48,481 nt of DNA from Chloroflexi bacterium OHK40 (GTDB taxonomy: Bacteria; Chloroflexota; Chloroflexia; Chloroflexales; Chloroflexaceae), in assembly GCA_004367505.1 (NCBI GenBank), contig SFCB01000242.1, positions 1 through 48,481 of the forward strand, given 5' to 3'. The number at the start of each line of letters is the position of its first letter. Within the stretch, counting starts at the first letter, position 1. The position numbers and the translations under genes are program-made. Below are positions 1 through 48,481 of the stretch, one piece after another. Under the pieces are notes generated by a model. That model was given only the letters and a program-made list of their open reading frames with translations. It searched no databases and was not told the origin of the DNA.

Positions 1-83
1 CATCGCCGATCGAACACCGGTTCTGTCCGCTCCCAAAGCCACAAGGGGGAGCCCGTATTGGGAAGCCTTCCGCGTGTGTGGTG

Positions 84-115
84 CTGGTCTCCCGCGTGCG
101 CGGGAAGGAGAGTGG
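84..115. repeat. REP-like short palindromic repeat, copy 1
   Basis: The core at 90-105 is TCCCGCG-TG-CGCGGGA, a perfect 7-bp inverted repeat with a 2-nt centre. With its flanks (GGTGCTGG before, AAGGA after) it closely matches the reverse complement of 47201-47231 and a third copy near 30090-30118. It lies just downstream of the last gene of the efflux operon. The other bases of 1-125 show no gene. Confidence 0.6.
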
Positions 116-125
116 TGGAGGGGGC

Positions 126-578
126 CTATGGCTCCGCCTGGCGTCCGTCAGGGCCAGCCGCTCCTACTTGCAGGGCGGTGGCTTCGAACGTATCGCCGCT
201 GCCTGTGCCGAAGGCTACCACGCGCTCGCCGGCCACAAGGTCGCTCAGCGTCCCTTCCACCTCCTTGCGGACCGTCACGTCTTCGGCGAGCCGCAGGGTG
301 CGTGTGCTTCCATCGGCCAGTGTAAGCGTCAGGCTATCGGCGCTGATACTCTGCACGACTCCGGCCACGCCTTGCCTTGCTGCACCCACGCCGCCCGGCG
401 GGCCTCCCGGAAGGCCCTCGGGCGCGGCGCCGGGCCCGCCACGAGCGGCGAGGAACTGTTGCTGAGCCGCCAGGCGGTTGGCCTGGCCGGCGGCCTGGCC
501 GAGTTGCTGGCCACCGATGAAGGCGGCGACGCCCACGGTGATCACGGCCACGATCCACATCACACGCTCAATCATCAC
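126..578 (-). CDS. Small membrane-anchored protein, DUF5666-like
   Basis: A protein of about 150 residues with one N-terminal hydrophobic segment (roughly residues 5-24), a Gly/Pro/Ala-rich linker (about 45-70) and a C-terminal beta-rich domain (about 72-135) around a VVQSISADSLTLTLADG stretch. That pattern resembles the OB-like DUF5666 domain found in secreted bacterial proteins. The start is GTG at 578 or the adjacent ATG at 575, with a G-rich Shine-Dalgarno (SD) sequence upstream. It begins 15 bases after the permease stop, so it is probably the last gene of the efflux operon. The function is unknown; an extracytoplasmic accessory of the pump is a guess from position. Confidence 0.7.
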   Translation of the reverse strand: MMIERVMWIVAVITVGVAAFIGGQQLGQAAGQANRLAAQQQFLAARGGPGAAPEGLPGGPPGGVGAARQGVAGVVQSISADSLTLTLADGSTRTLRLAEDVTVRKEVEGTLSDLVAGERVVAFGTGSGDTFEATALQVGAAGPDGRQAEP

Positions 579-593
579 CAGTTGCCCCCAGAA

Positions 594-1952
594 CTACTCG
601 TAGCGCAACGCCACGATCGGGTCGAGCCGGGCGGCGCTGCGCGCCGGCGCGATGCCGAAGAAGAGCCCCACCGTCAGGGCGAAGCCGAAGGCCAGTAGCA
701 CCGCATCCCAGCTCAGGCTTGCCGTAAACAGCCCGGTCACGTCCAGCGTAAGGGCGATCACTGTGCCGATCAGCAGGCCAACCAGCCCGCCGACGCCGCT
801 CAAGGCCAGCGACTCGAAGAGGAACTGTCGCAGGATGTCGCCCTCGCGGGCACCCAGCGCCTTGCGTAGCCCGATCTCGCGGGTGCGCTCGCGCACCGAG
901 ACGAGCATGATGTTCATGATCCCGATGCCGCCTACGAGGAGCGAGATCGCGGCGATGGCCGCCAGGAAGAGGGTGAGCATACGGGTGGTCTCGGTAACGG
1001 TTTCGAGAATATCTTGCTGGTTGATCACCGAGAAGTCGTCCTCGCTGCCATCGCTGGGCAATCTGTGCTCGGCCCGGAGCACTGCCTGCACCTCGGCCAG
1101 GGCCCCGTCCACCGCTTCGGCACTGCGGGCCTGCACAACGACCGTCTGCATGGTGAGGCTGCCGCGCAGGCTGCGGGCGCCGAAGAGTTTGCGCTGGGCC
1201 GTGGAGAGCGGCACGATGATCCCGTCGTCCACGGAGCCGAAGCCGGTACCACCCGAGCTTTCGAGCACGCCGATGACGCTGAAGCTCTGGCCATTGACGC
1301 GCAGCTGCTGGCCGACGGCGCTCTGATCGGGGAAGAGCGTCTCGGCGACGTTGGCGCCGAGCACGGCGACGTTGGCCGTAGTGCGCACGTGCTCATCGCT
1401 GATGAACTCGCCCTCGGCCAGTGAGCTGTTGTGCACCGCCGCGTAGTTTGCCGTGGCACCCGTGACTCGGGCGTTCAGGTTGTTCGCTCCGGCCACAAGC
1501 TGGGCGTTACCCATGTACTCGGGGCTGACCAGGGCAACATTGGGTGCGGCTTCGGGGTTGGCCAGGGCCTCGGCGTCGGCGATCGTCAGGTTCTGAGCGC
1601 CACCCACGGCTCCCCGTATGCCACCCGGGGTGTTGGTGGCGCCCGAGCGGATGGTGAGGAGATTGGCGCCATTGGCGGTGATTGAGGCCGTGATCGACTC
1701 CTGGGAGCCACGGCCGATTGCCAGGAGGGCCACTACCGCCGCGACGCCGATCAGGACACCAAGGGCCGTGAGCAGGGTCCGGAGAGGGTTGGCCCGCAGG
1801 GTGGCGAAGGCGAATCGGGCCGTCTCACCCCAGCCGATCCCACCCCCCTCAAGCTCGTTCAGGGCGGCTGCAAGCTCGGCGTCGATCGGCTCTGGCGCGG
1901 CGGCTACGGACACATCGGCGGGCTTGGGGTAGCTCTGCTCGCTTGTGGTCAT
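594..1952 (-). CDS. MacB-type ABC transporter permease (FtsX/MacB_PCD)
   Basis: The 452-residue protein has the layout of a MacB membrane subunit: a cytoplasmic N-terminal stretch, TM1 near residues 59-80, a large extracytoplasmic MacB_PCD-like domain (about 85-320) and three TM segments in the C-terminal FtsX domain (about 330-445). The C-terminal block with [20 protein letters not shown] is the family's characteristic motif. ATG at 1952 is preferred to the in-frame GTG at 1967 because GGAGGAG lies directly before the ATG and would otherwise be coding. The ATG overlaps the ATPase stop (ATGA, 1952-1949), implying translational coupling. Unlike E. coli MacB, the ATPase is a separate gene. The substrate cannot be predicted. 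Confidence 0.92.
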
Positions 1953-2719
1953 AAGGCACTCCTCCACTGGCTACGTACCGGCAAGCGTCGCGAACGTGGC
2001 CGGGTTGGCCCGCGTGGGCTGCTATCCCAGCGCTCAACCGGTAGATCGCGGACGAGCAGGCCGTCGCGGATCTCGAGCAACCGCCGGGCATGACGGGCCA
2101 CGTCGGGCTCGTGGGTGATCAGCACCACCGTCACGCCATCGCGGTTCAGGGCGTTGAATAGCGCCATAATCTCGGCGCTCGTGTGCGTATCCAGCGCCCC
2201 GGTGGGCTCGTCGGCCAGAAGCAAGGCCGGGTTGTTCACCAGCGCGCGCGCAATTGCTACGCGCTGCTGCTGGCCGCCGGAGAGCTCGTGGGGCCGGTGC
2301 TCCATACGGTCCGCCAGGCCTACCCGCTCCAGGGCGGCGGCGGCCCGCTCCAGGCGCTCCGCCGCCGGGATGCCGCCACGGTAGGCCAGGGGGAGGGCGA
2401 CATTCTCCAGGGCGGTGTTGCGGGCGAGCAGGTGGAACTGCTGAAAGACGAAGCCGATCTTGCGGTTGCGCACCGCCGCCAGCAGCATAGGGTCGAGCAG
2501 TTCCACTGGTAGGCCGTCGAGGTGGTAGCTCCCCGCCGTTGGCGTATCCAGGCAGCCGATCAAGTTCATCAGGGTGCTCTTACCGCTCCCCGAAGGGCCC
2601 ATAATCGCCACGAACTCGCCGCGCTGGATGTCGAAGCTCACCCCGCGGAGGGCGTGGACTTCGAATTCGCCGGTAACGTAGGTGCGCTCCAGGTTGCGCA
2701 CGGCGATCATCGCGCTCAT
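1949..2719 (-). CDS. MacB/LolD-type ABC transporter ATPase
   Basis: A complete ABC ATPase of about 256 residues. Visible motifs (numbered from the GTG at 2722) are Walker [10 protein letters not shown] (42-50), Q-loop Q94, signature LSGGQQQR (147-154), Walker B ALLLADEP (166-173) and the H-loop in VLITHE. It energises the FtsX-like permease encoded immediately downstream. ATG at 2719 has a GGGAGGT SD sequence; GTG at 2722 is possible. The fusion-protein gene ends at 2722, so the genes are nearly contiguous. The C-terminal tail of about 35 residues after the ATPase fold is Arg/Pro/Ser-rich and looks unstructured. Confidence 0.95.
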
Positions 2720-2721
2720 CA

Positions 2722-4581
2722 CTACCTCCCGAAGGGTATGTCATCCGGCCTTGCGCCCGGGGCGAAGCCGCCAGGGGGACCCTCTGTGGTGGTCGTTGAG
2801 CTGGCCGTTGTGCTGATGAGGAGCTGGTCGCCTGGCTCCAGACAGAGCGTGCCGGTGTCCACACAGCTGAGGATCTCGGTTTGGGCGCCATTACTCAACC
2901 CCGTCTCCACGCGTACCGTCACGGCGGGCTGGCCCTCGGCCTGCTGCACCTGAACGGTGGCGACGCCATTGACGGTCTGGATCGCGCGGGTGGGTACCAG
3001 GATGGCCTGATCGCGCTCCTCGACCGTAATCGTTCCGGTGGCGGTCATCCCCACCTTCACCCGTGGGTCGTCGGTGGAGAAGCGCACCCGCACCGGGTAG
3101 GTCACTACGTTCTGCTCTACCGTTGCTACGGGGGCGATCTGGGCCACCTCGCCGGTGAGGCTCAGGTCGCTGAGGGCGTCAAACGTTAGCGTTACGGGCT
3201 GACCCACGGCCACCTGGCCGACATCGGTTTCGCTCAGGTTCAGTTCGATATAGAGCGAGGAGAGATCCATGAGGACGACCGGCTCACTGGCGGAGGCGCT
3301 CGCACCCTCTACCAGGGAGATCGCGGCGATTGTGCCAGCGAAAGGCGCGGTGAGGGTGGCCTGCTGGAGATTGCGCTCGGCGGTGGCGTAGGCCAACTGG
3401 GCCTGGGCGAGGGCGGCCTCGGCGCTGGCGATTTCGGTCGGGGCGGCGGGGCTGGTGAGCTGCTCCAGGCTGATGCGCGCCTGCTCCACCTGGGCCTGCG
3501 CCTGGGTCCGTTCGGCCTCACTCGCGCCACTGCGCAGGCTCTCAAGGTTGGCGCGGGCCTGCTCCACCTGAGCCTCGGCGGAGGCGAGCTCGGTGGCGGT
3601 GGGTCCCTCCAGCAGGATGCGCAGCTGTTCCTCGGCCTCGGCGAGGCTGGCCTCGGCCTGCTGCACGCCGATCCGCTCGTCGGTTTGGGCCTGCTCGTAG
3701 GCAAGCTGGGCGCTGGCAAGGGCTGCTTCGGCGTTCTGCACAGCGCGCAGGGCGGCGGTCTCCGCGTTGAGTTGTTCGGTAGGCAGGCCGCCAGGGGCCT
3801 TCTCCCGCTCCCGGTTCTGCCAGTAGATGCTGCTGTAGTTGTCCTGAGCGTCGCGCAGGCTGTTGGCGGCCTGGGTGAGGTCTTGCTCGGCGCGCAGTTT
3901 GGCGGCCGAGAGGTTGGTACGCTGCGACTCAAGCGCAAGGCGAGCTTGCTCCACCTGGGCTCTGGCACTGGCGAGGCTCTCGGCGCTGGGGCCGGCTCGT
4001 AGCTCCGCCAGGCTGGCCTCGGCCAGGCGCAGGTTTGCCTCGGCCGCCGCGATGTCGCTGGCCGTCACATTGCCTTCCAGGGTCTGGCGCAGGCTGGCCT
4101 CGGCCGCAGCGAGCTGAGAGCGGGCGGCCGCCAGATCGAGCTCGCTGGCACCCTGACCATTGGCGGCTGCGACGCGGGCCTCGGCGGAGCGCAGGTCGGC
4201 CTCGGCCTGCTGGAGCGCCAGTTCCAGATCGGCGGTATCGAGACGGGCGAGGGGTTGGCCGGCGGCAACCACGTCGCCTGCTGCCACGAGCACCTCGGCC
4301 ACGGTGCCATCCACGGCGAAGGCGAGATTGAGCTGGCGGGCTGCCTCGACTGAGCCACTGCCGGAAACGGTGACCGCCAGGCTGCCGAGGCGGGCCTGGG
4401 CCGTGCTGCTCGCGGTTGGGGCCGTTGCTGCCGTGGTGGCGAGGCGCCAGATCAACAGGGCGGCACCGGCGGCGATCAACAGGGTGGGGGCCAGCAACCA
4501 GGGTGAAAACTGGCGGCGACGGGCACCGCGCAGTCTGCCGCCGAGGACCCGCCGCTCCGGTGGGGATGTGGTAACGCTCAT
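2722..4581 (-). CDS. HlyD/MacA-family periplasmic adaptor (membrane fusion protein)
   Basis: A 619-residue adaptor with an N-terminal TM anchor (about 28-47), a split lipoyl/biotinyl half ([20 protein letters not shown]) and a very long Ala/Glu/Gln-rich coiled-coil of about 290 residues with several AEAQVEQAR-like heptad repeats. The second lipoyl half ([17 protein letters not shown]) and beta-barrel domains follow. It should link the inner-membrane MacB-type pump to the cell exterior. The hairpin is much longer than in typical MacA proteins of about 370 residues. ATG at 4581 has a strong GGAGGT SD sequence. The frame stays open upstream to 5499, but that part overlaps a regulator and does not look like protein. 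First gene of the efflux operon. Confidence 0.92.
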
Positions 4582-5124
4582 AGAAACCTCCGATGCCTGG
4601 ATAGGACCTGTTCCGGGTCTGACAGGGCGTCGCTGGCCCTGTCCGAGGACGAGCGTAACAATCTGTGCTATCAGCACAGCGCCGGGTGGAGACCAGCCCG
4701 TGGTGCGCGTGGACCACGGCGGCATCACTGTGGCGCTCGGGCGTCCTACACGCCTGGGGTTCCTGCCCGGTGCAGCCGGCCTGCGCCGGCCCGATCCGGC
4801 CCCGGCCTGGGCGTGCGGTGCCGCCGGAAGGCAGCGTTTCTCCTGCACGGCTGGTGCGCGCGAGCGACGCTTGTAGGGCACCACAATGGTTTCACGGGAT
4901 CGCGATCCCGCTGAGCCGCCCTGATGGGGTGTCTTGCCCCCGCACGATCCAGGGTGGACGGCTACTAGCATAGGGGGACCGTGTTCAGATCCGGTGTAGA
5001 TGGGCCGAGGGTTCTGTGTAGATGCGGGGCCCGACGCCTGGGCGCCAGGCGCCTCGATGGGCCTGGCGTACAATAGCCACAGAGGTGAAGCTGGTCCTGG
5101 CCGAGAGTGAGGCATCGAAAGCGT
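4582..5124. other. Divergent regulatory region between efflux operon and MarR gene
   Basis: There is no convincing gene in these 543 bases. Three perfect dyads are visible. GACAGGGC-N7-GCCCTGTC (4621-4643) and CTGTGC-N5-GCACAG (4663-4679) lie in the probable leader of the efflux operon. CGGGATCG/CGATCCCG (4895-4910) is a 16-bp uninterrupted palindrome. A TACAAT box at 5069-5074 could be the -10 element of the MarR gene starting at 5125. Any of the dyads could bind the adjacent MarR proteins; this is inferred from position only. Confidence 0.5.
4621..4679 (-). promoter_or_regulatory. Two tandem inverted repeats upstream of the efflux operon
   Basis: The first dyad has 8-bp perfect arms and a 7-nt loop (4621-4643). 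The second has 6-bp perfect arms and a 5-nt loop (4663-4679). They sit 40-98 bases before the adaptor start at 4581. They could be operators for the divergently encoded MarR protein or leader hairpins in the pump mRNA. Confidence 0.45.
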
Positions 5125-5622
5125 ATGAACGAACCACCACCAGCCCCCGAGGGCGGTACACCTGTCCGAACATCGCCAGTGTCGTGGCAGGCGACGTATT
5201 ACAAGATCACGGCGGCCTTCTTGCTGCTCAACGATGGTGATCAACGCCTCCTGGACCAGTTCGGGCTGTCGCTTTCGCAATATACCGTGCTGCGTCTGCT
5301 TGACCCCGTCGAGGGCATGCGGCCGATCGATCTGACGGGACCCTTGCTGCTGGAGAAGAGTAGCGTCAGCCGATTGGTCGAGCGGCTCGTCCAGGACCAG
5401 CTCATCCAACGGGTCGCCGCGCCCGACGACCGCCGTTCCCACCGGCTTGTGCTCACCGAGCGGGGCCTGGCCCTGCGTGAGCAGGCCCGGGCGGCCCACG
5501 AGCAGTCACTTGCTGAGCGCCTGAGCGTTCTGGCTCCCGACGAGCATGCCCGATTGCAAGCCCTGCTCGACAAGCTCAGCACGCACTTGCGCCGCCGCCT
5601 TGATGGAACGGGGGCGCCGTAG
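5125..5622 (+). CDS. MarR-family transcriptional regulator 1
   Basis: A 165-residue winged-helix regulator. After an N-terminal helix (TYYKITAAFLLLNDGDQRLL) come the recognition region LLLEKSSVSRLVERL and the wing R-x-DDRRSHRLVLTERG, typical of MarR. MarR proteins usually bind as dimers to palindromes and release DNA when a phenolic or drug-like ligand binds. ATG at 5125 is chosen although its SD sequence is weak; an in-frame GTG lies at 5107. It is divergent from the MacAB-like pump, the classic arrangement for a local repressor of an efflux operon. It shares the LTGxLLLExS and GDQ features with the next gene, so the two look like paralogues. Confidence 0.9.
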   Translation: MNEPPPAPEGGTPVRTSPVSWQATYYKITAAFLLLNDGDQRLLDQFGLSLSQYTVLRLLDPVEGMRPIDLTGPLLLEKSSVSRLVERLVQDQLIQRVAAPDDRRSHRLVLTERGLALREQARAAHEQSLAERLSVLAPDEHARLQALLDKLSTHLRRRLDGTGAP

Positions 5623-5658
5623 CGCGCCGCCATCCGCCTGGTGGGCGCGAATTGCCGC

Positions 5659-5687
5659 TTGACAAAACCGTGCGGCAGGTATATAGT
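5659..5687 (+). promoter_or_regulatory. Near-consensus sigma-70 promoter of MarR gene 2
   Basis: TTGACA at 5659-5664 and TATAGT at 5682-5687 are separated by exactly 17 bases. This is one of the two best housekeeping promoters in the window. Transcription would start near 5694, at the edge of the ACAACC repeats. Confidence 0.8.
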
Positions 5688-5694
5688 TGCTTAT

Positions 5695-5739
5695 ACAACC
5701 GTTGTGTATACAACCATCTAAATGACAACCGTTGCTCAA
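5695..5739 (+). promoter_or_regulatory. Three direct ACAACC half-sites at 15-bp spacing (candidate operator)
   Basis: ACAACC occurs at 5695, 5710 and 5725, giving three consecutive 15-bp units. Units 1 and 3 share ACAACCGTTG. GTTGT-N4-ACAAC (5701-5714) forms an inverted repeat between units 1 and 2. The array starts just downstream of the -10 box and ends 13 bases before the start codon at 5753, a good place for autorepression by the MarR protein encoded here. Confidence 0.55.
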
Positions 5740-5752
5740 GGGACAGTACTTG

Positions 5753-6223
5753 ATGCAACAACCAGGGCAAAGGACACCGATGTCTGCCCGCCAGCTCTAC
5801 GAGGCGCTGCGCACGACCTATTTGCTGCTGGAAGCCGGGGACCAGGCCACAGCGGGCCGCTTCGGCCTCCCGCCCATCCTGCTGCGCCTGCTCGCCCAGC
5901 TCGACGTGGTCAAGGGCCGGCGCCAGGTTGAACTCACCGGCACCCTGCTCCTCGAGCCCAGCACGATGACCCGCGCGGTCGACCGGCTTGAGCAGGCCGG
6001 GCTGGTGCGCCGCTCGGCTGACCCGAGTGACCGGCGCGCGCTGCTGGTGCGGCTCACTCCTGCCGGGCAAGCCCTGCGGGACGCCGCTTGCAGCGCCCGT
6101 GATCGAGCGCTCCACGTGCGCTTCGCTACCCTCACACCGCAGGAGCAGCACACCCTCGCCGAGTTGCTCGCCAGGCTTCGCAGCAGCCTGCAGGCCGCTA
6201 CGACGAGCGGCGAAGCGCAGTAA
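5753..6223 (+). CDS. MarR-family transcriptional regulator 2
   Basis: A 156-residue MarR protein with the winged-helix core LLLEPSTMTRAVDRLEQAGLVRR and the wing D-x-SDRRALLVRLTPAG. It is clearly related to the regulator ending at 5622. ATG at 5753 follows an AAGGGA SD-like element; an upstream in-frame TTG at 5732 would lie within the repeat array and is less likely. It has its own strong promoter and candidate operator. It may control itself, the pump, or the sugar importer that starts 180 bases downstream. Confidence 0.9.
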   Translation: MQQPGQRTPMSARQLYEALRTTYLLLEAGDQATAGRFGLPPILLRLLAQLDVVKGRRQVELTGTLLLEPSTMTRAVDRLEQAGLVRRSADPSDRRALLVRLTPAGQALRDAACSARDRALHVRFATLTPQEQHTLAELLARLRSSLQAATTSGEAQ

Positions 6224-6297
6224 CTCTCCGCCCGACCGCCGGGCCCTGAATGCGTGGTGCACCCACGGGCGCACCGTGCTTCGCTTGATGCGCGCAG

Positions 6298-6310
6298 AAG
6301 GAGGTGATCC
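6298..6310 (+). promoter_or_regulatory. Orphan full-length anti-SD complement in the importer leader
   Basis: AAGGAGGTGATCC matches 13 of 13 bases to the complement of the conserved 16S rRNA 3' end. No ATG, GTG or TTG sits at a usual distance after it, and the real importer start at 6404 has its own AAAGGAGG. It could be a ribosome standby site or chance. Confidence 0.4.
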
Positions 6311-6403
6311 TCGGCACGACGCTGGCCCGTACCGATCGCTCCCACTCGCACCAGAGGACACTGGCTGTCACCAGCGCGCACGTGACGCGCAAAGGAGGAA
6401 CCC

Positions 6404-7720
6404 ATGCTGCGGTATACCTGGAAGCGGCTCCGGCGACGGCTGAGCTGGATGCTCACAGCGGTACTCGTTGTTCTGACCCTGCTCCTGGCCGCCTGCGGCC
6501 AGCCAGCCCCCGGGGCGCCTGCCGTCGAGCCCACAGCGGCGGCCGAGCCTGCACCGGCCGCCCCGACCGAGCCTGCGGCAGAGGCGCTGGGCAGTGGCGC
6601 CACCAAGATTGTGATCTGGCACGGCTGGGTGGGCGCCTACGCCGCCGAGATCAAGGAGGTATTCGCCGAGTACGCCCAGGCCAACAACGTGACGATCGAG
6701 TTGCTACAAGTGCCCGATATGCCCAACAAGGTCCAGGTCGCGGTGCCCGCCGGCCAGGGCCCCGACATCATCGCCTGGGTGAACGATAAGATCGGCTCCA
6801 ACGTGCTGGCCCAGATCATCCAGCCGCTGGAGCCCTACGGGGTGGACGAATCCTATCTCCGGGCGACCTTCACCCCCGTGGCAGCCGATGCGGTGCTGTA
6901 CGGCGGCGCCGCGTATGCCGTGCCCGAGTCGCTGGAGGCGCTCACCTTCATCTACAACAAAGCCCTGATCAGCGAAGAGTCTCTCCCGAAGACGACCGAC
7001 GAGTTGCTCGCCCAGGCGAAGAGCTACAACGGCCCGGACAAGTACCTCTTCGTGTACGCTGCCCGCAGTGAGGCCTACTTCTCCGCGCCGTGGTGGCAGG
7101 GCGCCGGCGTGACGCTGGTAACGCCCGAGGGCACCACCGAACTTGGCAGCGAGCAGGGCCTGCAGGCGGCCGAGTTGATCCGTTCCTTCACCGAGATCAT
7201 GCCCCAGCAGATCGACTACAGTGTGGCCGACGCGCTCTTCAAGGAGGGGAAGGCGGCAATCATTATGAACGGCCCCTGGTCGATTGCCGATTACCTTGCG
7301 AGTGGCATGGATGTGGGTCTGGCGACCATCCCGGTGGTGAGCAGCAGCGGCCAGCCTGGCGCTCCTCTTGTGGGCGTGAAGGTGCTCATGCTTGCCAACC
7401 AGGCCAGGCAGCCCGAGGCATCCGTCGCCCTGATGCGCTACTTCGGCTCGGCCGATGTACAGGCCCGCCTGGCCGAGGTGAACAAGCAGGTGCCCGCCAA
7501 TGCCGCCGCTCAGGAGCAGGTCAAGGACGACCCGATCATCGCCGGGTTCATTGCCCAGGCCGCCAATGGCAAGGCCATGCCCAACAGCGAATACATCGAC
7601 GCCCTCTGGGACCCGCTTTCCAAGACCGTCGAGGCGATCTGGACTGGCGCGCAGAGTCCGGCTGACGCGATCGCCGGTGGCGCCAGGCTCTTCGAGGAAA
7701 AGGCTGCCTTATTGAAGTAG
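6404..7720 (+). CDS. Carbohydrate ABC transporter substrate-binding lipoprotein (MalE-like)
   Basis: A 438-residue extracytoplasmic binding protein. The N-terminus carries basic residues, a hydrophobic core and a lipobox LLAAC with Cys31 as lipidation site, followed by an Ala/Pro/Thr-rich linker (about 35-65). The mature domain starts with TKIVIWHGWVG and contains family-1 (MalE/UgpB) signatures such as GPDIIAWVNDKIG and KAAIIMNGPWSIADY. Two sugar permease genes follow. ATG at 6404 has a strong AAAGGAGG SD sequence. The neighbouring GH13 enzyme suggests maltooligosaccharides or related alpha-glucan fragments as ligand. Confidence 0.93.
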   Translation: MLRYTWKRLRRRLSWMLTAVLVVLTLLLAACGQPAPGAPAVEPTAAAEPAPAAPTEPAAEALGSGATKIVIWHGWVGAYAAEIKEVFAEYAQANNVTIELLQVPDMPNKVQVAVPAGQGPDIIAWVNDKIGSNVLAQIIQPLEPYGVDESYLRATFTPVAADAVLYGGAAYAVPESLEALTFIYNKALISEESLPKTTDELLAQAKSYNGPDKYLFVYAARSEAYFSAPWWQGAGVTLVTPEGTTELGSEQGLQAAELIRSFTEIMPQQIDYSVADALFKEGKAAIIMNGPWSIADYLASGMDVGLATIPVVSSSGQPGAPLVGVKVLMLANQARQPEASVALMRYFGSADVQARLAEVNKQVPANAAAQEQVKDDPIIAGFIAQAANGKAMPNSEYIDALWDPLSKTVEAIWTGAQSPADAIAGGARLFEEKAALLK

Positions 7721-7726
7721 CCGCCC

Positions 7727-7758
7727 GCCGGGCGCGCGGCCTTCACCGCGCGTCCGGC
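7727..7758 (+). promoter_or_regulatory. 13-bp hairpin between binding-protein and permease genes
   Basis: Arms 7727-7739 and 7746-7758 pair along 13 positions with one G-U wobble and a 6-nt loop. No U-tract follows, so it is not a classic terminator. Intercistronic hairpins after binding-protein genes commonly protect the upstream mRNA, allowing more binding protein than permease. Confidence 0.6.
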
Positions 7759-7780
7759 CCACTCAGCGAGGAGTCTCCCA

Positions 7781-8746
7781 ATGGCGCAGACACGTGCGGA
7801 CCTCGGCGCGAGACCAGCGGCGCTGCCACAGCGCCGCGACAACCAGACCAGGCTCACCGCAGCGGCCTACCTGGCACCGGCCCTGTGCGCGATCGCAATC
7901 GTCAATGTCTTCCCCATCCTTTACAGTCTCTACATGTCGCTCACCAACCGCAACGGCCCGCGGCGTTTCCCGGTGGGCCAGTTCGAGCTCACCGGATTTG
8001 AGAACTACGCTCGCCTGCTCAGCCAGCCCACTTTCTACATCGTCTTCCTGAAGTCGGTGGCCTTTGCCCTCGTGTGCGTGGCGCTCTTCTTTGTCTTCGG
8101 GCTGGCCCTGGCCCTGCTCCTGGAGCATCCCGCCATCCGTGGCCGGGCGATCTGGCGCACCTTGCTGATCTTGCCCTGGGCCGTGCCCACCTGGGTGACC
8201 GCACTCGTCTGGAAGTTCATGTTCAACGGGCAGTTCGGAACGATCAACCACGTGCTGCGAGGGGTGGGCCTGCCAGCACCCGACTGGCTCACCGTGCCCT
8301 TCACGGCCTGGGTGGCGATCGTGATCGTCAACCTCTGGATGAGCTACCCCTTCTTCATGCTTATCCTCATTGGCGGCCTCGGCACCATCCCCGGCGACCT
8401 GTACGAGGCGGCGAGTCTGGATGGGGCAGGCTTCTGGCGCCAGCTTTTCAGCATCACCATCCCCCTGCTGCGGCCGGTGGCCGTGCCCGCGCTGATCCTG
8501 AGCGCGATTGCCCAGTTCCAGATGTTCAACACCGTCTACTTGATGACCAGGGGTGGACCCTTTGCCCGCGTGGGCGAGTCGGGCTCCACTGAGCTGCTGC
8601 TCGTCTGGGGCTACAACCAGGGCTTCCAGGGCAGTATGATGTATGGCCTCACCTCGGCCTTCTCAATCGTGGTGTTCCTGATCCTCCTGGCGATGACGCT
8701 GGGCGCCACTCGGCTAACCAACGCGACGAGAGGAGCCTACGAATGA
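7781..8746 (+). CDS. Carbohydrate ABC transporter permease (MalF-like)
   Basis: A 321-residue inner-membrane permease with about six TM helices. The cytoplasmic coupling EAA loop is visible as EAASLDGAGFWRQLF followed by ITIPLLRP. GAGGAG (7768-7773) precedes the ATG at 7781. Its stop overlaps the start of the next permease (ATGA at 8743-8746). It pairs with the downstream MalG-like subunit and receives sugar from the upstream lipoprotein. No ATPase gene follows, so a MsmX/MalK-type ATPase encoded elsewhere must drive it. Confidence 0.93.
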   Translation: MAQTRADLGARPAALPQRRDNQTRLTAAAYLAPALCAIAIVNVFPILYSLYMSLTNRNGPRRFPVGQFELTGFENYARLLSQPTFYIVFLKSVAFALVCVALFFVFGLALALLLEHPAIRGRAIWRTLLILPWAVPTWVTALVWKFMFNGQFGTINHVLRGVGLPAPDWLTVPFTAWVAIVIVNLWMSYPFFMLILIGGLGTIPGDLYEAASLDGAGFWRQLFSITIPLLRPVAVPALILSAIAQFQMFNTVYLMTRGGPFARVGESGSTELLLVWGYNQGFQGSMMYGLTSAFSIVVFLILLAMTLGATRLTNATRGAYE

Positions 8747-9576
8747 TCGCCATCCGCAAGCCGGGCCCACTCATCACGGTGTTGCTGCACGCTGCGCTGC
8801 TGCTCGTCACCCTCTTCGCGCTCTTCCCGATCTACTTTACCTTCCAGGCTTCGCTCCAGCCGGGCAATACGCTTTACTCCACCGAGCTACAGCTCTGGCC
8901 AGCCAACCCGACCGGCGAGAACTACGCCTATGTGCTCTTCAGCCTGCCGATGGTTACCTGGCTGCGCAACAGCTTCATCGTCGCCCTGGCGACCACGGTC
9001 GTGACCCTCGTGATTGCCGTTTCAGCGGCCTACGCGCTCTCACGCTTCCGCTTCCGTGGGCGCGGCAGCCTGATGACGATCATGCTGGCGCTGCAGGCCT
9101 TTCCCTCACTGCTGGCCCTCTTCGCCTACTACCTGCTGCTCAACCAGGTTGGCCTGACCAACACCCTCGTCGGCCTGGTGCTGGTTTACGCTGCCGGCGC
9201 GATCGTGCTGAACATCTGGAACCTGAAGGGCTACTTCGATACCATCCCGGTGGATCTGGAGGAGGCGGCCATGATCGACGGCTGCACGCCGACCCAGGCC
9301 TTCCTGCGGGTGATGCTGCCCCTGGCGCGCCCGGCTCTGGCCACTACCGCGCTCTTCGGCTTCCTGGCTGGTTGGAACGAATATATCATCGCCCAGACCC
9401 TGCTCTTCGACGAAGCGCTCTACACCGCGCCGGTCGGTATCTTCGGCCTGCAAGACGGCTTCCGTAACCCCTGGGGCTGGTTCGCCGCAGCCTCCTTCAT
9501 CGTCTCGGTGCCGGTGGTGATCCTGTTCCTCATCCTCCAGCGCAACCTGGTGTCCGGGTTGACGCAAGGGGGGTGA
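8743..9576 (+). CDS. Carbohydrate ABC transporter permease (MalG-like)
   Basis: A 277-residue permease with six predicted TM segments. The EAA loop is EEAAMIDGCTPTQAFLRVML followed by PLARPAL, and the family motif GWNEYIIAQTLL lies in the C-terminal half. It overlaps the MalF-like gene by four bases, so the two are translationally coupled and expected in 1:1 ratio. The operon's transport part ends here; 196 structured bases separate it from the hydrolase gene. Confidence 0.93.
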   Translation: MIAIRKPGPLITVLLHAALLLVTLFALFPIYFTFQASLQPGNTLYSTELQLWPANPTGENYAYVLFSLPMVTWLRNSFIVALATTVVTLVIAVSAAYALSRFRFRGRGSLMTIMLALQAFPSLLALFAYYLLLNQVGLTNTLVGLVLVYAAGAIVLNIWNLKGYFDTIPVDLEEAAMIDGCTPTQAFLRVMLPLARPALATTALFGFLAGWNEYIIAQTLLFDEALYTAPVGIFGLQDGFRNPWGWFAAASFIVSVPVVILFLILQRNLVSGLTQGG

Positions 9577-9622
9577 AGGGATAGGAACACGACGCACGCG
9601 ACGCATACGAAGGGCGCCAACG

Positions 9623-9720
9623 CGAACCTGCGCGAAATGTGAAACGCGCACGTGCATGCAGGTTCGGTAGGGACGCAGCGTGCTGCGACCGGCGGGGCGA
9701 CCGGTGGAGCGCCCTGCGTC
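9623..9720 (+). other. Strongly structured intergenic RNA/DNA segment
   Basis: Two nested structures are visible. CGAACCTGC (9623-9631) pairs with GCAGGTTCG (9658-9666), enclosing GCGCG/CGCGC (9630-9634 and 9645-9649). GACGCAG (9672-9678) pairs with CTGCGTC (9714-9720), and GCAGC-GT-GCTGC (9675-9686) offers an alternative fold. It lies between the permease stop and the GH13 start, so it may be a processing or attenuation element or a relic of a dispersed repeat. Confidence 0.5.
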
Positions 9721-9772
9721 TGGGGCGCGGGGGTGAAGGGGTTGGGGACAGAGTCGAATTGAGGAGCGCCGT

Positions 9773-11683
9773 ATGAGTGACGAAGCAGCCCGGCCCTCGG
9801 CGGATTTTGTGTTCGGGACGCTGGCGACCGATGAGCTGCGGATCGCGCGGCTGCGGGCAGCGCGCCATGGCGTGGCCCACAGCAACGCGATTGTGCCGCT
9901 CGACCCGCGCCCTGGCGAGCCGGTGACGGTGCAGGTTACCACCGGGCCAGATCTGGCCGCCGAGCAGGTGGCCTGCTACTACACTGTTGATGGCTCAGAT
10001 CCTCGCGGTGAGCGGGGTGTGGCCGCAAATGGCCAGGTGGTGCTGCTCAGGCGCGTTGGCGTGGAGTGGGATACGCTGCTCTGGGGCTATGTGTCACAGT
10101 GGGCAGGCCAGATCCCGGGCCAGCCGGCCGGTACCCTACTGCGCTACCGGATAGAGGCATGGGCGAGCCACGGGCCGGCGCAGTGGGCCAGCGAGGTGGC
10201 CGGCGTGGTGGCCGGCACGCCGCCCGAGGGTGTTGACAGCGCCGATCTTGCGCTCTTCGCGCCGCCTGGCTCGCCGCCCCTCTGGCCGGTGCGTCGCCTC
10301 GCGAGCTATGCCTACCACGTGGATGAGGAGCAGGTGCCCGCCTGGCTGCGTGATGCGGTGATCTACCATGTATTCGTTGACCGCTTCGCACCGGGCGGTG
10401 GCCAGGGTTTCCACGAGCCGGGCAGTCTGGGGGGCTTCTTCGGCGGCACCCTCCGGGGGATCATCGAGCGCCTCGACTACCTGGCTGAACTGGGGGTGAA
10501 CTGCCTCTGGCTCTCGCCGATCTTCCCCAGCCCCTCCCACCATGGCTACGACGCCACCGACTACACCAGCGTCGAGCCCCGTCTTGGTTCGCTCGAAGAT
10601 CTCCGCGCGCTGACCGCCGCAGCCCACGCCCGTGGGGTGCGCGTGCTGCTCGACTTCGTCGTCAACCATGTCTATCGCGGCCACCCAGCCTTCATGGCGG
10701 CCCAGGCCGACCGCGCGGCCCCGGAGGCTGGCTGGTTCACCTTCACGCGCTGGCCCGACCAGTACCTCACCTTCTTCGATGTGCGCGAGATGCCCCAGAT
10801 CGACAGCGACCATCCCGGGGCTGCGGCCTATATGATCGACAGCGCTCGCTTCTGGCTCGCCCAGGGTGTGGACGGCTTCCGCCTGGACTATGCCAATGGC
10901 CCCTCTCACGCCTTCTGGAGCCAGTTTCGCGCCGCCACCCGGGCGGTGAACCCCGCGAGCATCACCCTCGGCGAGGTGGTTGAGACACCGGCGCTCCAGC
11001 GAAGCTACACCGGCCGCATGGATGGTTGCCTCGACTTTGTGCTCATGCAGGCCCTGCGGCAGCTCTTCGCCTTCGGCACGCTTGGCCCTTCCGGCTTTGC
11101 GGCCTTTCTTCGCCAGCATCTGGCCTACTTCCCCGCCGACTTTGTGCTCCCGAGCTTCCTCGATAACCACGACATGAACCGCTTCCTCTGGGTGGCTCGC
11201 GGCGATACGCGGCGCCTGCGACTCGCGGCGATCTGCCAGTTTACATTGCCCCACCCGCCGATCATCTACTACGGGACGGAGGTGGGCCTCTCGCAGCGCA
11301 ATGATGTGCGCGCCCCCGGCGATCGCGGTGGCCTTGAGCAGTCGCGCCTGCCGATGCTCTGGGGCAGCGCCCAGGACGCCGCGCTGTGGGATTTCTATCG
11401 CCGCTTGATCGGGCTGCGGCGGGAGCGTCCCGCGCTCTGGCGCGGCGAGCGTGAGACGTTGATCGCCGACGATGCCCGTGCTCTGCTCGCCTACCGCTGT
11501 GTTGCCGGCGCCGATCTCGCCGTCGTGGCGCTCAACGTTGGCGATGCCCCACACTCCCTCGATCCGCTCGCCGCCGATGGCTGCCGGCTGTCGCTCGCGA
11601 GCGATCCTGCAGTAACATGGGACGGCACAACGCTGCGGCTGCCCCCCTGGGGCGGCGCGATTCTGATCAGGAGCGAGCAATGA
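9773..11683 (+). CDS. GH13 alpha-glucan hydrolase (neopullulanase/cyclomaltodextrinase-like)
   Basis: A 636-residue cytoplasmic GH13 enzyme without signal peptide. Residues 1-170 form a beta-rich N-terminal domain, as in CBM34-bearing neopullulanases. The TIM barrel then shows region I DFVVNH, region II GFRLD with nucleophile Asp372, region III with acid/base Glu401 (LGEVVE) and region IV LDNHD with Asp464. These three carboxylates are the complete GH13 triad. It should hydrolyse imported maltooligosaccharides or pullulan/cyclodextrin fragments. GAGGAG precedes the ATG at 9773. The stop overlaps the esterase start (ATGA), so the two are co-expressed. Substrate specificity within GH13 cannot be settled by eye. 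Confidence 0.92.
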   Translation: MSDEAARPSADFVFGTLATDELRIARLRAARHGVAHSNAIVPLDPRPGEPVTVQVTTGPDLAAEQVACYYTVDGSDPRGERGVAANGQVVLLRRVGVEWDTLLWGYVSQWAGQIPGQPAGTLLRYRIEAWASHGPAQWASEVAGVVAGTPPEGVDSADLALFAPPGSPPLWPVRRLASYAYHVDEEQVPAWLRDAVIYHVFVDRFAPGGGQGFHEPGSLGGFFGGTLRGIIERLDYLAELGVNCLWLSPIFPSPSHHGYDATDYTSVEPRLGSLEDLRALTAAAHARGVRVLLDFVVNHVYRGHPAFMAAQADRAAPEAGWFTFTRWPDQYLTFFDVREMPQIDSDHPGAAAYMIDSARFWLAQGVDGFRLDYANGPSHAFWSQFRAATRAVNPASITLGEVVETPALQRSYTGRMDGCLDFVLMQALRQLFAFGTLGPSGFAAFLRQHLAYFPADFVLPSFLDNHDMNRFLWVARGDTRRLRLAAICQFTLPHPPIIYYGTEVGLSQRNDVRAPGDRGGLEQSRLPMLWGSAQDAALWDFYRRLIGLRRERPALWRGERETLIADDARALLAYRCVAGADLAVVALNVGDAPHSLDPLAADGCRLSLASDPAVTWDGTTLRLPPWGGAILIRSEQ

Positions 11684-12510
11684 CCCTGCTCTCTGGCGAG
11701 GCGAGTGGCGGGACGATCCTGCGGCATGTGCTGCAACCCTCGGATCTTCCAGCTCGACCCGTTGATGTCTGGCTCCCGCCCGGGTATGGCTCGGGGAGCG
11801 TCCGCTATCCTGTGATCTACATGCACGACGGGCAGAACCTCTTTGACCCCGAGGGACCCTTTGGGAGCTGGGTGGTGGACGGCGCCATGACCCGCCTGAT
11901 GCGTGAGCAGGGGCTGCCCGGCGCGATCGTCGTGGGCGTCTGGAATAGCCCCGGGCGCTTGGTCGAGTATATGCCCGCCCGCCCTCTGCGGAGCCCCGCT
12001 GCTGCCGCGCTGCGCGAAGGGTTCGTTACCCAGGTGGGCACCGAGCCCGCGTCGGACGCCTACGTGCGCTTTCTGGCAAACGAGCTCAAGCCGCTGATCG
12101 ACGTCACGTACCGCACCTGGCCCGAGCGGGAGCACACCTTCCTGATGGGCTCGAGCATGGGTGGTCTGATCTCGCTCTATACGCTCACCGAGCGCCCTGA
12201 GCTCTTCGGCGGCGCCGCGTGTCTCTCCACTCACTGGACGATTGGCGGTGAGCTGCTGGTAGACGCGCTGGGCGCCGCGTTGCCTCCCCCCGGTCAGCAC
12301 CGTCTCTACTTCGATTATGGCACCGAAGGGCTCGATGGTGCCTACGAGCCCTTCCAGCTGCGCATGAACGGCCATCTGCGGGCTGCAGGTTACCGCGAGG
12401 GGTATGACTACCACGCGCTGCGCTTCGATGGCGCCGACCATAACGAGGCGGCCTGGCGCGCCCGCCTCCACCTGCCGCTACGCTTCCTGCTGGCGGGCAC
12501 CATCGGCTAG
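11680..12510 (+). CDS. Alpha/beta-hydrolase, putative esterase (esterase D/Fes-like)
   Basis: A 276-residue alpha/beta-hydrolase of the 'putative esterase' family (PF00756 type). The nucleophile elbow G-S-S-M-G places Ser159, and the catalytic His is probably His254 in DGADHNEAAW. The YMHDGQNLFDP segment near the N-terminus is typical of this family. ATG at 11680 overlaps the GH13 stop, so the frame extending upstream to 11617 is not the start. There is no signal peptide. Acting with a glucan hydrolase, it may remove acyl groups from sugars; that is inferred from context. Confidence 0.88.
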   Translation: MTLLSGEASGGTILRHVLQPSDLPARPVDVWLPPGYGSGSVRYPVIYMHDGQNLFDPEGPFGSWVVDGAMTRLMREQGLPGAIVVGVWNSPGRLVEYMPARPLRSPAAAALREGFVTQVGTEPASDAYVRFLANELKPLIDVTYRTWPEREHTFLMGSSMGGLISLYTLTERPELFGGAACLSTHWTIGGELLVDALGAALPPPGQHRLYFDYGTEGLDGAYEPFQLRMNGHLRAAGYREGYDYHALRFDGADHNEAAWRARLHLPLRFLLAGTIG

Positions 12511-12597
12511 GAGCGACGCCCTAGCGGAGGCTCTCCCCCGGGTCAGGGGCGGCGCTGCTGGGGCTGGGCGTCTTGACCGCCGCAGGCGTGGCTTTGT

Positions 12598-13602
12598 TCA
12601 GCGCGCGGCATCCGCGCCTGTGGCGATCGCGATCGTGCCGCCCGGCGCGAAGTTGGCCATGAGGTAGCGCAGCGACTGCTCGCGGTCCGCGCCGCCAGCG
12701 CCGCCCAGGATCAACTCCTCACCAAAGGCGGCGATATCCTGCACGATCCGCTCGTAGCGGTAGTACGCCAGCGCCACCTGGTCGAGTTGCGCCGGGCCAT
12801 AGCCCGCGTAGAACAGGCGTGTCTCCTCGTCCGGGCTCACGCCGACGAACCCCTGCCCGCCGCCGATGAACATCAGGTCGCGCTCTCTGGGCGCGCGGAT
12901 GAGGGTGTCCCAGTCAACCAGGTAGAGATGCCCCTCGGCGTCGATCAGCAGGTTGCCCGCGTGCAGGTCGCCATGGCAGATCACCGTCGGGCGCGCGTCG
13001 TCCCGCAGCCTCCGGGCGAGGGTCTCGGCTCGCTCGACGAGTGCGAGAATCGTCTCGCGGTGTGCCTGGAGGCCCACGGCGGCGCGGGCCGCTATGGCGT
13101 CGGGCGGCGCCGGGAGCTGCGCCAGTAGCGCTCGCACCTGGCGGCGGGCCTCGTCCCCATACGTTTCGTGCCGGATGGCCTGCCCGAGCGCGGCGGGGGG
13201 CGTGGCACTGTGGAGCTGGCGGACGGCGGCGCCGAAGCTGTGCCACTGGCGTTCGCTGAGCGGCGTGCCATAGGCGTCGGCGCCGGCTACAAAGGGGTAA
13301 CGCACGACGGTGAAGGGGCCGAGCTGTGTCCAGAGCTGCCCTGCGGTGGTCGGTAGCGGCGGGATGATCGTTTCCATGCCCCGATCGCTCAGCCACCGGG
13401 GAAAGGCGACCGACACGCCATTGAAGGCGCCGCGCCGGAGCTTGATGAAGGATGCCTCGCCATCAGGGGCGACGGCCCTGTACACCGCCGTGCTGGTGTC
13501 GGCGCCGAGCGGGAGAAATGCGAGCGTAGCTGGCTCAAAGCCGTAGGCGTCGCGGAGACAGGCGCGCAGTTGCTCCTCGGGGAGCTCGGGCGGTTCAAGC
13601 AT
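12598..13602 (-). CDS. APH-fold phosphotransferase (spectinomycin phosphotransferase-like)
   Basis: A 334-residue kinase of the aminoglycoside phosphotransferase superfamily. The N-lobe has FIKLRRG with the ATP-binding Lys. The catalytic loop ICHGDLHAGNLLID carries the base Asp, and the Mg-binding Asp lies in LVDWD. Length and layout are close to APH(9)-type spectinomycin kinases, but the superfamily also phosphorylates choline, homoserine and sugars. It lies opposite to its carbohydrate-gene neighbours and has its own promoter (TTGTCA-N17-TACTAT). The start ATG at 13602 has only a weak SD sequence. The actual substrate is unknown. Confidence 0.85.
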   Translation of the reverse strand: MLEPPELPEEQLRACLRDAYGFEPATLAFLPLGADTSTAVYRAVAPDGEASFIKLRRGAFNGVSVAFPRWLSDRGMETIIPPLPTTAGQLWTQLGPFTVVRYPFVAGADAYGTPLSERQWHSFGAAVRQLHSATPPAALGQAIRHETYGDEARRQVRALLAQLPAPPDAIAARAAVGLQAHRETILALVERAETLARRLRDDARPTVICHGDLHAGNLLIDAEGHLYLVDWDTLIRAPRERDLMFIGGGQGFVGVSPDEETRLFYAGYGPAQLDQVALAYYRYERIVQDIAAFGEELILGGAGGADREQSLRYLMANFAPGGTIAIATGADAAR

Positions 13603-13659
13603 CGGGGTGAACCCTGGTTGCTAGCAGTAGAGCGCCGGGAGCAGCGGAGCGCGCGGTGG

Positions 13660-13713
13660 TTGTGCGAACCGCCCCGGCTGATCTATAGTAGTACCGCGTC
13701 TTCGATGTGACAA
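13660..13713. promoter_or_regulatory. Overlapping divergent promoters (APH kinase and SDR genes)
   Basis: On the minus strand, TTGTCA (13713-13708) and TACTAT (13690-13685) are 17 bases apart and face the APH gene. On the plus strand, TTGTGC (13660-13665) and TATAGT (13684-13689) are 18 bases apart and face the SDR gene. The two -10 boxes occupy the same bases, so RNA polymerase can serve only one direction at a time. Confidence 0.6.
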
Positions 13714-13747
13714 GCTGTGAGCCACGGGCTGCGAAGGGGGCGATACG

Positions 13748-14527
13748 ATGACCACAGGGCTGGCCAGCCAGGTTGCGCTGGTCACCGGGGCGGGTGCCGG
13801 GATCGGCTACGCGATCGCCGAGGTTCTGGCGAACGCCGGGGTCGCCGTCGCGCTCAACGATCTGCGCGCGGATCTGGCTGTGGCGGCGGCGGCACGGATC
13901 AACGCCGGGCTTCCGGCCCCGCTGGTGACGGCTTACCCGGGCGATGTTGCCGACGTAGTGGCGATGCGCGCGCTGTTGGAGCGGATCGGCGCTGAGCGTG
14001 GTGGGCCCCACATCTGCGTGGCCAACGCCGGGATCACCCGCTTTGCGCGCTTCCTTGAGGCCGAGCCGGCAGAGTTCGATGAGCTCACCGCCGTGAATCT
14101 GCGCGGCAGCTACTTCACCGCCCAGGCCGCCGCACGGGCCATGGTTGCGCAGGGGATCGCCGGGCGGATCGTGCTGCTCGCCTCGGTGACTGGCCTCCGG
14201 GCGATCCGTGGGCTGAGTGCGTACAGTATCACCCGGGCCGGGACGATGGCCATGGCCCGCTCACTTGCGCTGGAGCTCGGCCCTTACGGGATCACCGTCA
14301 ACGCTATCGCACCCGGGGCCACACTCACCGAACGCACCCGCGCCGAGACGCCGAACTACGCCCGAGACTGGGGCGCCCTCACCCCGACCGGCCGGGCTAG
14401 CGAGGGGGCCGATATCGCCGCCGCCGTGCGCTTCCTCGTCTCGCCCGAGGCCGCCCAGATAACCGGGCAGACCCTCGTTGTGGACGGTGGCTGGTCGGTC
14501 GTTGGCCTGGTTCCCGAGGGGTATTAG
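13748..14527 (+). CDS. Short-chain dehydrogenase/reductase with Arg at the catalytic Lys position
   Basis: A 259-residue classical SDR. The Rossmann motif TGAGAGIG (about residues 14-21) and NAG support NAD(P) binding, and the C-terminal TGQTLVVDGGW is typical of the FabG-like branch. The catalytic Ser146 and Tyr159 are 13 residues apart as expected. The residue at Tyr+4 is Arg163 (YSITR), where nearly all SDRs have Lys. An AAGGGGG SD element precedes the ATG at 13748. It heads a plus-strand run with an FAD oxidoreductase, a GH127-LarA fusion and an FGGY kinase, which suggests oxidation or reduction of a sugar or sugar acid. The substrate is not known. Confidence 0.88.
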   Translation: MTTGLASQVALVTGAGAGIGYAIAEVLANAGVAVALNDLRADLAVAAAARINAGLPAPLVTAYPGDVADVVAMRALLERIGAERGGPHICVANAGITRFARFLEAEPAEFDELTAVNLRGSYFTAQAAARAMVAQGIAGRIVLLASVTGLRAIRGLSAYSITRAGTMAMARSLALELGPYGITVNAIAPGATLTERTRAETPNYARDWGALTPTGRASEGADIAAAVRFLVSPEAAQITGQTLVVDGGWSVVGLVPEGY

Positions 14528-14620
14528 CGCTCGGCTCGGAACGGTTGCGCCGTCTGCGGGGATCTGGAGCGTGTCCAAACGTCATCCACTGTAGACGCAT
14601 CACGCGACGTCCCTGCGCGA

Positions 14621-14650
14621 GCGACCGGACGATGGTTGTGGTTCCAGTTG
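14621..14650 (+). repeat. Half copy of the ACCACAA/TTGTGGT palindromic element
   Basis: The 22 bases 14621-14642 match 46354-46375 with a single mismatch, and GTTGG follows in both after four diverged bases. Here only the 3' half is recognisable; the full element is at 46296-46380. It lies in the spacer between the SDR and FAD oxidoreductase genes. Confidence 0.65.
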
Positions 14651-14678
14651 GCACGTGCTACGCGGAGAGGAGCCCACC

Positions 14679-16055
14679 ATGCCCAACCAAACGGCCGACG
14701 TCGTGATCTGTGGGGCGGGTCTGGCCGGGGTCGCGGCGGCCTACTACCTGGCCGTCGGGCACGGCATTCGCGATATCGTCCTGGTAGACGAGCGGGAGCC
14801 GCTCTCGCTCACCAGCAGTAGTTCGACCGAGTGCTACCGCAACTGGTGGCCCGGCCCCGGCGACGCGATGGTGCGCCTGATGAACCGCAGCATCGATCTG
14901 CTGGAGGCGATCGCCCGGGAGACGGACAATCGCATCGCGCTCAACCGGCGTGGCTACCTGTTCGCCACGGGCGATCCGGCCCGTATCGATGAGTTCGTTC
15001 AGGCCGCCGAGGAGTCGGCGCGGCTCGGCGCTGGCCCGGCTCGCGTCCATCGCGGGGCGCCGGGCGACCCGGAGTACCTGCCCGCGCCGGCCGAGGGCTG
15101 GGAGGGCCTGCCCACCGGCGCCGATGTGATCATCGACCGCGCGCTGATCCGCCGCCATTTCCCCTATCTCACCGATCGGGCCGTGGTCGTGCTCCACGCG
15201 CGCCGCTGCGGCTGGCTCAGCGCCGCCGCGCTCGGTCACTACCTGCTGGAGCAGGCTCGGGCGGCAGGCGCCCGGCTGCTCCGTGGCAGCGTCACGGGCG
15301 TGGAGGTGTCCGGCGGGCGGGTGCGGGGTGTGCAGCTTGGCGCTGGGGCAGGTGGGATCGCCACCGAGCGCTTCGTCAACGCCGCAGGTCCCAGCTTCAA
15401 GCCCGTGGGGGCCATGCTCGGCCTGGAGCTGCCGGTCTTCTGCGAGCTCCACATGCGCGCAACCTTCGAGGGTGATGCCACCACCATCCCTATGGCCGCC
15501 CCGCTCGTGATCTGGATGGATCCCACCTCACTGTACCACAGTGCCCGGGAACGGGCCGAACTCGAGCGCCGCGAGGATGGGCCTGCCCTGCTCGCGCCCT
15601 ATCCGCCCGGGGTGCACCTGCGGCCCGCCGGAACCCCCGAGCGACCACAGGCGCTCGGCCTGTGGACCTTCGACATGGCCCCACGTGAGCCACTGATTCC
15701 GCCCCCTGTCGATCAGCACCACGGTGAGCTGACCCTGCGCGGGCTTGCCAGCGTGATCCCCAGCCTCGCAACGCTGGTGGAGCGCGGTACGCCCGTGCGT
15801 GTCGATGCGGGCTACTACACCAAGACGGCGGAGAACCGCCCGCTGATCGGCCCCACGCCCGTTGAGGGCGCCTACCTCATGGGCGCCATCTCCGGCTTCG
15901 GCGTGATGGGCGCCTGTGGCTTCGGCGAGCTCCTGGCCGCCCATCTGACAGGCGCCGACCTGCCGGACTACGCGGCGGCCTTTCTGCTCAGCCGCTACGA
16001 CGCCCCGGCCTACCAGCAGCTCCTCGGGCGCTGGGGATCGTCCGGGCAGCTCTAG
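14679..16055 (+). CDS. FAD-dependent oxidoreductase (DAO family)
   Basis: A 458-residue flavoprotein of the D-amino-acid oxidase/sarcosine oxidase fold. The N-terminal dinucleotide motif is VVICGAGLAGVAAAYYLA, with the acidic ribose-binding residue in IVLVDERE. The second FAD signature near the C-terminus is YLMGAISGFGVMGACG with the preceding KTAENRPLIGPTP. ATG at 14679 has a GGAGAGGAG SD sequence. Family members oxidise amines or 2-hydroxy acids with FAD. Placed before a LarA-type hydroxy-acid racemase domain, a 2-hydroxy acid or polyol-derived substrate is plausible but unproven. Confidence 0.88.
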   Translation: MPNQTADVVICGAGLAGVAAAYYLAVGHGIRDIVLVDEREPLSLTSSSSTECYRNWWPGPGDAMVRLMNRSIDLLEAIARETDNRIALNRRGYLFATGDPARIDEFVQAAEESARLGAGPARVHRGAPGDPEYLPAPAEGWEGLPTGADVIIDRALIRRHFPYLTDRAVVVLHARRCGWLSAAALGHYLLEQARAAGARLLRGSVTGVEVSGGRVRGVQLGAGAGGIATERFVNAAGPSFKPVGAMLGLELPVFCELHMRATFEGDATTIPMAAPLVIWMDPTSLYHSARERAELERREDGPALLAPYPPGVHLRPAGTPERPQALGLWTFDMAPREPLIPPPVDQHHGELTLRGLASVIPSLATLVERGTPVRVDAGYYTKTAENRPLIGPTPVEGAYLMGAISGFGVMGACGFGELLAAHLTGADLPDYAAAFLLSRYDAPAYQQLLGRWGSSGQL

Positions 16056-16138
16056 GGATGGATCGTGCTTCGCTCCTACAAGTGTCCTTGCCCTGGCCAG
16101 CGCGATCGCCACCAGGCCATCCCTATCAGGAGCCGCCC

Positions 16139-19100
16139 GTGTCGCACATCCTCCTTCCACCTGCTCTGCGCCCCTTGCCTCTGGGTGCCATCCGCCCCGC
16201 TGGCTGGCTGCGTCGCCAGCTCGCCATCCAGGCCGCCGGGCTGAGTGGCCACCTCGATCAGATCTGGCCCGATGTGGCCGACAGCGCCTGGATCGGCGGC
16301 GCCGCCGAGGGCTGGGAGCGTGGGCCATACTGGCTCGATGGCTTCATACCCCTTGCCGTGCTCCTGGACGACCCGGAGTTGCTCCGGCGTGCCCATCACT
16401 GGGTGGAGACCATCCTCGCCCGGCAGCACGCCGATGGCTGGCTCGGCCCGCTCCACGACAGTAGCGACCCGCGCCGGCGCGCCTATGATCCGTGGCCTGT
16501 CTTCGTAGCCCTCAAGGCCCTGGCCCAGTACCAGGAGGCTACCGGCGAGCCGCGTATCATCCCCGCGATGCTCCGCTTCCTGCGTTGCCTCGCCACGCTG
16601 ATCGAGCGGCAGCCGCTCTTCGACTGGGCGCGCTTTCGCTGGGCCGACCTCGGCGTAACGCTGTGCTGGCTCTACGAGCGCACCGGCGAACCCTGGCTGC
16701 TTGAGCTCGCCCGGGCCACCTATGCCCAGAGTTTCGATTGGCAGGCCCACTTCGAGCGCTTTCCCTATCGGGAGAAGCTCACCCCCGCGCAGATCTACCC
16801 CGCCGAGCCACCCCCGGGCGTCACCTTCCGCCTGGATATGGCCTCCCACGTCGTCAACAACGCGATGGCCCTCAAGCAGCCGGCGCTCTGGTGGCGGATC
16901 AGCCACGACCCCACCGCCCGCGTGGCACCCGCGCGGATGATCGCCGCGCTCGATCGCTACCATGGCCAGGCCAGCGGTCTCTTCAGCGGTGATGAGCACC
17001 TCGCCGGGCGCAGCCCCTCTCAGGGCACCGAGCTCTGCGCCGTCGTCGAGTTGATGTTCTCTCTTGAGTGCCTCATCGCCATTCTGGGCGACCCCGCTAT
17101 GGCCGATCGGCTGGAGCAACTGGCCTGGAACGCGCTGCCCGCCACCTTCTCCCCCGACATGTGGACCCATCAGTACGTGCAGCAGGCCAACCAGGTGCGC
17201 TGCGCCCACGCGCCCGAGCGGGTCTATACCAATAATGGCCCCGACGCCAACTGTTTTGGCCTGGAGCCCAACTATGGCTGCTGCACGGCCAATATGCACC
17301 AGGGCTGGCCAAAGTTCGCCGCGCACCTGTGGATGGCGACTCCGGACGGGGGTCTGGCCGCCGTAGCCTATGCGCCCTGCGCGCTCGTCGCTCCGGTTGG
17401 CGCTCAGTCGGTGTGCGTGACGGTGACGACCGACTACCCCTTCGACGAGCGCGTGGAGCTCACCGTAGCCTGCGATGAACCAGCCGACTTCCCGCTGCTG
17501 CTGCGCATCCCCGCGTGGGCCAGTGGCGCCACAGTGGCGCTGGCCGGCGAGGAGGCCAGGCCGGCCGCGCCCGGTACCTTCCACCGGATTGCCCGCACCT
17601 GGGTGGGCCGCGAGCAGCTCACTCTGCGCCTCCCCATGGCCCCACGCCTGCGACAGGGCTTCAACGGGAGCGTCACTGTCGAGCGCGGGCCGCTCGTCTA
17701 CGCGCTGCCCGTGGGCGAGGAGTGGCGCCCGGTACCGCCACGCACGCGCTCCGGGCCTACCAGCGATCCGCGCGTGGCCCACGATTTCGAGGTGCACCCG
17801 ACGACGCCATGGGCCTACGGTCTGCTGCTCGATCCCGCGCGGCCCGAGGCGCACCTGCGCTTTGAACGTCGCCCGCTCGGGCGGCTGCCTTTCTCACCGG
17901 ATGGTTCGCCGGTCGTGGCCCGGGCTCGTGGCCGTGCCGTACCTGGCTGGCAGATCGAGCGCGGCGCTGCTGCCCCACCACCCGCCGCCCCCGTCGCCAC
18001 CGGGCCCGAGGTCGATCTCACGCTGATCCCCTACGGGTGCACGAATCTCCGTGTGACCGAGCTGCCTCTCGTTTCCGCGACCGCCAACACCGGAGGTGCC
18101 GCGATGCTATTTGCCCATGCCGCCGCGCCAGGCGGCCAGACCCTCGACGCCGAGACGATCGCTGCGACCCTGCACCACGGCCTGGCCGGCCGGCTGAGTG
18201 GCGCGCGGGTGCTCGTGCTCATCCCCGACCACACCCGCACGTTGCCACTCCCCCACCTCTTCCGCTTGCTCGTCGAGGAGCTCCACGACGCTCGTGAACT
18301 CAACTTCATGGTTGCCCTGGGCACCCATCCCCCGCTCAGCGAGCCCGAACTCTGCCGGCTCGTCGGGATCAGCGCGGAAGAGCGCGCGGGTCGCTACCGT
18401 CACGTGGGGCTGTGGAACCACCAGTGGGACTCCCCCGAGGCGCTCGTTCAGCTCGGCGTCTTGCCGCGCGAGCGCATCCAGGCCCTTGCCGGCCCGCTCT
18501 GGCATCCTTCCCTCGGGGGTGATGTGCCCGTGCGGATCAACCGGGCCGCGCTCGAAGCCGACCAGATCCTGATCGTCGGGCCGACCTTCCCGCACGAGGT
18601 GATCGGCTTCTCGGGCGGCGCCAAGTACCTCTTCCCCGGTATCTCCGGCCCCGAGCTGATCCACGTCACCCACTGGCTCGGTGCCCTCGCCGGTGTCCCG
18701 GCGATCATCGGGTTCGCCGACACACCCGTGCGCGATGTTGTCCACGCCGCCGCCGAGCTCCTGCCGACGCCGATCACGCTCGTGAGCATGGTCGTGGTCG
18801 GAACCGGCCTGGCCGGGCTCTACGTGGGCGAGCATCGCGAGGCCTGGCGGGCCGCCGCCGAGCTCTCCGCCGAGCGCCATATTCGCTGGCTGGAACGGCC
18901 GGTGCAGCAGGTGCTCTCCTGGGCCGCGCCGATGTACGACGAGCTCTGGACAGCGGCCAAGGCCATGTACAAGCTTGAGCCCGTTATCGCCGATGGTGGC
19001 GAGCTCATTCTCTACGCGCCCCACCTCGCCACCGTGAGTCACGTCCATGGGCGCTACCTCTACGAGGTGGGCTACCACGTGCGTGACTACTTTCTGGGCC

Positions 19101-19366
19101 AGTGGGAGCGCTTCGCCCATGTGCCCCTCGGGGTACTCGCCCACAGCACGCACCTGCGGGGTGCCGGTACCTTCGTTGCTGGCGTGGAGCGGCCACGCAT
19201 CCGTGTGACGCTGGCCACGCAGCTACCCCCCGAAGACTGTGAGCGTCTCGCGCTGGGCTATCTCGACCCCGCGACGATCGACCCGGTCGCCTGGCAGGGT
19301 CGTGAGGATGAGGGCCTGCTCTTCGTTCCGAAAGCCGGCGAGATCCTCTATCGCTTGCGGCCGTAG
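16139..19366 (+). CDS. GH127-like glycosidase fused to a LarA-type nickel racemase/epimerase
   Basis: A 1075-residue two-domain protein. Residues 1 to about 645 are a GH127/DUF1680 (beta-L-arabinofuranosidase-type) barrel. E298-x-C300 (TELC) and the Cys381-Cys382 pair (YGCCTAN) match the Zn-thiolate catalytic site of the family, with E286 in DEHLAG as candidate acid/base. Residues 656-1075 form a full-length LarA-like (DUF2088) domain. D697 and R700 (DHTR), H730 (GTHPP), H819, K829 and H845 sit at the spacings of the L. plantarum nickel-pincer racemase. GTG at 16139 with AGGAG is preferred; ATG at 16058 is an alternative without SD sequence. There is no signal peptide, so it is cytoplasmic. 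The LarA half retains its own SD sequence and ATG at 18104. The cofactor genes larB, larC and larE are not in the window. Confidence 0.88.
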   Translation: MSHILLPPALRPLPLGAIRPAGWLRRQLAIQAAGLSGHLDQIWPDVADSAWIGGAAEGWERGPYWLDGFIPLAVLLDDPELLRRAHHWVETILARQHADGWLGPLHDSSDPRRRAYDPWPVFVALKALAQYQEATGEPRIIPAMLRFLRCLATLIERQPLFDWARFRWADLGVTLCWLYERTGEPWLLELARATYAQSFDWQAHFERFPYREKLTPAQIYPAEPPPGVTFRLDMASHVVNNAMALKQPALWWRISHDPTARVAPARMIAALDRYHGQASGLFSGDEHLAGRSPSQGTELCAVVELMFSLECLIAILGDPAMADRLEQLAWNALPATFSPDMWTHQYVQQANQVRCAHAPERVYTNNGPDANCFGLEPNYGCCTANMHQGWPKFAAHLWMATPDGGLAAVAYAPCALVAPVGAQSVCVTVTTDYPFDERVELTVACDEPADFPLLLRIPAWASGATVALAGEEARPAAPGTFHRIARTWVGREQLTLRLPMAPRLRQGFNGSVTVERGPLVYALPVGEEWRPVPPRTRSGPTSDPRVAHDFEVHPTTPWAYGLLLDPARPEAHLRFERRPLGRLPFSPDGSPVVARARGRAVPGWQIERGAAAPPPAAPVATGPEVDLTLIPYGCTNLRVTELPLVSATANTGGAAMLFAHAAAPGGQTLDAETIAATLHHGLAGRLSGARVLVLIPDHTRTLPLPHLFRLLVEELHDARELNFMVALGTHPPLSEPELCRLVGISAEERAGRYRHVGLWNHQWDSPEALVQLGVLPRERIQALAGPLWHPSLGGDVPVRINRAALEADQILIVGPTFPHEVIGFSGGAKYLFPGISGPELIHVTHWLGALAGVPAIIGFADTPVRDVVHAAAELLPTPITLVSMVVVGTGLAGLYVGEHREAWRAAAELSAERHIRWLERPVQQVLSWAAPMYDELWTAAKAMYKLEPVIADGGELILYAPHLATVSHVHGRYLYEVGYHVRDYFLGQWERFAHVPLGVLAHSTHLRGAGTFVAGVERPRIRVTLATQLPPEDCERLALGYLDPATIDPVAWQGREDEGLLFVPKAGEILYRLRP
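18092..18106 (+). promoter_or_regulatory. Internal SD sequence and in-frame ATG for the LarA domain
   Basis: GGAGGT at 18092-18097 lies six bases before an in-frame ATG at 18104. Starting there gives a 420-residue product, close to a free-standing LarA (about 424). The GH127 domain ends around 18070 with the usual LIPYGCTNLRVTE segment, so the join spans about ten codons of former spacer. Both the fusion and a separate LarA could be translated. Confidence 0.65.
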
Positions 19367-19496
19367 CGGAGGGTGCCTCGCCAGGCGTGCCCATCCAGAT
19401 CCGCCACGTCGAGGGTACTCGCCGGGGGCGATGGCGTCGCGCTGATGCAGCCCTGCACTCCAACCTTCGTCCGGCAATCGTTCCAGGAGTTCCCCC

Positions 19497-20987
19497 ATGC
19501 CCAGCGTCCCACTCGCCGAAGCGGAGCTCCCGCTCGTGCTCACAATCGATATCGGCTCGTCCTCGGCGCGCGTGTTGCTCTACGATCACCAGGGCCGTCA
19601 GGTGGCGGGCCTGGGCGCCACCGAGCGCTACCAGCTGCGCGCCTCCCACGATGGCGCATCCGAAGACGATCCGGAGGAGGCCCTGGCCCGTCTCTCGCGC
19701 TGCCTCGACGCAACGATGGCGCAGCTTGGTCCGGCCGCCGAGCGGATCGCCGCCGTCGCCGTGGCCACGATCGCCTCGACGCTCCTTGGCCTCGACCAGG
19801 ACGGCGCGCCGCTGACGCCGGTCTTCACCTACGCCGACACGCGCAACACCACTGATGCCGCTAGCCTGCGCGAGCGCCTCGATGAGGCCGAGGTCCACGA
19901 GCGTACCGGCTGTATGCTCCGCAGCGCCTACTGGCCGGCGCGCCTCGCGTGGCTACGCCGCAGCCGTCCGGCCCTAGTGGCCCGGGTGGCCCGCTGGGCC
20001 ACGCTGGGCGACTATCTGGAGCAGCGTCTGTTTGGGCGCGGGCGGGCCAGCCTCTCGGTGGCCTCGTGGACCGGCCTGCTCAGCCGGCGCGAGCTCATAT
20101 GGGACGGACCGCTCCTGGCCGCGCTCGGGGTCGCGCTGGAGCAACTGCCGCCCCTCGCCGATGTCGATGAGCCACTGCAAGGGCTGCTCCCGGCCTTCGC
20201 CACCCGCTGGCCCGCGCTGCGGGCGGTGCCGTGGCTCCCCGCTATCGGCGATGGCGCCGCCGCCAACCTCGGGAGCGGCTGCACCGGCCCCGGGCAGGTC
20301 GCCCTCACGGTGGGCACGACCGGGGCCCTCCGCGTCGTCACGCCCGGGGTGGCGCGCGTCCCGGCGGGCCTCTGGGTCTACCGGGTCGATCGGGGGGCGG
20401 CCCTGCTCGGGGGCGCCACGAGCGAGGGTGGCAACCTGGCCGGCTGGCTATCCCGCACCTTGCGCCTCGGCGAGCCCGCCGTGGTTGAGCGGGAGGTGCT
20501 GGCGGTGCCGCCGGATGGCCACGGGCTCACGGTGCTGCCCTTCATCGCGGGGGAGCGCAGCCCCGGCTGGGCGGGCAACGCGCGGGCCACCATCCACGGA
20601 ATCACGCTGGGGACCACCCCGGCGGAGATCGTGCGGGCGAGCCTGGAGGCGGTTGCGTACCGTTTTGCGCTGATCGCCGCCGGGTTGGAGGCGAGCGGCG
20701 TGGCCCTGGAGGGGCTGGTGGCGAGCGGCGGCGCGCTCCTGGCCTCGCCGGTCTGGCCACAGATCATCGCCGATGCGATCGGACGCCCCCTGACGCTCTC
20801 GGCTGAGACCGAGGCGACCAGTCGCGGTGTGGCGCTGCTCGCGCTACGGGCGCTTGGCCTGATCCCCGGCCTCGATGCGCTACCGGCGGCGCTCGGCGCT
20901 CGCTTCGACCCCGACCCGGCGGTCCACGCCGTCTATCAGGGCGCCATCGCCCGGCAGCGGGAGCTCTACACCCTGCTCGTGGCCTGA
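19497..20987 (+). CDS. FGGY-family carbohydrate kinase (gluconokinase-like)
   Basis: A 496-residue FGGY kinase. The N-terminal phosphate-1 motif is LTIDIGSSSARVLLYD. The catalytic base is the Asp in AIGDGAAANLGSG, followed by the adenosine-binding LTVGTTGALRVV and GGATSEGGN stretches and the C-terminal GLVASGGALLASPVW. The overall pattern resembles FGGY gluconate/sugar-acid kinases more than glycerol or xylulose kinases. ATG at 19497 is preceded by AGGAG. It follows the GH127-LarA gene by 130 bases. A sugar-acid phosphorylation step after LarA epimerisation is the favoured reading, but the substrate is inferred. Confidence 0.9.
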   Translation: MPSVPLAEAELPLVLTIDIGSSSARVLLYDHQGRQVAGLGATERYQLRASHDGASEDDPEEALARLSRCLDATMAQLGPAAERIAAVAVATIASTLLGLDQDGAPLTPVFTYADTRNTTDAASLRERLDEAEVHERTGCMLRSAYWPARLAWLRRSRPALVARVARWATLGDYLEQRLFGRGRASLSVASWTGLLSRRELIWDGPLLAALGVALEQLPPLADVDEPLQGLLPAFATRWPALRAVPWLPAIGDGAAANLGSGCTGPGQVALTVGTTGALRVVTPGVARVPAGLWVYRVDRGAALLGGATSEGGNLAGWLSRTLRLGEPAVVEREVLAVPPDGHGLTVLPFIAGERSPGWAGNARATIHGITLGTTPAEIVRASLEAVAYRFALIAAGLEASGVALEGLVASGGALLASPVWPQIIADAIGRPLTLSAETEATSRGVALLALRALGLIPGLDALPAALGARFDPDPAVHAVYQGAIARQRELYTLLVA

Positions 20988-21080
20988 GCACGCGGCGCCG
21001 TAGCCGTCCGCCGCTGCTCGCATACGCCGGGACGCTGCGTACCCCATCGACGACGTGCCCCAGAAGCACTACCGTTCCCT

Positions 21081-22565
21081 TTAGAGCCGGTCCAGGTCGG
21101 CCAGGATCGCCCCGGCCCGCTCGGCGACCGCCGCGCGTTCGGCCGCACTCAGGCGGGCCAGGCCCAGCACCGCTGGCCCGAGGCGCGGGTTGGCGCGCAG
21201 CCGGATCTCATTGGCGCTCAGAAAGTGCCAGTAGAGCGTATTGAAGGGGCACGCGTCGTCGCCTACCCGCGCCTTTCGGTCGTAGCGGCAGCCGGCGCAG
21301 TAGTCGCTCATCTTGCCGATGTAGGCCGCGCTGGCGATGTAGGGCTTCGTCGCTACAACTCCGCCATCGGCATTCAGGCCCATGCCGATCACGTTCGGCG
21401 CCACGACCCACTCGTAGGCGTCGATGTAGCACTCCAGGAACCAGCTGTTCAGCTCCTGGGGGCGCACCCCGGCGAGCATGGCGAAGTTGCACAGCAGCAT
21501 CAGCCGCTCGATGTGGTGGGTGTAGCCGCTCGCCAGCACGCGCCGGATGGCGTGGGCCATGCAGCGCATCCCGGTCGCGCCGCTCCAGTACCACGCCGGC
21601 AGCGGCCGTTCGGCGCCCCAGGCGTTGGCCTCCCGCAGGCCGGGCATGAGCTCCCAGTAGCGGTAGTAGATGTACTCGCGCCAGCCGACAATCTGTCGCA
21701 CGAAGCCTTCGGTTGAGGCCAGGGGCGCGGCGCCCGCGTAGTAGGCCGCCTCGGCCGCGCGGCAGACCTCCAGCGGCTCCAGCAGGCCGATGTTCAGCAG
21801 CGGCGAGAGCAGCGAGTGGAACAACACCCCGTGCTCGGCGCTCATCGCGTCCTCGAAGGGCCCGAAATCTGGGAGCCGCCGCGCAACGAAGTCGTCCAGG
21901 GCTGCCAGGGCCTGCGCCCGCGTCACCGGCAGGTCGAACCCGTCCGTCGAGCCGATCGCGTTCGGGCAGAGCGCCTCGACATCGGCCATGGCCGCCAGGG
22001 TGAGCTCGTCCGGCGCAAAGCTGGGCGGAGGCGGCACCGGCCGCCCATCGTAGCGCCGGCGGTTCTCGTGGTCCAGGTTCCAGACGCCGCCCTCGGGCCC
22101 GCCCGTGCCATCCAGCAGCAGGCCGGCACGGTGCCGCAGCTCCCGGTAGAAGGGCTCCATGAGTTTCGGTGAGCGGGCGGGTGGCATCTGCTCCACCAGA
22201 AACATGCGATTGGGCAGCACCTCGACGCTCACGCCGAGCACGTCGCCCAGGGTGGCCTGCATGGCCCGTGTGTCGTACTCGGCTGCGGCCATGCACACGA
22301 GCCGGGTAACGCCGTAGGCGGCCAGATGGTCGCGCAGGCCTGTTACGAAATCCGGGGCCTGGCGCAGATCCACCTCGTACCCGGCGGCTCGGAGCTCACC
22401 GGCGAAGTGGCGCATCGCGGCGAGCAGGAGCGCGAGCTTCCGCTTGTGGTAGGGACGCTGGCGCAGACGGCCGAGCGACTCGATCAGCACCACGCGGCGG
22501 CCGGCGGCGAGGCCAGGGTGGTGCGGGGTGAGCTGGTCGCCGAGGATCCAGAGGGAGGTGCTCAT
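21081..22565 (-). CDS. FeS-type bacterial cryptochrome/(6-4) photolyase (PhrB-like)
   Basis: A 494-residue deoxyribodipyrimidine photolyase-related protein (FeS-BCP/CryPro class). The N-terminal domain (LWILGDQLTPHHP) and the C-terminal block VGWREYIYYRYW with KPYIASAAYIGKMSDYC are diagnostic. Cys335, Cys423, Cys426 and Cys439 have exactly the spacing of the [4Fe-4S] ligands reported for Agrobacterium PhrB (350, 438, 441, 454). It should bind FAD and repair (6-4) photoproducts using light, which suits a sunlit organism. It lies downstream of a small J-domain gene on the same strand and has a poor SD sequence. It ends convergent with the FGGY kinase. Confidence 0.93.
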   Translation of the reverse strand: MSTSLWILGDQLTPHHPGLAAGRRVVLIESLGRLRQRPYHKRKLALLLAAMRHFAGELRAAGYEVDLRQAPDFVTGLRDHLAAYGVTRLVCMAAAEYDTRAMQATLGDVLGVSVEVLPNRMFLVEQMPPARSPKLMEPFYRELRHRAGLLLDGTGGPEGGVWNLDHENRRRYDGRPVPPPPSFAPDELTLAAMADVEALCPNAIGSTDGFDLPVTRAQALAALDDFVARRLPDFGPFEDAMSAEHGVLFHSLLSPLLNIGLLEPLEVCRAAEAAYYAGAAPLASTEGFVRQIVGWREYIYYRYWELMPGLREANAWGAERPLPAWYWSGATGMRCMAHAIRRVLASGYTHHIERLMLLCNFAMLAGVRPQELNSWFLECYIDAYEWVVAPNVIGMGLNADGGVVATKPYIASAAYIGKMSDYCAGCRYDRKARVGDDACPFNTLYWHFLSANEIRLRANPRLGPAVLGLARLSAAERAAVAERAGAILADLDRL

Positions 22566-22667
22566 TGGGCAGGCCGGGCGGAGGGATCGCGCACGCTGGC
22601 AAAGGCGCGGGTAGGCTGGTTGCCGAAGGTCGTCATGGTGCAGGCCAGGGAAGAGGGTGCGAACGAT

Positions 22668-23114
22668 CTAGCTGGAGATCCGGTCGAGGGCGGCGTTCCA
22701 GGCCTTCATGCGTTCCGGGTCGCCGCCGAGATCGGGGTGGTGCAGGCGAGCCATGGCCTTGCGGATGGCGTTGATCTCATCGTCGCTGATCTGGCCGGTG
22801 AGGCCCGTGATATCGATCGGCGGGCGCTCGCCCCCGGGCTCGGCGCTCAGGCCGGCCTCGAGCCGCTGAGCGCGGGCCCGCCACTGGTCGCGCTCGAGGG
22901 CCAGGCTGGTGTTCTCGCGCATCGTCTCGGTGAGCGTGGCGACCATCTTGGCGTGGGCGCGCTGGGCCTCATTCGCCGACGCGAGGGCCTTCTCAAGCTG
23001 CCGGCGCAGGCTCCGGCAGAGGGCCTGCGCCTCGGCAAGCTCGCGCCGAAGCAGGTCGTAATCCCGCTGGGTAAAGCCCTCGATCGTTGGGGGCAGGTCA
23101 TCCGGCTGTAACAC
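22668..23114 (-). CDS. Coiled-coil protein with C-terminal J-like domain
   Basis: A 148-residue protein. Residues about 20-90 form an Arg/Glu/Ala-rich coiled coil. The C-terminus (SDDEINAIRKAMARLHHPDL then GGDPERMKAWNAALD) is a short J-like segment with the HPD tripeptide that normally stimulates DnaK ATPase. Helix I of a standard J domain is short or missing. GTG at 23114 is chosen because AGGAGG lies six bases upstream; the frame extending to 23189 lacks support. A TATACT box at 23195-23190 could be its -10 element. It may recruit DnaK to an unknown partner; the partner is not apparent from the context. Confidence 0.75.
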   Translation of the reverse strand: MLQPDDLPPTIEGFTQRDYDLLRRELAEAQALCRSLRRQLEKALASANEAQRAHAKMVATLTETMRENTSLALERDQWRARAQRLEAGLSAEPGGERPPIDITGLTGQISDDEINAIRKAMARLHHPDLGGDPERMKAWNAALDRISS

Positions 23115-23292
23115 GCACTTCCTCCTGGCCCGCTGCCTGGCGCGCGGATCGGGGCGGCACAGCGGGGCGGCGTTTGGGGCGCAAAGCATAGTATACCGGC
23201 TTCGATTGTCCGGCGCTAGGGTCGCTGGAGCGGATCGGCCGAAGGACGGAATTGTGGGACGAGAGCCGGTTGATGCGCCGGAACATGTGGAA

Positions 23293-23314
23293 GCGGCTGC
23301 CTTTCGGCAGCCGC
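23293..23314. other. 9-bp perfect hairpin (GAAA loop on the minus strand)
   Basis: GCGGCTGCC (23293-23301) pairs with GGCAGCCGC (23306-23314). The loop is TTTC on the plus strand and GAAA, a GNRA tetraloop, on the minus strand. It is not followed by a T-tract on either strand, so it is not an obvious terminator. Confidence 0.5.
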
Positions 23315-23604
23315 GTGGGGGTGTGAGGGGAGCGACAGTGGGGAATTAGTGGAGAAGTGGTTCGGCCTGTCTGTCGCTTCAGTGCCGAACTCTGTGAGAA
23401 GTATAACAAGGTTCGCCTGCCCCTGCCATCAGCCTTTAGTCCTATCTCGCCCTCGCCCCTGGGAGGGAGACATTCCAGCTCATGCCTCTGCGCTGAGCGG
23501 GGGCGGTAAGGCCGTGGAGCAGGTGCCGGACCACCGGCGGTCGCCAGGCCCCACTGAGTATTGAGGTTCTGTGGGCAAGGAACGCGGCGGCAGAGTGCCG
23601 CGTG

Positions 23605-23613
23605 TGGTACAAT
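23605..23613 (+). promoter_or_regulatory. Extended -10 promoter element before recN
   Basis: TG-G-TACAAT forms an extended -10 box at 23605-23613, 54 bases before the recN ATG. No good -35 box is visible, as expected for extended -10 promoters. The same TGnTAxAAT pattern precedes polA at 47385-47393. Confidence 0.5.
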
Positions 23614-23666
23614 GCGAAAGCGAGTCTCTTTCCGCTCGGATGTGCGAGGCAGCCACCGTCCAGCCT

Positions 23667-25517
23667 ATGCTGCTTGAGCTCCAGATCCGCGACTTCGCGA
23701 TCATCGATCGCCTTCACCTTCGCCTTGGCGAGGGCTTTAATGTACTCACCGGGGAGACGGGCGCTGGCAAGTCGATCATCATCGACGCTCTCGGCACGCT
23801 CCGTGGCGAGAAGGCCGATGTGAGCTTCGTGCGGGCCGGGAGTCCGCGCGCCCGCATCGAGGGTGTCTTCAGCCTCGAAGACTGCCCGGCCATCCTGCCG
23901 TTCCTGCAGGAGTACGGTCTACTGGAGGACGATGATACCCAGGTGATCCTCACCCGCGAGATCAGCGCCGAGTCCGGGCGGAGCGTGGCGCGGATCAACG
24001 GTCGTGCCGTGAGCACCAGCGTGCTGCGCGAGGTGGGGGGGCGGCTGCTCGATATCCACGGTCAGCACGAGGGTCTCTCCCTCTTTAACACCCGCACCCA
24101 TCTCGAGATGCTCGACCGTTTCGGCGAGTTGCTCCCGCTACGCGAGCAGGTAGGGGAGCAGGTGGCGCGCCTGCGGGCCATCCGCGAGGAGTTGGCCGAG
24201 TTGCGCCGCAGCGAGTCGCGCCGCCAGGAGCGGATCGAGGAGCTGCGCTTCCTGCTGGAGGATGTGCAGGCCGCAAAGTTGCGCCCCGGCGAAGAGGAGG
24301 AGCTCGCCCGTGAGCGCCAGGTGGTGCAGAACGCCGCCCGCATCACCGGGCTGGCCGGCGACGCCTACGCCGACCTCTACGGTGGCCGTGAAGGTGCCCG
24401 CGTACCGGGCCGCCCGGTGGTGGAGCTGATGGCCGGTGTCGCCGGGGCCCTCGACGAGCTCGCCCGGCTTGACCCCGCCGTGGCCCCCCTTGCCGCTCAG
24501 GCCAGCGAGCTCCACTACCAGCTCGAAGATCTCGCCCAGGCCCTGCGTAGCTACCGCCTCGGTCTCGATGTCGAGCCCGACCGGATCGATGCTATCGAGG
24601 ACCGTCTGACGCTCCTGCGGGACCTGCAGCGCAAGTACCACGCCGACATCCCCCGGCTGATCGAGCGCGCGGCCAGCGCCGAGGCCGAGATCGAGAAGCT
24701 GACTCACAGCTCCGAGCATATCGCGGCGCTCGAGGCCGAAGAAGGCGCCGCCCTGCGCGCGCTCGCCGGGATTGCCGGGGAGCTCTCGCGCCGTCGGCGG
24801 AGCGTCGGTGATGAGCTCGCCCGCCAGATCGAGGGCGCCATGGGCGATCTGGCGATGCCCAATGTGCGCTTCTACGTGAGCATCGAGCACGAAGAGGACG
24901 AGCAGGGTGTGCCGGTGGATGGGCGTCGCCTCGCCTTTGACCGCACCGGCATCGACCGGGTGGAGTTCCTGATCGCGCCGAACCCCGGTGAGCCGCTCAA
25001 GCCGCTCGCGAAAATCGCCTCTGGTGGCGAGAGCGCCCGCCTGCTCCTCGCCCTGAAGTCCATCCTCTCGCGCGTCGATGAGGTGCCGACTCTGATCTTC
25101 GACGAGATTGATGTAGGTGTGGGTGGCCGCGCCGGGCAGGTGGTTGGTCAGAAGCTCTGGGCCATCACCACGAACCACCAGGTGATCTGCATCACGCACC
25201 TGCCCCAGGTGGCTGCATTCGCCGATGCGCACTACCATATCGCCAAGGAGTTTGCCGCCGACCGCACCCGCACCAGTGTAAGCCGCCTCGACGATGGGCA
25301 GCGCGTGGATGAACTGGCCGCGATGCTCGACGGCACCCCGAGTGAGCATAGTCGCGCCAACGCCCGCGAGATCATCCAGCGGGCCACGGGCTGGAAGCAG
25401 CGTCGCCGCGAGGATAGCGCGTCGCGGACGGCGGGCGAGGCACCCGATACGGAAGACCAGCGATCGATAGCGGGGGACGCTGATGCTCGGGGGACGTTAC
25501 AGGCAACCTTGCCGTAG
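23667..25517 (+). CDS. recN: DNA repair protein RecN
   Basis: A 616-residue SMC-like ATPase of double-strand break repair. It starts MLLELQIRDFAIIDRL and has Walker A GETGAGKS, a long central coiled coil (about 155-380), the signature region KIASGGESARLLLALK and Walker B LIFDEIDVGVGGRAG, followed by VICITHLPQVAAFAD. ATG at 23667 gives the canonical RecN N-terminus; the frame upstream to 23571 is non-coding. The last 40 or so residues (after RATGWKQRR) are a polar tail not typical of the family and probably disordered. Downstream genes serve surface polysaccharides, so it is probably a separate unit. Confidence 0.95.
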   Translation: MLLELQIRDFAIIDRLHLRLGEGFNVLTGETGAGKSIIIDALGTLRGEKADVSFVRAGSPRARIEGVFSLEDCPAILPFLQEYGLLEDDDTQVILTREISAESGRSVARINGRAVSTSVLREVGGRLLDIHGQHEGLSLFNTRTHLEMLDRFGELLPLREQVGEQVARLRAIREELAELRRSESRRQERIEELRFLLEDVQAAKLRPGEEEELARERQVVQNAARITGLAGDAYADLYGGREGARVPGRPVVELMAGVAGALDELARLDPAVAPLAAQASELHYQLEDLAQALRSYRLGLDVEPDRIDAIEDRLTLLRDLQRKYHADIPRLIERAASAEAEIEKLTHSSEHIAALEAEEGAALRALAGIAGELSRRRRSVGDELARQIEGAMGDLAMPNVRFYVSIEHEEDEQGVPVDGRRLAFDRTGIDRVEFLIAPNPGEPLKPLAKIASGGESARLLLALKSILSRVDEVPTLIFDEIDVGVGGRAGQVVGQKLWAITTNHQVICITHLPQVAAFADAHYHIAKEFAADRTRTSVSRLDDGQRVDELAAMLDGTPSEHSRANAREIIQRATGWKQRRREDSASRTAGEAPDTEDQRSIAGDADARGTLQATLP

Positions 25518-25543
25518 GGGCCACTCATGAACCGCTTCCTTTT

Positions 25544-25576
25544 CTGTCCCCTGACCCCTGTCCCCTGAATCCTGAA
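25544..25576 (+). repeat. Short imperfect tandem repeat of CCCCTG(A)
   Basis: The 58-base gap between recN and the ligase gene ends in repeated CTGTCCCCTGA-type units (TCCCCTGACCCCTGTCCCCTGA, then ATCCTGA). It is a low-complexity motif with no promoter or SD sequence visible for the next gene, whose start is therefore less certain. Confidence 0.45.
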
Positions 25577-28500
25577 TGATGCACCGAGAAACACCAATCA
25601 GCCGATGGTGCGCGCGTGTGGCCGAGGCTTGCTGGCTCCTCGCGCTTACCCTCGTGCCAATCTTCTTTAATCTCTACTCCGCCCGCCACTTCGAGCCCGA
25701 TAAGGCTGTGGCGCTGCGCTCACTCGCCCTCGTCGCGGTTGTGGCAGTGCTGCTGCGCTGGCTGGATGGGTTTGTCTCCGGCGGTACGCCACCTGGGCAG
25801 ACACCCGCGCCACCACCGGCCCCCGATGACACGGCTGAGCCCCAACCCTGGTGGCGGCGCTTTGTGGCCATCCCCCTGGCGCTGCCCGTCCTGCTCTACG
25901 CGCTCGTCTACCTCGTTACGACCGCCACCTCGGTGGTGCCGGCAACAAGCTTCTGGGGCTCTTACCAGCGCCTTCAGGGTACCTACACCAATCTCTCCTA
26001 TCTGCTGCTCTTCGTCGCCATCGTGGCCACTGTGCGCGGCCGCGCCCAGATCGAGCGGATGATCACGATCACCCTGGCGGCCTCCATCGCGGTGGCCGGC
26101 TACGGCGTGCTCCAGCACCTCGCCCTCGACCCGCTGCCCTGGCGGGGCGATGTGATCGCCCGCGTGGCATCCACCATGGGGAACTCGATCTTCGTCGCCG
26201 CCTATATGATCATGGTGGTACCCTTCGCCCTCTATCGCCTCGTCGCGAGCCTGGACGCGGCCCGCGCGGCGCCCGCCGCCGCCGATGCGCGGGCCGACTG
26301 GCTCTGGGCTGCTGCCCGGCTGCTTCTGGTGCTGGCCGGGCTGATGCTGCTGCTCGCCGTGGTGAAGTTCGGGGCCGCCGTGCGTACAGTCGATTTCCGC
26401 TACTGGTGGGTCTTGCCGGGGGCCGTGGTCTGCGCAACGGCCCTGTGGTGGCTGCTCACCATTGGCATCGAGCGGCGCGAGTCCCCACCCCCGGCCTGGC
26501 CCGGCCTGCTCATGCTCGGCTTCCTGCTGCTCTTCGGCGCGCAGTTCGCGATCACGGCGGGCGCTGGCCTACAGCAGAGCGCCAGCCTGGCCGAGGCGCC
26601 CCGCGCGCTCGACTGGCCGCTCTGGCTCTTCGCCGCAGTGGCCGCAGCCGCCGCAGGCTACGGCATGGCTCTCACGCTTCCCCGCCGCCAGGCTGCGCCC
26701 TCACGGCTGGCCTGGCGGCTCCAGGCCCTGGCCGCCGCCGCTGTGGCCGCCCTGCTGCTGGTGGCAATCTTCTTCACCCAGAGCCGTGGCCCCTGGATCG
26801 GCCTCGGCGCCGGCCTCTTCGTCTTCTTCTCGCTGCTGCTCTGGCAGGCCATGCGTCGCGCTCAGGCCGCCGAGGCCAGCGCCCGGGCCCGGCGCCTGCG
26901 AGCTGCACTGGCGGCCTGGGTGGCGCTCACGCTCGCCGTCGGCGGCTTCCTGCTCGCCTTCAACCTCTCCGATGCGCCGCTCTTCGAGCGTCTGCGCCAG
27001 GTGCCCTACCTCGGGCGCATGGGCCGGCTGCTAGAGGTGGATAGCGGCACCGGGCTGGTGCGGCGCCTGATCTGGGCCGGCGATGAGCACGCCGGTGGCG
27101 CCATCGGCCTGATCACCTCCGATCCGCTGCGCGCGGTGATCGGCTGGGGCCCCGAGAGCATGTTCGTGGCCTTTAATCCCTTCTACCCGCCTAGCCTCGC
27201 TAATGTCGAGGCCCGTGGTGCCTCTCCCGACCGCTCGCACCAGGCCCTGCTCGATGAGTTGGTGACCAGGGGCGTGCTCGGCCTGGCCAGCTACCTCTTT
27301 CTGCTCCTGAGCGCCCTGGCGCTGGGCTGGCGCCTGATGCGCCGCAGCGACGAGTGGCGCTGGCAGGTGTTCTTCATCGCCTGCCTGAGCGCCGTGATCG
27401 CGAACTTCGTTGAGGGTCTCACCGGCATTCCGATTGTCTCGACGCTGACCATGTTCTGGGTGACGCTGGGGATATTGCTCACCGGTGGGGCGATCGCCGG
27501 GCACTACCGCCTCGCGCTGGCCCCGCTGAAGACGGCTGACGCCGCCGGCCAACTCCATGCACAACCCCCCGCCGGCCAGGGCCGGGAGCCGGCTCCGACC
27601 AGCCGCAGCCGGAAACGCCAGCCAGCCCAGCGCGGCGCCCCCCGTGGTGCTCCCGCCCGCCGGCCTGGCGCGGTGGCCGCTGGGCCCCTGCTCGCCTACG
27701 GCATCGTGGCCCTGGTCGCCCTCGGCGCCGTCTGGTGGCTCAACCTGAGTCCGATCGTCGCCGATATGCACTTCCAGCAGGGCCAGGGCCTCAGTGAGCG
27801 CGCCGATGTCAACCTGAACCAGCTCGTCGGCGCCCTCGATGAGTACCTGCAGACGGTGCGCGGCAACCCGCGCGAGGACTTCTACTACCTCAATCTCGGG
27901 CGCGTCCTCATGACCCTCGCCGATGGCCTGCGCTCCCAGGGCGTCGCGCTCGGCGATCCGCTCCCCGCCCCTGACCTGCGTGAACTGCTGCGCCTGCGCG
28001 ACGAGGACGCGATCGTGGGCTTTGTGCAGCGCACGCCGCCTATGGCGATGATGAGCTATGCCGAGGCTGTGCTGCTTGAAGCCCACGACCTGAACCCGCT
28101 CAACAAGGACCACTACGCCAACCTCGGCCGCCTCAACAACTTCTGGTATGACTGGACGGAGGACCCGAGCCGCCTACAGGCCTCCCTCGACTGGTACGAG
28201 CGGGTAACCCCGATCGCCCCCCAGGACGTGACGTTGCTTAATGAGCGCGCCGGGGTGGTGGTGCAGCTCGGCAATTACGCCGCGGCCAACGGCGATCAGG
28301 CCCTGGCTCGCAGCTACTACGATCAGGCCGCCGAGTTGCTCCATCGTTCTGAAGAACTGGACTCGCGCTACGCCGATACCTACCTGCGCCTCGGCGACCT
28401 GGCGCGGGTGCGCGATGCGGATCTCGACGCCGCCGTGGACTCCTACGTCAAGGCGATCAGCCTCTCGGGCGCGCTCGTAGCCAACTCGATCGACCGGATC

Positions 28501-28908
28501 TCGGCATCCCTGGCGAGCCGCCCCGATCTCGTCGCGCGCCTGCGGGACGCCTATGCTCAGCACGCCGCCGAGCAGGAGCAGCGCCTGGCCGCGCTCGAGG
28601 CCCGCAACGATCCCGCCGACGATATCGCTGGCGCCCGCGCCCGCCTGGCGCTGCTCCACACCGTTACGGGCCTGCTTGCCGTGCGCGCCGGCGATGTGGC
28701 GGGCGCCCTCCCACCCTACCAGCGCGCGGTGGAGCTTCAGCCCGCCCGGCCCGACTACAGCCGTAACTACGCGATCGTCCTGAGCGATACGCGCCGCTAC
28801 GATGAGGCGATCGCTGAGGCTCGCCGGGCGCTCGGCCTCACCCAGGATCAGCAGGCCGTGGCTGATGCCCAGCAGCTGATCCAGCTGATCGAGGCGGCCC
28901 GCCAATGA
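25576..28908 (+). CDS. O-antigen ligase/polymerase-like membrane protein with C-terminal TPR domain
   Basis: A 1110-residue protein. Residues about 1-640 hold roughly twelve hydrophobic segments and the Wzy_C/WaaL-type motif [20 protein letters not shown] in a large loop (about 550-570). A Pro/Arg-rich linker (about 655-705) and another TM (about 710-730) lead to an extracytoplasmic region (about 735-1110) with several TPR-like units, for example [19 protein letters not shown]. Wzy/WaaL proteins polymerise or transfer glycans from an undecaprenyl carrier. ATG at 25576 (or 25579) lacks a clear SD sequence. The stop overlaps the WecA-like gene by four bases, tying glycan transfer to lipid-carrier initiation. 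Confidence 0.87.
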
Positions 28909-29927
28909 TTCAGCTCGCCCTGATCGCGCTTGTTGCCCTTACCTTCTCCATCGTCGCCACCCCGCTGATGCGCCGGGCTGCCCTGCGCACCGGGGTGGTG
29001 GCCATGCCGCGCACCCGCGATCTGCACGTGGCGCCCGTTCCGCTGCTCGGTGGGGCCGCAATCTACACCGCCTTCGTGGTGGCGTTGCTGCTCTTCGGCG
29101 ACCGCTTCTACATCCGCGAGCTCGTGGCCATCCTGCTCGGGGCTACCCTGATCTCGCTCTTCGGCCTCGCCGATGACCGTTGGGGGCTCGCGGCGCCGGC
29201 CAAGCTCGCTGGCCAGGCTCTTGCCGGTGTCGTGCTGTTGCTCGGCGGCACGCAGGTGCAACTCTTTTCGCAACCCTGGCTGAATTGGGGCCTCACCCTC
29301 GCCTGGGTGGTGGGGATCACCAACGCGCTGAACTTCCTCGACAACATGGACGGGCTCTCGGGCGGTGTGGCGACGATCGCCGCGAGCTTTTTTCTCCTCC
29401 TGGCCGCGATGAATGAGCCGCGCCAGGTGCTGGTGGGCGCCATGGCCGCCGCGCTGATCGGCGCCTGTGCCGGGTTCCTACGCTACAACCTCAACCCCGC
29501 TACGATCTTCATGGGCGACACCGGCAGCCTCTTCCTCGGCTTCATCCTGGCCGCCCTGGCGATCAAGCTCCGCTTCCCCTCCAATATCCCCCTCGTCACC
29601 TGGATGGTGCCCGTCTGTGTTCTCGCCCTGCCGATCTTCGATACCTCCCTGGTGGTGGTCGGTCGGCTCCGCCGGGGCGTTAACCCCTTTACGACACCCG
29701 GCAAGGATCACCTTTCGCACCGGCTCCACGCGCTCGGCCTCACCCGGCGTGAGGCGGTGCTCACCTGTTACCTTCTCGCCGGCGCCTGCGGCATGGTGGG
29801 CGTGTACCTCACTCAGGCTCGCCCGATCGAGGCCTACGTGGTCGCAGGCTGCCTGGCCGTAGCGGGTGCAGCCGGGATCGCCTGGCTCGAGCGCGTCTGC
29901 CCGAGTGGGGTGCCGAGTCGCAGCTGA
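28905..29927 (+). CDS. WecA/MraY-family glycosyl-1-phosphate transferase
   Basis: A 340-residue polytopic enzyme with about ten TM helices. Family motifs visible are [10 protein letters not shown], the Mg-binding [33 protein letters not shown] and the cytoplasmic KDHLSHRL. These place it with WecA/TagO/RgpG polyprenyl-phosphate GlcNAc-1-P transferases rather than MraY. It would charge undecaprenyl phosphate with the first sugar of a surface glycan. ATG at 28905 overlaps the previous stop (ATGA). The acceptor sugar cannot be read from the sequence. Confidence 0.93.
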
Positions 29928-30306
29928 TGAGCGTGGCCCGCGTCCGGCACTCCCACCGCCGCGTGGCCTTCGCCTGTGGTGCCGAGCGAGCTCGATAGGG
30001 TACGGCGCCTGTTTCTGCGCGTTTGTGGCACGCCCGCGCCGGCGGGCGTCCAGGGCGGGACGCCAGCGGGCTTGCCCTCGCGTCGGGGGGCTGGGTGCCC
30101 GCTTGCGCGGGAACGACACTCCGGCGCGCGTGGGTCACGCTTGCCTCTGGCCACCGGCTGGTACGGCAGTCTGTATCCCAGCGGGACGATTACAGAAACC
30201 GGGACCCAAGAGTCGGTATACAATAGATCGTGAGGGCCCCATCGACGCAGCTGTGGCACACCTCGTCGTTGCGCCAGCGCTGGCCGCCTGTGTCGAGGAT
30301 CCCCTG
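29928..30306. other. Intergenic region with hairpins and a REP-like repeat, no gene
   Basis: ACGCCCGC-GCCG-GCGGGCGT (30030-30049) is a perfect 8-bp stem with a 4-nt loop. A REP-like copy follows at 30090-30118. TATACAAT at 30217-30224 is the likely -10 region of the folK gene. Frames read through here (including the usual SFPRKR-like translation of such repeats) are not proteins. Confidence 0.55.
30090..30118 (-). repeat. REP-like short palindromic repeat, copy 2
   Basis: The plus-strand sequence CTGGGTGCCCGCTTGCGCGG plus GAACGACA matches the reverse complement of 47201-47231 at most positions. The arms CCCGC and GCGGG are separated by a few bases. On the minus strand it translates as VVPAQAGTQ, a known artefact of this class of repeat. 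Confidence 0.55.
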
Positions 30307-30906
30307 ATGTGGTATATGCTCGGGCTCGGTAGTAACCTCGCCCCCCGCCATCACCTCCCGCTCCTGCTACGGGCGCTCTTCCAACTCTCGCCCACCCTGC
30401 ACCTCGGCCGAGTCGTACAGACGGACCCCGTGGGTGTGGTTGGTGACCCGTTCCTTAACTTGCCGGTCTGCCTGCAGAGCGATCTGACGCCCCCGCAGCT
30501 CAAGCGCTGCTGCAATGCCCTGGAGGAGGCCCTCGGCCGTGACCGGGGCGCCCCCGACAGCAAGACCCGTAGTCGTACGGCTGATCTGGACATTCTCTTC
30601 TCGCTGGAGCCCGGCGCGGGCCGCGTTTCGCCCGCTTGCCTGCCCCGGGAGCTCTATATGCGTCCGATGGTGCTGGAGTTGTTAGCCTACCTGGCGGTGG
30701 AGACGGGGCTCACGGTGCCGCCCCTTCCACCGGGTGTGTTGCTCCCCCTCGGCGACCTCACTGTTGGCGCTGCCCCTCAGACGATCGAGCTCGTCAGGGG
30801 CCACCCGAGTCCGCAGCTCACCGTAGTGCGCGAAAGCACGAGCCGCGAATCAGGAGCCGGAGAACCGCATGCGGACGGCGTTCCGACACGCTTCAGCCTT
30901 CCGTAG
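30307..30906 (+). CDS. folK: HPPK, 2-amino-4-hydroxy-6-hydroxymethyldihydropteridine diphosphokinase
   Basis: A 199-residue HPPK that pyrophosphorylates hydroxymethyl-dihydropterin in folate synthesis. The N-terminal MLGLGSNLAPRHH is the family signature, and the catalytic segment has TRSRTADLDILF with the two metal-binding Asp residues, followed by RPMVLELLAYLA. ATG at 30307 is preceded by GAGG; the open frame running upstream to 29866 crosses repeats and is not used. About 40 residues after the HPPK core (from TIELVRG) look like an unrelated tail. A pteridine-reductase-like SDR follows 131 bases downstream. Confidence 0.9.
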   Translation: MWYMLGLGSNLAPRHHLPLLLRALFQLSPTLHLGRVVQTDPVGVVGDPFLNLPVCLQSDLTPPQLKRCCNALEEALGRDRGAPDSKTRSRTADLDILFSLEPGAGRVSPACLPRELYMRPMVLELLAYLAVETGLTVPPLPPGVLLPLGDLTVGAAPQTIELVRGHPSPQLTVVRESTSRESGAGEPHADGVPTRFSLP

Positions 30907-31037
30907 ATGGTGCAACCGCTCCGCGCAATGTGCTCATGGAGCTTCAGGGGCGCAAGCATCACCCTGGCCTCGTATGGGGGCAGCGGTCGGCGCCCCTGGC
31001 ATGTGGCGTCCCACGATTGCAGATTGAGGAGCCCCCT

Positions 31038-31820
31038 GTGCCCCAGCACGGCCTGGAACCCACCTCCCGCCCGGCTGCCCTGATCACCGGCGGCGCCGTC
31101 CGGCTTGGCCGCGCGATCGCCCTGGCGCTCGCCGGTGCGGGCTACGATATCGCCCTGCACTACGGGCGCTCCGCCGACGCCGCCGCCGCGACGGCCGCCG
31201 AGATCCGCGAGTTGGGGGTGGCCTGCCACACCCTCAGCTGCGACCTGGCGGATACCACTGCGCTCCCCGGCCTCGTGCGCGATGCCCGGAGCGCCCTGCC
31301 CGGCCTGCGCGTGCTGGTGAATAGCGCCTCGGCCTACGCCCAGGCGAGCATCGCCGACACGACCCCGGAGATCTTTGACCAGCAGTTCGCCGTGAACCTG
31401 CGCGCGCCCTTCTTCCTGACCCGATCCTTCGCCCGACAGGTGGGTGCGGGCCACGTGATCAATATCATCGACAATAAGATCGCCTTCAACCAGTTTTCGT
31501 ACGCGGCCTACCTCCTGGCGAAGCAGGCCCTGGCCGACTTTACGCGCATGGCCGCTCTGGAGTTGGCCCCCCACATCGCGGTGAACGGCGTGGCGCCAGG
31601 CGTGGTGCTCCCCGCCGGCACCCGGAGCCCGGAATATATCGCCTGGCGCGTCGCTGGCATTCCGCTGGCCCGCCAGGGTACCACCGCCGATATCACCGGC
31701 GCGATTCTCTACCTGCTCGGCAGTCGTTTCGTCACCGGCCAGGTCCTGACCGTCGATGGCGGCGAGGGCCTGACCGGGGTGGGCCGCAACGCCGCTCAGT
31801 TCGATCAGGACAAGGTATGA
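31038..31820 (+). CDS. Pteridine reductase/FolM-like short-chain dehydrogenase
   Basis: A 260-residue SDR of the PTR1/FolM type. The coenzyme motif is TGGAVRLGRAIA with the Arg two residues before the last Gly (TGxxxRxG) that marks NADPH-dependent pteridine reductases. The usual catalytic Ser is replaced by Asp in VINIIDNKIAFNQF, also a PTR1 feature, and Tyr/Lys are present in YLLAK. It probably reduces dihydropterins or dihydrofolate, consistent with folK upstream. GTG at 31038 is the start because GAGGAG lies at 31026-31031; frames opening earlier have no support. The stop overlaps the next glycosyltransferase (ATGA). Confidence 0.85.
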   Translation: MPQHGLEPTSRPAALITGGAVRLGRAIALALAGAGYDIALHYGRSADAAAATAAEIRELGVACHTLSCDLADTTALPGLVRDARSALPGLRVLVNSASAYAQASIADTTPEIFDQQFAVNLRAPFFLTRSFARQVGAGHVINIIDNKIAFNQFSYAAYLLAKQALADFTRMAALELAPHIAVNGVAPGVVLPAGTRSPEYIAWRVAGIPLARQGTTADITGAILYLLGSRFVTGQVLTVDGGEGLTGVGRNAAQFDQDKV

Positions 31821-33277
31821 AGATCGTTGGCTTCTCGATCAACCCGCTCTTCCCCGACCGGGTGATCGGCGGCTCGGCCCGGCACCAGCACAGTGTGCTC
31901 ACCCACCTCGGCGAGCTCGGCCACCGTGTGACGGTCCTTTGCACGCGCCACCCCGAGGCCGTCCCCTTTCGCTGGCACGAGAACGTGGAGGTGCTTCCGC
32001 TGCTACCCTTCAAGCAGCCCTTTCCCGAACCCTATGCCGTACCCGCCTACCAGATCGCCGACGTTGTCCAGACAGTCGGCGAGCACCTGGCCGGCGCCGA
32101 CCGCTTCTACATGCACGACGGCGAGTTGCTGCTACCCTTTCTCTACCGCGACGTGCCCACGGTGATCTCGCTGCGCGACAACGTCTACCCGGAGACGATC
32201 CTCGGGAGCTTTCTCTTTGCCGCCGACCGGCTGATCGCGATTGCCGAGTATTCGCGCCAGGTGTACCTGCACACCGCCGGGCGCTTTCTCCCCGAACTCC
32301 CCCAGCGCGCGATCACGATCAACAACGGGCTCGACTTCACGCGCTTCTGCCCGGCCCCACCCGATCCCGAGCTCGCCCGGCGCCTCGGCGTGGAGCCAGG
32401 TCGCCACCACGTGGTGCTGCACCCTCACCGGCCCGAGCCCACTAAGGGCCTGGCGCAAACCATCGCCGTGGCTGACGTGCTGGTGCACCAGTACGGCTTC
32501 GAGACGCTCCGGGTGCTCGTGCCCCGCTGGTACGACGAGAAGATCTCGCCTGAGGTGCGAGCCTACTACGCTGGCGTCGAGGCCGAGCTGGCGGCGCGCG
32601 GGCTGCGTGAGCATGTGATCCTTCACGATTGGGTGCCCCTGCAGCGCATGCCCGACTACTACCGCCTGGGCGATCTGACGCTGGTGCTCGGCTCCTTCGT
32701 GGAAGCCTTCGGCAATGTGGCCTACGAGGCGCTTGCCTGCGGCACCCCGGCGATCGTCGCCCGGGTAGCCACCCACCGCTCGCTACTGCCCGACACGCTC
32801 ATCGATAAGGTACATTACGACGACACTGCGACTGCGGCGGCGATTGCCGCATCCATCCTCCGCGAGCGGCGCCGCACCTCGCTGGAGACCCTCGCCTACC
32901 TGCGCGAGCACTTCGACAGCCGGGCACAGCTAGCGGCCTACGCCTCGGCCATCCTCGGCGCGCAGCGGGTAGGGCCGGCGCCCACCCGCGTGGTCCCCCT
33001 TGGTCCGGAGACACGCTACGTGCTCCCGCCCTGGTGCTACTGCTGGGGCGACGGCATGGTCTTCCACGATTTCCACGGCCGTCACACCGCTCTGCCGGCC
33101 CTGAGTGCGCTGGCCGCAGCCAACCCTGGCGGCTTCACGGCGGCCCAGGCGGCCGAGCACGGCATCGTCGCCGACGAGCTTGCGGTCTGGCGTCGTGAGG
33201 GCTATGTGGCACCGTTACCTGAATGGTCACTTCCAGCGCTCGTGTCATCGAGCCCCGCCGTCAGGCCAGCGCGATGA
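31817..33277 (+). CDS. GT4-like glycosyltransferase
   Basis: A 486-residue GT-B glycosyltransferase. The N-terminal donor/acceptor loop is GGSARHQHSVLTHLGELGHRV. The nucleotide-sugar site has E-x7-E in VEAFGNVAYEALACGTPAIV, as in GT4 retaining enzymes. About 90 residues at the C-terminus (after ILGAQRVG) lie beyond the GT-B fold and contain PPWCYCWGDG, of unknown role. It overlaps the SDR stop by four bases, so a folate-type gene and a polysaccharide gene share an mRNA. Probably a cytoplasmic or membrane-associated enzyme assembling the surface glycan. Confidence 0.87.
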   Translation: MKIVGFSINPLFPDRVIGGSARHQHSVLTHLGELGHRVTVLCTRHPEAVPFRWHENVEVLPLLPFKQPFPEPYAVPAYQIADVVQTVGEHLAGADRFYMHDGELLLPFLYRDVPTVISLRDNVYPETILGSFLFAADRLIAIAEYSRQVYLHTAGRFLPELPQRAITINNGLDFTRFCPAPPDPELARRLGVEPGRHHVVLHPHRPEPTKGLAQTIAVADVLVHQYGFETLRVLVPRWYDEKISPEVRAYYAGVEAELAARGLREHVILHDWVPLQRMPDYYRLGDLTLVLGSFVEAFGNVAYEALACGTPAIVARVATHRSLLPDTLIDKVHYDDTATAAAIAASILRERRRTSLETLAYLREHFDSRAQLAAYASAILGAQRVGPAPTRVVPLGPETRYVLPPWCYCWGDGMVFHDFHGRHTALPALSALAAANPGGFTAAQAAEHGIVADELAVWRREGYVAPLPEWSLPALVSSSPAVRPAR

Positions 33278-33294
33278 GAGCCCGGTTCCCCTGA

Positions 33295-34089
33295 ATGATC
33301 ACTCCCAGCGCGCATGTCGTCCTGAGCATTACCAGCATTCCCGAGCGGATCGAGCTGTTCCTCGGCGCCCTGGGCTGGCTGGCCCAGCAGCGTGTGCAGC
33401 CGTGGGCTACAGTGATCTGGCTGGGCGAGGAGTCCTTCACGCCGGAGCGCCGGCGCGAGCTGGCGGCGCGCTTCCCGCTGCCGCCGGGCGTCGAGATCCG
33501 CTACCGGCCCGACCTCGGCCCGCAGACCAAGCTGCTCTACGCCCTGCGCGAGTTCGCGGGGCTGCCCATCGTGACCGCCGACGACGACGTAATCTACCCG
33601 CCGGACTGGCTGGCGGGCCTCTACGCCGCGTACCAGGAGGCCCCGGCCTGCATCCACTGCTGGCGGGCGCACCGCATTCGGCTGGCGGACGACGGCACGC
33701 TCGCGCCCTACCGGGCGTGGGAGTGGCTCGCGCCGGGTGTGCAGGGGCCTTCGCACCGGCTCTTCCCTACCGGCACCTGTGGTACGCTCTACCCCCCGGG
33801 CGCCCTGGCCAGCGAGGTGTTCAACCTGGGGGCCATGCGCGAGCTCTGCCCCACCGCTGATGACACCTGGTTCAAGGCGATGGCCCTGCTGCAGGGCACA
33901 CCCGCCCGGAAAGTGCAGCCCGACTCGGTTGAGTTTCCCCACATCGCCGGCTCGGAGCGCAAAATGCTCTGGACGGTGAACGAGGGCCGCAACGACGCCC
34001 AACTCGCCGCAGTGTTCGAGCGCTACCAGCTGTACGAGCGGCTTGCTACCCCTCCGCCCATGCCTCGTAAAGCTCATCGCGGCTCTTGA
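33295..34089 (+). CDS. GT-A-like glycosyltransferase-related protein
   Basis: A 264-residue protein with the look of a GT-A enzyme: an N-terminal strand VVLSITSIPERIELF, a metal-binding TADDDVIYPPDW (DxD-type) and a later acidic segment TADDTWFKAMAL. It resembles the small glycosyltransferase-like proteins found in capsule clusters. ATG at 33295 has no clear SD sequence, 15 bases after the preceding stop. The 3' end overlaps the 3' end of the propionyl-CoA synthase gene on the other strand by 44 bases. Donor and acceptor are unknown. Confidence 0.78.
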   Translation: MITPSAHVVLSITSIPERIELFLGALGWLAQQRVQPWATVIWLGEESFTPERRRELAARFPLPPGVEIRYRPDLGPQTKLLYALREFAGLPIVTADDDVIYPPDWLAGLYAAYQEAPACIHCWRAHRIRLADDGTLAPYRAWEWLAPGVQGPSHRLFPTGTCGTLYPPGALASEVFNLGAMRELCPTADDTWFKAMALLQGTPARKVQPDSVEFPHIAGSERKMLWTVNEGRNDAQLAAVFERYQLYERLATPPPMPRKAHRGS

Positions 34090-37000
34090 GGCCGGCGCGC
34101 GGGAGGGCGTGGTTGACCACGTAGGTCGCTGCGCTGTGGCGGTTCTCCCACATGGCCTGGTGCGTGGCGGCGAGCTGCTCCCACGGCACCAGTTCGGGCT
34201 CGGTGATGCTGAGCTGCCCCGCGCTGATCTCGTCGCTCAGGCGCACGATCTCGTAGGCGTTGGAGAGGTGCGTGCCAAAGATATTCGCCGTGGGCATGTA
34301 GATGCGCCGCTGGCGCATCCAGATCTGGGGCGCGAAGAAGGAGAAGCGCCGGCCAGCCAGTTCCTCGAAGTACACGATCCGGCCGGTAAAGGGCTTGACG
34401 AGCATCGCGCTGGCGGCCAGGGCGTCGTGGCCGGCCCGCTCGACGATCAGGTCGGGGTAACCGCGCGGGTTGTCGGGCGAGCGCAGGTAGGTTCCAACGG
34501 CGCCACCAAAGGGTTTGAACGTGAGATCGTTGTAGCGGCGCACGGCATCCTTGAGCCCCTGGGAGTCCCGCCGGGCGTCGGGCAGGTCGGGCATCGTCGT
34601 CGGCCACTCGAACTCATCGCCGTAGCGGCGCTGGATCTCCTCGATGCTGACCACCCCGCGCAGGGCGGCGCCGAAGCCCAGGGAGTGGACGAACTCGCGT
34701 TGGGCGTCGGTGCGTGTGACGGCCACAATCCGGGCGCCGAGGGCTCGGGCGGCCTCGATCGCCTCAAGCCCCGGCTGATCGACCAGGCCGGCACCCTCGG
34801 CGACGCCGTAGTAGATCAGCACCGCTTCGCCTGCCCGTAGCCCCGCGCGGCGCAGCATCTCGGTGGGCTCGGTGGCGCCGGGCTTGCCGAGGAAGGTAAA
34901 GTGATAGCCCGCGCTGGCGCCGTAGAAGGTGAGGGTTGGGATGTGGCCATCGTGGGGCTTGCCGAGGAGCTGGAAGCTGCGCGGGAAGGCCGTCTCGCCG
35001 GCGTGGGAGATGGCGTAGTCCGCCAGGCGGCCACCGCACTGAGCGCGGAAGGCTTCCAGCAGGGGCTGGCCGGCGGCCTCCCAGGCGGGCCAGCTGGCCG
35101 GGTCGGCCGGAATGCGGGTAAAGGCGTCGCGGTGGGCGGGGTCGCGCCGGTTGATCGCGCCCCGACCACCGGCCTCGATCAGGGTGCGGGCGCGCTCCTC
35201 GGAGCTCACCAGGCCGATCACGTCGAGCCCGTTGCGCGCGGCGGAGCGGGCCGCGTCCAGCCCGGTGCCGGTAGCGGCGCCCTCGATGAAGATGCTGCGG
35301 CCGGCGCGGATGCGCAGGGTGGTGAAGAGCGCGCGGTAGGCCGTGCCGAGGTTCAGCATGTAGCTACCGGCCGCCTCCAGGCTCAGGTCGGGCGGGAGCG
35401 GCAGGCACTGGGGGCCCTGGGCGAGCATAAACTGCTGGTGGGAGCCGTCGGGTGTGTTATAGCCCTGAATCACAAAGTCGGCGGCCATCGGGTCCAGGCC
35501 CATCAGCGGCGAGTGGACGTTCGACTGGCCCGAGTAGATCGCCACCAGGTCGCCCACCTTCAGGCGGCCCTCGCGGCGCAGCTCTTCGCCGAGGGCGGCC
35601 ACCAGGGCCACGCCGCCCGAGCCGGTGATATGCCAGTCGCGGTCGTGCTCGTCGAAGAGCGAGACGGGGATGCCGGTGATCGCCCAGATGTCGTTGAAGT
35701 TCACTTCGGAGGCCAGCACATAGAGCAGGGCCTGGCCGGGAGCCGGGCGTTCAACGGGGATGATCACCTGGCGCTCGGCGATCGCCGGGTCGCCGTGGGC
35801 CGCTGCACCCGTCTCCGGGTCGCGCACGATGCCCTGGGCGTATTGCAAGGCCGGGATGGGCGTAATGCCGGGGAAGAAGGGCGCGCCCACCGGCAGCAGG
35901 TCGCCCCGTTTGAGGGCCAGTTGCTCCTGCTCGGCGCTGATGGGGGGATGGCGGGTGGGCAATGGGGCGCTGTGCTTGTCCAGGAAGGCCTGAATACCGG
36001 CCTTGCCGCCCTCTGGATCCACCACTGCCTCAGCAAAGATGCGGGCTTCGCGCTGCAGCCCGGCCTCCAGGCCATGGATGTAGCCGTAGGTGATCGCCTC
36101 CAGCGCCCGCTCGATCGCCCGGGCCCGGCCTGCGCCGGCGGCCTGGGCCACAATGCGCCGGATACGGGGGTTCTGAACGATCGCGTTCAACTCATCGGCA
36201 GCGAAGTCTGGCTGGGGCTCGGCCCAGAGCCGGTTTTGCTCGCGGCGCTTCGCAAACACCTCGGCAAGGGGCAGTGGGTCGCTCGCGCGGCGAGCCGAGC
36301 GCTCCTCGTTCGGGCCGAGGACGTACTCGCGGGCCAGGGCTGCGGCCACCGAAACACAGTCGCGCCCATCATCGGCCAGGGTTTCCACCAGACCAATCTC
36401 GCGGGCCTCGGCGGCGCCGATACTACGCCCGCCCAGGATCAACTCCAGGCTGCGCAGCAGGCCGGTGCCGTTGGTGCGGGTGTGGAGCAGCCGGGGCAGA
36501 CGCTGGGTGCCGCCGTAGCCTGGCAGCAGGCGCAGGTTGATCTCCGGCTGGCCGAACTCGGCGTGGATGTCGGCCACGCGGTAGTGGCAGGCCAGGGCAA
36601 ACTCCAGGCCGCCACCCAGGGCCACCCCGTTGATCGCGGCGATGCAGGGCTTCTCCATGCGCTCGATCTTGCGGAAGGCGAGGTGGGCGTTGTTCGGCAG
36701 CGCGATCGCATCCTCGACGGTGTGGGTCTCCTCAAGGAGCTGGCGGATGTCGGCGCCCGCCACGAAGCTCTTCGTCCCCTGGCCGGTGAAGATCACGACG
36801 GCCACATCCTCGCGCCGCGCCAGGTGGTCCACGATCGTGTTCAGTTCGTCGAGCGCCCGCTCGTTCAGCGCGTTCACCGGCGGGTTGGTAATCGTCACAA
36901 GGGCCAGCAGCGCGGTCTGCGGCTCGCCGTGGCGCCGCCCGGTGAGCGGGTGGTACTCAATCCGGAAGTAGCGGTAGCGCTCAAAGATCCGCTGCGCGTC

Positions 37001-39574
37001 GGCCTGCTGCTGGCGGCGCTTCCAGGCGGCGATCTTCTCGGCGATCTCCGTGAGCGACTCGGGGTTGCGCAGGGTGGTCGTGTCACCGAGGGGCTCATCG
37101 AGCATCAGGCTACGTAGGAAGCGGCGCATATACTTGCCGCTGCGCGTCTCCGGGAAGGCCCCGACCTCGATGTAGTCCTCCGGCACCGCCACGATGCCCT
37201 TCTCCGAGCGCACGAGCTCGTCGAGGCGCCGCCGGTCCTGGGAGCTCAGGCGCCGGCCGCCGAGAGTGAGGATGAAGGCCACCGGGGTGAGGCCCTTCTC
37301 GCGGTGAGGGGCGCCCACCACGATGCAGTTGCCCACCGGCGAGTCGGGGGTCACGACCTTATCGCGCAGGATGGCGCCCTCGATCTCCTCGGTGCCCATG
37401 CGATGGCCGGAGACGTTGATCACGTCGTCGGAGCGGCCGTGAAGGGTGAAGGAGCCGTCGGGGTACTTCATGGCGAAGTCACCCTGCACGTAGGCCCACT
37501 CACCGTTGGGGCCGCGCCGCCAGTAGGTCTTCAGAAAGCGCTCGGCGTCGCCGCGCCACCCGGCGGCACTCCAGTCGTGTCGCTGGCACGCCGCCTCGAA
37601 GCCCGCGACATCGCCCCAGATCGTGCGGGCGAGGTAGGGGTAGGGCGCGGTGATGACGATCTCGCCCTTCTCTTCGTAGTCGGCCGAGCGGTAGCGCGGT
37701 GCCTCCTCCGCCGTGCCCGCTGCCCGATCTCCGCTTCCCTCCGTCACCCAGACATCCCCGGCCACCCACGGGAGCGGGTAGGTGTGGGCATCGGGGCGCA
37801 GCGGGAAGTCGGCGTTGCCGTAGAAGTGGGTCCAGACGATTCCACCATGCTCGGTGGCCCAGTAGGAGTTGATATACTGCGGCGCCATCACCTCCATGCC
37901 GAACTGCTGCACGGCGGGGCTCACCGGCTCGGCGCAGAAGGTGCAGACGCGCAGGCTCGACATGTCGTACTGCTGCACATCGGCCACATTCTGCGGGTCG
38001 CTCATCACGCTCTTGAGGAAGGTGACGCCGGCCTTGAAGATCTGCACGCGGTGGCGCTCAATGATGCTGGCGAAGCGGCCTGCCGAGGGGAAGACCGGCG
38101 ACCCCTCACAGAGCACGCCGGTGCAGCGGCTCGTGAGCGTGGCGCTGATCATGTAGCTCTGGCCAGTGATCCAGCCCGGGTCGGCCACCACAAAGATCAC
38201 GTCGCCGGGCTCAGCGTCGAAGCTGACCTTCATCGTGTGGGCCAGGCCCGCCGTGTAACCGCCGTGGACGTGTACCACGCCTTTGGGCTTGCCGGTGCTG
38301 CCCGAGGTGTAGATGATGAAGAGCGGAAACTCGGCGTCCACGGGCTCGCAGGGGGCCAGGTGGTAGAGCAGTCGAACCAGATCGGCGTCGGGCAGGGCCA
38401 GCAACTCCTCGTCGCTCGTGGCGGTGAGGCCGAGCTCGGCGGCCGCCCCGGCGATCCGGGCGCTGGCAGCGGTGATCAGGTCGTGGCTCCAGCGGTCGCG
38501 CTCGGGGCGCCAGACGATCTCCTGGCCGGTGTGGCGCACCACCACCACGGCATCCACCCGGGGCGGAGCGGCCACCAGGGCCTGGGCCAGGCTGGTGCGT
38601 ACGGCGGCCTGGGTGGCGGCGTCGAGCTCGCTGAGGGCCGCAAGCGCCTGGCCGGCGCCGCGCATCACATCGGCCCGCTCAACCGTGATGTCCTCTTTGA
38701 TCGCCTCGCGCACGCCCGCGAGGATGGCCGCCCGCTGCGTCTCGTCGAGCCCGGCCATGGCCGCCAGCGACTCCCGCACAATCGCCTCGGCCATCTCCAC
38801 CGGCACATAGCGGTCCAGGGCGTTGTCGGTGTAGAGCTCCTTGTAGGGCACAATCTGGGCATTCCGGTAGCCACCATCGGAGGTGATCACCACGCGGGCC
38901 CCGGCGTTGTGGATGCGGTCGGAGAGCGTCTTGTCGGAGAAGCCACCGAAGACGGGGGTATAGACAATGCCCAGGCGCCGGGCGGCCTCGGTGTAGTAGA
39001 TCTGGGGCAGGATGTTCGGCATATTCAGGGCGATCCGGTCGCCCCGCTTGAGGCCGAGGTCCTGGAGCACCAGGGCCGCCTTCACCGTCTCCAGCAGCAG
39101 GCGCTTGCGCGTCACGCGCTCGTGAACCACGGGGCCGCCACGGCCGCCGTTGAGCGAGTTGTCCCAGCGGTCGCCCTCGAAGAAGAAGGCCACCTCCTCG
39201 CCGTGGCCGAGCAGCACGTGCCGGTCCACCTCGTTGAAGCAGGCGTTGGTGCGCCCACCCTCGAACCAGTGGTAAAACGGCGCCTCGTCGCCGTTGAAGG
39301 TCCGCGCCCAGGGCAGGTGGTCGGCGCCGTAGGGCACCTCCACCGGCTGCCCATCCCGGTCGCTCAGGCCCGTCCAGCGGCCCGCCGCCTCGTCCCAGGT
39401 GATCCACGCGCCGAGCGCGGCATCGTGCCAGTGGATGGCGCTGCGGGCGATTGCGCCGTGGAAGGCGCCAGGGTCGCCAATCGCGGCGGCGCGCTGGGCT
39501 TCCCAGTCGGCGCGGCTGCGGATGGGGTTGCTGCGCGGCGCGCGGGGCGGGGCGAGGTGCGCGGCCTCGATCAT
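34046..39574 (-). CDS. pcs: Propionyl-CoA synthase (ACS-ECH-ER fusion)
   Basis: An 1842-residue trifunctional enzyme converting 3-hydroxypropionate, CoA, ATP and NADPH to propionyl-CoA, the key step of the 3-hydroxypropionate bi-cycle. The acyl-CoA synthetase part (about 1-870) has YTSGSTGKPKG, GRSDDVINVSGHRMGTEEIE and catalytic Lys814 (SGKYMRR). The enoyl-CoA hydratase part (about 900-1250) has VALGGGLEFALACHYR and EINLRLLPGYGGTQR. The reductase part (about 1310-1842) has a zinc-less MDR fold with IEGAATGTGLDAARSA near 1430-1445. Chloroflexus aurantiacus PCS is about 1822 residues, so length and order agree. About 75-85 extra helical residues sit near 245-335. ATG at 39574 has GGAGGG seven bases upstream. 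It appears monocistronic. Confidence 0.97.
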   Translation of the reverse strand: MIEAAHLAPPRAPRSNPIRSRADWEAQRAAAIGDPGAFHGAIARSAIHWHDAALGAWITWDEAAGRWTGLSDRDGQPVEVPYGADHLPWARTFNGDEAPFYHWFEGGRTNACFNEVDRHVLLGHGEEVAFFFEGDRWDNSLNGGRGGPVVHERVTRKRLLLETVKAALVLQDLGLKRGDRIALNMPNILPQIYYTEAARRLGIVYTPVFGGFSDKTLSDRIHNAGARVVITSDGGYRNAQIVPYKELYTDNALDRYVPVEMAEAIVRESLAAMAGLDETQRAAILAGVREAIKEDITVERADVMRGAGQALAALSELDAATQAAVRTSLAQALVAAPPRVDAVVVVRHTGQEIVWRPERDRWSHDLITAASARIAGAAAELGLTATSDEELLALPDADLVRLLYHLAPCEPVDAEFPLFIIYTSGSTGKPKGVVHVHGGYTAGLAHTMKVSFDAEPGDVIFVVADPGWITGQSYMISATLTSRCTGVLCEGSPVFPSAGRFASIIERHRVQIFKAGVTFLKSVMSDPQNVADVQQYDMSSLRVCTFCAEPVSPAVQQFGMEVMAPQYINSYWATEHGGIVWTHFYGNADFPLRPDAHTYPLPWVAGDVWVTEGSGDRAAGTAEEAPRYRSADYEEKGEIVITAPYPYLARTIWGDVAGFEAACQRHDWSAAGWRGDAERFLKTYWRRGPNGEWAYVQGDFAMKYPDGSFTLHGRSDDVINVSGHRMGTEEIEGAILRDKVVTPDSPVGNCIVVGAPHREKGLTPVAFILTLGGRRLSSQDRRRLDELVRSEKGIVAVPEDYIEVGAFPETRSGKYMRRFLRSLMLDEPLGDTTTLRNPESLTEIAEKIAAWKRRQQQADAQRIFERYRYFRIEYHPLTGRRHGEPQTALLALVTITNPPVNALNERALDELNTIVDHLARREDVAVVIFTGQGTKSFVAGADIRQLLEETHTVEDAIALPNNAHLAFRKIERMEKPCIAAINGVALGGGLEFALACHYRVADIHAEFGQPEINLRLLPGYGGTQRLPRLLHTRTNGTGLLRSLELILGGRSIGAAEAREIGLVETLADDGRDCVSVAAALAREYVLGPNEERSARRASDPLPLAEVFAKRREQNRLWAEPQPDFAADELNAIVQNPRIRRIVAQAAGAGRARAIERALEAITYGYIHGLEAGLQREARIFAEAVVDPEGGKAGIQAFLDKHSAPLPTRHPPISAEQEQLALKRGDLLPVGAPFFPGITPIPALQYAQGIVRDPETGAAAHGDPAIAERQVIIPVERPAPGQALLYVLASEVNFNDIWAITGIPVSLFDEHDRDWHITGSGGVALVAALGEELRREGRLKVGDLVAIYSGQSNVHSPLMGLDPMAADFVIQGYNTPDGSHQQFMLAQGPQCLPLPPDLSLEAAGSYMLNLGTAYRALFTTLRIRAGRSIFIEGAATGTGLDAARSAARNGLDVIGLVSSEERARTLIEAGGRGAINRRDPAHRDAFTRIPADPASWPAWEAAGQPLLEAFRAQCGGRLADYAISHAGETAFPRSFQLLGKPHDGHIPTLTFYGASAGYHFTFLGKPGATEPTEMLRRAGLRAGEAVLIYYGVAEGAGLVDQPGLEAIEAARALGARIVAVTRTDAQREFVHSLGFGAALRGVVSIEEIQRRYGDEFEWPTTMPDLPDARRDSQGLKDAVRRYNDLTFKPFGGAVGTYLRSPDNPRGYPDLIVERAGHDALAASAMLVKPFTGRIVYFEELAGRRFSFFAPQIWMRQRRIYMPTANIFGTHLSNAYEIVRLSDEISAGQLSITEPELVPWEQLAATHQAMWENRHSAATYVVNHALPRAGLKSRDELYEAWAEG

Positions 39575-39621
39575 CGTTGACCCTCCGGTTTCAGCTTAGG
39601 CAAGAATACGGGGCCTGGGCC

Positions 39622-39637
39622 GCACTGGCACCAGTGC
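39622..39637 (-). promoter_or_regulatory. Perfect dyad in the pcs leader (candidate operator)
   Basis: GCACTGG-CA-CCAGTGC is a 7-bp perfect inverted repeat 48-63 bases before the pcs ATG and downstream of the proposed promoter. Its place suits a repressor site controlling CO2-fixation or propionate metabolism. Confidence 0.45.
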
Positions 39638-39672
39638 CTGTTGTGACGCAGAGTACAAAGGGGCTGTCATGT

Positions 39673-39701
39673 AGCGTAACCAGAATGACGCGGAACGTCA
39701 A
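39673..39701 (-). promoter_or_regulatory. Weak candidate promoter of pcs
   Basis: On the minus strand TTGACG (39701-39696) and TACGCT (39678-39673) are separated by 17 bases. The -35 box is good (5/6); the -10 box is poor (3/6), as might be expected for a promoter needing an activator. Confidence 0.35.
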
Positions 39702-39836
39702 GGGTGAGACGGGCGGGGGGGGCCTACCCGATCGTACGGGGCCACGAAAGGTGCGATGAACTTGCCCGCTGCTGGCCGCTGTGCGCACGTGCCGGACCGA
39801 CGTCCGGTCTGCGAGTCCGGGCCTGCCAGAGGCCCT

Positions 39837-39872
39837 GGAAAACAGCGCTGCCCCTGCTGAGCGCAGGGGCAG
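39837..39872 (-). terminator. Probable Rho-independent terminator of the FG-GAP gene
   Basis: CTGCCCCTGC and GCAGGGGCAG (39848-39857 and 39863-39872) form a perfect 10-bp stem with a 5-nt loop. On the minus strand the stem is followed by CGCTGTTTTCC. It lies 113 bases after the FG-GAP stop. Confidence 0.6.
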
Positions 39873-39984
39873 ATCGAGTGTGCGCAGGTTGGTTGCTCTC
39901 GCGCCTGTGTGCAAGAGCGGCGGACAGGCGCTGAACGCGCGTTGGACGGTCGGCCGGGAGGGTCGTGGGCTTCCCGCGACGTGC

Positions 39985-41130
39985 CTACGGCTGTCGCATG
40001 AGCGGCAGATACACCTGCGAGGAGGTGGATGCGTTGCGATTGCTCCACGCGACGGAGACACCACCCCGGTAGTCCGGGTCGATCGCGGTGAAACTGAGGA
40101 GTTGCTGGCCGCTCTGCCCGTCGAAGGCCTTGACTAGCGGAGGATCGTTCGGACCAGGCCCGGTGATCACGTCGCCGACGCCATCGCCGTTGAGATCGCC
40201 AGCCCCCAGCTCGATGCCCGACCCCTGGCTCTCCTCATAGGCGGTAATGGTGCGCACCACCGCAAGCGTCGCGGGGTCGTGCATCTGGACCTGCACCGGA
40301 CCAGCAGCAACCAGCGAGGGACGCAGGTACCCTGCGGCTGTGTAGAATGCCTCCTGTTCAGCGACAATGACCGTTCCCGGGGTCCACGACTCAGGGATTG
40401 GCGGCAGGGTGATGGAGCACGACCACTCAGTGCGGGTCGCAATCTGGACACAGAGATAGACAGGCACGTTGCCCCTTGGCATCACGATCACCGGTGGAAG
40501 GAAGATACGAGTTTCTTGCTGGCGGGTAGCCGGTGGTGTACTATCGCCGGCCTCCGGTAGAATGGCTCCGCTAAACATGCCCGACTGACCTTCGAAGGGG
40601 TCGATCTCGCCGATCTGCTCCCAGTTCTGTGGTGAGAAGGCGCGCATCGGGTAGCCGGCAAGCGCCGGAAGTGTGACGAGCACCGCACTGGGGGGTGTCT
40701 CCGGCGTGTTTGGCCTGCTGGCGCGCGGCGGAACGACGACGCGGATCCCGCCGTTGTACTGGTCGCCGTAGGGGGCGAAGCTGGCGATCAGATCCAGCGT
40801 GACGCCGTCAAACACGCGCACATGGGCCCCGCTCCCGGGGCCTGGAGCGGCGATGATATCGTCAATCCCGTCTTCAGTGACATCGAACGCCGCCACGTAG
40901 ACTCCGCCCGTCGCGGGCGTGTCGAAGGCAAAAAAGCTGGCGATCTCCTGGCCCGTTCGCGCATTATAGACGTAGACCCGGGGCGCGTTGCCGGTCGCCG
41001 TGCCAATGATGATTGTTCCAAGCACACCGGTGGCCCCGGCTGGTGCTGGCACGCTAGTGGCGATGAGCAGGACGATGAGGAGCAAGAACCCCACTGCGAA
41101 TGCGAACGACCGCGAGATGCTGGTGTGCAT
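39985..41130 (-). CDS. Exported FG-GAP repeat (integrin-like beta-propeller) protein
   Basis: A 381-residue secreted protein. The N-terminus has a signal peptide or anchor (about 8-28, hydrophobic, then APAGA). Ca-binding FG-GAP-like motifs are visible as FDVTEDGIDDIIAAPGPGSG and GAGDLNGDGVGDVITGPGPN, each with the DxDxDG-type acidic loop. The protein ends in SSQVYLPLMRQP; a YLPL-type tail is common on exported Chloroflexi proteins in my recollection. ATG at 41130 is preceded by AGGAGG. A hairpin terminator follows. Probably a surface protein for adhesion or calcium-dependent binding; no partner is evident. Confidence 0.85.
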   Translation of the reverse strand: MHTSISRSFAFAVGFLLLIVLLIATSVPAPAGATGVLGTIIIGTATGNAPRVYVYNARTGQEIASFFAFDTPATGGVYVAAFDVTEDGIDDIIAAPGPGSGAHVRVFDGVTLDLIASFAPYGDQYNGGIRVVVPPRASRPNTPETPPSAVLVTLPALAGYPMRAFSPQNWEQIGEIDPFEGQSGMFSGAILPEAGDSTPPATRQQETRIFLPPVIVMPRGNVPVYLCVQIATRTEWSCSITLPPIPESWTPGTVIVAEQEAFYTAAGYLRPSLVAAGPVQVQMHDPATLAVVRTITAYEESQGSGIELGAGDLNGDGVGDVITGPGPNDPPLVKAFDGQSGQQLLSFTAIDPDYRGGVSVAWSNRNASTSSQVYLPLMRQP

Positions 41131-41185
41131 GGTGCCTCCTGTGCCGGGATAGAGTGAGGTGAGTCGCGCCTGCTCGAAGGTGTGG

Positions 41186-41230
41186 GAACCCCGGGGTTCG
41201 CCACGCTCCTCCCGAACGAGGAGAACGTTC
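41186..41230. other. Cluster of palindromes upstream of the FG-GAP gene
   Basis: GAACCCC/GGGGTTC (41186-41199) is a 14-bp perfect palindrome. CTCCTC-N6-GAGGAG (41206-41223) and GAACGTTC (41223-41230) follow directly. They lie between the SARP-like gene's stop and the FG-GAP start, so they may be operators or the 3' structure of the regulator mRNA. No T-tract is seen. Confidence 0.45.
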
Positions 41231-41329
41231 GCGTACCCCTACTGGCTTGCACATCGGCTCTGCTGGGGGGTTCTTCCTGCCTGAGTGGGCGCCAGGGCAC
41301 CATGCTAGCAGGGCGGCGTCAGTCAGGCG

Positions 41330-44230
41330 TCAGGCGCCGCCTGCGGTGGGTAACAGTCTCGTCATCATCGCGGTAAGCCGTTCCTGGTCGAGCAGGAGTT
41401 GGCCCATCTGCCAGGCCGCCTCCCATGCGGTCGGATCGAGGTGTGCGCGGGTCTGAGCGGTGATCAGCGCCAGGCGCTGCGCTTCAAAATGATGGCGCAC
41501 AACCCCCAGCGTCTGGCGCAACGCCTCGGCGCCACCGAGGAACTGGACCGCTTCGGCATAGCTCGCGACGGCCATTGCCAGGGAGGTGAAGGTCTCGATC
41601 CAGCGCGCGAGGGCGACCTGATCGCCCAGTTCACGGATCAGGGCGAGGCTCGCGCGGAGTGGCGCTCCGGCATCCTGTGGCCGGCCAGAGTCGAGCGCGT
41701 GCTGGGCCAGGTCGGTCAGCGTGTAGGCGCTCGTCCAGCGGTCGCCGGCCTGCTGTGAGTGGTTCAAACCCTCGGTGTACAGGGAGTGGGCCAGCAGGCT
41801 GTTGCCCTCCACATGGGCAACCCGCCCGAGGTTGTAGAGGTTCAGGCCGATGCCCCGGTGATACTGGAGCGCCCGGCGCAGCGCCAGGCTTTCTTCCAGC
41901 ACGGTTCGGGCAGCCCCGAGATCGCCCCGATTGAAGTGTGTCACGCCGAGATTATGGATGACGGTGGCCAGCCGATGGCGTTCGTCGAGCTGGCGCCAGA
42001 GGGCAATGCTCTCTTCGAAGCAGGCGATTGCCGCCGAGTAGTCCCCTTGATCCTGAAGGAGCAACCCCAGGTTGTTCAGGCTCGCGGCGACGCCCGGCTG
42101 ATGGTTGAGGTGTCGGTACAGGGCCAGACTCTCGGCGAAGTGGCCATGGGCAGCGCCCATGTCGCTCAGGCCGTGGGCCAGTGAGCCGGCCTGACTGAGT
42201 GCCCTGGCGCGGAGGCGCAGTGCCTCCGGCCCCGCGAGCGTGGTCGACGCCTCCTCCGATGCCGCGACATGTGCCAGCACCCGTTTGAGCCAGTAGAGGC
42301 CCTCACGGAGATAGCCGCGCGCATACCAGAACTGCCAGAGGGCGCTGGTGAGCCTCAACGCGCGGATCTCGTCGTGGGCGAGAGCAATCTCTAGGGCTGC
42401 ACGCAGGTTGTTGCGCTCGATATCGCAGCGTGTGAGCCATGCGATTTCATCCGCACCGTCGAAGTGTGTCCAGGACCTCTCAGCAAGTGCGAGCATACAA
42501 TCCAGATGCCGAAGCTCGGTCGGAGTGCGTTCGCCGGACTCGTCCAGGCGTTCAAGCAGGTAGTGCCGCACCACCTCGTAGATCTGGTAGCGATCGGGTG
42601 TGTCACAGCGCAGGAGCGCGCGATCGACCAACTCGCCGAGTAGCTGTGGCGCAGCACCGGCCACCGTCGCTGCCATCTCGCGGTCGAAGCCGTCGCGAAA
42701 GATCGCGAGACGGCGCAGAGCTGCACGGGCAGGCGGGGTCAGCGCGTGCCAGGAGGTCTCCAGGGTCGCGTGCAGGCCACGATAACCTGACGAGGCGACA
42801 TCGAGGGCCAGCAGATTCTGCGCGAGCATCGCGGCGATCGCCGCGCAGGAGTAATCGCGGACGTGGGCCGCCGCCAGCTCCAGCGCGAGCGGAATCCCCT
42901 GGAGCTGGCGACAGATCGCGGCGAGCGAAGTGGACTCCGCCGCCGACTGCCCAAACTCGGGGCGGAGCAGGCGCGCGCGCCGCAGCAACAACTGGGCGGC
43001 GTCCGAACGTTCCAGCGCGGTGGGAGTGCCATCATCGGGCGCGGGCAACCCCTCGACGGGCAGTAGCGCCTCGCCCTGCATGCGCAACCGTGAGCGCGAG
43101 GTGATCAGCAGCTTGATCTGCGGCGCATCCTGGAGCAGGCGCGTGAGCGACGCCTGCAGGCCCCGCACGTGCTCGGCGCCGTCAAGGACGAGGAGCAAGC
43201 GGCGCGGGTATAGAAAGGCCCGCACTTGCTCGTCGGACGACGTAGCGGCGTGGGAGCGCAGGCCGAACACGCCTGCCAGGAGCTCGGTGAATGTCTCCAA
43301 CGTCGAGTGTTCGAGCGAACAGAAATAGATGCCATCGGGAAAGATCGCCGGTGCAGCGCGCAGCGCCTGGGCCGCCAGGCGAGTCTTGCCGATTCCGCCC
43401 AGGCCAACCACCACGATCAGCCGGCAGTGGGGATCGACGAGGCGCCGCTGTAGCTCGGCGAGTTCCTGGTCGCGCCCGATGAACGCATCAGGATAGATCG
43501 GCACCCCGACGCGCGGGGGCTCCACCGGGGGCTGGTAGGCGATCTGGCGAGCGAGATCCCGGGTCGCCGGTTCGGGCTCGGTGTGCAGCTCCGATTCCAG
43601 CAGCCGGCAGAAGCGCTCGTAATGGTCCAGTGCGGCCGTGCGGTCGCCGCTGCGGGCCAGCCGCCACATCATGGCGCGCACGTGGTGCTCGCTCAAGGGG
43701 TCGCCAGCGAGAAGTTGCTCGGTGAGTTGTGCGGCGCGGCGCCAGTCGCCTCGCTGCTCGGCGGCCTCGGCACAACGTTCGAGCGCGCGGTGGTAGGCCC
43801 GTTGGTAGCGTTCTCGCGCGGGGGCGAGCCAATCGGTGTCCACCCCATCCAGGAGGGCGCCACGGTACAGATCGATCATCTGCGAGTAGCGTTCGCTGGC
43901 TGCGGCACGCTCGAACTCCCAGAGATCGACCTGAAAGGCGGGGGCATCGCTCCGCAGCAGCGCCGTCTGCTGGGTAACCTCGAGGGGCACATGCTGTCCC
44001 AGGATGCTCCGGAGCGCATAGAGGCCCTGGCGCAGGTTGGCCCGCGCCCTGGTTTCGGTTGTATCGGGCCAGAGTGTAAAGGCGATGTGCTGACGGAGCA
44101 GGATGGTATCCGGACGTAGGACAAGAGCGAGCAGGAGCAGCTGGAGGGCGGGCTGGCGCTGCAACGGATCGCAGGTCTGCTCTCCCACTCGCGCAGAGAT
44201 TGTCCCGAAAAATGTCACCCGTATGTTCAT
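41330..44230 (-). CDS. SARP/BTAD-type regulator with NTPase and TPR domains (AfsR-like)
   Basis: A 966-residue multidomain regulator. Residues 1-95 form a winged-helix OmpR-like DNA-binding domain (IRVTFFGTISARVG...), and 100-245 form a bacterial transcriptional activation domain. An NB-ARC-like NTPase follows, with Walker A VVGLGGIGKT (Lys282), a Walker B-like strand LLLVLDGAEHV and the GIPLALELAAAHV (GLPL) motif. TPR units occupy about 640-890, for example AASLNNLGLLLQDQGDYSAA. In LuxR/AfsR relatives the Walker B strand often reads LDNCEH, so Gly after Asp is a small deviation. An extended -10 box lies at 44337-44329. The signal and target genes are unknown; the FG-GAP gene is downstream on the same strand. 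Confidence 0.9.
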   Translation of the reverse strand: MNIRVTFFGTISARVGEQTCDPLQRQPALQLLLLALVLRPDTILLRQHIAFTLWPDTTETRARANLRQGLYALRSILGQHVPLEVTQQTALLRSDAPAFQVDLWEFERAAASERYSQMIDLYRGALLDGVDTDWLAPARERYQRAYHRALERCAEAAEQRGDWRRAAQLTEQLLAGDPLSEHHVRAMMWRLARSGDRTAALDHYERFCRLLESELHTEPEPATRDLARQIAYQPPVEPPRVGVPIYPDAFIGRDQELAELQRRLVDPHCRLIVVVGLGGIGKTRLAAQALRAAPAIFPDGIYFCSLEHSTLETFTELLAGVFGLRSHAATSSDEQVRAFLYPRRLLLVLDGAEHVRGLQASLTRLLQDAPQIKLLITSRSRLRMQGEALLPVEGLPAPDDGTPTALERSDAAQLLLRRARLLRPEFGQSAAESTSLAAICRQLQGIPLALELAAAHVRDYSCAAIAAMLAQNLLALDVASSGYRGLHATLETSWHALTPPARAALRRLAIFRDGFDREMAATVAGAAPQLLGELVDRALLRCDTPDRYQIYEVVRHYLLERLDESGERTPTELRHLDCMLALAERSWTHFDGADEIAWLTRCDIERNNLRAALEIALAHDEIRALRLTSALWQFWYARGYLREGLYWLKRVLAHVAASEEASTTLAGPEALRLRARALSQAGSLAHGLSDMGAAHGHFAESLALYRHLNHQPGVAASLNNLGLLLQDQGDYSAAIACFEESIALWRQLDERHRLATVIHNLGVTHFNRGDLGAARTVLEESLALRRALQYHRGIGLNLYNLGRVAHVEGNSLLAHSLYTEGLNHSQQAGDRWTSAYTLTDLAQHALDSGRPQDAGAPLRASLALIRELGDQVALARWIETFTSLAMAVASYAEAVQFLGGAEALRQTLGVVRHHFEAQRLALITAQTRAHLDPTAWEAAWQMGQLLLDQERLTAMMTRLLPTAGGA

Positions 44231-44638
44231 AGCGTAACATCGGGTCGCAACGGTCTGGCTGCCACGGTTGGATCAGGCCGGACATCGTTGGCTGGGGACC
44301 AGGTGTGGCACCGGGCTACAACATCCATGTTATACCAAACGGCTGTGGCCACACCGCTGCATCTCTCCGGCTGCGGTGCGGAGCCCTCGTGTTGGATGGT
44401 GGCACGAAGGCCCCGATTGGAGCGGGAACTGACGCGGCATCATCCGCCCGGGGCCAACAGCTTCGTCGCGCACGCTGGTACGGGCGATGGATGACAGTGT
44501 TGTGCAGATTGTACAAAGGCGCCGCCGATACCCCTGTGCGTTTCGGCCATAGCCTGGAGGCACCGGGAAGATTTACACTAGCCACAGTGCAGCGTTGCCC
44601 TCCCTGGGCAGCGCATTCTCTTTGTTGCGGAGCGTACG
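44231..44638. other. Divergent promoter region between regulator and LysE genes
   Basis: There is no gene in these 408 bases. On the minus strand TG-G-TATAAC (44337-44329) is an extended -10 for the SARP-like gene, about 100 bases before its ATG. On the plus strand TACACT (44574-44579) may serve the exporter gene. TTGTACAA (44509-44516) is a short perfect palindrome and a possible operator. Confidence 0.5.
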
Positions 44639-45256
44639 GTGAGCGAGGTACTATGGCTGGGGGTGCTGCTCGGGGTGGGCGCGGCCTTCTCGGTGGGGCC
44701 GATCTTCGTCACGATCGTGCAGGAGGCAGCCACGCGCGGCTTCGGCGCCAGCTTCCGGGTGATCCTCGGATCGGCCACGGCCGATCTGCTGCTGCTGCTC
44801 CCGGCGCTGGCCTTCAGTTGGCTGATCGCCCAGGTAGCGGCCGCATCGTTCTGGGTCGGATTGCTGGGCGCGCTCTGCCTCGCCTATTTCGCCATCGAGG
44901 CACTGCGGGACGCCCGGCGCCTCTGGTCGGCCCGGAGCGCCGCGCCAACCCCCGCTGGCTGGTCCTTCTGGAAGGGCGTGCTCGGCAACCTCGCCAATCC
45001 CCTCACCTGGACCTTCTGGCTCGCCACCGGCACGCCCACCATGCTCCGCTCCTACGATGTGGGCGGGCCGTGGGGCCTGCTGGTCTTCACGATCGTCTGG
45101 TTTGTGGTGGCCTCGGGCCTGGAAGCGGTAATCGCGCTGGTGATCGCCCGTTCGGGCAGTGTGGTGGGCCACCGGGGCCAGGCCATCTTCACCAGCCTCT
45201 CTGGCGTTATGTTCCTGGCGCTCGCCGCCACCCTGCTCACCCAGAGCGTCCTGTAG
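44639..45256 (+). CDS. LysE/RhtB-family exporter
   Basis: A 205-residue membrane protein with six hydrophobic segments. The N-terminal GAAFSVGPIFVTIVQEAATRG corresponds to the conserved G-x3-GP-x9-G region of LysE/RhtB exporters, and LGNLANPLTWTFWLATG in the middle is the second family block. Members export amino acids or related metabolites. GTG at 44639 is the start, with GGAG about ten bases upstream. It is convergent with the isoaspartyl peptidase gene (94-base gap). The substrate is unknown. Confidence 0.88.
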   Translation: MSEVLWLGVLLGVGAAFSVGPIFVTIVQEAATRGFGASFRVILGSATADLLLLLPALAFSWLIAQVAAASFWVGLLGALCLAYFAIEALRDARRLWSARSAAPTPAGWSFWKGVLGNLANPLTWTFWLATGTPTMLRSYDVGGPWGLLVFTIVWFVVASGLEAVIALVIARSGSVVGHRGQAIFTSLSGVMFLALAATLLTQSVL

Positions 45257-45350
45257 GGTCTCCGGGAACCAGGGGAGCAGGCGCAGGTGAAGTATCGCCG
45301 CGCGTGTCGGTTGGGCCGATCGGCGTGGTAGTCGCCGGGCTCACGCGCGG

Positions 45351-46259
45351 CTACACGCCCCACACCGCCGCGCCGCCCTCCTGGCGGTACGCATAGGCCA
45401 TCCGGCGGGTATTCCAGGCGAGGCCGACGCGCCCATCGGGCGTGAGCACGATGCAGCCGCCGCTGCCACCCGACACACTGCGGGCCAGGGTGCGCACCGC
45501 GAGCTCCGCAGCCGCCTGTGGGGGCACGCCGCGCTCCAGCAGTTCCACGGCGCGGCGGGCGAGTGTCACCCGAACGATCGACTCGCCCCAGCCCGTGCAG
45601 ACCGCCGCGCCGCTGTTGGTATCGGCAAAGAGCCCGCAGCCGACCAGGGGCGTATCGCCGACGCGACCAGGCAGCTTGAACGGTGTGCCGCCGGTGGAGT
45701 TCGCGGCCACAAGATTGCCGGCCCCATCAAGGGCGATCGCCCCGACGGTGTCATGGCCACCCACGGTAGCTTCGGCGCCTGCGGCGGAGTCCGTGGAGCT
45801 CTGGCCAGCGCGCCAGCGCGCCCAGAGCTGGCGTTCGCGCTCGACGATCAGCTCCTCGTTGCTACAAAGGGCGAGGCCCTGGCGCTCCGCGAACTGCTCA
45901 GCGCCCTCGCCCACAAGCATCGTGCCGGGACCCTCCAGCAGCCGGCGCGCCAGGCTGATCGGGTTGCGCACCCGGCGGAGGTTCGCAACCGCCCCGTAGC
46001 GCAGCGTGCGGCCGTCCATGAGTGCCGCGTCGAGCTCCACTGTACCGGCTGCGGTGAGGTGCGAGCCGGTGCCTGCATCGAAGATCGGGTCGTCCTCCAT
46101 CAACCGCACGGCAGCCTCGCATGCGTCTAGAGCTGAGCCGCTGCCCTCAAGGATCGCCCAGCCTGTTTCCAGGGCGGCCCGGCAGCCCGCCAGGTGAGCC
46201 TCCACCTGGTCATCGGGGATGGCCCAGGCGCCACCGTGCACGATCATCGCGATTGGCAT
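45351..46259 (-). CDS. Isoaspartyl peptidase/L-asparaginase (Ntn-hydrolase)
   Basis: A 302-residue plant-type asparaginase precursor. It begins with MIVHGGAW, has the DAGTGSHLT substrate region, and the autocleavage site GGHDTVGAIAL puts the N-terminal nucleophile of the beta subunit at Thr171. Downstream motifs GDTPLVGCG and STGWGE-like CTGWGESIVR are also typical. The enzyme removes isoaspartyl residues from damaged peptides and hydrolyses asparagine. ATG at 46259 follows ACGGAG. It stands alone on the minus strand beside a LysE-type exporter; a link through amino-acid turnover is possible but not shown. Confidence 0.92.
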   Translation of the reverse strand: MPIAMIVHGGAWAIPDDQVEAHLAGCRAALETGWAILEGSGSALDACEAAVRLMEDDPIFDAGTGSHLTAAGTVELDAALMDGRTLRYGAVANLRRVRNPISLARRLLEGPGTMLVGEGAEQFAERQGLALCSNEELIVERERQLWARWRAGQSSTDSAAGAEATVGGHDTVGAIALDGAGNLVAANSTGGTPFKLPGRVGDTPLVGCGLFADTNSGAAVCTGWGESIVRVTLARRAVELLERGVPPQAAAELAVRTLARSVSGGSGGCIVLTPDGRVGLAWNTRRMAYAYRQEGGAAVWGV

Positions 46260-46539
46260 ACGCTCCGTCCGTCGTCATTGAAGCCTGCTCATGGGAACCA
46301 CAATGCGGTTTCGGCACCATATACGGACGCAGCGCGCTGCATCTCCGCGGGATGCGACCGAACGATGGTTGTGGTCTTCGTTGGGCTGGGCCTAATCTAC
46401 CACGGACGGTAGTACACGCGCAACGCCGCACGCTAACAATCTATTCAGGATCGGTCACCACCAGCGGGCGCGGGGTATGGGGCCTGGCCCGACGCGCAAC
46501 ACCACGGTGGTTTGTTGTATAGAGACCGGGGGTGGGCCA
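46260..46539. other. Spacer upstream of the peptidase gene, repeat-bearing
   Basis: There is no gene. The main content is the palindromic element at 46296-46380. The rest, up to the tRNA terminator, has no recognisable promoter, and no clear -10/-35 pair was found for the peptidase gene. Confidence 0.45.
46296..46380. repeat. MITE-like palindromic element with ACCACAA/TTGTGGT ends
   Basis: The left end ACCACAATGCGGTTTCGG (from 46297) and the reverse complement of the right end, ACCACAACCATCGTTCGG (to 46375), align as imperfect terminal inverted repeats. The middle contains GGACGCAGCGCGCTGC, close to GGACGCAGCGTGCTGC at 9671-9686. A half copy is at 14621-14650, and a left-end fragment (ACCACAATG-GTTTC) is near 4880. 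About 80 bases, non-coding. Confidence 0.5.
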
Positions 46540-46578
46540 CAAATACAACAAGGCCGCCACTCGTTGTGAGCGGCGGCC
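46540..46578 (-). terminator. Rho-independent terminator of the tRNA-Ala operon
   Basis: On the minus strand an 11-bp stem (46578-46568 with 46562-46552, one G-U pair) closes a 5-nt loop and is followed by TTGTTGTATTTG. It begins six bases after the end of the tRNA-Ala(GGC) gene. Confidence 0.75.
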
Positions 46579-46583
46579 CCGAT

Positions 46584-46659
46584 TGGTGGAGCCATGGGGA
46601 TTCGAACCCCAGACCTCAACACTGCCAGTGTTGCGCTCTCCCAACTGAGCTATGGCCCC
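46584..46659 (-). tRNA. tRNA-Ala (anticodon GGC)
   Basis: 76 bases including an encoded CCA. On the minus strand it begins GGGGCCATAGCTCAG, has anticodon stem CAACA/TGTTG with loop CTGGCAG (anticodon GGC) and T-loop GGTTCGAATCC. The acceptor stem contains the G3-U70 pair that specifies alanine. It reads GCC and GCU codons. It is the second gene of a two-tRNA unit and is followed by a terminator. Confidence 0.97.
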
Positions 46660-46667
46660 GTGTGTGG

Positions 46668-46743
46668 TGGTGGAGGTGAGGAGGCTCGAACTCCTGACCT
46701 CGACAGTGCGATTGTCGCGCTCTCCCAGCTGAGCTACACCCCC
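46668..46743 (-). tRNA. tRNA-Ala (anticodon CGC)
   Basis: 76 bases with encoded CCA. On the minus strand it begins GGGGGTGTAGCTCAG, has anticodon stem CGACA/TGTCG with loop ATCGCAC (anticodon CGC) and T-loop AGTTCGAGCCT. The G3-U70 alanine identity pair is present. It reads GCG, a common codon in this GC-rich genome. It precedes tRNA-Ala(GGC) by eight bases and is transcribed first. Confidence 0.97.
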
Positions 46744-46758
46744 ACGCGCACGAGGCGC

Positions 46759-46787
46759 AGTATAGCACGCACGGGATGGGCTGTCAA
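46759..46787 (-). promoter_or_regulatory. Near-consensus promoter of the tRNA-Ala operon
   Basis: On the minus strand TTGACA (46787-46782) and TATACT (46764-46759) are separated by exactly 17 bases. The -10 box ends 16 bases before the tRNA-Ala(CGC) 5' end. Together with the terminator this delimits a two-tRNA transcription unit. Confidence 0.85.
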
Positions 46788-47049
46788 ATAAGGAAGCCCT
46801 CACGGGTATGCCGGGTGGTCCTCTACGGGCCGCGGGCCGTGGCGCTGAAGTGTGCGGCGAGGAGGAGGCGCAGCACGCCTGCGCTGGGTTCCGCGGTTGC
46901 TGGTGGCGGCCTGCGCCCTGTGCGCGACGCGGCGGTGATGTCCACGGCGCGCTGGGATGCAGGTGCCATACCCAGCCCTCACGGGTGCAATCTGCCGTGC
47001 TGCCCCGCAGCGGGTGATTTGCGGTTTGCCGCATCCTGATGAGATGGCT

Positions 47050-47077
47050 CCCCCTCTCCCGCGCGCGGGAGAGGGGG
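47050..47077. repeat. 28-bp perfect palindrome (CCCCCTCTCCCGCG/CGCGGGAGAGGGGG)
   Basis: Two 14-bp arms without a spacer, followed by CCGGGGGGTGAGGG. The form (polypyrimidine arm, GC core, polypurine arm) resembles small dispersed repeats I recall from Chloroflexi genomes. As DNA it could extrude a cruciform; as RNA it would make a very stable hairpin. Confidence 0.7.
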
Positions 47078-47200
47078 CCGGGGGGTGAGGGCCTCGCAGT
47101 CGTAACCGGTTGCTGCATCAGCCCCGGGTGTGTGAGGACAGGTAAGCGGGAACCTGGTGCTCCCACCTGGTGCGCGACCCGCCGTAGGAACCAGGCGGGT

Positions 47201-47312
47201 GTCCTTCCCGCGCACGCAGGAACCCAGCGCCTTCGCGCACGCGAGGGAGCCGCGCCCAGATGCGGCGCGAGTTGAGCCGTGAGGACAGCGCCTCCGCGCA
47301 CGCGCGGGAGCC
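47201..47312 (-). repeat. Cluster of three REP-like palindromes
   Basis: The copy at 47201-47231 reads on the minus strand GGCGCTGGGTTCC-TGCGTGCGCGGGAAGGAC, matching 84-115 and 30090-30118. Two more diverged copies, with cores CGCGCACGCG near 47236 and 47297, follow. The cluster sits 75-190 bases upstream of the polA promoter. Confidence 0.55.
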
Positions 47313-47384
47313 ACACCGCAGCCCGGCGGAACGCTCATACCCCTGGCGCGTGGGCGGCGCTCACAGCCGCCCGCCGACGCGGAA

Positions 47385-47393
47385 TGGTATAAT
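47385..47393 (+). promoter_or_regulatory. Extended -10 promoter of polA
   Basis: TG-G-TATAAT at 47385-47393 is a perfect extended -10 element, 35 bases before the polA ATG. No -35 box is apparent. Confidence 0.65.
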
Positions 47394-47427
47394 GGCGGGT
47401 AGCACGTTCTTGCGAGAGGGGGCACCC

Positions 47428-48481
47428 ATGCCGGACCGTAAGCGCCTCGCCCTGATCGACGGGCACGCCCTGGCCTTCCGCGCGTTCCATGCCCTGAAGG
47501 AGGCCGGCCTGCGCGCGTCGAGCGGCGAGCCTACCTACGCCGTCTTCGGCTTTGCCCAGATCTTGCTCACGATGATCCAGGAGCAGCGCCCTGACTATGT
47601 CGCCGTTGCCTTCGATGTGGGCCGCACCTTTCGCGACGATCTCTACACCGAGTATAAGGCCGGTCGCTCCGAGACGCCCGAGGAGTTTCACCCCCAGCTC
47701 CGGCGCATCCAGGAGCTTGTTACCGCCCTGAATATTCCGATCTACACCGCCGATGGCTACGAGGCTGATGATGTGATCGGCACCCTTTGCCAGCAGGCGG
47801 CTGCCCAGGGCGTTGAGACGCTGATCCTCACTGGTGATACGGATACTCTCCAGCTCGTCAACGACCACGTGCAGGTGCTGCTCGCCAATCCCTACGCGAA
47901 GGGTGGCAAGAACACTACGCTCTATGATGAGGCCGCCGTCCGCGCGCGTTACGATGGCCTCGCCCCTTCCCAGTTGGCCGATCTGCGCGGTCTCCGTGGC
48001 GATGCGACCGATAATATTCCCGGTGTGAAGGGGATCGGCGAGAAGGGCGCGATCGCCCTGCTGAACCAGTTCGGGAGCGTGGAGCAGATCTTCGATCACC
48101 TCGACGAGGTGCCCAATCGCTACAAGAAGCCGCTCGATGGCCAGCGCGAGATCGCGCTCTTCAGCAAGCGCCTCGCTACCATCGTTTGTGATGCGCCGGT
48201 CTCGCTTGATCTGCCGGCTGCCGCCGTGGGCGACTATGACCGGGCCGCCGTGATCCGGCTCTTCCAGGAGCTCGAGATCGGCGCTTCCTCCGGCTTGATC
48301 AAGAAGTTGCCGCCCACCGCCGGGGAGGCTCCAGCCGCCCCTGTCGTTCCGCCCGCGCCTCCGCGCCCGGCTGGCCCGGTTGTCCAGCATGATATGTTTG
48401 ACGCGGTGCTCCCGGAGACACTTCCCCCGCCCCCCGCTGTGGATGTGGGCGGCGGTACGGTGCAGCTCGCCCTCTTCGACC
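47428..48481 (+). CDS. polA: DNA polymerase I, N-terminal part (runs off the window)
   Basis: Only the first 351 codons are present; no stop occurs before the window edge. Residues 1 to about 290 are the 5'-3' exonuclease (FEN) domain: LALIDGHALAFRAFHAL, FDVGRTFRDDLYTEYKAGR, GYEADDVIGTL, LTGDTDTLQLV and the helix-hairpin-helix GDATDNIPGVKGIGEKGA. These give the usual metal-binding Asp residues. A Pro/Ala/Val-rich linker (about 290-340) follows, then GGGTVQLALFD, where the 3'-5' exonuclease-like domain should start. ATG at 47428 is preceded by GAGAGGGGG. An opposite-strand open frame at 47335-48390 is only its shadow. Confidence 0.95.
   Translation, partial: MPDRKRLALIDGHALAFRAFHALKEAGLRASSGEPTYAVFGFAQILLTMIQEQRPDYVAVAFDVGRTFRDDLYTEYKAGRSETPEEFHPQLRRIQELVTALNIPIYTADGYEADDVIGTLCQQAAAQGVETLILTGDTDTLQLVNDHVQVLLANPYAKGGKNTTLYDEAAVRARYDGLAPSQLADLRGLRGDATDNIPGVKGIGEKGAIALLNQFGSVEQIFDHLDEVPNRYKKPLDGQREIALFSKRLATIVCDAPVSLDLPAAAVGDYDRAAVIRLFQELEIGASSGLIKKLPPTAGEAPAAPVVPPAPPRPAGPVVQHDMFDAVLPETLPPPPAVDVGGGTVQLALFD

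Follow-up and report, generated by a model that had tools for sequence, protein, structure and literature searches.

GH127 glycosidases release a sugar, whereas LarA-type nickel-pincer enzymes act on a 2-hydroxy acid. The known products of GH127 are neutral sugars, which must be oxidized before LarA can act. A route from hexuronate via mannonate and gluconate to 6-phosphogluconate has been proposed for Thermotoga maritima. Its step from mannonate to gluconate is given in PMC7583248. Structure 4NAR is that of GntE2, a D-gluconate 2-epimerase (Desguin et al. 2020, PMC7583248). In LarA, the NPN-binding residues are R75, K184 and H200 and the catalytic residues D72, H108, H174 and K298 (L. plantarum numbering, PMC7583248). 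The described counterparts on the glycosidase side are the GH127 beta-L-arabinofuranosidases (HypBA1, 3WKW/3WRE; 4QJY).

A single reading frame carries a GH127-like and a LarA domain

The window, i.e. the whole stretch of DNA analysed (48,481 nucleotides), contains a single open frame from 16139 to 19366 (+), closed by a TAG stop codon (19366), which joins members of these two families:

16139-18103 (+), GH127-like (DUF1680) half: 655 codons from a GTG start preceded by AGGAG; PF07944 and PF20736
18104-19366 (+), LarA/GntE-like nickel-pincer 2-epimerase half: 420 codons; PF09861; 4NAR at E 6e-60; start as in the nearest stand-alone homologue

PF07944, PF20736 and PF09861 follow one another in this order, all above the curated Pfam cut-offs. 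An initial reading of the sequence alone had proposed an in-frame pairing of a GH127 (DUF1680) domain with a complete LarA domain some ten codons further on. This was borne out: the frame is open throughout, both families had been named correctly, PF07944 and PF09861 exceed their cut-offs, residues 34-419 of the 420 in the LarA half align to 4NAR, and 10 codons (18074-18103) lie between the two domains. The in-frame fusion is genuine in the assembled sequence. Both halves belong to known enzyme families and it is their pairing that seems to be undescribed.

The frame has two candidate starts, ATG 16058 and GTG 16139. The latter is the more likely because AGGAG is found upstream and homologues begin there; ATG 16058 was rejected on the same grounds. 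Counted from GTG 16139, the predicted fused protein has 1075 residues. The fused frame is the sole copy in its own genome.

The GH127-like half retains the active-site residues

In the GH127-like half, the catalytic domain (PF07944) scored 59.2 bits against a cut-off of 24.9 and the middle domain (PF20736) 56 bits, above its curated cut-off; the Pfam model of the C-terminal domain (PF20737) was unmatched in this half. Alignment located the active site as follows:

16994-17284 (+), GH127 active-site residues, from alignment to 3wre/3wkw/4qjy and eight relatives
16994 (+), E286, candidate acid/base, placed by spacing
17030 and 17036 (+), E298 and C300, part of the zinc ligand/cysteine nucleophile set with C381-C382
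17279-17284 (+), C381-C382, part of the same set with E298 and C300

The TELC and YGCC site residues noticed in the sequence-only reading are thus present, E298 and C300 in TELC and C381 and C382 in YGCC. They align to E338, C340, C417 and C418 of 3wre and, like E286, are invariant in the eight relatives. Their roles as zinc ligands, cysteine nucleophile and acid/base are those that we take to be established for GH127. Identity with an aceric acid hydrolase was considered and rejected (the score was 52 bits, far below the cut-off of 950).

Relatives of this half in other Chloroflexota are 55-64% identical and all stand-alone. They end at most about 18 codons past the motif PYGCTNLR(I/V)xEFP, which is shared by the fused protein, where it ends at about 18073. 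Genes for GH43, GH38, true GH127 and sugar ABC transporters are found around them. Four stand-alone relatives (loci G060, G272, G082 and G065) carry in-frame stops inside the match or are in pieces; they may be decaying copies, or may reflect errors of assembly or matches overrunning the gene end.

The LarA half and its genomic context

PF09861 (Lar_N) scored 72.6 bits against a cut-off of 23.3, and the closest solved structure is 4NAR. The NPN-binding residues (R45, K174 and H190) and the catalytic residues (D42, H75, H164 and K286) are all invariant in the seven sequences compared. The best NCBIfam LarA model was that of a putative hexonate epimerase (NF052594), with 151 bits against an equivalog cut-off of 500. 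Since the score stays below this cut-off, we propose rather than assign a function: the LarA half would be a member of the supergroup of D-gluconate 2-epimerases (GntE, 'hexonate epimerase'). In a quick tree, its sister is a stand-alone gene of Oscillochloris (support 99), and the surrounding clade consists of stand-alone genes.

Cofactor genes are present in the same genome, all above cut-off: larC on contig C161, and larE and larB adjacent to each other on contig C228. The gene uxaE is also present. The genome has another LarA besides the fused one, 55% identical and unfused, on a different contig (L014, C129:68000-83000). This paralogue belongs to another clade than the fused LarA; the C-terminus of an SDR-like dehydrogenase immediately precedes it and an FGGY kinase comes after it.

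On the same strand, the fusion is flanked by the following genes:

13748-14527 (+), short-chain dehydrogenase (domain search), upstream of the fusion
14655-16055 (+), FAD-dependent oxidoreductase (DAO; domain search), upstream of the fusion
19497-20987 (+), FGGY sugar kinase, gluconokinase-like (PF00370/PF02782; best NCBIfam model gntK, below cut-off), next gene in the operon

The same type of FGGY kinase comes after LarA in about a dozen relatives. In related Chloroflexota, genes of the LarA clade often stand after an SDR gene and before a 6-phosphogluconate dehydrogenase gene, two of the loci read also having UxaE, or else they adjoin an FGGY kinase. These neighbours fit the route from hexuronate to 6-phosphogluconate proposed for Thermotoga maritima.

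On the opposite strand, an APH-family phosphotransferase (12598-13602, -) resembles APH(9)-Ia; as its 227 bits fall below the cut-off of 680, it is a distant relative and is not called a resistance gene. A photolyase-related protein (DPRP, PF04244) is encoded just downstream of the FGGY kinase (21081-22565, -).

The junction keeps the start signals of larA

The region between the two halves has the following elements:

18074-18103 (+), junction: 10 codons, SATANTGGAA, from the conserved GH127 C-terminus (..PYGCTNLRVTELPLV) to the LarA start; no stop
18092-18097 (+), GGAGGT Shine-Dalgarno (SD) site, 6 nt upstream of ATG 18104 and within the fused frame

No in-frame stop was found within 150 bases on either side of the junction. 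In the alignment, ATG 18104 falls precisely on the codon at which the stand-alone Oscillochloris larA starts. It has GGAGGT 6 nt upstream, a rare arrangement: GGAGG occurs 4-10 nt upstream of 3 of the 167 in-frame internal ATGs of genes in the window, ATG 18104 being one of the three. The fused frame has therefore kept the signals from which a stand-alone larA would be started. That they are used, giving dual translation, we infer from this one SD, a motif with a background of about 1% per internal ATG.

With a strong SD and the ancestral start at 18104, the locus might in practice make two proteins, read-through being minor or the fusion being cleaved, and the missing stop would then be neutral. 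However, the frame holds no stop and no known cleavage site, and nothing would make a ribosome that began on GH127 stop at the end of that half. We regard this possibility as very doubtful.

A fused frame could also arise by a sequencing or assembly artefact, if a stop or a frame change between adjacent but separate genes had been lost in the consensus. The fusion is known from one assembled genome sequence alone, which is split into 301 contigs, and the genomes compared include no other member of the genus; all relatives have separate genes, and a single substitution would turn GGA 18092 in the linker into TGA. However, GH127 homology continues in frame to 18073 and in-frame LarA homology starts at 18104, which would confine any error to 30 bases. 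After a shift of frame in this stretch, GH127 would run some 30 or more codons into LarA (its next stop being TGA 18195, or else lying beyond 150 bases), an overlap unlike those usually found between genes. Moreover, the sole codon one substitution away from a stop sits in the SD, and a stop at this place would destroy GGAGGT. Such an artefact is unlikely.

In three related loci (L067, L070 and L122), the upstream SDR gene ends in codons (GGAGGGGTATAG) that also serve LarA as its ribosome-binding site. With so tight a junction, neighbours such as SDR and LarA are only a small step from a fusion.

The fusion was found in one genome

No other GH127-LarA fusion was detected in searches of 41 genomes of the family, 158 of the class and 400 of the phylum (Chloroflexota). 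LarA was absent from the several kilobases read around each of about 20 relatives of the GH127 half. Conversely, none of 91 LarA relatives was fused to anything or had a GH127 of the fused type nearby, the set of loci examined for open frames upstream of LarA numbering 92, with the Oscillochloris locus in it twice. The 80 loci with the best LarA alignments took in some Deinococcota, Acidobacteriota, Planctomycetota and Verrucomicrobiota; in these loci, too, no GH127 of the fused type was nearby. Three candidates with an open frame upstream of LarA were rejected as fusions: in L154 and L114, which have the two longest such stretches among the LarA loci checked, the frame is an out-of-frame overlap with an SDR gene in GC-rich DNA, and in L104 an out-of-frame overlap with another gene.

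The family, class and phylum searches and the 91 LarA loci thus gave no sign of a conserved GH127-LarA family with the fusion in more than one lineage. As no other fusion was found and the LarA half sits in a stand-alone clade, the fusion is, as far as the searched genomes show, derived and confined to one genome. The separate genes in close relatives that the sequence-only reading had envisaged as a counter-case do exist, since all relatives have them apart, but none of these relatives shares the locus of the fusion. That reading had also taken the pairing to be undescribed and to create a new biochemical combination by channelling. The first part holds, as the architecture was found neither in the literature searched nor in the 400 Chloroflexota genomes; the second is unsupported.

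A probable recent joining of two operon genes

We consider it likely that a GH127-like gene and a GntE-type larA gene came to abut in the same frame with no stop between them, yielding a read-through chain together with free LarA, and that the halves act as their stand-alone kin do. The best explanation is that this joining is recent, because it is seen in one genome only, because the relatives have separate genes that are not side by side, and because the ancestral LarA start and ribosome-binding site have been kept. The two genes would have come end to end within one carbohydrate operon. Ribosomes starting at 16139 would read through to give the 1075-residue two-domain protein, and GGAGGT with ATG 18104 would probably give additional free LarA. 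The GH127 half would most likely hydrolyse a glycoside by its zinc-cysteine site. The LarA half, loaded with the nickel-pincer nucleotide supplied by LarB, LarC and LarE, would epimerise C2 of an aldonate, e.g. D-mannonate/D-gluconate, and the aldonate product would be phosphorylated by the downstream FGGY kinase. The open frame, the domains and catalytic residues, the cofactor genes, the occurrence in one genome and the kept SD and start are observed; the substrates and the independent action of the two halves we infer.

Channelling from glycoside cleavage to epimerisation, as suggested in the sequence-only reading, was not borne out: the fusion is in one genome only, the relatives are separate and the internal LarA start is kept. 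Direct channelling is also disfavoured because a sugar is not a 2-hydroxy acid, so that the two activities have to be bridged by a dehydrogenase and perhaps also by a lactonase. This difficulty would be circumvented in a selected bifunctional enzyme where the tether raises flux and GH127 frees an acid (from an aldobionate or uronate glycoside) directly usable by LarA. Both active sites are intact, the gluconokinase-like gene is directly downstream and the GH127-like genes of relatives lie in carbohydrate loci, all of which would suit such an enzyme. Nevertheless, no relative conserves the fusion, the linker is short and not conserved in sequence, the internal start is retained, and the known GH127 products are, by established knowledge, neutral sugars to be oxidized first. 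A selected bifunctional enzyme is therefore improbable. In its strict form, where the GH127 half frees an acidic sugar and the tethered LarA epimerises it directly, ahead of the kinase of the next gene, we find the proposal highly improbable.

In the preferred reading of a recent joining, the locus mainly illustrates how adjacent genes of an operon come to encode one two-domain protein when no stop divides them, the start of the second gene being kept. The joining itself is so far without sign of function, and what is joined looks like two ordinary sugar-breakdown enzymes rather than a new biochemical machine. We know of no other glycosidase tethered to a nickel-pincer enzyme; should the fused chain be produced and be functional, it would to our knowledge be the first, and would show that a LarA domain tolerates a large N-terminal partner. 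The analysis also places this LarA clade, by its neighbours, in a hexuronate-to-gluconate route of Chloroflexota.

Comparison with known systems

The GH127 half shares with the GH127 beta-L-arabinofuranosidases the catalytic and middle domains, matched above the Pfam cut-offs, the zinc Glu-Cys-Cys-Cys set and the candidate acid/base Glu. It is nevertheless very distant from 3WKW, 3WRE and 4QJY, the best phmmer stretch covering only about 230 residues, and, in contrast to HypBA1-type GH127, it has no PF20737 match and bears LarA at its C-terminus.

Oscillochloris sp. ZM17-4 has a stand-alone LarA (L011/L062) that is 73% identical to the LarA half, with the same start position and an SD of its own; it differs in being a separate gene, with neither GH127 nor FGGY kinase beside it. 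The LarA half departs from GntE2 (4NAR; groups 18-20, PMC7583248) in being joined to a GH127-like domain and in scoring 151 bits, below cut-off, on the NCBIfam group-18 model. It has the same NPN-binding and catalytic residues as GntE2 and shares the EV loop and W features of groups 18-20 (PMC7583248), and the neighbours of the GntE2-type pathway (UxaE, SDR, kinase and 6PGD) are seen in loci related to it.
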